In this document: piece after piece, positions 1 to 32,041 of the stretch | Layout of the letters: every line of letters starts with the position of its first letter | How positions within the stretch are numbered: the stretch's first letter is position 1 | Assembly: GCA_015494795.1 (NCBI GenBank) | Contig: WGAM01000046.1 | Span: forward strand, 1-32,041 | From: Campylobacterota bacterium | Lineage (GTDB): Bacteria; Campylobacterota; Campylobacteria; Campylobacterales; Sulfurovaceae | Length of the DNA: 32,041 nt | Reading direction: 5' to 3' | Program-made: the position numbers and the translations under genes | The notes under the pieces: generated by a model | The model's database searches: none | What the model saw: only the letters and a program-made list of their open reading frames with translations | What the model was told of the DNA's origin: nothing

Positions 1-33
1 AGTTATTTATAAGAGAGTATATTTTACTAATTA

Positions 34-42
34 TGATATAAT
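34..42 (+). promoter_or_regulatory. extended -10 promoter of the Rpn-family gene
   Basis: A TG-N-TATAAT extended -10 element lies at 34-42, which would start transcription near 49. An AAGGA Shine-Dalgarno sequence at 51-56 then precedes the ATG at 63. No clear -35 hexamer is visible, as is usual for sigma-70 promoters in Campylobacterota. The leader would be about 14 nt. Confidence 0.6.
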
Positions 43-62
43 CTTCTAAAAAAGGATTTTTT

Positions 63-959
63 ATGTCAAGAAAATTAGTAAGTTTTGATTGGGCAATGAA
101 AAAAATCTTAAGACAAAAGGCAAATTTTGTTATCTTAGAGGGTTTTTTAACAGAACTTTTAAAATTTGATGTAAAGATAGAAGAGGTTTTAGAGAGTGAG
201 GCAAATCAAGAGAGCGAAGAGGATAAATTTAATAGAGTTGATTTGTTAGCTAAAAATGAGAATGGTCAAATTATTTTAATTGAGGTTCAATATAGTAGTG
301 AGATAGATTATTTTCAGAGAATGCTCTATGGCTCATCTAAACTAATTACAGAGTATATCTCAAAAGGAGATAGTGGATATAGAAATCTTAAAAAGATATA
401 TTCGGTTAATATTGTCTATTTTGCTTTAGGAGAGGGCGAAGATTATGTATATTATGGAAAAACAGAGTTTAGGGGACTACATAAAAAAGATGATATTCTA
501 AGACCATCAAAGAGACAACAAGATGATTTTCATATTAATACTATTTCAGATATATATCCAGAATACTATATTTTAAGAGTAAATCAATTTAATGATATTG
601 CTAAAAATAGCCTTGATGAGTGGATATATTTTTTAAAAAATGAGGAGATAAAGAGCGACTTTAAGGCAAAAGGGTTAAATGAGGCTAAAGAGATTTTAGA
701 CATTATGAAATTAGATGATAAAGCAAGAGCTATATATAAGAGAAGTGAAGAGAATAAGAGATATAAAGCTTCTCTTCTATATACAGCTAGATTAAAGGGG
801 TTAAAAGAGGGTGAAAAAAGAGGAATTGAAAAAGGTAAAAAAGAGGGAGAGAAGAAAAAGGCTATTGAGATAGCTAAAAATTTACTTGTAGCAAAAGTAG
901 ATATGAAAACTATTGTTAATAGCACAGGTTTAACTATAGAGGAGATTAAAAAACTTTGA
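63..959 (+). CDS. Rpn-family recombination-promoting nuclease / PD-(D/E)XK nuclease family protein
   Basis: This 298-residue protein fits the Rpn/YhgA-like family, often annotated as a PD-(D/E)XK nuclease family transposase. The nuclease core shows D60 in a NRVD segment, then a strand ending E74-V-Q76, the family's D...(E/Q)xQ arrangement. Residues 245-298 are a highly charged Lys/Glu/Gly tail followed by a short helical end (IVNSTGLTIEEIKKL), typical of these proteins. Family members in E. coli promote RecA-independent recombination and cut DNA; the role here is inferred only. The gene stands alone, with its own promoter and a good ribosome binding site, and converges on the operon to its right. 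No inverted repeats or target-site duplications flank it, so it is not an insertion sequence despite the transposase label. Confidence 0.8.
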   Translation: MSRKLVSFDWAMKKILRQKANFVILEGFLTELLKFDVKIEEVLESEANQESEEDKFNRVDLLAKNENGQIILIEVQYSSEIDYFQRMLYGSSKLITEYISKGDSGYRNLKKIYSVNIVYFALGEGEDYVYYGKTEFRGLHKKDDILRPSKRQQDDFHINTISDIYPEYYILRVNQFNDIAKNSLDEWIYFLKNEEIKSDFKAKGLNEAKEILDIMKLDDKARAIYKRSEENKRYKASLLYTARLKGLKEGEKRGIEKGKKEGEKKKAIEIAKNLLVAKVDMKTIVNSTGLTIEEIKKL

Positions 960-966
960 TATTTAA

Positions 967-1001
967 ACCTATTAAAATTATTTTGTAACTTTAAAATAGG
1001 T
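967..1001. terminator. weak inverted repeat between convergent genes
   Basis: A perfect 7-bp inverted repeat (ACCTATT at 967-973, AATAGGT at 995-1001) encloses a 21-nt AT-rich loop with some further A-T pairing. It lies between the convergent ends of the Rpn gene and the pseudouridine synthase gene, so it could act as a weak bidirectional terminator. The stem is short and AT-rich and no clean U-tract follows, so this is only a candidate. Confidence 0.3.
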
Positions 1002-1029
1002 CAAGTTGGTAATAAAATCAATAGATTAG

Positions 1030-1776
1030 CTATTTATATCTAATTATATCCTTTGGCTCTTTTGCTTCAAATTCATAACCTAAAAGAGATATTGATTTTG
1101 CATGTAGTAAAACTCTTTTAGAGCGAGTTACAGAGCCATATCTCTCATCTCCAACAATAGGGTGTCTAATAGATGATAGATGGAGACGGATTTGGTGAGT
1201 TCTACCTGTCTTAATCTCTATTGATACTTTTGATTTTTTTCCTTGTATCTCTATTGGTTTTACTACTGTAATGGCAGGTTTTCCATTTTTTTTATCTATT
1301 TTAGAAAAAGCCTTATTACCTCTTTTATGTGTTGTAATTGGTGCATCAATAGTAATCTCTTCAAAAAACATCCCTTCTATCCAAGCAATATATCTCTTTT
1401 TAACCTTTTTTTGTTTAAAGGCATTAATGGCATCTTTTAGAAATGCTCTATCTTTTGCTAAGAGTAAAACTCCTGATGTATCTCTATCGAGACGGTGAAT
1501 TAACTCTATATTTTTATCTCTACTCTTTAAAATATCTAATATCTCATAACTATCTAAAAGAGGAGGTTTATTAATAGCTATTATAGTATCATCTTCATAG
1601 ATAATATCAATATTATCTATACTCTCTACTCTAAATCTAGTATCTTTTGCAACTTCTGCTCTTGCTATCTTTACTTTTCTATCTAAAATATATACTAAGC
1701 CTCTATCTATTAACTCTTTTGCTCTCTTATTTGAGATACCCTCTTGCTTAGCAAGTAACTTATATGCTTTTTCCAT
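1030..1776 (-). CDS. RluA-family 23S rRNA pseudouridine synthase
   Basis: The protein (248 aa) isomerises specific uridines in RNA to pseudouridine. The catalytic motif HRLDRDTSG runs from residue 94, with D97 as the catalytic aspartate. Other family blocks are the Ile/Asn-Lys-Pro-Pro segment at 68-72 and GRTHQIRLHL near 190. Residues 1-50 resemble a small S4-like RNA-binding domain. The target site (RluC-, RluD- or other-type) cannot be told from sequence. The ATG at 1776 directly abuts the waaA stop codon, so this is the last gene of the nif3-like / zinc ribbon / waaA operon. C. jejuni has the same order at Cj0705-Cj0708, which supports the assignment. Confidence 0.88.
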   Translation of the reverse strand: MEKAYKLLAKQEGISNKRAKELIDRGLVYILDRKVKIARAEVAKDTRFRVESIDNIDIIYEDDTIIAINKPPLLDSYEILDILKSRDKNIELIHRLDRDTSGVLLLAKDRAFLKDAINAFKQKKVKKRYIAWIEGMFFEEITIDAPITTHKRGNKAFSKIDKKNGKPAITVVKPIEIQGKKSKVSIEIKTGRTHQIRLHLSSIRHPIVGDERYGSVTRSKRVLLHAKSISLLGYEFEAKEPKDIIRYK

Positions 1777-2952
1777 TTATAACTCTTTTTCTATTGATTT
1801 TAATATAGGATTAATATCTGTTCTATTTATTATCTTTGCTGGTTTTATCTTCTTATACTCTATTAAAGTTTTAGATAACTTCTCTTTTTCTATAATGGCT
1901 ATTCCCTCTATGGTACTAAAAATATCTTTCTGATTAAAGTAGTAAACTCCTGATATAATTTTACAACCAAACTGTGCAGGTTCAGATGCATTATGTCCAC
2001 CAATAGGGAAAAATGAACCACCAAGTATTACAATATCACTAATAGCATATATATTAATAAGCTCTCCTAAAATATCAGCTACTACTATATCTGAATTAAA
2101 TGCCTCATTATCTGAGTAGTTATGATAACTATAGTGATGTTCTATTGCTACCTCTTCTACCATTAAAGAGACTTTTTTAAATCTATCAGGGTGTCGTGGA
2201 ACAATTACCAATTTACTATTTGGCTCAATCTCTTTTAGTTTAATAAAGGCATCTAAAATAAGCTTCTCTTCTCCATCATGTGTACTTCCTCCACATATTA
2301 AAAGAGCTTTGGGTTTTGAGAGTCTTTTTGTAGCTGATGGGATATTTGCCAATTTTATATTTCCAATAATAGTAATATTTTTAGCTCCAAGTCTCTCTAA
2401 TCTCTTTTTATCTATATTGCTCTGTGCATAAACTTCATCAATATATCTAAATATTACTCTATATAGCCATCTTACTCTATAGTATTTATGAAATGAATTA
2501 TCACTAATTCTAGCATTGATAAGAAGAGTCTTAGCACCTCTCTTTTTAGCTAAGAAAAATAGAAGATACCAAAACTCTGCTTCAACTACTACTAAGACCT
2601 TTTGAGGTGCTATCCAGTTAAATAGAAGTGGTTCAAATGGTAAATATCTACTATTTATAGAAGAGACTTCTGATATTGCACTATATCCTGTCTCTGTTGT
2701 AGTGGTTAATCTTAATATTTTAGTAGGAAGTTTTTCTAGTATATGATATATTGCTCTTGCCTCTCCAAAGCTACATGAGTGAAACCATACTCCATTAGGA
2801 GTTAATGGAGGGTTATTTTTTAGAAAAAATCTCGCAGGAATTGATTTTTTATACTTCTCTTTTCTTTTTGATAAAAGATATAAAATTGGAATAGCAATAG
2901 TGTATATTAAACTAATAATAACACTATATAGGAGAAAAAAGAGGTTATCCAA
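1777..2952 (-). CDS. waaA: 3-deoxy-D-manno-octulosonic acid (Kdo) transferase
   Basis: WaaA (KdtA) transfers Kdo from CMP-Kdo to lipid A precursor at the inner membrane, the first step of lipopolysaccharide core assembly. The 391-residue protein has an N-terminal hydrophobic anchor (about 3-27). It then has the GT30 signature SFGEARA with E64 at the place of the catalytic glutamate, a CGGSTHDGEE nucleotide-binding segment near 220, and GGSFFPIGGHNASEPA near 315. The start is a TTG: no ATG lies upstream in frame or early in the protein, and family alignment puts the anchor at this point. Its ribosome binding site would be the GAGG inside the end of the preceding gene. A second Kdo-pathway gene, kpsF (arabinose-5-phosphate isomerase), lies at 20384-21328. 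Confidence 0.9.
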   Translation of the reverse strand: MDNLFFLLYSVIISLIYTIAIPILYLLSKRKEKYKKSIPARFFLKNNPPLTPNGVWFHSCSFGEARAIYHILEKLPTKILRLTTTTETGYSAISEVSSINSRYLPFEPLLFNWIAPQKVLVVVEAEFWYLLFFLAKKRGAKTLLINARISDNSFHKYYRVRWLYRVIFRYIDEVYAQSNIDKKRLERLGAKNITIIGNIKLANIPSATKRLSKPKALLICGGSTHDGEEKLILDAFIKLKEIEPNSKLVIVPRHPDRFKKVSLMVEEVAIEHHYSYHNYSDNEAFNSDIVVADILGELINIYAISDIVILGGSFFPIGGHNASEPAQFGCKIISGVYYFNQKDIFSTIEGIAIIEKEKLSKTLIEYKKIKPAKIINRTDINPILKSIEKEL

Positions 2953-2958
2953 ATAATA

Positions 2959-3684
2959 TTATGCCTCTTCTTCAACACTCTGTGGCTCTATATATAAAAT
3001 TCTACCACAGTGGTGACAAGTACATATATCTTCAGATTTAATAACCTCCACATAAGCACTATCATTTAGTTTCATATAACACCCATAACATGCCTGTTTT
3101 CTTACAGGGACAACAGTAGTATTTCCAGCCCAAATACGGATTTTTTCATAAAAAGATAGAATTTTCTGGTCAATATCTCTAATTTTACTATCTCGTTTTG
3201 CATAGAGTTTAGCTTTCTCTTTATCAATTGAAGCTAATTTTTGAGATACCTCATCAGATACTTTGGCTAAATCAATCTCTGCCTTATCTAACTCCTTATT
3301 TGCCTCTAGTAACTCCTCCTCTTTAGTCTCTAATACTCTATTTAATCTATCTATCTCTTCATTTGCAAAACTTAACTTCTCTTTAGCAAGTTCTGTCTCC
3401 ATCTGTAGAGCTTGCATCTCTTTTTCACTCTTAATAGCTCTCTCTTTTGCAACACTTAAAGTTAACTGCTCTTTAATTGATTTAATCTGATTTTCTAAAG
3501 AGTCTATTTTTGAATTAATATCCTCTATAATAGAGTTTATATTAGATACCTTTTTATAAATTTCATCTCGTTTTATAACTTTTTTGTCAAGTTTTTTTTG
3601 TGCCATCTTAATAAGTGGATTAAACTCATCAATTGATTTATCTAATTTTGAAAGTTCTATTAACTCTTCTAAATGTCTATTCAA
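2959..3684 (-). CDS. zinc-ribbon coiled-coil protein, HP0958 (FlgZ)-like
   Basis: This 241-residue protein is predicted to be a long coiled-coil hairpin (about 5-180) followed by a four-cysteine zinc ribbon: C199-x2-C202 and C223-x2-C226, with one extra cysteine at 221. Its length, N-terminus (MNRHLEELIELSKLDKSID) and C-terminal GRILY segment match Helicobacter pylori HP0958. HP0958 binds RpoN and flagellin mRNA and is needed for motility; the flagellar role is carried over by homology only. The start is TTG, set by alignment to the family and by an AAAAGGAT ribosome binding site about 6 nt upstream. It sits 6 nt upstream of waaA and 45 nt downstream of the Nif3-like gene. Confidence 0.82.
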   Translation of the reverse strand: MNRHLEELIELSKLDKSIDEFNPLIKMAQKKLDKKVIKRDEIYKKVSNINSIIEDINSKIDSLENQIKSIKEQLTLSVAKERAIKSEKEMQALQMETELAKEKLSFANEEIDRLNRVLETKEEELLEANKELDKAEIDLAKVSDEVSQKLASIDKEKAKLYAKRDSKIRDIDQKILSFYEKIRIWAGNTTVVPVRKQACYGCYMKLNDSAYVEVIKSEDICTCHHCGRILYIEPQSVEEEA

Positions 3685-3729
3685 TCTTTATCCTTTTGGG
3701 GTCTGAAGCTTTTTGTAGTACCAATTTGA

Positions 3730-4455
3730 TTAATTAAATTCAAATGGGTTAAGTGATTGGGAAATTATAGCAGAAACTCCTAAATTTTCCAACTCTCTAC
3801 TCATTACATCTACAAAAAACTGTTCACTCTCATAATGTCCAATATCTATCATCATTAAATTTTTACTCTTAGCACTCATGGCATCATGATATTTTATATC
3901 TCCTGTTAAAAAGCAGTCACTATTAATCTCATCTATTAAAGAGGCTCCTGCACCTGTTGTTATAGATATAGATTTTATCCTCTCTTTAGGAGATACTATT
4001 CTAAGAGTATCTAATTTTAATTTAGATTTTAAGTGAGATAATAACTCATCTTTTCTCCAATCCCCTATCGCAGTGCAGATAAAATCTCTATTTAGACTAA
4101 TTTTAAATCCTAAAATCTCCTCAAAAACAAACTTATTTAGGTGAGTTTTATCAAAATTTGTGTGCATTGCAATAACTGAAATATCTTTTTTGACTATTAT
4201 CTCTAAAAGATTTGATGGGTATTTAGAGAAATCTAACTCTTTTAATCCTGAAAAGATTAGAGGGTGATGAACTATAAAGAGAGTTTTATCTTCTGCTTTT
4301 AGTAGATTTTCTCTATCTATATCTAAGGATACTACTATATCTGTTACCTCTCTACTCATACTACCTACAATTAGTCCTGAATTATCCCACTTCTCTTGAA
4401 GTTCAAATGGACTAAGAGTATTTAATCTATTGTATATATCTTCTATTTTTATCAT
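3730..4455 (-). CDS. Nif3-like dinuclear metal centre protein (YbgI family)
   Basis: The 241-residue protein belongs to the Nif3/YbgI family, toroidal proteins with a two-metal site whose biochemical role is still poorly defined; GTP cyclohydrolase I type 2 is a common automated label. Metal-ligand positions are visible: H63-H64 in IVHHPLIF, D102 in HTNFD, and a GHYESEQ segment near 215 supplying the late His and Glu. At 241 aa it is the short form, without the inserted CutA-like domain. It is the first gene of the minus-strand operon and is divergent from the YeeE/YedE pair. It starts at an ATG but has no strong ribosome binding site. Confidence 0.87.
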   Translation of the reverse strand: MIKIEDIYNRLNTLSPFELQEKWDNSGLIVGSMSREVTDIVVSLDIDRENLLKAEDKTLFIVHHPLIFSGLKELDFSKYPSNLLEIIVKKDISVIAMHTNFDKTHLNKFVFEEILGFKISLNRDFICTAIGDWRKDELLSHLKSKLKLDTLRIVSPKERIKSISITTGAGASLIDEINSDCFLTGDIKYHDAMSAKSKNLMMIDIGHYESEQFFVDVMSRELENLGVSAIISQSLNPFEFN

Positions 4456-4498
4456 AAGCAGATTATATCTTTTTATATTTTAAAAGATACAATAATCA

Positions 4499-4504
4499 AT
4501 TATA
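4499..4504 (-). promoter_or_regulatory. candidate -10 element of the nif3-like operon
   Basis: On the minus strand a perfect TATAAT covers 4504-4499, about 45 nt before the ATG at 4455. A second TATAAT at 4467-4462 is so close to the ATG that it would give a nearly leaderless transcript. Neither has a clear -35. The 131-nt region 4456-4586 is otherwise AT-rich intergenic sequence serving the two divergent genes. Confidence 0.4.
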
Positions 4505-4554
4505 TTGTTTAAAATATTAAAAAAAATAAATTTTACTTATTAAAAAATAGATTG

Positions 4555-4560
4555 TATAAT
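4555..4560 (+). promoter_or_regulatory. -10 element of the YeeE/YedE operon
   Basis: A perfect TATAAT at 4555-4560 lies 26 nt before the ATG. It is followed by an AAAGGA ribosome binding site at 4574-4579. A weak TTTACT-like -35 sits about 17 nt upstream of the hexamer. Confidence 0.55.
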
Positions 4561-4586
4561 TACAAAAAATTATAAAGGATATAACT

Positions 4587-5096
4587 ATGACAAATAGATT
4601 GCCTTGGTGGATGGGTGGTATTTTACTATCTGGACTTCTATTACTTACATTTTCGATATATGGTGCAGATAGACCAATAGGTGCTTCTACCTATGTACCA
4701 TACTTTGCAGGAGTTATTTTTGATTTAGACCCAGATAAATATAGCTATCTAAAAGAGATTAAGAATGCAGGTTCATGGGAGGGAGTTATGTTATTTGGCT
4801 CTTTAGTTGGTGGATTTGTTACATCTATATTTATTACAAAGAGCTTTAGATTGTCGCTAATACCAACAGCATGGAAAAAATATAAAAATGGCTCTATCAT
4901 ATCAAGACTTATTTGGAGTTTTATTGCAGGTTTTATTATGATAATTGGAGCAAGATTAGCAGGGGGTTGTACAAGTGGTCACTTTATGTCTGGTATGAGT
5001 CAACTTGCAATATCATCAATGATATTTGGAACTGTAGTTATGATTTCTCTACTAATTACAGGAAGATACTTTTATAATACAAAAAAGGATAAGTAG
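4587..5096 (+). CDS. YeeE/YedE family sulfur-compound transport protein, half-size, first subunit
   Basis: This 169-residue inner-membrane protein has about four predicted membrane segments (near 8-25, 65-84, 106-124 and 138-158). It carries the family hallmark GGCTSGH at 126-132 with the conserved C128. Full-length YeeE/YedE (DUF395) proteins such as TsuA import thiosulfate through conserved cysteines. Half-size versions usually occur as adjacent pairs, as here with the next gene. Transport of thiosulfate or another sulfane-sulfur compound is inferred from the family. The substrate is unknown, and no TusA-like gene lies alongside. The next gene's start codon overlaps this stop by 1 nt, so the two are translationally coupled. 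Confidence 0.85.
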   Translation: MTNRLPWWMGGILLSGLLLLTFSIYGADRPIGASTYVPYFAGVIFDLDPDKYSYLKEIKNAGSWEGVMLFGSLVGGFVTSIFITKSFRLSLIPTAWKKYKNGSIISRLIWSFIAGFIMIIGARLAGGCTSGHFMSGMSQLAISSMIFGTVVMISLLITGRYFYNTKKDK

Positions 5097-5755
5097 TGGA
5101 TATAGTAGTAGTTACAGAGGGTCAAGATTTACTCTCAAGAGTTGCACAGATGATGGAGAATGTAATCCATCAAGGTCATGGCTCTTTGGCTTTAGTTTTT
5201 CTTATTGGTATTATATTTGGAGGTATTATTCAATATACTAGAGTTGATAAGTTTGAAAAAATTGCAGGATTTGCAATGTTGAAAGATACTATTGTCCCTA
5301 AGATGTTATTTTTAACAGTAGGGCTTACATCTATTGGACTCTACTTTATGATAAAGGTTGGTTGGGCTCACTATCATATTAAACCAATTATATGGCAAGG
5401 ACTTATTATTGGTGGAATACTATTTGGTATCGCTATGGCAATTTTAGGAAAATGTCCGGGGACTGGTCCTGTATCTATTGCAGAGGGGAGAATAGATGTT
5501 TTAGTTGGTGCTATTGGTGGACTTATTGGGGGATTGGTTTTTACTCTATATTATGATGACTTCTTTAAACCTTTAATGGGTGACTCATTAGGCAAACTCA
5601 CTCTATTAGATTTTTTTAAAGGGCATGAGGATTTAGTAATCCTAATATTTGGTATAGTTGTTACTCTTATAGCTATATTAATACCTAAAGTAGAGCTTTT
5701 TGATGATGCTGATTTATCTAAGTTGCCAGATGAGGCACGACCTGACAAAAAATAG
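5096..5755 (+). CDS. YeeE/YedE family sulfur-compound transport protein, half-size, second subunit
   Basis: The partner of the preceding gene is 219 residues long. It has about five hydrophobic segments and the second family hallmark GKCPGTGP, with C120 inside a Gly-rich segment, followed by a glycine-rich helix (about 135-152). The two hallmark cysteines of the family are thus divided between two proteins. The start is GTG, in a TAGTG overlap with the previous stop, with AAAAGGA about 6 nt upstream. The C-terminal 25 residues are charged and likely cytoplasmic. Function is inferred from the family. Confidence 0.85.
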   Translation: MDIVVVTEGQDLLSRVAQMMENVIHQGHGSLALVFLIGIIFGGIIQYTRVDKFEKIAGFAMLKDTIVPKMLFLTVGLTSIGLYFMIKVGWAHYHIKPIIWQGLIIGGILFGIAMAILGKCPGTGPVSIAEGRIDVLVGAIGGLIGGLVFTLYYDDFFKPLMGDSLGKLTLLDFFKGHEDLVILIFGIVVTLIAILIPKVELFDDADLSKLPDEARPDKK

Positions 5756-5796
5756 TTAAAATAGATAATTTACAATGGATTTAAGGACAATAATCG

Positions 5797-5802
5797 TATA
5801 AT
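5797..5802 (+). promoter_or_regulatory. possible -10 element of the DUF2868-GTPase operon
   Basis: A TATAAT at 5797-5802 lies 24 nt before the ATG at 5827. It is followed directly by an A/T-only inverted repeat (5800-5817). The ribosome binding site before the ATG is weak (CGAG). No -35 is evident. Confidence 0.4.
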
Positions 5803-5826
5803 TTTTTCAAAAAAATTGACGAGAAT

Positions 5827-7248
5827 ATGCATAGTAAAAACTCAATAGTATCTATAAAATCATATCTTGACCTCTCTCAACTCTTAAGCGAGTATAGAGG
5901 GAGTCATGAAGATAATCGTTCTTTTGCTCTAAAAAATAAAAAATTAGAAAAAGCACCTATAAAACTTCTACTAAAATGGTTAGATAAAAACTATTTTAGA
6001 ATAGACGGAGAGTTAAACTCTAAGAGATATTTAGATTATCTACTATCTCTTAGTTCACTTTTAGGTCTAATATTTTTTATATTGGGTTTTCTTGTTGGAT
6101 TAGGGCTACTTAGTTATGATGGTAAACTTCCTGTAAATGTTATCTATTATCTATTTATTGCCATGTTTATACCACTTTTTAGTATGAGTCTATCTGCTAT
6201 TTCTATATTTAGTAGTGATAGAGTTGCTAATCTTATAAGCCTTCTATTCCCACTACATTGGATAGAGAAAGCTTTAAGCTATCTACCATTTAAAAAAAAG
6301 TTAAAGGGTCTTAAGTTTAATCTCCATTTTAAGATATCTAAACTTCTCTTTATAGAGAGACTTCAACTATTTTCATTAATATTTTCAATAGGTCTTCTAA
6401 TCTCTCTCTTAATTATGGTAATAGCTACAGATATAGCTTTTGGTTGGAGTACAACTCTTCAAGTATCTGCAGAATCATTTCATGAACTAATAAGATATAT
6501 TGGTATATTTTGGGCTAAAATTATCCCATCTGCTATCCCTTCATTAGATTTAGTTGAGATAAGCCACTACTTTAGATTAGGTGAGAAATTAGATATATCA
6601 ATGGTACATAATGCAGATAAGTTAGGAGCATGGTGGAAATTTTTAGCAATGACAACTCTTGTTTATGCAATTGGTTTTCGTCTTATATTTTGGCTATTGA
6701 CTAAGAAGTATCTAAATAGAGAGTTAGAAGAGAGCATACTATCTCTAAAGGGTGTTGACAAGATTTTAAGAGAGTTTAATACTCCTTATGTTTCAACACA
6801 AGCACCACAAAAAGAGAAACATTTAGAGATAGTAGAGGCAAAAAAAGAGGTAGTCATTAAAAAGAGAGAGGCTAAATATCAAACTATACTAGGTTGGAAC
6901 TTCTCTAAAGATGAGATAATACTAGCAAATGATGCTAAAGATATAGATGGAGCAGATAATATATGGGCTATAGGTGGAAGTAATAGTTTCAATAAAGATT
7001 TAGAGATAGTTAAAAATAGTAGTGGTGTTGTGTTACTATATGTAAAGTCTTGGGAGCCTCCAACTATGGATTTCATTGATATTTTAGAGATGTTAATAGA
7101 AAATAGTAAAGTTTCACGAGTAGAGATATTACCTCTTGGAACAATAGGTAGATATTATAAAAATGAGCAAGAGCATATAGATATATGGCGAAGAAAGATA
7201 GAGAGTGTAGATAGTCAAAAAGTATGGATTATAAATCATGATAGATAA
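5827..7248 (+). CDS. DUF2868 domain-containing membrane protein
   Basis: The 473-residue protein has four predicted membrane segments in two pairs (about 70-92 and 103-126, then 180-202 and 270-291). They are separated by a large loop and followed by a soluble C-terminal half of about 180 residues. I assign it to DUF2868 by length, topology and the partner gene: DUF2868 proteins are commonly encoded directly upstream of DUF3482 GTPases in Proteobacteria. The biochemical function is not known. Its last 11 nt overlap the GTPase start, which implies coupled translation and probably a complex. The C-terminal domain (about 340-473) contains no catalytic motif that I can name. Confidence 0.72.
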   Translation: MHSKNSIVSIKSYLDLSQLLSEYRGSHEDNRSFALKNKKLEKAPIKLLLKWLDKNYFRIDGELNSKRYLDYLLSLSSLLGLIFFILGFLVGLGLLSYDGKLPVNVIYYLFIAMFIPLFSMSLSAISIFSSDRVANLISLLFPLHWIEKALSYLPFKKKLKGLKFNLHFKISKLLFIERLQLFSLIFSIGLLISLLIMVIATDIAFGWSTTLQVSAESFHELIRYIGIFWAKIIPSAIPSLDLVEISHYFRLGEKLDISMVHNADKLGAWWKFLAMTTLVYAIGFRLIFWLLTKKYLNRELEESILSLKGVDKILREFNTPYVSTQAPQKEKHLEIVEAKKEVVIKKREAKYQTILGWNFSKDEIILANDAKDIDGADNIWAIGGSNSFNKDLEIVKNSSGVVLLYVKSWEPPTMDFIDILEMLIENSKVSRVEILPLGTIGRYYKNEQEHIDIWRRKIESVDSQKVWIINHDR

Positions 7249-8641
7249 AAAAGATAGTTACCCTAAATTTGCAGTTGTTGGACACCCAAATAAGGGAAAG
7301 AGTAGTATTGTATCTGCTTTAGCACATGATGACACTGTTCAGATTGGAAATACCCCTGGAACAACACAAGTAAAAAGAGGATTTCCCCTAAAGGTTGATG
7401 GAAAGATAATATATGAGCTATTTGATACACCCGGTTTTCAGAGAGCTAGACGAATATTAGCTTGGCTCCAAGAGCATAAACCAGTATCAGCAGATAAGAG
7501 AGCTGATACTATTAGAGAGTTTATATATAACTTTAGAGATGATGATAGATTTAGAGATGAGATAGAGCTACTTGAACCTATTATGAATGGGGCAGGTATT
7601 ATATATGTAGTTGATGCATCTAAACCCTATGGAGCTGAGTATGAGATAGAGATGGAGATACTTAGATGGACAGGTCAGCCATCTATGGCAATATTAAATC
7701 TTATTGGAGATGAGGATTATAGAGAGGATTGGAGTAGAGCTTTAGGGCAGTATTTTAGACTTGTTAGAACATTTAATCCAATAAAGGCAAAATTTAAAAA
7801 TCATATAGAGCTTTTAGAGAGTATTGCTCAACTTAAAGAGGATTGGACAGACTCAATTAAAGATGCAATAGAGATTTTAAAAAAATTTCATAATCAAAAG
7901 ATAGATAGAACAGTTGGGATAATTAAAGATACAACAATAAAGAGTCTATCCTATGTATATAGACATAAGATAAAATCAAAGAGTGCTACTAAAGAGGAGT
8001 ATAAATTAGCCTCTAATCGCTATAGAAGAGAGCTTATTAAGTATGAAAAAAAGTTAGAAAAAGATATATTAGATATATGGAAACATAGAAATGTAGATGT
8101 GATAGATACAGCACCTATTATAAATGATATTGGACTATTCTCAAAAGAGAGTGAGTCTATATTTGGACTTAGTCAAAAAGAGCTTATTTTAACGGGTGCA
8201 TCGGCTGGAGCTATTAGTGGTGCAGGGATAGATTTAGCTCTAGGTGGAGGTACATTTTTTCTAGGTTCTCTATTTGGTGGTGTTGTTGGTGGTGTTGGTG
8301 CTATGGTTGGATTTGATAATCTATATAATATTAAACTATTAGGTCAAAAGATTGGAAAGAGAGAGTTAATAGTAGGACCCATGAAGAGTCATAACTTTCC
8401 TTATATTCTATTAGGTAGAGCATTATATTACGCCTCAACTTTAGCAAATCGCTCTCATGCTATAAGAGATAGTCTGAAATTAGATGATAGAGAGTTTTTT
8501 ATAGAGAGAGTTGTAGATAGTAGTATGAGAAAAAAACTTGAAAGAGTTCACTCTATAATAAGAGAGCAGAAAGAGCCTAAAGAGGAGTTATTGGTGGAGT
8601 ATCAAGAGGTAATTTTAGAGAGTTTTAAAAAGCTAATATAG
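7238..8641 (+). CDS. GTPase with DUF3482 C-terminal domain
   Basis: The N-terminal part is a TRAFAC-type GTPase. G1 is GHPNKGKS at 15-22, G2 lies within TPGTTQ at 39-44, and G3 is DTPG at 63-66. The canonical NKxD (G4) is not obvious; the expected position reads LNLIGDED near 153. The C-terminal DUF3482-like part has a glycine-rich hydrophobic stretch (about 320-365) that looks able to insert into or lie on a membrane. The protein probably works with the overlapping upstream DUF2868 membrane protein. Cellular role is unknown. It was first considered as an Era/EngA-type ribosome GTPase, but there is no KH domain. Confidence 0.8.
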   Translation: MIDKKDSYPKFAVVGHPNKGKSSIVSALAHDDTVQIGNTPGTTQVKRGFPLKVDGKIIYELFDTPGFQRARRILAWLQEHKPVSADKRADTIREFIYNFRDDDRFRDEIELLEPIMNGAGIIYVVDASKPYGAEYEIEMEILRWTGQPSMAILNLIGDEDYREDWSRALGQYFRLVRTFNPIKAKFKNHIELLESIAQLKEDWTDSIKDAIEILKKFHNQKIDRTVGIIKDTTIKSLSYVYRHKIKSKSATKEEYKLASNRYRRELIKYEKKLEKDILDIWKHRNVDVIDTAPIINDIGLFSKESESIFGLSQKELILTGASAGAISGAGIDLALGGGTFFLGSLFGGVVGGVGAMVGFDNLYNIKLLGQKIGKRELIVGPMKSHNFPYILLGRALYYASTLANRSHAIRDSLKLDDREFFIERVVDSSMRKKLERVHSIIREQKEPKEELLVEYQEVILESFKKLI

Positions 8642-8673
8642 CACTATTTACACTTTATCAAAGAAAATTTGAC

Positions 8674-8679
8674 TATAAT
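8674..8679 (+). promoter_or_regulatory. candidate -10 element of the thrB-infB operon
   Basis: A TATAAT at 8674-8679 in the 65-nt gap between the GTPase gene and thrB would start transcription about 20 nt before the TTG start. It has no good -35. Confidence 0.45.
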
Positions 8680-8706
8680 AACAGAAAAATTAAAATAGGG
8701 AGAGTT

Positions 8707-9588
8707 TTGTTCGTATCTGTACCAGCTACATCAGCAAATTTAGGACCGGGGTTTGATACTTTGGGATTAGCAATAAATTTTAGAAATGAGATAGTTATAA
8801 AACCAGCAAGATTTTTCTCTGTATCGACTCGTGGTGAAGGGGCTGAAAATCCACATATTCGTAAAAATATTCTTTTTATGAATATCTTTAATAAGCAGTA
8901 TAAGATTTTAAAAGGTAAAAAAGCTAATTTTAGATTTGAGTTTAATAATCGTATCCCTATATCAAGAGGATTAGGAAGCTCCTCAGCTGTTATTGTAGCA
9001 GCACTAACAAGTGCTTTTGTTGTAGCAGAAGAGAGATATAATAAGAGAAAAATATTAAGCTTAGCATTAGAGTATGAACCACACCCTGATAATATAACAC
9101 CTGCAGTTATGGGGGGATTTAATGTAGCTTTTATCGAAGATAGTAAAGTTTATAGTAAAAAAAGAAAAATACCAGACTATCTAAGAGCTGTTTTAGTAGT
9201 TCCAAACAAAACAATATCTACAGCAAAATCAAGAACTGTTTTACCTAATAGTTATAGTACTGATGAGGTTGTATATTCTTTGTCTAGGGCATCATTTATG
9301 ACGGCTCTCTTTATGAGTGAGTCATGGGATTTATTGAAGATTGCATCACAAGATAGACTTCATCAGACTAGAAGAATGAAACAGATGCCCGAGCTTTTTG
9401 AAGTACAAAAAATAGCACTTGCTAATGGTGGACTTATGAGTACTCTATCTGGTAGTGGTTCAACATTTTTTACACTCTGTTATGCTGATGATGCACCTAA
9501 AATCCATAAAGCATTAGATAGTAAGTTCCCTAAATATCGGGTATTTACGAAGTCTCTTGATAATTATGGTGTAACTTCAAAGAGTTAA
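8707..9588 (+). CDS. thrB: homoserine kinase
   Basis: ThrB phosphorylates L-homoserine to O-phosphohomoserine with ATP, the step before threonine synthase. The 293-residue protein is a GHMP kinase. It begins with the homoserine-kinase signature PATSANLGPGFDTLG (6-20), has the ATP loop PISRGLGSSSA (84-94), and has a late Gly-rich block LSGSGST near 250. The start is TTG, chosen because the signature normally begins within a few residues of the N-terminus. A GGGAG ribosome binding site lies a few nt upstream. The gene leads a block (thrB, ylxR, infB, rbfA, rimP) kept together in Helicobacter and Campylobacter, so an amino-acid gene is co-transcribed with translation factors. Confidence 0.93.
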   Translation: MFVSVPATSANLGPGFDTLGLAINFRNEIVIKPARFFSVSTRGEGAENPHIRKNILFMNIFNKQYKILKGKKANFRFEFNNRIPISRGLGSSSAVIVAALTSAFVVAEERYNKRKILSLALEYEPHPDNITPAVMGGFNVAFIEDSKVYSKKRKIPDYLRAVLVVPNKTISTAKSRTVLPNSYSTDEVVYSLSRASFMTALFMSESWDLLKIASQDRLHQTRRMKQMPELFEVQKIALANGGLMSTLSGSGSTFFTLCYADDAPKIHKALDSKFPKYRVFTKSLDNYGVTSKS

Positions 9589-9609
9589 TAACATTATTTA
9601 GGTATAATT

Positions 9610-9861
9610 ATGCAAAGAAATGAACCTATACGCATGTGTATAGCATGTAGAGTAAGGGGACTACAAAAAGAGTTAATACGACTACAACAAAGCAAAGATA
9701 ATATTTACCCATATAGTGGTAGAGGTAGAAGTTTCTATTTATGTCGTATCTGTAGTAAAAATGAAAAAAAAGTCAAAGGCTTAATTAAGCGTTTCAGACT
9801 CTCTAATAATGATAGTGAACGGTTTGTTAAGTATTTAAAGGAGTTAGATAAGAATGGATAG
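9610..9861 (+). CDS. ylxR: YlxR / DUF448 family RNA-binding protein
   Basis: This 83-residue basic protein carries the YlxR hallmarks RMCIACR (8-14) and GRGRSFYLC (37-45). C10, C13, C45 and C48 are placed so that they could hold a metal. YlxR proteins bind nucleic acid, are usually encoded just upstream of infB, and have been linked in Gram-positive bacteria to RNase P and to regulation. The exact role here is inferred. The gene is 21 nt after thrB and overlaps infB by 8 nt. Confidence 0.88.
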
Positions 9862-12604
9862 AGTGAAAATCCAAGAGATAGCATCAGAAGCTGGTGCATC
9901 TAATGCAGTCCTTATAGCAAAGGCAAAAGAGTTAGGTTATGATGTAAAATCAGGAAATAGTACACTTACTATAGAAGAGGCTGATATATTGGCTGATTAT
10001 GTAATGAAAGGTATTAAACCTAAGAGAGATGAAAAGCCAAAAGTTAAGAGAAAAGTTACTGTTAAAAAACATGCTGGAATAGTATCGACTCCCAAAAAGG
10101 CAAAAATCTCAATAAGAGAAGCTAAAGAGACTCCTAAAATAGTAGAGCCAATAAAAAAAGTAGGTTCAAAAATTAAATTTTTAAATAGAAAAGAGGAGAT
10201 TAAACAGAAAACTCCTCCTAAAGAGCCTAAAGATAAAGAGAAAAAAGAGATTAATGTTAAACAAGAGGTTAAACCTACTCCTAAAAAAGAGGAGATAAAA
10301 CCAAAAGAGATAGAGAAGATAGAGGAGAAACCTAAAAAAGAGGAGTCTAAAAGTCCCAAAAAGATAAGAGTTAAAAGAAAAAGAGTTGGTATTACAGTTA
10401 TTAAAAAATCTGATAAAAAGAGACCAAAGATTAGAATTGTTGATGATAGAAAGCCTGAAAAAGAGACTAAGCTCATTAAAAAATCTGAACCTAAAGCTAT
10501 GCCGACTCCTCCATCTAAGAAAAAACCTAAAAAAGTAGCACAAGCAAAAAATAGTGGACAGAAACTCAATTTTATGACAAACTCAAATTTTGGTACTGGA
10601 CGAAATATTGAAGAGATAGAAGAAGAGCCTGAAGTTTTAATGCTTGATTTTTCAGATAAAAATATCTATGAAGATATGATAAGACAAGAGCAGAAGAGAA
10701 AAGAAGAGGCTAAAAAGAGAGCTACAGTAGGTGGTATTCAAAATCATGGTAGAGGTCAAGGGCAACATAGAAAAAGACCATCTGGACTTAGAAGAGGTAG
10801 TGGAAAGAAAAAGAGATATATTAAAGAGGAGAGTAGTGAGCAGATAAAATCAATTCAGATACCTGAAAATGTAAGGGTATATGAGTTTGCTGAAAAGATT
10901 GGTAAAACTACTGGTGAGATTATTAGAGTCCTATTTACATTAGGAAGTATGTTTACACAGAATGATTTTCTTGATAAAGACTCAATAGAGATTTTAGCCG
11001 ACGAATTTAATATTGAAGTAACAACAATAGACCCATTAAATGAGCTTGATTATGTAAAAGCTTATGATGCAGTAGAGGATAAAAACCTAGAAGAGAGACC
11101 TCCAGTTATTACAATTATGGGGCATGTTGACCATGGTAAAACATCACTTCTTGATAGAATTAGAAAAACAAAAGTTGCAGCAAAAGAGGCAGGAGGAATT
11201 ACTCAACATGTTGGTGCTTATCAAGTTGAGAAAAATGGTAAAAAAATATCTTTTATAGATACTCCGGGTCACTCAGCATTTACAGAGATGCGTTCTCGTG
11301 GAGCTGAAGCTACTGATATTGTTATTATTGTAGTTGCTGCTGATGATGGAGTGAAAGAGCAGACAAAAGAGGCAATATCTCATGCAAAAGCTGCTGGAGT
11401 TCCTATTGTTGTAGCTATCAATAAGATGGATAAAGAGGGGGCAAATCCAGAGAGAGTTAAATCTCAATTAGCAGAGCTTGATATTACACCTATTGAGTGG
11501 GGAGGAGATTATGAGTTTATCCCTCTCTCTGCTCATACAGGAGAGGGGATTGATGAGCTATTAGAGACTCTACTTCTTACAGCTGAAGTTATGGAGCTTA
11601 AAGCAGACCCTACAAGAAATGCAAAAGCAGTTGTTGTTGAGAGTTCACTTGAGAAAGGTTTTGGTGCAGTTGCTGATATTATAGTTCAAAATGGTACATT
11701 AAAGATTGGTGACCCTTTTGTAGTTGGAACTACACATGGAAAGATTAGAACTATGATTTTAGATGATGGAACTAGAGCTAAAAAGATTGGACCTAGTACT
11801 CCTGCTGCTATTGTTGGATTATCTAAAGTGCCAACAGCTGGTGATATTTTAATTGTTATGAATAGTGAAAAAGAGGCAAAAGAGATAGCTGATAAGAGAG
11901 CAGAGTATGAGAGAATTAAAGAGCTTTCAAAAAGTAATAAAGTTACTATTGAAGATTTATCTGCTGTTATTGCAGAGGGTAATCTCAAATCTCTTCCTAT
12001 AATTATTAAAACAGATGTTCAAGGCTCACTTGAAGCTATAAAAGGTAGTTTAATTAAACTTAAAAATGAAGAGGTTAAAGTTAATATTATACATGAGGGT
12101 GTAGGTGGAATAAGTGAGAGTGATGTTCAACTTGCAAATGCATCTGAACACTCTATTATTTTAGGATTTAATGTTAGACCTACTGGAAATGTTAGAAAAA
12201 GAGCAAAAGAGTTGGGTGTTGAGATTAGGACATACTCTGTTATATTTGAACTTATTGATGATATTAAAGCACTACTTGGTGGTATGATGAGTCCTGTTAT
12301 ATCTGAAGAGGTTACAGGACAAGCAGAAGTTAGAGAGACATTTAGTGTTGCAAAAATTGGAACTATTGCAGGTTGTAAGGTATATGATGGCTCTATTATT
12401 AGAAATGCAGGTGCTAGAGTTATCCGTAATGGGGTTGTTATATATGACACTAAAATTAAATCGCTTAAGAGATTTAATGATGATGTAAGAGAAGTTAAGA
12501 GTGGATTTGAGTGTGGAGTTATGCTTGAAAACTTTAATGATATTAAAGAGGGTGATGTAATAGAGACATATAAAACTGTAGAAGAACAAGTAAAACTTGA
12601 TTAG
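9854..12604 (+). CDS. infB: translation initiation factor IF-2
   Basis: IF-2 is the GTPase that brings initiator tRNA to the 30S subunit and promotes subunit joining. The 916-residue protein begins with an IF2N domain (about 1-55). A very Lys/Glu/Pro-rich disordered linker (about 56-330) and a second IF2N-like domain (about 335-390) follow. The G domain has GHVDHGKT at 423-430, DTPGH near 469 and NKMD at 523-526. Domains II, III and IV run to the end, including a C-terminal initiator-tRNA-binding barrel. The start is the ATG overlapping the end of ylxR. The linker explains the long antisense open frames seen opposite it. rbfA starts 9 nt after its stop. Confidence 0.97.
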
Positions 12605-12613
12605 AGTAGAGTT

Positions 12614-12994
12614 ATGAGAGAAGAAGATATAAAAAGAAAGAGAACAGAAGCAAGATTAGTTGAGCTAATCCCAGAGGCTCTCTCAACTATGAATGATAGT
12701 AGGATTAATGGCTTATCTGTAACAGAGGTAGTATGTTCAAGAGGTAGATATGATGCTAAGGTATATTTAGATAAATCATATTTAAATGAAAAAGAGCAAA
12801 AAGAGGCTCTAAAACAGTTAAAAGTTATATCTAATTATCTCTCAACATATATTAGAGATAGTGAAGGGTGGTTTAAATCTCCTAAATTTACTTTTGAATT
12901 TGATAATCAATTAGAGAGAATTACACATATAGAGGAGCTTTTTAAAAAAATAGCAAAAAGAGAAGATAAGGATAGTTCTAGTGAGTATAAATAG
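12614..12994 (+). CDS. rbfA: 30S ribosome-binding factor RbfA
   Basis: RbfA is a cold-shock-related KH-fold protein that binds maturing 30S subunits near the 5' end of 16S rRNA. The 126-residue protein has the expected size and position after infB. Its N-terminus has the RT-x-R-(x)-LVELIPEALS pattern, and the central part (about 33-100) matches the family alternation of strands and helices, ending in a FEFDNQLERITHIEELF segment. It overlaps rimP by 14 nt. Confidence 0.85.
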   Translation: MREEDIKRKRTEARLVELIPEALSTMNDSRINGLSVTEVVCSRGRYDAKVYLDKSYLNEKEQKEALKQLKVISNYLSTYIRDSEGWFKSPKFTFEFDNQLERITHIEELFKKIAKREDKDSSSEYK

Positions 12995-13409
12995 TAGTAT
13001 CGAAAAAATTGTAAAATCTTATGGAGCTAATCTATATGGAACAGAGACTATTAATGAGTCAGGTAATACTATATTTAGAGTATATATCACTAAAGATGGG
13101 GGAGTAGATTTAGATTTATGTGCAGAGATTTCAAATGAGTTATCTCCATTTTTAGATGTAAATTCACCTGTAGATGGAGCTTACTATTTAGAGGTGAGTT
13201 CACCGGGGATTGAGAGAAAACTAGAAAACCCAACTCACTTTATGTCAGCTATTGGAGAGAGAGTAAAATTTAAGATAAATGGTGAGGGTAAGGCTAAAGG
13301 GGTAATAATATCAGCTAATGAGATTGGATTTGAAGTAAAGATTAAAAAAGAGAAACATTTTTTTAAATACAAAGATATATCCAAAGCTAAAACATATTAT
13401 GAGTGGTAA
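12981..13409 (+). CDS. rimP: ribosome maturation factor RimP
   Basis: RimP assists late 30S assembly around protein S12. The 142-residue protein shows the family signature YYLEVSSPGIERKL (68-81) and the strand-rich C-terminal SH3-like domain. The start is GTG inside the end of rbfA. This places it last in the infB block; the usual Campylobacterota order infB-rbfA-rimP is kept. Confidence 0.9.
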   Translation: MSINSSIEKIVKSYGANLYGTETINESGNTIFRVYITKDGGVDLDLCAEISNELSPFLDVNSPVDGAYYLEVSSPGIERKLENPTHFMSAIGERVKFKINGEGKAKGVIISANEIGFEVKIKKEKHFFKYKDISKAKTYYEW

Positions 13410-13532
13410 TATATATTAAAAACTTTATCTCTATGCAATTTATTAATACATTTTCATCAATAAATCTCAAATATAACAGAAGTTTAAATTATAAAAGATA
13501 AAATTAGATAAAACTATAATTAAAGGTATATC

Positions 13533-13772
13533 TTGAAAAAAATTGGATTTATTATTATTTTATCTATAAATCTTTTAGCAAATAGTAACCAATCATTTTT
13601 TTCTGCTAGTATTATACATCAAAATATTAATAACTATTCAAATACACAGGCTCAAAGTTTCTTTAAATCAGAAAATAGAAAAAATAAAAAAAAGAGTGGT
13701 TTTAGTATGGGATTTCAAAAGATGAGTAAAGATATTAACTACTTTGTAGTTAATACTATCTATAAATTTTAA
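13533..13772 (+). CDS. small predicted secreted protein, unknown
   Basis: I do not recognise this 79-residue protein. Residues 2-16 (KKIGFIIILSINLLA) form a convincing signal peptide, followed by an Asn/Ser/Gln-rich segment and a basic stretch (RKNKKK at 49-54). The frame starts at TTG with AAAGG about 6 nt upstream, and a TATAAT lies at 13515-13520. It ends 12 nt before the OmpA-like gene, whose own AAAGGAG site overlaps its 3' end. The position suggests an envelope role together with that gene. The coding status is supported by the signal peptide and ribosome binding site but not by any homology I can recall. The 123-nt gap before it holds no other recognisable element. Confidence 0.5.
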   Translation: MKKIGFIIILSINLLANSNQSFFSASIIHQNINNYSNTQAQSFFKSENRKNKKKSGFSMGFQKMSKDINYFVVNTIYKF

Positions 13773-13784
13773 AGGAGATAAATT

Positions 13785-14600
13785 ATGAGGATATTTTTAC
13801 TGCTGTTATTATGGTTAATGCTAATTTCTATGCTATCATATTTCTGTTTTTTAACAAAAAAGAGAGATATTAAATATATAGATAAAAATAGTACAATAAA
13901 AAGAAGTACCAATACTATAGAAAATAATATTTCAGATACTCCTCCCAAAGATATAAACAATACAACTATTAAATCAATAATAGAGACAAATAAAAGTATC
14001 GGTAGCCAAGAGAGTAAAACTATTAAAGATACTACCACTCTAATTGATAAAAATAGTACAGAAAATAATAACTCCTCTCTTTTAAAAGATGAAGAAGAGT
14101 TAGATGATAATAGAACAGAGAGTAAAGATATAAATAGCTCTTTAGAAGAGAAATTAATTCAACAGTATGAAGAGGAGAGTAGTATATCTACTCCACCAAC
14201 TCCTACAAAAAAAGAGAATAATAGTACTCTATCCATATGCAAAGATAGACTAAAAGATATTTTATCTAAAAATAAGATATATTTTTATAATAATAGCACA
14301 AAAATTAAAAAGAGAAGTTATCCTATTTTAGATAAAATTATAGATATATCTAAAGATTGTAGAGATACTAAGATAGTTATTGCAGGATATACAGACTCTT
14401 CGGGTAGCAAGAGAAATAATTTAAAAGTTAGTAGAAAGAGAGCAAATTCAGTAAAAGAGTATTTTATAAAAAAGGGTATTAAAAGAGATAGATTAGAAGC
14501 AGTTGGATATGGAGAAGCAAATCCAATCGCCTCTAATAAAACAGCTAAAGGTAGAGAGAAAAATAGAAGAATAGAAATTAAAATAAAAGGGGAAAGATAG
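13785..14600 (+). CDS. OmpA-family protein with a sequon-rich linker
   Basis: The 271-residue protein has an N-terminal hydrophobic helix (3-23), a long hydrophilic Asn/Ser/Thr/Asp/Glu/Lys linker (about 28-150) and a C-terminal OmpA/MotB peptidoglycan-binding domain (about 152-268). The domain shows GYTDSSGS, NLKVSRKRANSVKEYF and GYGEANPIASNKT, and the closing NRRIEI segment. C21 is not in a good lipobox, so an uncleaved membrane anchor is more likely than a lipoprotein. The charge after the helix (KKR) is unusual for an exported tail. The linker contains nine D/E-x-N-x-S/T sequons (listed separately). It probably tethers the envelope to peptidoglycan. It has a strong AAAGGAG site and overlaps the next gene's GTG by 1 nt. 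Confidence 0.82.
   Translation: MRIFLLLLLWLMLISMLSYFCFLTKKRDIKYIDKNSTIKRSTNTIENNISDTPPKDINNTTIKSIIETNKSIGSQESKTIKDTTTLIDKNSTENNNSSLLKDEEELDDNRTESKDINSSLEEKLIQQYEEESSISTPPTPTKKENNSTLSICKDRLKDILSKNKIYFYNNSTKIKKRSYPILDKIIDISKDCRDTKIVIAGYTDSSGSKRNNLKVSRKRANSVKEYFIKKGIKRDRLEAVGYGEANPIASNKTAKGREKNRRIEIKIKGER
13881..14228 (+). other. cluster of nine bacterial N-glycosylation sequons
   Basis: Within residues 33-148 of the OmpA-like protein, nine Asn residues sit in the full PglB consensus D/E-x-N-x-S/T: N35, N48, N58, N69, N90, N95, N109, N117 and N146. No central residue is Pro. The segment has 15 Asn, 23 Asp/Glu and 34 Ser/Thr in 116 residues, which by independence predicts about one sequon. IDKNST occurs twice (32-37 and 87-92) and KDIN twice, so the linker has partly repetitive structure. 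Glycosylation is inferred. Confidence 0.8.
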
Positions 14601-15247
14601 TGGATAGTCTATTAACAGATATATTTTGGTGTCTATTAATTGCAGGATTAATAGGTTTAGTAATTGGGTGGTTTATTGGTAAAGTTAAATATAAAAATGA
14701 GGTAAATAGTGTTAAAAATGAACTAAAACTTAAACTAAATAAACATAGTGATAGGTGGGAAGCAAAATTAGAGAGAGTATTATCTGAAGAGAGAGAAAAA
14801 TTAAGAAAAGAGAGAGATATTTTTAATAGTGAAAAAGAGGAGCTAAATAGTAAAATTCAAGAGCTTATAAATCAACAGAGTAGTAAAAGTATAGAGATAG
14901 ATAAACTAAAAAAACGACTTTTAGTAGCTAAAGATGAGGCAAAAAAGATAGAGCAGAAATTTAAAGATGAGTTTTTAGAAGATACTAAAAAACATAAAAA
15001 TAGAGTCTCTATGCTTCTAAATAAGGTTGATGTTAGACACAATAAAGAGTTAAGTGATTTAATCGAAAGTTTGGTTACAGTTGAGGGTAGAGCCATAAAA
15101 GAGGAGGCAGAACTTAGATATAGATTAAAAGATACTGAACAGAGATTTACAAATAAGGTTGCTAGTCTAAATAGAGAGATAGAGAATTTAAAAAAAAGAG
15201 TACACAACCTTATTGATGCAAAAAAGATTAATATAAATATAGGTTAA
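14600..15247 (+). CDS. membrane-anchored coiled-coil protein, unknown
   Basis: I do not recognise this 215-residue protein. It has one N-terminal membrane helix (about 8-27, glycine-rich) followed by a basic segment, which by the positive-inside rule places the rest in the cytoplasm. From about 33 to 210 it is almost entirely charged heptad-like sequence, predicted as long coiled coils broken near 140-155. The GTG start overlaps the OmpA-like stop (TAGTG), and the ribosome binding site is AGGGGAAAG. A bitopic coiled-coil protein coupled to a peptidoglycan-binding protein suggests an envelope or cell-shape scaffold. That is inference from context. Confidence 0.7.
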   Translation: MDSLLTDIFWCLLIAGLIGLVIGWFIGKVKYKNEVNSVKNELKLKLNKHSDRWEAKLERVLSEEREKLRKERDIFNSEKEELNSKIQELINQQSSKSIEIDKLKKRLLVAKDEAKKIEQKFKDEFLEDTKKHKNRVSMLLNKVDVRHNKELSDLIESLVTVEGRAIKEEAELRYRLKDTEQRFTNKVASLNREIENLKKRVHNLIDAKKININIG

Positions 15248-15257
15248 GTGATTATCT

Positions 15258-15818
15258 ATGGTATCTAATATAGATAAAGAGAAGTTTGAAAAATTTATAT
15301 CTCTAATATTAGAGTGGAATAGAGTTCATAATTTAACAGGTGCTAAGAGTAGAAGAGATATATATCTTAATATAGAAGACTCCTACTATCCATACAATTT
15401 TATTACAAAACCAAAATCTATTTTAGATATTGGCTCTGGTGCAGGATTTCCTGCCATAATATTAGCTATTATCTATCCTAGAGTAAGAGTAGTATTATCT
15501 GAACCACGAAATAAAAGAGCTTCATTTTTAAAATTTGTAGCATTAGAACTAAAATTAGATAATGTTATAGTAGTTAAAAAGAGAGTAGAAGAGTATAATA
15601 GTGAACCATTTAATCTTATTACCTCTAGGGCTGTAATGAGTACTAAAAGATTAATAGATTTAACCTCTCATTTAAGAAATAGCGATACAAAATATCTTTT
15701 ATATAAAGGAGATAATATCCTTAATGAGTTAAAAGAGATTACATCTATGGATTATGATATAATAGATAGAGGTAAGAGAAAATATCTATATATTAAAAAG
15801 GTTAAAAATGATATTTAG
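15258..15818 (+). CDS. rsmG: 16S rRNA (guanine-527-N7) methyltransferase
   Basis: RsmG (GidB) methylates G527 of 16S rRNA using S-adenosylmethionine. The 186-residue protein has EWNRVHNLTG at 19-28, the SAM-binding loop LDIGSGAGFPA at 56-66, SEPRNKRASFLK from 81 and SRAV at 123-126, all standard for the family. Length is normal for Campylobacterota. The ATG at 15258 has only a weak ribosome binding site; translation may depend on readthrough from the preceding gene 10 nt upstream. It overlaps the next gene by 11 nt. Confidence 0.92.
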   Translation: MVSNIDKEKFEKFISLILEWNRVHNLTGAKSRRDIYLNIEDSYYPYNFITKPKSILDIGSGAGFPAIILAIIYPRVRVVLSEPRNKRASFLKFVALELKLDNVIVVKKRVEEYNSEPFNLITSRAVMSTKRLIDLTSHLRNSDTKYLLYKGDNILNELKEITSMDYDIIDRGKRKYLYIKKVKNDI

Positions 15819-16062
15819 ATTAATTATATTTGCAATTATTGGGATAATTATATATAGATTTTTAGGTGGCAAAATTCCACTATTAGATAGAAGAGAAGAG
15901 AAAAAAAATAGAGATAGTGAAAATGATTTTACACAAGTAGCTCCAACTTCAGAGTGTGCTGAGTGTGGTACATATATGACAGAAGATGATGCTATTATAT
16001 ATCATAAAAAATCATACTGCTCCAATGAGTGTTTTGAGAAAGCTCAAAAAAGGATAAGATAG
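15808..16062 (+). CDS. PP0621-family small membrane zinc-binding protein
   Basis: The 84-residue protein has an N-terminal membrane helix (about 3-19), a charged linker, and a C-terminal cysteine cluster C50-x2-C53 and C71-x3-C75. The last part reads as YHKKSYCSNEC, like a TRASH/FYVE-type metal site. This is the layout of the PP0621 family of short uncharacterised proteins. The start overlaps rsmG by 11 nt, with AAAAGGTTAAA as a possible ribosome binding site. Function unknown. Confidence 0.7.
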   Translation: MIFRLIIFAIIGIIIYRFLGGKIPLLDRREEKKNRDSENDFTQVAPTSECAECGTYMTEDDAIIYHKKSYCSNECFEKAQKRIR

Positions 16063-16063
16063 T

Positions 16064-16441
16064 ATGTTAATTTTTGGTCATAAGTTTATAGAGTCACCTA
16101 AGTTTTATAAAATAGATACTATAACAGATATAAAAGAGACACCTTCTAATAGTGTTGTTCTACTATCTAATTTAGAAAATTCTATAGATATAGCTAAATA
16201 TTGCAAAAAAAATAGTATCTCTTTTGCCATAGAAGTTAGCTCTATAAAAGATGCAATATTTTCAAATCTATTAAATGCTAAATATATAGTATCTTCTAAA
16301 GAGTTAGCAAAATCTATTATGCCTATTGCTCAAAACTATCTATTTGATAGTTTAGTTTTAGCTAAGATTATTAGTGAAGATGAGATTGAAGAGATGGCAA
16401 AGAGTAGTGTTGATGGGGTAACTTTTAATTTTTCTATCTAA
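16064..16441 (+). CDS. conserved hypothetical protein, last gene of the rsmG cluster
   Basis: I cannot name a family for this 125-residue soluble protein. It alternates short hydrophobic strands and helices (for example NSVVLLSNLE, ISFAIEVSSIKDA, AKYIVSSKELAKS), as in a small alpha/beta fold, and ends in a DGVTFNFSI strand. There is no signal peptide. The ATG follows the preceding stop by 1 nt, with AAAAAGGAT upstream. It resembles short proteins I associate with Campylobacterota genomes, but I am not certain. Its stop codon overlaps the dnaG stop on the other strand. Confidence 0.7.
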   Translation: MLIFGHKFIESPKFYKIDTITDIKETPSNSVVLLSNLENSIDIAKYCKKNSISFAIEVSSIKDAIFSNLLNAKYIVSSKELAKSIMPIAQNYLFDSLVLAKIISEDEIEEMAKSSVDGVTFNFSI

Positions 16442-18090
16442 AATTTAGTTATAGGGACTAACTCTCCCTTTTGCAAACGGGGAAGAATATCTGTTTTTAT
16501 TTTTCTAATTATATACTGTTTTTTATTATATGAGATAGTAGTATCTTTTGTAATATCTTTTATCTTTTGTCTATATATAATAGTTAAAAAATCTATTAAA
16601 GCTCTATTGAATTGATTATCATCTAACAATTTATATGTATCATTTGATATTAAATTAAGTAAGTCAGGGTGATTTTTATCTCCATTAGCAATTAATTCAA
16701 TAAGAGGTGCATACTCTTTAAAATCAATTGGTTCTAATAGAGTTAAGACTTTTTCAAGACGACTGTTATCCTCTAATAGACTCTTAATAATACTTAAAAG
16801 GCTTACATTATCTCTATTTGTATCTATAATTATTTTACTATTTGCTACTTTAGTTTGTGAACTAAAGAGTTTAGGAGATATACCTAAAATCGTAGCAGAG
16901 TAAGAGATATTCTCCTCTCTTCTAAAAGGGGATAATTTATCTAAAAACTCTCTTATCTCTCTGAATGCACTCTCTTTTTCTCTTGAGTTATTTAGATTAT
17001 ATGATTTTGCAATCATCTCAATAGTAAAAGGGATAAGCTCTATACCTTGTCTTAATAGATTTGAAACCTCATCTACTCTTCTATCTGCTATCATATCTGC
17101 TGGGTCTTTTCCCTCTGGAAATAGAACAACAGAGCCATTAAATCCATGAATACTTAGCATCTTAGAGGCTTTTAACCCTGCATTAACTCCTGCTTTATCT
17201 CCATCATAGGCTAGTATAATATCTGGATTTGCCTTTTTTAGTATTGGTAGATGCTCTTTAGTTAAAGCTGTACCTAGTGTAGCTACTGCTGTCTGAAATC
17301 CTGCTTGATGAAACATAATTACATCTAAATAACCCTCACATATAATAATTTTTTTCTCTCTATATATATGCGTTTTAGCTTTAGAGTAGCCATATAGTAG
17401 TTGAGACTTATTAAATAGTTTTGTTTGAGGTGAGTTTATATATTTAGCAGGGTGGTTTGTAATAGTTCTTCCACCAAATCCAACTATTGCACCACTTGGT
17501 GAATAGATTGGAAATATTATTCTATCTGTTAATCTTGCATAATATCCCTTCTCACCCTCTGCTATAACTCCACCCTCTTCAGCCTTATCAAGAGGTAAAA
17601 AGTTATTTGATAAAAATCTCATTAACTCATGAGATTTTCCAATATATCCAATTCCAAACTCTTCTATTGATTGAGTATTTATCCCCCTATTTTTAAGATA
17701 CTCTTTTGCTATTTGGTTTAAATCTAAATTTTTTCTATACCACTTCTCTATCTGCTCTAAAACTTTTCTTATCTCACTAAAGTTATCTCTATTTTTTGTA
17801 TGCACTAATGAGAAGTTTATAATAGACGCAATCTTCTCCAAGGCTTCAGGATAGTTTAGTTTTTCATACTCTTGAACAAATTTAATTGCATCACCACTAA
17901 TAGAACAGCCGAAACATTTAAATATCTGTTTAGTAGGACTTACAACAAAACTTGGAGTCTTTTCATGATGAAAAGGACAATTTGCCTTATAGTTTGCTCC
18001 AACCTTTTTTAACTCTATATAGTTTGAGATAATATCAACAATATCAATACTATTTTTTAACTGCTCTTCACTTCTCTTATCTATACCCAT
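16438..18090 (-). CDS. dnaG: DNA primase
   Basis: DnaG makes RNA primers for replication. From the ATG at 18090 the protein is 550 aa. It has a CHC2 zinc finger (C38-x2-H41, C59-x2-C62), the catalytic core with the toprim motifs CEGYLDV and YDGDKAG, and a C-terminal helicase-interaction region with low conservation. An upstream TTG at 18138 would add 16 residues, but the segment from 18090 (MGIDKRSEEQLKNSIDIVD) aligns with known DnaG N-termini, so I prefer the ATG. No good ribosome binding site precedes it. The start overlaps the galE stop by 14 nt, so translation is probably coupled. An essential replication gene therefore ends a glycosylation operon. Confidence 0.94.
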   Translation of the reverse strand: MGIDKRSEEQLKNSIDIVDIISNYIELKKVGANYKANCPFHHEKTPSFVVSPTKQIFKCFGCSISGDAIKFVQEYEKLNYPEALEKIASIINFSLVHTKNRDNFSEIRKVLEQIEKWYRKNLDLNQIAKEYLKNRGINTQSIEEFGIGYIGKSHELMRFLSNNFLPLDKAEEGGVIAEGEKGYYARLTDRIIFPIYSPSGAIVGFGGRTITNHPAKYINSPQTKLFNKSQLLYGYSKAKTHIYREKKIIICEGYLDVIMFHQAGFQTAVATLGTALTKEHLPILKKANPDIILAYDGDKAGVNAGLKASKMLSIHGFNGSVVLFPEGKDPADMIADRRVDEVSNLLRQGIELIPFTIEMIAKSYNLNNSREKESAFREIREFLDKLSPFRREENISYSATILGISPKLFSSQTKVANSKIIIDTNRDNVSLLSIIKSLLEDNSRLEKVLTLLEPIDFKEYAPLIELIANGDKNHPDLLNLISNDTYKLLDDNQFNRALIDFLTIIYRQKIKDITKDTTISYNKKQYIIRKIKTDILPRLQKGELVPITKF

Positions 18091-19093
18091 TAGGATTATT
18101 TGATTGCCATCTCCAACTATCTTTGCACATCTCCTCAATTCCTCTCTTTACCTCCCAACCTAAAACATCTTTAGCATAGCTTGGGTCTGCATAACATGTG
18201 GCAATATCTCCAGCTCTTCGTGGGGCTATTTTATATGGAATTTCTACTCCAGAGGCTTTCTCAAAAGCTTTTACCATATCTAATACAGAGTATCCTGTTC
18301 CTGTCCCTAAATTTATAGTCATTACTCTATTAAAAGAGTCTATCTTATCTAAAGCTTTAAGATGTCCATCTGCTAAATCCATTACATGGATATAGTCTCT
18401 AACTCCTGTGCCATCATGAGTATCATAATCATCTCCAAATACGCTTAAATATTCTCTCTTACCAATAGCAGTTTGAGAGATAAATGGCATAAGATTATTT
18501 GGAATATCAGCAGGGTCTTCCCCTATTACTCCACTCTCATAAGCACCAACAGGATTAAAATATCTAAGCAGGACTATCTTCCAGCTATTATCAGATATAA
18601 ATATATCTCTTAAAATCTCCTCTATAAATAGCTTACTTCTACCATAAGGGTTTGTAGCACTAGTTGGGAAATCCTCTCTTATTGGATTTGAGGCAGGATT
18701 TCCATATACAGTAGCAGATGAGCTAAATACAATAGATTTACACCTATAATTAGCCATAACTTTACATAGATTGATAGTACCAGATATATTATTCTCATAA
18801 TATTTAATAGGTTCATTAACAGACTCTCCAACAGCCTTTAGTCCAGCAAAATGGATAACTGCATCTATCTTATTATCTCTAAATACTCTATCTAAATCAT
18901 CTTGATTTCTAATATCACCCTCTACAACTTTAATAGTTTTATTTACAATCTTTTCAACTCTCTTAATACTCTCTATAGATGAGTTAGAGAAGTTATCAAA
19001 AACTATAACGCTATATCCAGCCTCTATTAGAAGTATAACTGTATGAGAGCCTATATATCCAGCTCCACCTGTTACTAAAATATTTTTTTTCAA
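18077..19093 (-). CDS. galE: UDP-glucose/UDP-GlcNAc 4-epimerase (GalE/Gne)
   Basis: This 338-residue short-chain dehydrogenase-type epimerase interconverts UDP-glucose and UDP-galactose or their N-acetyl forms. It has the NAD loop GGAGYIG (9-15), SSSATVYG (124-131) and the catalytic Y150-x3-K154. The C-terminus WRWQSNNPNG is classic GalE. C300 in RRAGDIATCYAD sits where E. coli GalE has Tyr299 and human GALE has Cys307; a small residue there allows N-acetylated substrates. UDP-GlcNAc to UDP-GalNAc activity, as in C. jejuni Gne, is therefore likely. The start is TTG directly after the dehydrogenase stop, with a GGGAG site inside that gene. Confidence 0.92.
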   Translation of the reverse strand: MKKNILVTGGAGYIGSHTVILLIEAGYSVIVFDNFSNSSIESIKRVEKIVNKTIKVVEGDIRNQDDLDRVFRDNKIDAVIHFAGLKAVGESVNEPIKYYENNISGTINLCKVMANYRCKSIVFSSSATVYGNPASNPIREDFPTSATNPYGRSKLFIEEILRDIFISDNSWKIVLLRYFNPVGAYESGVIGEDPADIPNNLMPFISQTAIGKREYLSVFGDDYDTHDGTGVRDYIHVMDLADGHLKALDKIDSFNRVMTINLGTGTGYSVLDMVKAFEKASGVEIPYKIAPRRAGDIATCYADPSYAKDVLGWEVKRGIEEMCKDSWRWQSNNPNGYR

Positions 19094-20347
19094 CTACAAT
19101 CTCCCATCTGCACTCTTTAATACTGATTTAATATCAAATACCACTTGGTCACCTACCTTTAAATCTAAATCTCTATAATCATTATGGGCTACTGCTAATA
19201 CTACTGCATCATAGCTCTCTATATCAACATTAACCTCATCTATTAAATCTAAATTATACTCTCTTTTTACTTCATCTTTATCAGCCCAATAGTCACTAAC
19301 ATCTACTCTGCAACCAAAATCCTCTAACTCTCTAATAACATCAATAACTCTACTATTTCTAATATCGGGACAGTTCTCTTTAAAGGTTATCCCTAACACT
19401 AAAACTCTTGACCCTTCTATCTTTTTACCCTTTTTTATCATAAGCTTAATAACTTGATTAGCCACATATATTCCCATATTATCATTTAATCTTCTACCAG
19501 CTAATATAATCTCTGGGTGGTAACCAACCTCTTTTGCCTTATGGGTTAAGTAGTATGGGTCAACTCCAATACAGTGTCCACCAACTAATCCCGGTTTAAA
19601 TTTTAAAAAGTTCCATTTAGTTCCAGAAGCCTCTAATACAGCATTAGTATCAATTCCAAGTTTTCCAAATATCATAGATAACTCATTTACAAATGCTATA
19701 TTTATATCTCTTTGGGAGTTCTCAATAACTTTGGCAGCCTCTGCTACCTTAATAGATGGAGCTAGATGTGTACCTGCTGTAATTATTGAGCTATATAAAT
19801 CATCTACTCTTTTACCTATCTCTGGAGTTGAACCAGATGTAACTTTTAAAATTTTTGTAACTGTATGCTCTTTATCACCCGGATTAATTCTCTCTGGCGA
19901 GTATCCACAGAAGAAATCTTTATTAAACTCTAATCCTGATACTCTCTCTAGTATAGGTACACACTCCTCTTCAGTTGCTCCCGGATATACAGTACTCTCA
20001 TAAATTACAATATCTCCCTCTTTTAAAACCTTACCTATTGTTTCACTAGCTTTTATTAGAGGTGTTAGGTCTGGTTTTTTATGTCTATCTATTGGAGTTG
20101 GAACTGTTACAATATATATATTACAATCAGCAATATCCTCCAATCTATCTGTAAACTCCATTCCATTATCTATAGCCTCTTTTACCTGTTTTTTAGTTAG
20201 CTCAAGAGTTCTATCTACTCCATTAGATAACTCATCAATTCTCCATTTAGCTATATCAAATCCTACTACTTTATATTTAGATGAGAAAGCGTGTGCTAAT
20301 GGGAGACCAACATAACCTAAACCGATAACTGCTATTTTAATATTCAT
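19094..20347 (-). CDS. UDP-N-acetylhexosamine 6-dehydrogenase (WbpO/TviB type)
   Basis: The 417-residue nucleotide-sugar dehydrogenase should oxidise C6 of a UDP-HexNAc twice to the uronic acid, using NAD. It has the N-terminal GLGYVGLP Rossmann loop (9-16), VPTP near 82, [11 protein letters not shown] (148-158), the active-site C259 in [12 protein letters not shown], and [15 protein letters not shown] in the C-terminal domain. The ERINPGD and CPDIRNSRV segments point to the WbpO/TviB branch (UDP-GalNAc or UDP-GlcNAc) rather than UDP-glucose dehydrogenase. It begins at an ATG 36 nt after kpsF. This is the only real gap in the operon, and it holds a TATAAT (minus strand, 20380-20375) that may be an internal promoter. 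Confidence 0.88.
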
Positions 20348-20383
20348 AAATTACTCTTTCTTTTATTTTTTATTATTATATCG

Positions 20384-21328
20384 TTAAATCCCTAAATCAT
20401 AAATTTGAACAATACCTATTAATTTATAATTTTTTGATACTAAAAGTGAGTTTACCTTATATCTCTCCATCATCTTTTGAGCCTCAACAAGCTTTGTCGT
20501 AGGCTCTATTCTCTTAGGATTTTTACTCATTAAATCTTTAGCTTTTAGAGAGAAAAATCTCTCTTCCATACTCTCCATAGCTCTTCTAATATCTCCATCT
20601 GTTATTATTCCTATAATATCATCTAGCTCCATGACAACCACCAAGCCTAACTTATATCCAGATACAATAGATATAATATCTTTAATTGAGCTATCTTCTC
20701 TACATATTGGAAGATTTGCACTCTTCATTACATCTTCAACTTTTGTTAAGAGTCTTCTACCTAAACTACCTCCGGGGTGAAACTGTGCAAAATCACTATC
20801 TCTAAAACCTCTAATCTTCATTAGAGCAATTGCTAAAGCGTCTCCCATAACAAGAGTGGCAGTAGTTGATGAGGTTGGTGCTAATTGAAGTGGACACGCC
20901 TCTTTTTTAACTCCTATATTTAGATGATATGTGCTATTTTTAGCTAAAGTAGAATTTATATCTCCACTCATTCCAATAATTATATTTTTTTGAGATTTCA
21001 AAAATGGAATAACCCTTAATATCTCATCAGTCTCACCTGAATTGGATATTAGTATAACTATATCACTCTTCTCAACCATTCCTAAATCTCCATGATATGC
21101 CTCAGCAGGGTGTAGAAAAAAACTAGGTGTTCCAGTACTTGCCATAGTAGCAGCTATCTTTTTTCCAATAAGTCCCGATTTCCCCATACCAGATACTATT
21201 AATTTACCATTTGAGTTAAATATAGCCTTTACACTCTTTTTAAAGTCTACTGTTAATAGATTAGATAGATTTGCTATCTCATTAGCCTCTATAGTAAATA
21301 CCTCTTTTGCAATCTCTAATATATTCAA
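20384..21328 (-). CDS. kpsF: arabinose-5-phosphate isomerase (KpsF/KdsD family)
   Basis: The enzyme converts ribulose-5-phosphate to arabinose-5-phosphate, the precursor of Kdo. The 314-residue protein has an SIS domain (about 38-175: SGMGKSGLIG at 46-55, SNSGETDE at 95-102, EACPLQLAPTSS at 143-154, HPGGSLG at 184-190). Two CBS domains (about 195-314) follow. The start is TTG, 1 nt after the pglF stop, with an AAAGGA site inside the end of pglF. Its product would feed the Kdo pathway that ends in WaaA (1777-2952). Placement inside a pgl cluster is not the C. jejuni arrangement, where kpsF is capsule-linked. Confidence 0.92.
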   Translation of the reverse strand: MNILEIAKEVFTIEANEIANLSNLLTVDFKKSVKAIFNSNGKLIVSGMGKSGLIGKKIAATMASTGTPSFFLHPAEAYHGDLGMVEKSDIVILISNSGETDEILRVIPFLKSQKNIIIGMSGDINSTLAKNSTYHLNIGVKKEACPLQLAPTSSTTATLVMGDALAIALMKIRGFRDSDFAQFHPGGSLGRRLLTKVEDVMKSANLPICREDSSIKDIISIVSGYKLGLVVVMELDDIIGIITDGDIRRAMESMEERFFSLKAKDLMSKNPKRIEPTTKLVEAQKMMERYKVNSLLVSKNYKLIGIVQIYDLGI

Positions 21329-21329
21329 A

Positions 21330-23120
21330 TTAATTCCTTTGGTGGTTAAATTCAGGTACTATATCTTTTAAAAGTTTTAGTAGAGTAGTCTCATCACTAC
21401 TATTAACTAATCTATCTATTTTAATATTTAAATCATTATAATCTATAGGTGGATTTTGAGAGACTAAAATAGAGCTATATTTTGTCTTTAACTCTGCATC
21501 ACTAATCAATAACTCCTCATATAGCTTCTCACCTGCTCTTAGACCTGTAATTTTAATCTCTATATCATCTCTACCAGATAACTCTATCATCTTTTTAGCT
21601 AAATCATAAATCTTAACAGGCTTACCCATATCTAATATAAATAGCTCTCCACCCTTAGCAATAGACCCTGCTTGAAGAACAAGTTGACAAGCCTCTGGTA
21701 TCATCATAAAGTATCTTGTAATATCTCTATGGGTTACAGTTATTGCCTCTCCTTTTTCTATTTGAGATTGAAATTTAGGAATAACAGAGCCAGAGCTTCC
21801 AAGAACATTTCCAAATCTAACAGCAACAATCTCTGTCTCTTTTGATGGAACAGCTCTTGCATAAAGCTCACATACTCTCTTAGTTGTCCCCATAACATTA
21901 GTAGGTCTTACAGCTTTATCTGTTGAGATAAGTATAAATTTTTTGACTCTATATTTGATAGATAAATCTATTACATTTTTACTCCCTATAATATTATTAT
22001 TAATAGCCTCTTTAATATTCTCTTCACATAGTGGAACATGTTTATATGCAGCTGCATGTATTACAATATCTGGAGTATATCTTTTAAATGTTCTATCTAA
22101 CATATTTCTCTCTTGAACATTCTGCATAATAGCTACGCTTTTACTACTATCCATCTGCTCATTAATAGAGTAGAGATTAAATTCACTATTATCAACTAAG
22201 ATTATCTTTTTAGCTCCAAATATCTCAACCTGTCTTGATATTTCACTCCCTATACTTCCACCTGCACCTGTAATTAATACTACTCTATCTTTTATAAAAG
22301 ATGCTATACTCTTTTTATCTAAATCTTTAGGCTTTCTAGCTAGTAAATCCTCTATTGATATATCTTTGAGAGTAGGTTTATCATCTTTTAGAAGTTGTAC
22401 CACCTTTATCTCACTCACTCCATCTTTATGAAGTTTTGTGAAGAGTCTATCTAACTCTTTTTGGGTTAATCTCTTAGCGATAATTACAGCCTCAATATCT
22501 AACTCATCTATAACACTCCCTAATCTATTTATTCCATATACCATTAGATTAGAGAAATATGTACCTATTAAATCTCTCTTATTAGATATAAGTGCAATAG
22601 GTTGATATGGTATCTCATCTGCCCAGGCACTCTTAATAATATTAATAGCTCTCTCATTAGCACCAATTATTAGAGTTCTCTTCTGAATATTGCCTCTACT
22701 TCTCTCTATATATAATCTTTTTGATATTCTAATAAATCCTATAAAAAATAGAGATAGAGATAGGTCAATTACAACTACACTTCTTGGAAATGGTCTAAAG
22801 AACTCATAAAAAAAGAGAACTATTAAATAGAATATAGAGTAGGCAAATATGTGTGCAAATACTATTCTTCTATACTCAACCAATCCAAAATATCTCCACG
22901 CTATAAAATATATCTTAAATATAAAAAATAGAGCTATCTTAATGGGAATTAAAATCCACATAGCTCTAAACATAGAGTCTAAAAAGTTAGGTGGTATATG
23001 AAAATTAAATCTTAAAAGATATGCTATTGATATGGTAGCAATAGATATAACTATATCAAAAGAGATAAAAAATATAACTCTCTTTAGTTGTGTCGGCTTA
23101 AATAGTAAATCTTTTAACAT
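21330..23120 (-). CDS. pglF: UDP-GlcNAc 4,6-dehydratase PglF
   Basis: PglF performs the first committed step to UDP-diacetylbacillosamine, making the 4-keto-6-deoxy sugar from UDP-GlcNAc. The 596-residue protein has four N-terminal membrane segments (about 14-36, 55-75, 88-108 and 115-133) and a CoA-binding-like region (about 145-240). The catalytic short-chain dehydrogenase domain follows, with GAGGSIGSE at 285-293. The active site reads T400-D401-K402 and M410-x3-K414. As in C. jejuni PglF, Met replaces the usual catalytic Tyr, which separates it from soluble dehydratases of the FlaA1/PseB type. It overlaps pglE by 7 nt and starts at an ATG. Confidence 0.95.
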   Translation of the reverse strand: MLKDLLFKPTQLKRVIFFISFDIVISIATISIAYLLRFNFHIPPNFLDSMFRAMWILIPIKIALFFIFKIYFIAWRYFGLVEYRRIVFAHIFAYSIFYLIVLFFYEFFRPFPRSVVVIDLSLSLFFIGFIRISKRLYIERSRGNIQKRTLIIGANERAINIIKSAWADEIPYQPIALISNKRDLIGTYFSNLMVYGINRLGSVIDELDIEAVIIAKRLTQKELDRLFTKLHKDGVSEIKVVQLLKDDKPTLKDISIEDLLARKPKDLDKKSIASFIKDRVVLITGAGGSIGSEISRQVEIFGAKKIILVDNSEFNLYSINEQMDSSKSVAIMQNVQERNMLDRTFKRYTPDIVIHAAAYKHVPLCEENIKEAINNNIIGSKNVIDLSIKYRVKKFILISTDKAVRPTNVMGTTKRVCELYARAVPSKETEIVAVRFGNVLGSSGSVIPKFQSQIEKGEAITVTHRDITRYFMMIPEACQLVLQAGSIAKGGELFILDMGKPVKIYDLAKKMIELSGRDDIEIKITGLRAGEKLYEELLISDAELKTKYSSILVSQNPPIDYNDLNIKIDRLVNSSDETTLLKLLKDIVPEFNHQRN

Positions 23121-24214
23121 ATATTTTCTATAACCTCAACTACTCTATATAACTTATCAAAATCTTTAGTTGGAGATGGGAGACATATACCTCTTCTATA
23201 TAAATCCTCACTTGTTCCATCTATAAAATATTTAGGAGTATCTTTAAATAGGGGTTGCAAGTGCATAGGTTTCCATAGAGGACGACTCTCAATATTAGCT
23301 CTCTCTAAAGCCTCTATCACTCTTTTAGGATTGGTTTTATTAAAAGTTAAAGTAGTAAGCCATCTATTTCCTCTACTATTTTTAATCTCTGGCATAAAGT
23401 TAATCTCACTAATATTAGATAACTCTCTGCTATAAAAATTAAATATCTCTCTTTTCTGCTCTACTCTCTTATCTAAAACCTCCATCTGTGCTACCCCTAT
23501 TGCTGATAGAACATTGCTAAGTCTATAGTTATATCCAAACTCTCTATGCTCATAGTGTAAAAATGGCTCTCTAGCCTGAGTAGATAGAAATTTAGCTCTC
23601 TCTATCCACTCTCTATTACTACTAATTAAGATACCACCACCACTTGTAGTTAATATCTTATTTCCATTAAAGCTAAATACACCTAAATCCCCAAATGTTC
23701 CACTCTGTTTACTGTTAAAAGATGCACCTAAAGACTCTGCACTATCCTCTATTAGATATATACTATTCTCTCTACATATCTCAACTATCTTATCAATCTC
23801 TGCCATCTGTCCATATAGATGAGTTAAGATTAGAGCTTTAGGCTTTTTAGGTAACTCTTTAATAGCTCTTTTTAAAAGCTCTGGAGATAAATTCCAACTA
23901 CTATTACTATCAATAAATATTGGCTCTGCCCCTTGATATAGAATGGAGTTTACTGAGCCAATAAATGTAAAAGATGAAGCTAATACTAAATCGCCTCTTC
24001 CTACCCCTAATACTCTTAAAGCAAGATGTAGTCCAGCTGTAGCTGAAGATAGTGCCACTGCATAATCAATATTACAATACTCTTTTATACTCTTTTCAAA
24101 CTTAGTAACATAAGCACCTGTTGGTGCAATATAGTTACTCTTAAATACCTCATCAATATATCTCTGCTCCTTTCCACTCATATGTGGTGGAGATAAAAAA
24201 ATTCTATCATTCAC
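23114..24214 (-). CDS. pglE: UDP-4-amino sugar aminotransferase PglE
   Basis: PglE is a PLP-dependent DegT/DnrJ/EryC1 aminotransferase that adds the 4-amino group to the PglF product using glutamate. The 366-residue protein opens with FLSPPHMSG (6-14), characteristic of PglE. It has the DSAESLGA block (157-164) and the PLP lysine K186 in FSFNGNK, and ends with the GICLPSP segment. The start is GTG, inside the pglD stop (8-nt overlap). Order here is D, E, F along transcription, compared with F, E, D in C. jejuni. Confidence 0.95.
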   Translation of the reverse strand: MNDRIFLSPPHMSGKEQRYIDEVFKSNYIAPTGAYVTKFEKSIKEYCNIDYAVALSSATAGLHLALRVLGVGRGDLVLASSFTFIGSVNSILYQGAEPIFIDSNSSWNLSPELLKRAIKELPKKPKALILTHLYGQMAEIDKIVEICRENSIYLIEDSAESLGASFNSKQSGTFGDLGVFSFNGNKILTTSGGGILISSNREWIERAKFLSTQAREPFLHYEHREFGYNYRLSNVLSAIGVAQMEVLDKRVEQKREIFNFYSRELSNISEINFMPEIKNSRGNRWLTTLTFNKTNPKRVIEALERANIESRPLWKPMHLQPLFKDTPKYFIDGTSEDLYRRGICLPSPTKDFDKLYRVVEVIENIC

Positions 24215-24809
24215 AATTTTCCCTTATAACCCTACATGGATTTCCATAAGCTACACTATTACTATTAATATCTCTAACAACAACAGAACCAGCTCCCACT
24301 ATTGAGTTTTCGCCAACACAAATACCCTGAATTATTGATGTCCCAACTCCTATATGTGTGGCTCTCTTTATAGTAACATTACCAGATAGTGCCACATTTG
24401 GGGAGATATGTACAAAATCCTCTATAGTGTTCTCATGCTCAATAACTGAAGCACTATTTAAAATCACCCCTTTTCCAATTTTTGCTAATGGATTAATAAT
24501 AACTCCTGCCATAATAATAGTCCCCTCTCCAATAGTTACACTATCTGCTATAACTGCTGTTGGGTCAATTAGAGTTAAAATATTAAATCCATACTCTTTA
24601 ACTCTATTAAAAAGTTTTTCTCTAACTCTATTATCTCCAACTCCTAAAGCTATATCAATACTATTATTATCTCTTATATCATCAAATGATAAATAGGGGT
24701 TAGCTCCATCATCAATTAGAATTATATCACTATATCCAGATTTTTTTGCTATATTGGCAACTACCAAACCGTGTCCACTAGCTCCATAGATATAGATAGC
24801 TTTTTTCAT
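24207..24809 (-). CDS. pglD: UDP-4-amino sugar N-acetyltransferase PglD
   Basis: PglD acetylates the 4-amino group with acetyl-CoA to finish UDP-N,N'-diacetylbacillosamine. The 200-residue protein has an N-terminal UDP-sugar-binding Rossmann-like part (GASGHG at 9-14) and a left-handed parallel beta-helix of hexapeptide repeats (about 85-190). H125 in SVIEHENTIED is at the exact position of the catalytic His125 of C. jejuni PglD. It begins with ATG 2 nt after the pglC stop. Confidence 0.95.
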   Translation of the reverse strand: MKKAIYIYGASGHGLVVANIAKKSGYSDIILIDDGANPYLSFDDIRDNNSIDIALGVGDNRVREKLFNRVKEYGFNILTLIDPTAVIADSVTIGEGTIIMAGVIINPLAKIGKGVILNSASVIEHENTIEDFVHISPNVALSGNVTIKRATHIGVGTSIIQGICVGENSIVGAGSVVVRDINSNSVAYGNPCRVIRENCE

Positions 24810-24811
24810 AG

Positions 24812-25402
24812 TTAATGATTTCCTTGAAACTTCTCTACTGTTATAGAGTTATTAGATGATATATCACTTCGCTTAATCACTTTTAGAAAAGTTAACCATA
24901 AAATTTTTAAATCTAGTAAAAATGATTGATTATCAACATACCATACATCATATCTGAATTTATCTTCCCAACTAATAGCATTCCTCCCATTAACTTGAGC
25001 CCAACCTGTAATACCGGGTAGCACAGAGTGTCTTCTACTCTGCTCTTCATTATATAGAGTTAGATATTCAGCTAAAAGTGGTCTAGGTCCTACAAAACTC
25101 ATGTCTCCAATTAATACATTAAATAGTTGTGGTAACTCATCAAGACTACTCTTTCTAATTGCTAATCCAACTCTATTTAATCTCTTCTCATCAGGGAGTA
25201 ACTCACCATTTTCATCTCTCTCATCACTCATTGTTCTAAACTTATATATTGTAAATAGTTTTCCATCTAATCCAGCTCTTGTCTGTCTAAATATAATAGG
25301 TCTCCCTATCTTAAAATAGATAATTATAGATATAATTATAAATATAGGTAATAGTATAATTATTAAAATAGTAGCTAATATAATATCAAATAGTCGTTTC
25401 AT
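24812..25402 (-). CDS. pglC: undecaprenyl-phosphate phospho-diNAcBac transferase PglC
   Basis: PglC is a monotopic phosphoglycosyl transferase that moves phospho-diNAcBac from UDP to undecaprenyl phosphate on the cytoplasmic face. The 196-residue protein has the re-entrant N-terminal helix (about 5-30) and the [13 protein letters not shown] segment (54-66). The catalytic Asp-Glu dyad D88-E89 lies in SLDELPQ, followed by FVGPRPLL (103-110) and [13 protein letters not shown]. Small size without extra membrane helices fits PglC rather than a WbaP- or WecA-type enzyme. It abuts the glycosyltransferase stop. Confidence 0.94.
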
Positions 25403-26530
25403 TTATAAGTTTTCCAATTCATTTTTTAATTTGCTTAAAAAAAGCTCTTGATTATATCTTTTTATAATTGAATTTCTGACATTAGATTTTAATTTAAGGT
25501 AGAGTTTTTTATCTTTAATTAGAGACTCTATTCCATTAGCTAAACTATCTATACTCTTTTTCTCTACTAATATACCATTCTCTCTATCTATAATAATCTC
25601 ATTGCATCCGTTTATATTAGTAGCTAATAGTGGTACTCCAAAAGAACCAGCCTCAAGAAGAGAGTTTGGTAAACCCTCTCTATATGATGGTAATACAAAT
25701 AGAGATGATATAGATAGATATGGACGAATATCTTTTTGAAAGTCTATTCTAATAATATTTTGATTACTATTTAATATCTCTATATTATCTATTGGATTTA
25801 AATCTGCCTCAAAATCCCCAACTATTAAGAGTTTAATATCTCTATATTTTCTATTTAGAATAGTGAATGCTTCAATAAGCTCATCTACCCCTTTATCTTT
25901 TACAACTCTTCCAATAAATAGCAGAACAAAATCTTTCTCCTTAATATTAAGCTCTTTTCTTAATCTATCTTTCTCCTCTTTAGTATATATATCTCTAAAA
26001 AAATCTATATTAACTCCATTTATAGAGCCATTTCCAATAACCTTAACCTCTCTTTTAGTTAAATTATTATGGATAAACTCTCTTAATCCATAACTATTAC
26101 AAAATAGATTTGTAGCAAAAGAGTAGGTTAATCTCTCAATAAACTCTAATAAAATTCTCTTTTTACCAGAGGTCTCCATTAATGGCATACCTACAATATT
26201 ATGAACTCTCTTTGGAACTCTTGCAAAAAAAGATGCTACCATTCCAAGAAGTCCCGCTTTAGGTGTAAATGAGTAAACAATATCAGGTTTAGTTTTTAAT
26301 AAATAGAGATATATCTTAATTAGAGATTTTAAATCTTTTATTGGAGTAATCTTTCTACTCATATCAATAGAGATAACTTTTACCCCCTCATACACTTCTA
26401 TATCTCTATTAGAGGGGCTACTAGAGGTTATAAGAGTTACATTAAAAAATTTAGAGAGATATTTAGGTTGCCCCCTAACTAATGTGGCTAGACTTAGGGG
26501 GACTGTTGTAATTATTATGAGTTTTTTCAA
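25403..26530 (-). CDS. GT4-family glycosyltransferase, position of PglA
   Basis: The 375-residue GT-B enzyme probably adds the second sugar to undecaprenyl-linked diNAcBac, judged by its place between pglB and pglC. The C-terminal half has the GT4 donor-site pattern: LFIGRVVKDKGVDEL near 200-214, then the paired-Glu block SYREGLPNSLLEAGSFG. The N-terminal acceptor half (TPKAGLLGM, HNIVGMPLMETSG) looks more like WbpT/capsule-type transferases than C. jejuni PglA, so I do not call it pglA. The start is TTG with AAGG about 8 nt upstream, in the end of pglB. Donor could be UDP-GalNAc or the HexNAc uronate made by its neighbours. Confidence 0.85.
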   Translation of the reverse strand: MKKLIIITTVPLSLATLVRGQPKYLSKFFNVTLITSSSPSNRDIEVYEGVKVISIDMSRKITPIKDLKSLIKIYLYLLKTKPDIVYSFTPKAGLLGMVASFFARVPKRVHNIVGMPLMETSGKKRILLEFIERLTYSFATNLFCNSYGLREFIHNNLTKREVKVIGNGSINGVNIDFFRDIYTKEEKDRLRKELNIKEKDFVLLFIGRVVKDKGVDELIEAFTILNRKYRDIKLLIVGDFEADLNPIDNIEILNSNQNIIRIDFQKDIRPYLSISSLFVLPSYREGLPNSLLEAGSFGVPLLATNINGCNEIIIDRENGILVEKKSIDSLANGIESLIKDKKLYLKLKSNVRNSIIKRYNQELFLSKLKNELENL

Positions 26531-26533
26531 ATA

Positions 26534-28627
26534 TTAAACCTTAAGTTTAAATACCTTTACAAAAGGTGTGAGTATTGTTGGTTCAAATAGTTTATGGTCA
26601 TAGTGTTCTAATACAAATAGTTGAATATATGTAGAGTTAAATAGTCTCTTATCTAATATTAAGAATTGATTATAATTCTTCATATATATAACATATACTC
26701 CAGAGCCAATATGTAGATGTTTAGTTGTTGTATGTAAGAGTCCCTTCTTATCATACTCTGTTGTAACTAACTGCTCTATTGGTAAAATATTGTTACCTCG
26801 TCTAATACTCCCTCCAATAATCTGCATACCATTACTAAGATAAAAACTGTTTATAGTTCGTTTAATTAAACCTGCTCTAATAAATAGAGGACTTCTATAG
26901 TTTCTCCCTGTTGCTGGATTTAGATTAGAGAATAGGTCAATAGTCGGTAGAATATCCATCATCTTAAATGGTAAGTAGTAGTATATATCTCTTCTCTTTT
27001 TAGGTAGCTTTATATCTGAATTTAGAGATGATATAAACTCATTTACACTACTCTTTCCATACTCTCTCATACCTTTCTCTAAGAGTGTACCTGTAAAGTT
27101 ACTATCTCTTAAACTTCTCTCTTTATACTCAGCATATAATCTTGCAATATTTGCTGATGCCTTTTGGTTATGTAGAAGAGCAAAGCTAACAGGATAGTTT
27201 GCACTTCCACTATGTCTTGCACCATCAATAAATGTCTTAACATCAGAGTAGTATCTAATAGGATAACCATAATCCCACCAAGCTAAGACATAATCCTCTC
27301 TTGAAGCTATATTTTTTAGCTTATCTAAAACAGTTACTGTTGATTTTCTAAATACAGTTGGAACTTTATAGTTCTCTATATGTATTATATTTGGTATAAT
27401 TATAGCCATTGTAGCAATAGCTATAAAGGCTAATTTTGATTTTTTATCCTTAAAATAGTCTGATATATAGATAATTAAATATCCCATACTAAGAGCCAAA
27501 ATTGGAACAGCATATACTGTAAATCTAAGTCCACCCCATAGAGCTATAAATCCAAGTCCAACTAGAGGAAGAGATAGTAAAAATATACGATTTTTAAAAA
27601 TTAAGAGTATATAACCTATAATTGAGAGAATAAATGTAACAGTGTGTCCACTAATACGGTTAGCAAAAAGCTCAAAAGGTATAGCTCCAGCCTCTCTTAC
27701 TGTCTTTACAACTGAAAAGTAGTGTAACCCCTCATTAGCTATAGTATCTGAGCTATCTCTAAATAGGTATCCATTAACTCTATTAATGATTGGGTCAAGT
27801 CCACCTGTTGCAAATATCATTAATATAGAGATAGCCAATATTAAAAATACTACTCTCTTATCCAAATCTGATTTAATATGAAAAAATCCAAAAAGAGCTA
27901 ATATAATTGGTATTTTTATAACTAAATCTATTTGAGATAGAGAGATTAACATAAAAATTAATACCTTATAGTTAAATATATCTTTTCTATCAAAAATTAG
28001 AGTATATAATAGAGTAACTACTGTCATAGATAGACTTAATGAGTAGTTTTGAAAATACCACCAGTTAGATAGAACCATAAAAAAAGATACAAGCAGAATA
28101 TATCTATTTCTCTTTTTTAAAAGAGCATATATAGTAGCCCAGAGTGTAAAGGTTGGTAGAACAATAGTTAACATATCCGTATCATAATATCCTGTCATTG
28201 TTCTATTATAATAGCTCCAAGCAATACCACCTAGCAATGCCCCAATAAATCCAGCATACTCCATATTTAAGACTCTTGCTATTAACATAATAGGGATAAC
28301 TAGAAGTGAGCCAAAAAATGTTGGCATCCAAAGAATAATAGTCTCAAAAGAGAATGGTAAAATCTTTGCTAAAAATGCTGTAACTATAGCTAGAGAGCTA
28401 TCAATAAATGAGCCATCACCCTTTTGATGTCCCCCTGCTAATATATCTCTAGCACCCTCTGCATAACCATACCCATCATTAGTATTAATCATTAGTTGAC
28501 TGTTCCATTTAAAGGCATCAACATCATGAAATTGATATACCCATATTGTTCTAACTAAAATGCTAAATAGATAAGCTACTACTATTAGTATGATAAAATT
28601 TTTTGTAGATAGTTTAAAGTTTGTCAT
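26534..28627 (-). CDS. pglB: oligosaccharyltransferase PglB (STT3 family)
   Basis: PglB transfers the lipid-linked glycan en bloc to Asn in periplasmic sequons. The 697-residue protein has about 13 membrane helices (1-415) and a periplasmic C-terminal domain. Metal and catalytic residues are visible: D51 in NDGYGYAEGARD, D149 and D151 in GYYDTDML, and E312 in the TVRE (TIxE-like) motif. The sequon-recognition motif WWDYG is at 450-454, with a MMDI block near 556. It also contains its own sequon, D508-x-N510-x-T512, in the periplasmic domain. It starts the operon, with an extended -10 promoter and an AGGAAAA ribosome binding site. Confidence 0.96.
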   Translation of the reverse strand: MTNFKLSTKNFIILIVVAYLFSILVRTIWVYQFHDVDAFKWNSQLMINTNDGYGYAEGARDILAGGHQKGDGSFIDSSLAIVTAFLAKILPFSFETIILWMPTFFGSLLVIPIMLIARVLNMEYAGFIGALLGGIAWSYYNRTMTGYYDTDMLTIVLPTFTLWATIYALLKKRNRYILLVSFFMVLSNWWYFQNYSLSLSMTVVTLLYTLIFDRKDIFNYKVLIFMLISLSQIDLVIKIPIILALFGFFHIKSDLDKRVVFLILAISILMIFATGGLDPIINRVNGYLFRDSSDTIANEGLHYFSVVKTVREAGAIPFELFANRISGHTVTFILSIIGYILLIFKNRIFLLSLPLVGLGFIALWGGLRFTVYAVPILALSMGYLIIYISDYFKDKKSKLAFIAIATMAIIIPNIIHIENYKVPTVFRKSTVTVLDKLKNIASREDYVLAWWDYGYPIRYYSDVKTFIDGARHSGSANYPVSFALLHNQKASANIARLYAEYKERSLRDSNFTGTLLEKGMREYGKSSVNEFISSLNSDIKLPKKRRDIYYYLPFKMMDILPTIDLFSNLNPATGRNYRSPLFIRAGLIKRTINSFYLSNGMQIIGGSIRRGNNILPIEQLVTTEYDKKGLLHTTTKHLHIGSGVYVIYMKNYNQFLILDKRLFNSTYIQLFVLEHYDHKLFEPTILTPFVKVFKLKV

Positions 28628-28656
28628 AATTTTCCTATTTATTTTTAATAAATGAT

Positions 28657-28665
28657 ATTATATCA
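28657..28665 (-). promoter_or_regulatory. extended -10 promoter of the pgl operon
   Basis: On the minus strand TG-A-TATAAT covers 28665-28657, a perfect extended -10. Transcription would start near 28650, giving a leader of about 23 nt before the ATG at 28627. It is the only strong promoter seen before the ten-gene run from pglB to dnaG. Confidence 0.65.
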
Positions 28666-28704
28666 CTCTTCTATTAATTTTTAAGCTAAAATAAGATATT
28701 ATTC

Positions 28705-28722
28705 CGAGCTTTAAAAAGCTCG
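28705..28722. repeat. perfect palindrome overlapping the tRNA 5' end
   Basis: CGAGCTTT (28705-28712) and AAAGCTCG (28715-28722) form an 8-bp inverted repeat with a 2-nt AA spacer. The right arm includes the first five bases of the tRNA acceptor stem (28718-28722). In a precursor RNA the leader could compete with the mature 3' acceptor strand. No T-run follows, so it is not a normal terminator. Promoter-like TATTAT lies just upstream at 28697-28702 on the plus strand. Confidence 0.6.
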
Positions 28723-28792
28723 ATTAACTCAGTGGTAGAGTATCACCTCGACAAGGTGGGAGTCACTGGTTCAAATCCAGTATCGAGCACCA
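28718..28792 (+). tRNA. tRNA-Val (anticodon GAC)
   Basis: A full cloverleaf folds. The acceptor stem GCTCGAT/ATCGAGC has 7 perfect pairs, the D stem is ACTC/GAGT and the anticodon stem is TCACC/GGTGG. The 7-nt anticodon loop TCGACAA gives anticodon GAC at 28750-28752. The T stem is ACTGG/CCAGT with loop TTCAAAT, and the discriminator A is followed by an encoded CCA. It reads GUC and GUU valine codons. It lies alone on the plus strand between minus-strand pglB and recJ and ends 7 nt before the recJ stop. Confidence 0.95.
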
Positions 28793-28798
28793 TAAAAT

Positions 28799-30379
28799 CT
28801 ATTTATAAATCTCTTCAACCATAAGTTGAATTGTAACTCTATTATTAAAAATATTTTCATTAATGGTATATATAATATTAACACGACTATTGATAAAATA
28901 GCTCTCTTTTGTCTTAAATAGAACGCCTTTTAGTCGTATTCCATCTTTAAAAAAGATAAATCTTTTATGCTCTTTCTCTTTTCCCATAGTAGCTACATCT
29001 TCTATTAAAACATCTTTTGTTATAAATTTTGGTCTGCTATTTCCTTGTCCAAATGGCTCGTATCTCTTCATCATCTCCATAAGTTTGAAATCTATATATC
29101 TAAAATCTAACTCCCCTAAAATATCAGGGTCAATAATATTCTCATTATATCTTTTAGCCATATAGTTTAACTGTAGCTCTTTTTTAAATCTATCTAAATT
29201 TTTATATGGCAGACTAAGTCCAATAGCAGAGTGGTGTCCTCCAAATTTTGTTAATAGCTCTCTAGACTCATTAGTAATCTCAAAAAGATTACAGATAGAG
29301 AAGCTTCTACCACTCCCTTTTAGCTCTCCATTTTTACTTTTTGTTAAAAGTATAGTAGGTTTTTTATGAACTCTAGCTACTTTAGCAGATACTATTCCAA
29401 CTACTCCCTCATGCCAATTCTCCCCATCTATAACAATTACCTTATCTTGAGAATTTACCTTTTCTAATGCCTCATCTGTAATTTTCTGCTCTGTAGCCTT
29501 TCTTCTATTATTAAATTCTATTAATATATCTAATTTAGAATTAGCCTCATAAATATTTTGACTTATTAGAAAATCAACTGCATAAGAGGCGTCCTCCATT
29601 CTACCTGCACTATTTAATATAGGAGCTATCTGAAAGGCTATATCTTCGGCATTTAGAGATGTTTTATTAAGTCTATCTCTAAAAGCTCTTATAGCAGGTA
29701 GGGTAGAGTTATTTAAGATTTTTAGTCCACTATTAACCATAGCTCTATTTATATGTTTTAGTGGCATCATATCAGCAATTATTGCAATAGATACTAGCCC
29801 TAAATAAGATTTAATATCTATTAATGAATTTAAAGCTCTGTTTAAAGAGGCTATTAGATACCAAGCTATTTGAGCTCCACAAACTTCACTATATGGAAAA
29901 TTGCAATCAGGCTGTTTCTGATTAACTATTGCATAAGCTATAGGTAGCTCTTTTGGTAAAAGGTGGTGGTCTGTGATAATTAGCTCTATATTATATTTTT
30001 GACAAAGCTTACTAGCTTCTACTGCTGAGATACCATTATCGACTGTAATTGCTAAGTTATAATCGACTATTTTAGGAATTATAGTCGTAGAAAGCCCATA
30101 ACCGTCCCTAAAACGGTTAGGAATGAACCAGTCAAGGGGTAAGCCTATCTCAGAGAAAAAAAGCCTTAAAATTGTTGTAGAGATGACTCCATCGACATCA
30201 TAGTCTCCAATTAAGATTATTTTTTCTCTATTTTTAATAGCTTTTACTATTCGATTGGTAGCTTTTTTCATATCTTTAAATTTTGATGGGTGAGGAAGAT
30301 TAGATAGATTTAAAAAACCATCATCTCTAAATCTCTCTTTTAATATCTTATCAATTTTTTTAGGAGTTAATTTTACCAT
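28799..30379 (-). CDS. recJ: single-stranded-DNA-specific exonuclease RecJ
   Basis: RecJ degrades single-stranded DNA 5' to 3' in recombination and repair. The 526-residue protein, a normal length for Campylobacterota, shows the DHH-phosphoesterase motifs: D59-Y-D61-V-D63-G in the first block, D112-N-G near 114, and D137-H138-H139. It has a late [10 protein letters not shown] block of the DHHA1 domain and an OB-fold C-terminus. The ATG at 30379 lies 20 nt inside the end of pyrG, so the pair is translationally coupled. C. jejuni keeps the same pyrG-recJ order (Cj0027-Cj0028). Confidence 0.95.
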
Positions 30380-31997
30380 CTAAACTCTTTTTTACAAATG
30401 CTAAAATAGATGGATTTGGATTTTGAAGTCTGCTTGTAAACTCTGGATGAAATTGAACTCCTAAAAACCAAGGGTGATTATCTATCTCAACAGCCTCAAT
30501 TAATCCATTTGATTCTCCTGTAACGCTCATACCATGAAGTTCTAACTGCTCTCTATATTTTGGATTTGCTTCATATCTATGTCTATGTCTCTCAAATATT
30601 GTTGAAGCTGAATATGCCTCTTGAAGTTTTGAGCCTTTTTTTGTATTACACTCATACTCACCTAAACGCATTGTCCCCCCTAGAGGAGATGTAGCTGTTC
30701 TTATCTGCTTAGTCCCAGAGGCATCTATAAACTCGTCAATCAGAAATATTAGAGGCTCTTTTGTGCTTTTATCAAACTCAACTGAGTTTGCATCTTTTAT
30801 CTCTAATACATCTCTTGCATACTCAATTATTGCTAATTGCATACCAAGACATATTCCTAAGAATGGAATTTTATTCTCTCTAGCATACTTAATTGCTTTT
30901 ATTTTTCCCTCTACTCCTCTCTCTCCAAATCCACCTGCAACTAAAACACCATCACAATCAATTAGATACTGTTTTGCTGTATTGTTTTCAATCTTTTCAC
31001 TATCTATCCATCTAATGTCAACTTTTGCATCAAGATTAGCTCCTGCATGTATAAGTGCCTCTGTTAGGGATTTATATGACTCTTTTAAATCAAGATATTT
31101 TCCAACAAATGCTATTGTTGTTTTTCTTTTTGGTTCTAATATCTTTTTAACTAATTCAGCCCACTCTCTCATATTTGGCTTTAGTTGCCCTAAATCAAGC
31201 TGTTTAGCTATTGGAGTTAATATCTCTTGGACTTTGAAATTTAGAGGAACCTGATAGATTGTAGATGCATCTATAGCTTCTATCACTGACTCTTCATCAA
31301 TATCACAAGTAAATGCTATCTTTTTTTTAATCTCTTTTGGTATTCTCTCTTCAGCTCTTAAGATAAGCATTTGAGGTGTAATTCCAATTCTTCTTAACTC
31401 TTGTACTGAGTGTTGTGTAGGTTTTGTTTTAAGCTCATCAGCAGTTCTTATATATGGCAATAGTGTAACATGAATATTCATGACAAAATTTTTACCAAGT
31501 TCATGTTTCATCTGTCTTATAGCTTCTAAGAAAGGCATTCCTTCCATATCTCCTGTAGTTCCCCCAAGCTCAATAATTAAAATATCTTTTTTCTCCCCTG
31601 CTAATATTATTCTCTCTTTTATCTCATTTGTAATATGAGGAACTATCTGTATTGTTTTTCCAAGATATTTACCTTTTCTTTCATTTTCAATAACGCTTTT
31701 ATATATCTGTCCTGTTGTAAAGTTATTATTTCTAGTTAGAGAGTTATCTAAAAATCTCTCATAGTGACCTAAATCTAAATCTGTTTCAGCTCCATCTTTA
31801 GTTACAAATACCTCTCCATGTTCAAGTGGAGACATAGTTCCTGGGTCAACATTGATATATGGGTCTAATTTTAATACTCCTACTCTAAAGCCAGAGTGTT
31901 TTAAAAGAGTACCAATACTTGCTGCTGTTATCCCTTTACCTAAAGAGCTAAGTACTCCTCCTGTTATGAATATATATTTAGTTTGATTGTTTGACAT
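30360..31997 (-). CDS. pyrG: CTP synthase
   Basis: PyrG aminates UTP to CTP using glutamine and ATP. The complete 545-residue protein has the N-terminal synthase domain ([12 protein letters not shown] at 11-22, [12 protein letters not shown] at 44-55, [11 protein letters not shown] at 143-153). The class I glutamine amidotransferase domain has the nucleophile C383 in LGICLGMQ and the His-Glu pair in GVQFHPEF near 516. The ATG at 31997 is preceded by an AGGAAAG ribosome binding site at 32001-32007. Confidence 0.97.
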
Positions 31998-32031
31998 CTA
32001 CTTTCCTAAAATAAATTAAATGATATTTGGC

Positions 32032-32040
32032 ATTATAACA
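32032..32040 (-). promoter_or_regulatory. extended -10 promoter of pyrG-recJ
   Basis: On the minus strand TG-T-TATAAT covers 32040-32032. A transcript would start near 32025 with a leader of about 28 nt. Any -35 region lies outside the window. Confidence 0.65.
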
Positions 32041-32041
32041 G

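Follow-up and report, generated by a model that had tools for sequence, protein, structure and literature searches.

The window, by which we mean the whole stretch of 32,041 nucleotides that was analysed, comes from an uncultured Campylobacter relative, known only as a draft assembly, and carries an OmpA-family gene rich in bacterial N-glycosylation sequons, a coiled-coil gene that adjoins it and, on the opposite strand, a cluster of pgl genes. The features are listed here in plain order, with sequons called strict when they read [DE]-x-N-x-[ST].

13785..14600, plus strand: sequon-rich OmpA-family gene, 271 aa, with an RBS-like AGGAG just upstream
13788..13871, plus strand: N-terminal hydrophobic anchor, about residues 2-29, from sequence (AlphaFold helix 2-30, pLDDT 87-89)
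13881..14228, plus strand: predicted disordered linker, residues 33-148 (116 aa), with nine strict sequons (AlphaFold pLDDT <50 for residues 28-144)
13881..13895, plus strand: sequon 1, DKNST (Asn35)
13920..13934, plus strand: sequon 2, ENNIS (Asn48)
13950..13964, plus strand: sequon 3, DINNT (Asn58)
13983..13997, plus strand: sequon 4, ETNKS (Asn69)
14046..14060, plus strand: sequon 5, DKNST (Asn90)
14061..14075, plus strand: sequon 6, ENNNS (Asn95)
14103..14117, plus strand: sequon 7, DDNRT (Asn109)
14127..14141, plus strand: sequon 8, DINSS (Asn117), D/E-x-NSS in all four homologues that lack a BON region
14214..14228, plus strand: sequon 9, ENNST (Asn146)
14280..14567, plus strand: OmpA C-terminal-like peptidoglycan-binding domain, residues 166-261 (Pfam PF00691, E 9e-25), with no strict sequon inside
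14600..15247, plus strand: gene for a coiled-coil protein with a TM segment, which overlaps the stop codon of the OmpA gene and adjoins that gene in relatives too
21330..23120, minus strand: pglF-like 4,6-dehydratase
23114..24214, minus strand: pglE-like aminotransferase
24207..24809, minus strand: pglD-like acetyltransferase (PglD_N domain; NeuD/PglB/VioB family, over cut-off)
24812..25402, minus strand: pglC-like phosphoglycosyltransferase (Bac_transf)
25403..26530, minus strand: glycosyltransferase family 4, pgl cluster
26534..28627, minus strand: pglB oligosaccharyltransferase (STT3/PglB core, N- and C-terminal domains by Pfam)

The ORF at 13785-14600 (+) encodes a 271-aa protein whose C-terminal domain scored 87.3 bits against a curated Pfam cut-off of 27.2, which places it in the OmpA family, with Pal, MotB, OmpA and YiaD as its relatives in the PDB. 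The protein resembles the MotB, Pal and YiaD-type anchors in joining a membrane anchor to a peptidoglycan-binding OmpA domain, and it differs from them in its long, sequon-packed linker and in falling under every NCBIfam cut-off tested for the named subfamilies (Pal, YiaD, MotB and TssL), the best score being that for YiaD (123.7 against a cut-off of 175), with Pal at 75.8 against 125. AlphaFold2, given an alignment of the nine homologues only, predicted the N-terminal helix and the OmpA domain confidently and assigned residues 28-144 a pLDDT below 50, which we read as disorder with that nine-sequence alignment behind it. The Pfam match, the predicted helix and the disordered middle agree with the sequence-only reading, in which the linker joins a membrane anchor to a peptidoglycan-binding domain. 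The residues right after the TM helix are basic (KKR) and would be assigned to the cytoplasmic side by a naive positive-inside rule; the N-terminal anchor, the OmpA domain and the BON domain of homologues suggest that the sequons face the periplasm. Lipoprotein anchoring was rejected by eye, LSYFC being unlike a lipobox. A phage origin was also considered and set aside, phage matches spanning only the OmpA domain and nearby residues at an identity below 60%. Upstream of the gene lies a TTG-initiated ORF of 79 codons (window 13533-13772, +). In genome G016 the orthologue is preceded by a gene for a 150-aa outer-membrane-like protein (L050:5485-5937), and the window ORF matches the two ends of that protein, as though an in-frame deletion had removed the central part.

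Of the 15 Asn in residues 33-148, nine (35, 48, 58, 69, 90, 95, 109, 117 and 146) lie in complete strict sequons with no Pro at x, so that our recount reproduces the figures first given for this linker of 116 residues. When the linker was shuffled on its own residues in 200,000 trials, strict sequons averaged 0.79 with a maximum of 7 against the nine observed, close to the "about one" first estimated for chance, and general N-x-S/T motifs averaged 4.2 with a maximum of 11 against 12 observed. D/E occupies -2 in 9 of these 12 motifs. Relative to the linker Asn, D/E peak exactly at -2 (9) and S/T exactly at +2 (12), which indicates more than richness in Asn, Ser, Thr and Asp; the acidic -2 residue and the shuffle excess uphold the earlier assignment to a PglB-type consensus over general Asn/Ser richness. 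We regard the presence, the excess and the retention of the sequons as well established, and multiple N-glycosylation of the linker as likely.

The pglB product of the window aligned with C. lari PglB over 690 residues (E 1.7e-161) and matched the Pfam STT3/PglB core and C-terminal domains. Its score of 648.5 bits lies under the 1300 of the NCBIfam PglB equivalog NF050801, a cut-off tuned to Campylobacter, with homology extending over the whole length. Residues D56, R147, D154, D156, E319, R331, R375 and the WWD motif of C. lari PglB are identical in the window enzyme, where D51, E312, R324 (equivalent to R331) and WWDY are the local numbering, and the catalytic residues and the R331 equivalent are invariant in 16 PglB proteins (the window's and 15 from relatives). 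In C. lari PglB, R331 contacts the acidic -2 residue. As judged from these residues, the window PglB is an intact enzyme of the strict type that reads an acidic -2.

The system is like the general N-glycosylation of C. jejuni and C. lari in that its PglB is homologous over the whole length, shares the catalytic and -2-reading residues and has pglC-, pglD-, pglE- and pglF-like genes adjoining, and it is unlike that system in having galE and a UDP-GlcNAc C-6 dehydrogenase (TviB family, over cut-off; window 19094-20347, -) beside the cluster. These two genes may mean a HexNAcA-containing glycan, and the TviB-type enzyme recalls WbpO, the UDP-HexNAc dehydrogenase that takes part in the N-glycan of H. 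pullorum (PMC6025236). H. pullorum has PglB1 and PglB2, and G016, G017 and G006 likewise have two PglB homologues, whereas the window genome has a single PglB and a second was not found in it. The second homologue of G016 is a divergent PglB/STT3 protein with 30% identity and the same catalytic residues (L050:8928-10955, -), encoded roughly 1.5 kb away on the far side of the OmpA/coiled-coil gene pair. Two ABC transporters of fitting size in the window genome (C66 and C86) are candidates for the PglK flippase, and could be PglK or MsbA.

We next consider the homologues, a set that comprised the window protein (genome G000) and those of eight further genomes, with 34 genomes of the same genus examined. 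Strict sequons numbered 9 in G000, 6 in G016, 13 in G006, 8 in G017, 9 each in G021, G011 and G007, 7 in G003 and 10 in G026. The linkers before the OmpA domain are long and strongly diverged among the nine proteins, which together hold 79 sequons there against 4.6 expected, and 1 against 1.1 expected inside the OmpA domain; every one of the nine has more sequons than any of 5,000 shuffled versions of its linker. The window protein and those of G016, G006 and G017 have the TM-linker-OmpA layout, and in the latter three an orthologue of the coiled-coil neighbour, 61-92% identical to the window's, lies beside the OmpA gene. The other five (G021, G011, G007, G003 and G026) have a longer N-terminal region, which holds a BON domain in G021, the single member tested; in this group the first sequon falls at residue 114 or later, past the BON region, and a weak coiled-coil gene match (27-38%) adjoins the OmpA gene in G021, G003 and G026.

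Asn residues within sequons were retained more often than others. Among the three closest proteins (G000, G016 and G006) sequon Asn were kept at 0.90 versus 0.36 for other linker Asn, and in the longer group at 0.82 versus 0.55. D/E and S/T interchange at kept sites while the Asn stays constant: in the three closest, 10 of 38 kept cases had D and E swapped at -2, and differences at the x positions were seen in 61 of 96, as in the aligned sets DDNRT/EGNTT/EENVT and ENNNS/ENNNS/EKNET. Because the protein alignment (MAFFT) may pull sequons together, G000, G016 and G006 were re-aligned as DNA, which reduces this bias, and sequons were permuted within residue classes. In all six ordered pairs five sequons remained aligned with one another, against 1.4-2.2 expected (permutation p 0.0015-0.028, the six pairs not being independent). 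Conservation of position fades in G017, where despite its eight sequons no more than one or two fall in a shared column, a pattern suggesting that positions turn over while the number stays high. The sequence-only reading had proposed as its own test that sequons be kept while the linker drifts, and the count of 6-13 per homologue and the Asn retention of the closest three turned out that way. It seems to be the abundance of sites, and less their positions, that is under selection, and a high site number amid a changing linker points to a dense sugar coat kept up by natural selection.

A sample of about 669 kb of the host genome, including the window, was used to determine how sequons are distributed among ORFs split into exported and cytosolic by a simple hydrophobicity rule. 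Exported ORFs (n=115) carried 104 strict sequons versus 30.6 expected (3.4x) and cytosolic ORFs (n=338) carried 83 versus 79.3 (1.05x), while control motifs (reversed, shifted and [KR]-x-N-x-[ST]) stayed at 0.81-1.39 of expectation. Exported sequons favoured D over E at -2 (78/112, p 1e-4). With the OmpA-family protein left out, the excess was still threefold (95 versus 31.6). Of the 490 ORFs with 150 aa or more, this protein had the second-highest density, after a lipoprotein with 22 sequons. That lipoprotein is a predicted product of 528 aa with a signal ending in LSGC (L078:11468-13054, contig C23), for which about 2 sequons are expected and no Pfam match was found. A coiled-coil protein with an OmpA domain at its end (L062:17523-19280, contig C10) has 11 strict sequons, many as E/A-NLT in heptad-like repeats, and similar proteins occur in G005, G022 and G001. 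Adjacent pilin- or pseudopilin-like proteins on contig C27 (L082:8215-8958 and 8958-9917) carry 8 and 5 strict sequons, respectively, the second with a type IV pilin methylation motif.

Relatives in which PglB was not found gave a divided answer to the question, raised in the sequence-only reading, of whether pgl-negative relatives lack sequons. In the complete genome G043, where two profiles and one protein search found no PglB, exported ORFs carried 16 sequons versus 11.9 expected (z 1.1), which is not significant and fits such a lack; cytosolic ORFs fell below expectation (48 versus 66.9), which leaves a difference between the compartments that is smaller than the host's but not nil. In the draft genome G034, from the same family, exported ORFs (L112-L131) were enriched (23 versus 7.8 expected, an excess of 2.95) despite no PglB being found by profile or protein search, which goes against it. 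G034 also lacks a gene that adjoins PglB in its sister G151, so that loss of the PglB region and a gap in the draft are indistinguishable, and the excess means either that PglB lies in a gap, that it was lost recently or that the footprint has another source. G007 and G026, with genomes 70% and 82% complete, have dense linkers and gave no PglB match.

We think it probable that the OmpA-family protein undergoes ordinary PglB N-glycosylation, of which it would be an extreme substrate, and that it is an inner-membrane-anchored periplasmic protein with a glycan-coated disordered spacer. The TM helix would anchor the protein in the inner membrane and the OmpA-type domain would grip peptidoglycan, with the disordered linker of about 115 residues spanning the gap between them. 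As the linker enters the periplasm, PglB would transfer its glycan from the undecaprenol carrier to the majority of the nine sequons, and glycans about 14 residues apart on average would make the linker stiffer, longer and shielded from proteases. We infer the occupancy of the sites, the topology and the spacer or shield function.

It is possible, but in our judgement rather unlikely, that these are real PglB sites that serve no particular role, harmless or mildly favourable glycans having accumulated on flexible exported segments so that density is a property of the whole proteome. Exported proteins are indeed enriched overall and others are equally dense, and other OmpA-family proteins of the genus (for example in G004, G029 and G031) do not show it, so density is not needed for the architecture. 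However, harmless accumulation alone predicts neither a linker excess over composition nor the preferential retention of the Asn and of the acidic -2 residue.

A different proposal, made from the sequence alone, was that the protein is a dedicated partner of the local glycosylation system and is co-produced with it, and this we regard as improbable. The pgl genes do share the window, and the second PglB homologue of G016 lies close to its OmpA gene. Against this, pglB and the OmpA gene are about 12 kb apart on opposite strands in the window, whose genome has no second PglB among the sequences searched, and in G016, G006 and G017 the orthologue is found on one contig and the pgl-type PglB on another, so their nearness in the window is probably incidental. 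The threefold enrichment of exported proteins without this one, along with the other dense proteins, likewise speaks against a dedicated substrate and makes it an extreme member of a wider set of sequon-rich exported proteins in the genus, not a unique case. Least credible of all is a by-product of composition or short repeats in a low-complexity spacer rich in Asn, Ser, Thr, Asp and Glu, for although N+D+E make up 28% of the linker and S/T 29% in a genome of about 29% GC, and a run of ELNxT units in the G006 linker resembles local repeat expansion, same-composition shuffles never reached nine, all nine homologues surpassed their own shuffles, control motifs in exported proteins lay near expectation and kept sites swapped D/E and S/T.

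The substrate reading that we favour has a partial precedent in an OmpA-family N-glycoprotein of Campylobacter (C. hepaticus A0A6A7JTI1, C. jejuni Q0PAR8), for which three glycosites were reported in C. hepaticus (PMC9816155). It is likened to the window protein by its OmpA family and its D/E-X-N-X-S/T sites, with three sites versus nine. An OmpA-family glycoprotein was already known; no description of a natural linker of such sequon density was found in literature that covered a minority of subscription journals. The same literature yielded nothing on Cj0599 or on glycosite counts per C. jejuni protein. An engineered acceptor carrying ten sequons is glycosylated by the C. jejuni enzyme, full occupancy not being claimed (PMC11164674). 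In C. jejuni that had lost PglB, 21 of the 35 glycoproteins detected were less abundant (PMC6478998), which is in keeping with a protective role.

Natural sequon-dense linkers might serve as acceptor tags for glycoengineering of laboratory strains. The threefold excess of sequons in exported but not cytosolic proteins offers a footprint, readable from sequence in genomes known only as assemblies, that could reveal whether an organism has, or had until recently, an active PglB that is strict at -2. Sequon-dense linkers also bear on the reasons for which bacteria attach N-glycans to so many proteins, and give a testable case: nine to thirteen sequons per roughly 115-150 residues, and 22 in one lipoprotein, is a natural density far above expectation and retained amid sequence change, so glycan number itself seems to be under selection. 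We suggest, tentatively and at somewhat less than an even chance, that this genus may have a bacterial counterpart of mucin-like or stalk regions, with disordered linkers of envelope proteins selected for the number and not the position of their PglB N-glycans, and that N-glycosylation may act as a structural coating of several of its envelope proteins.
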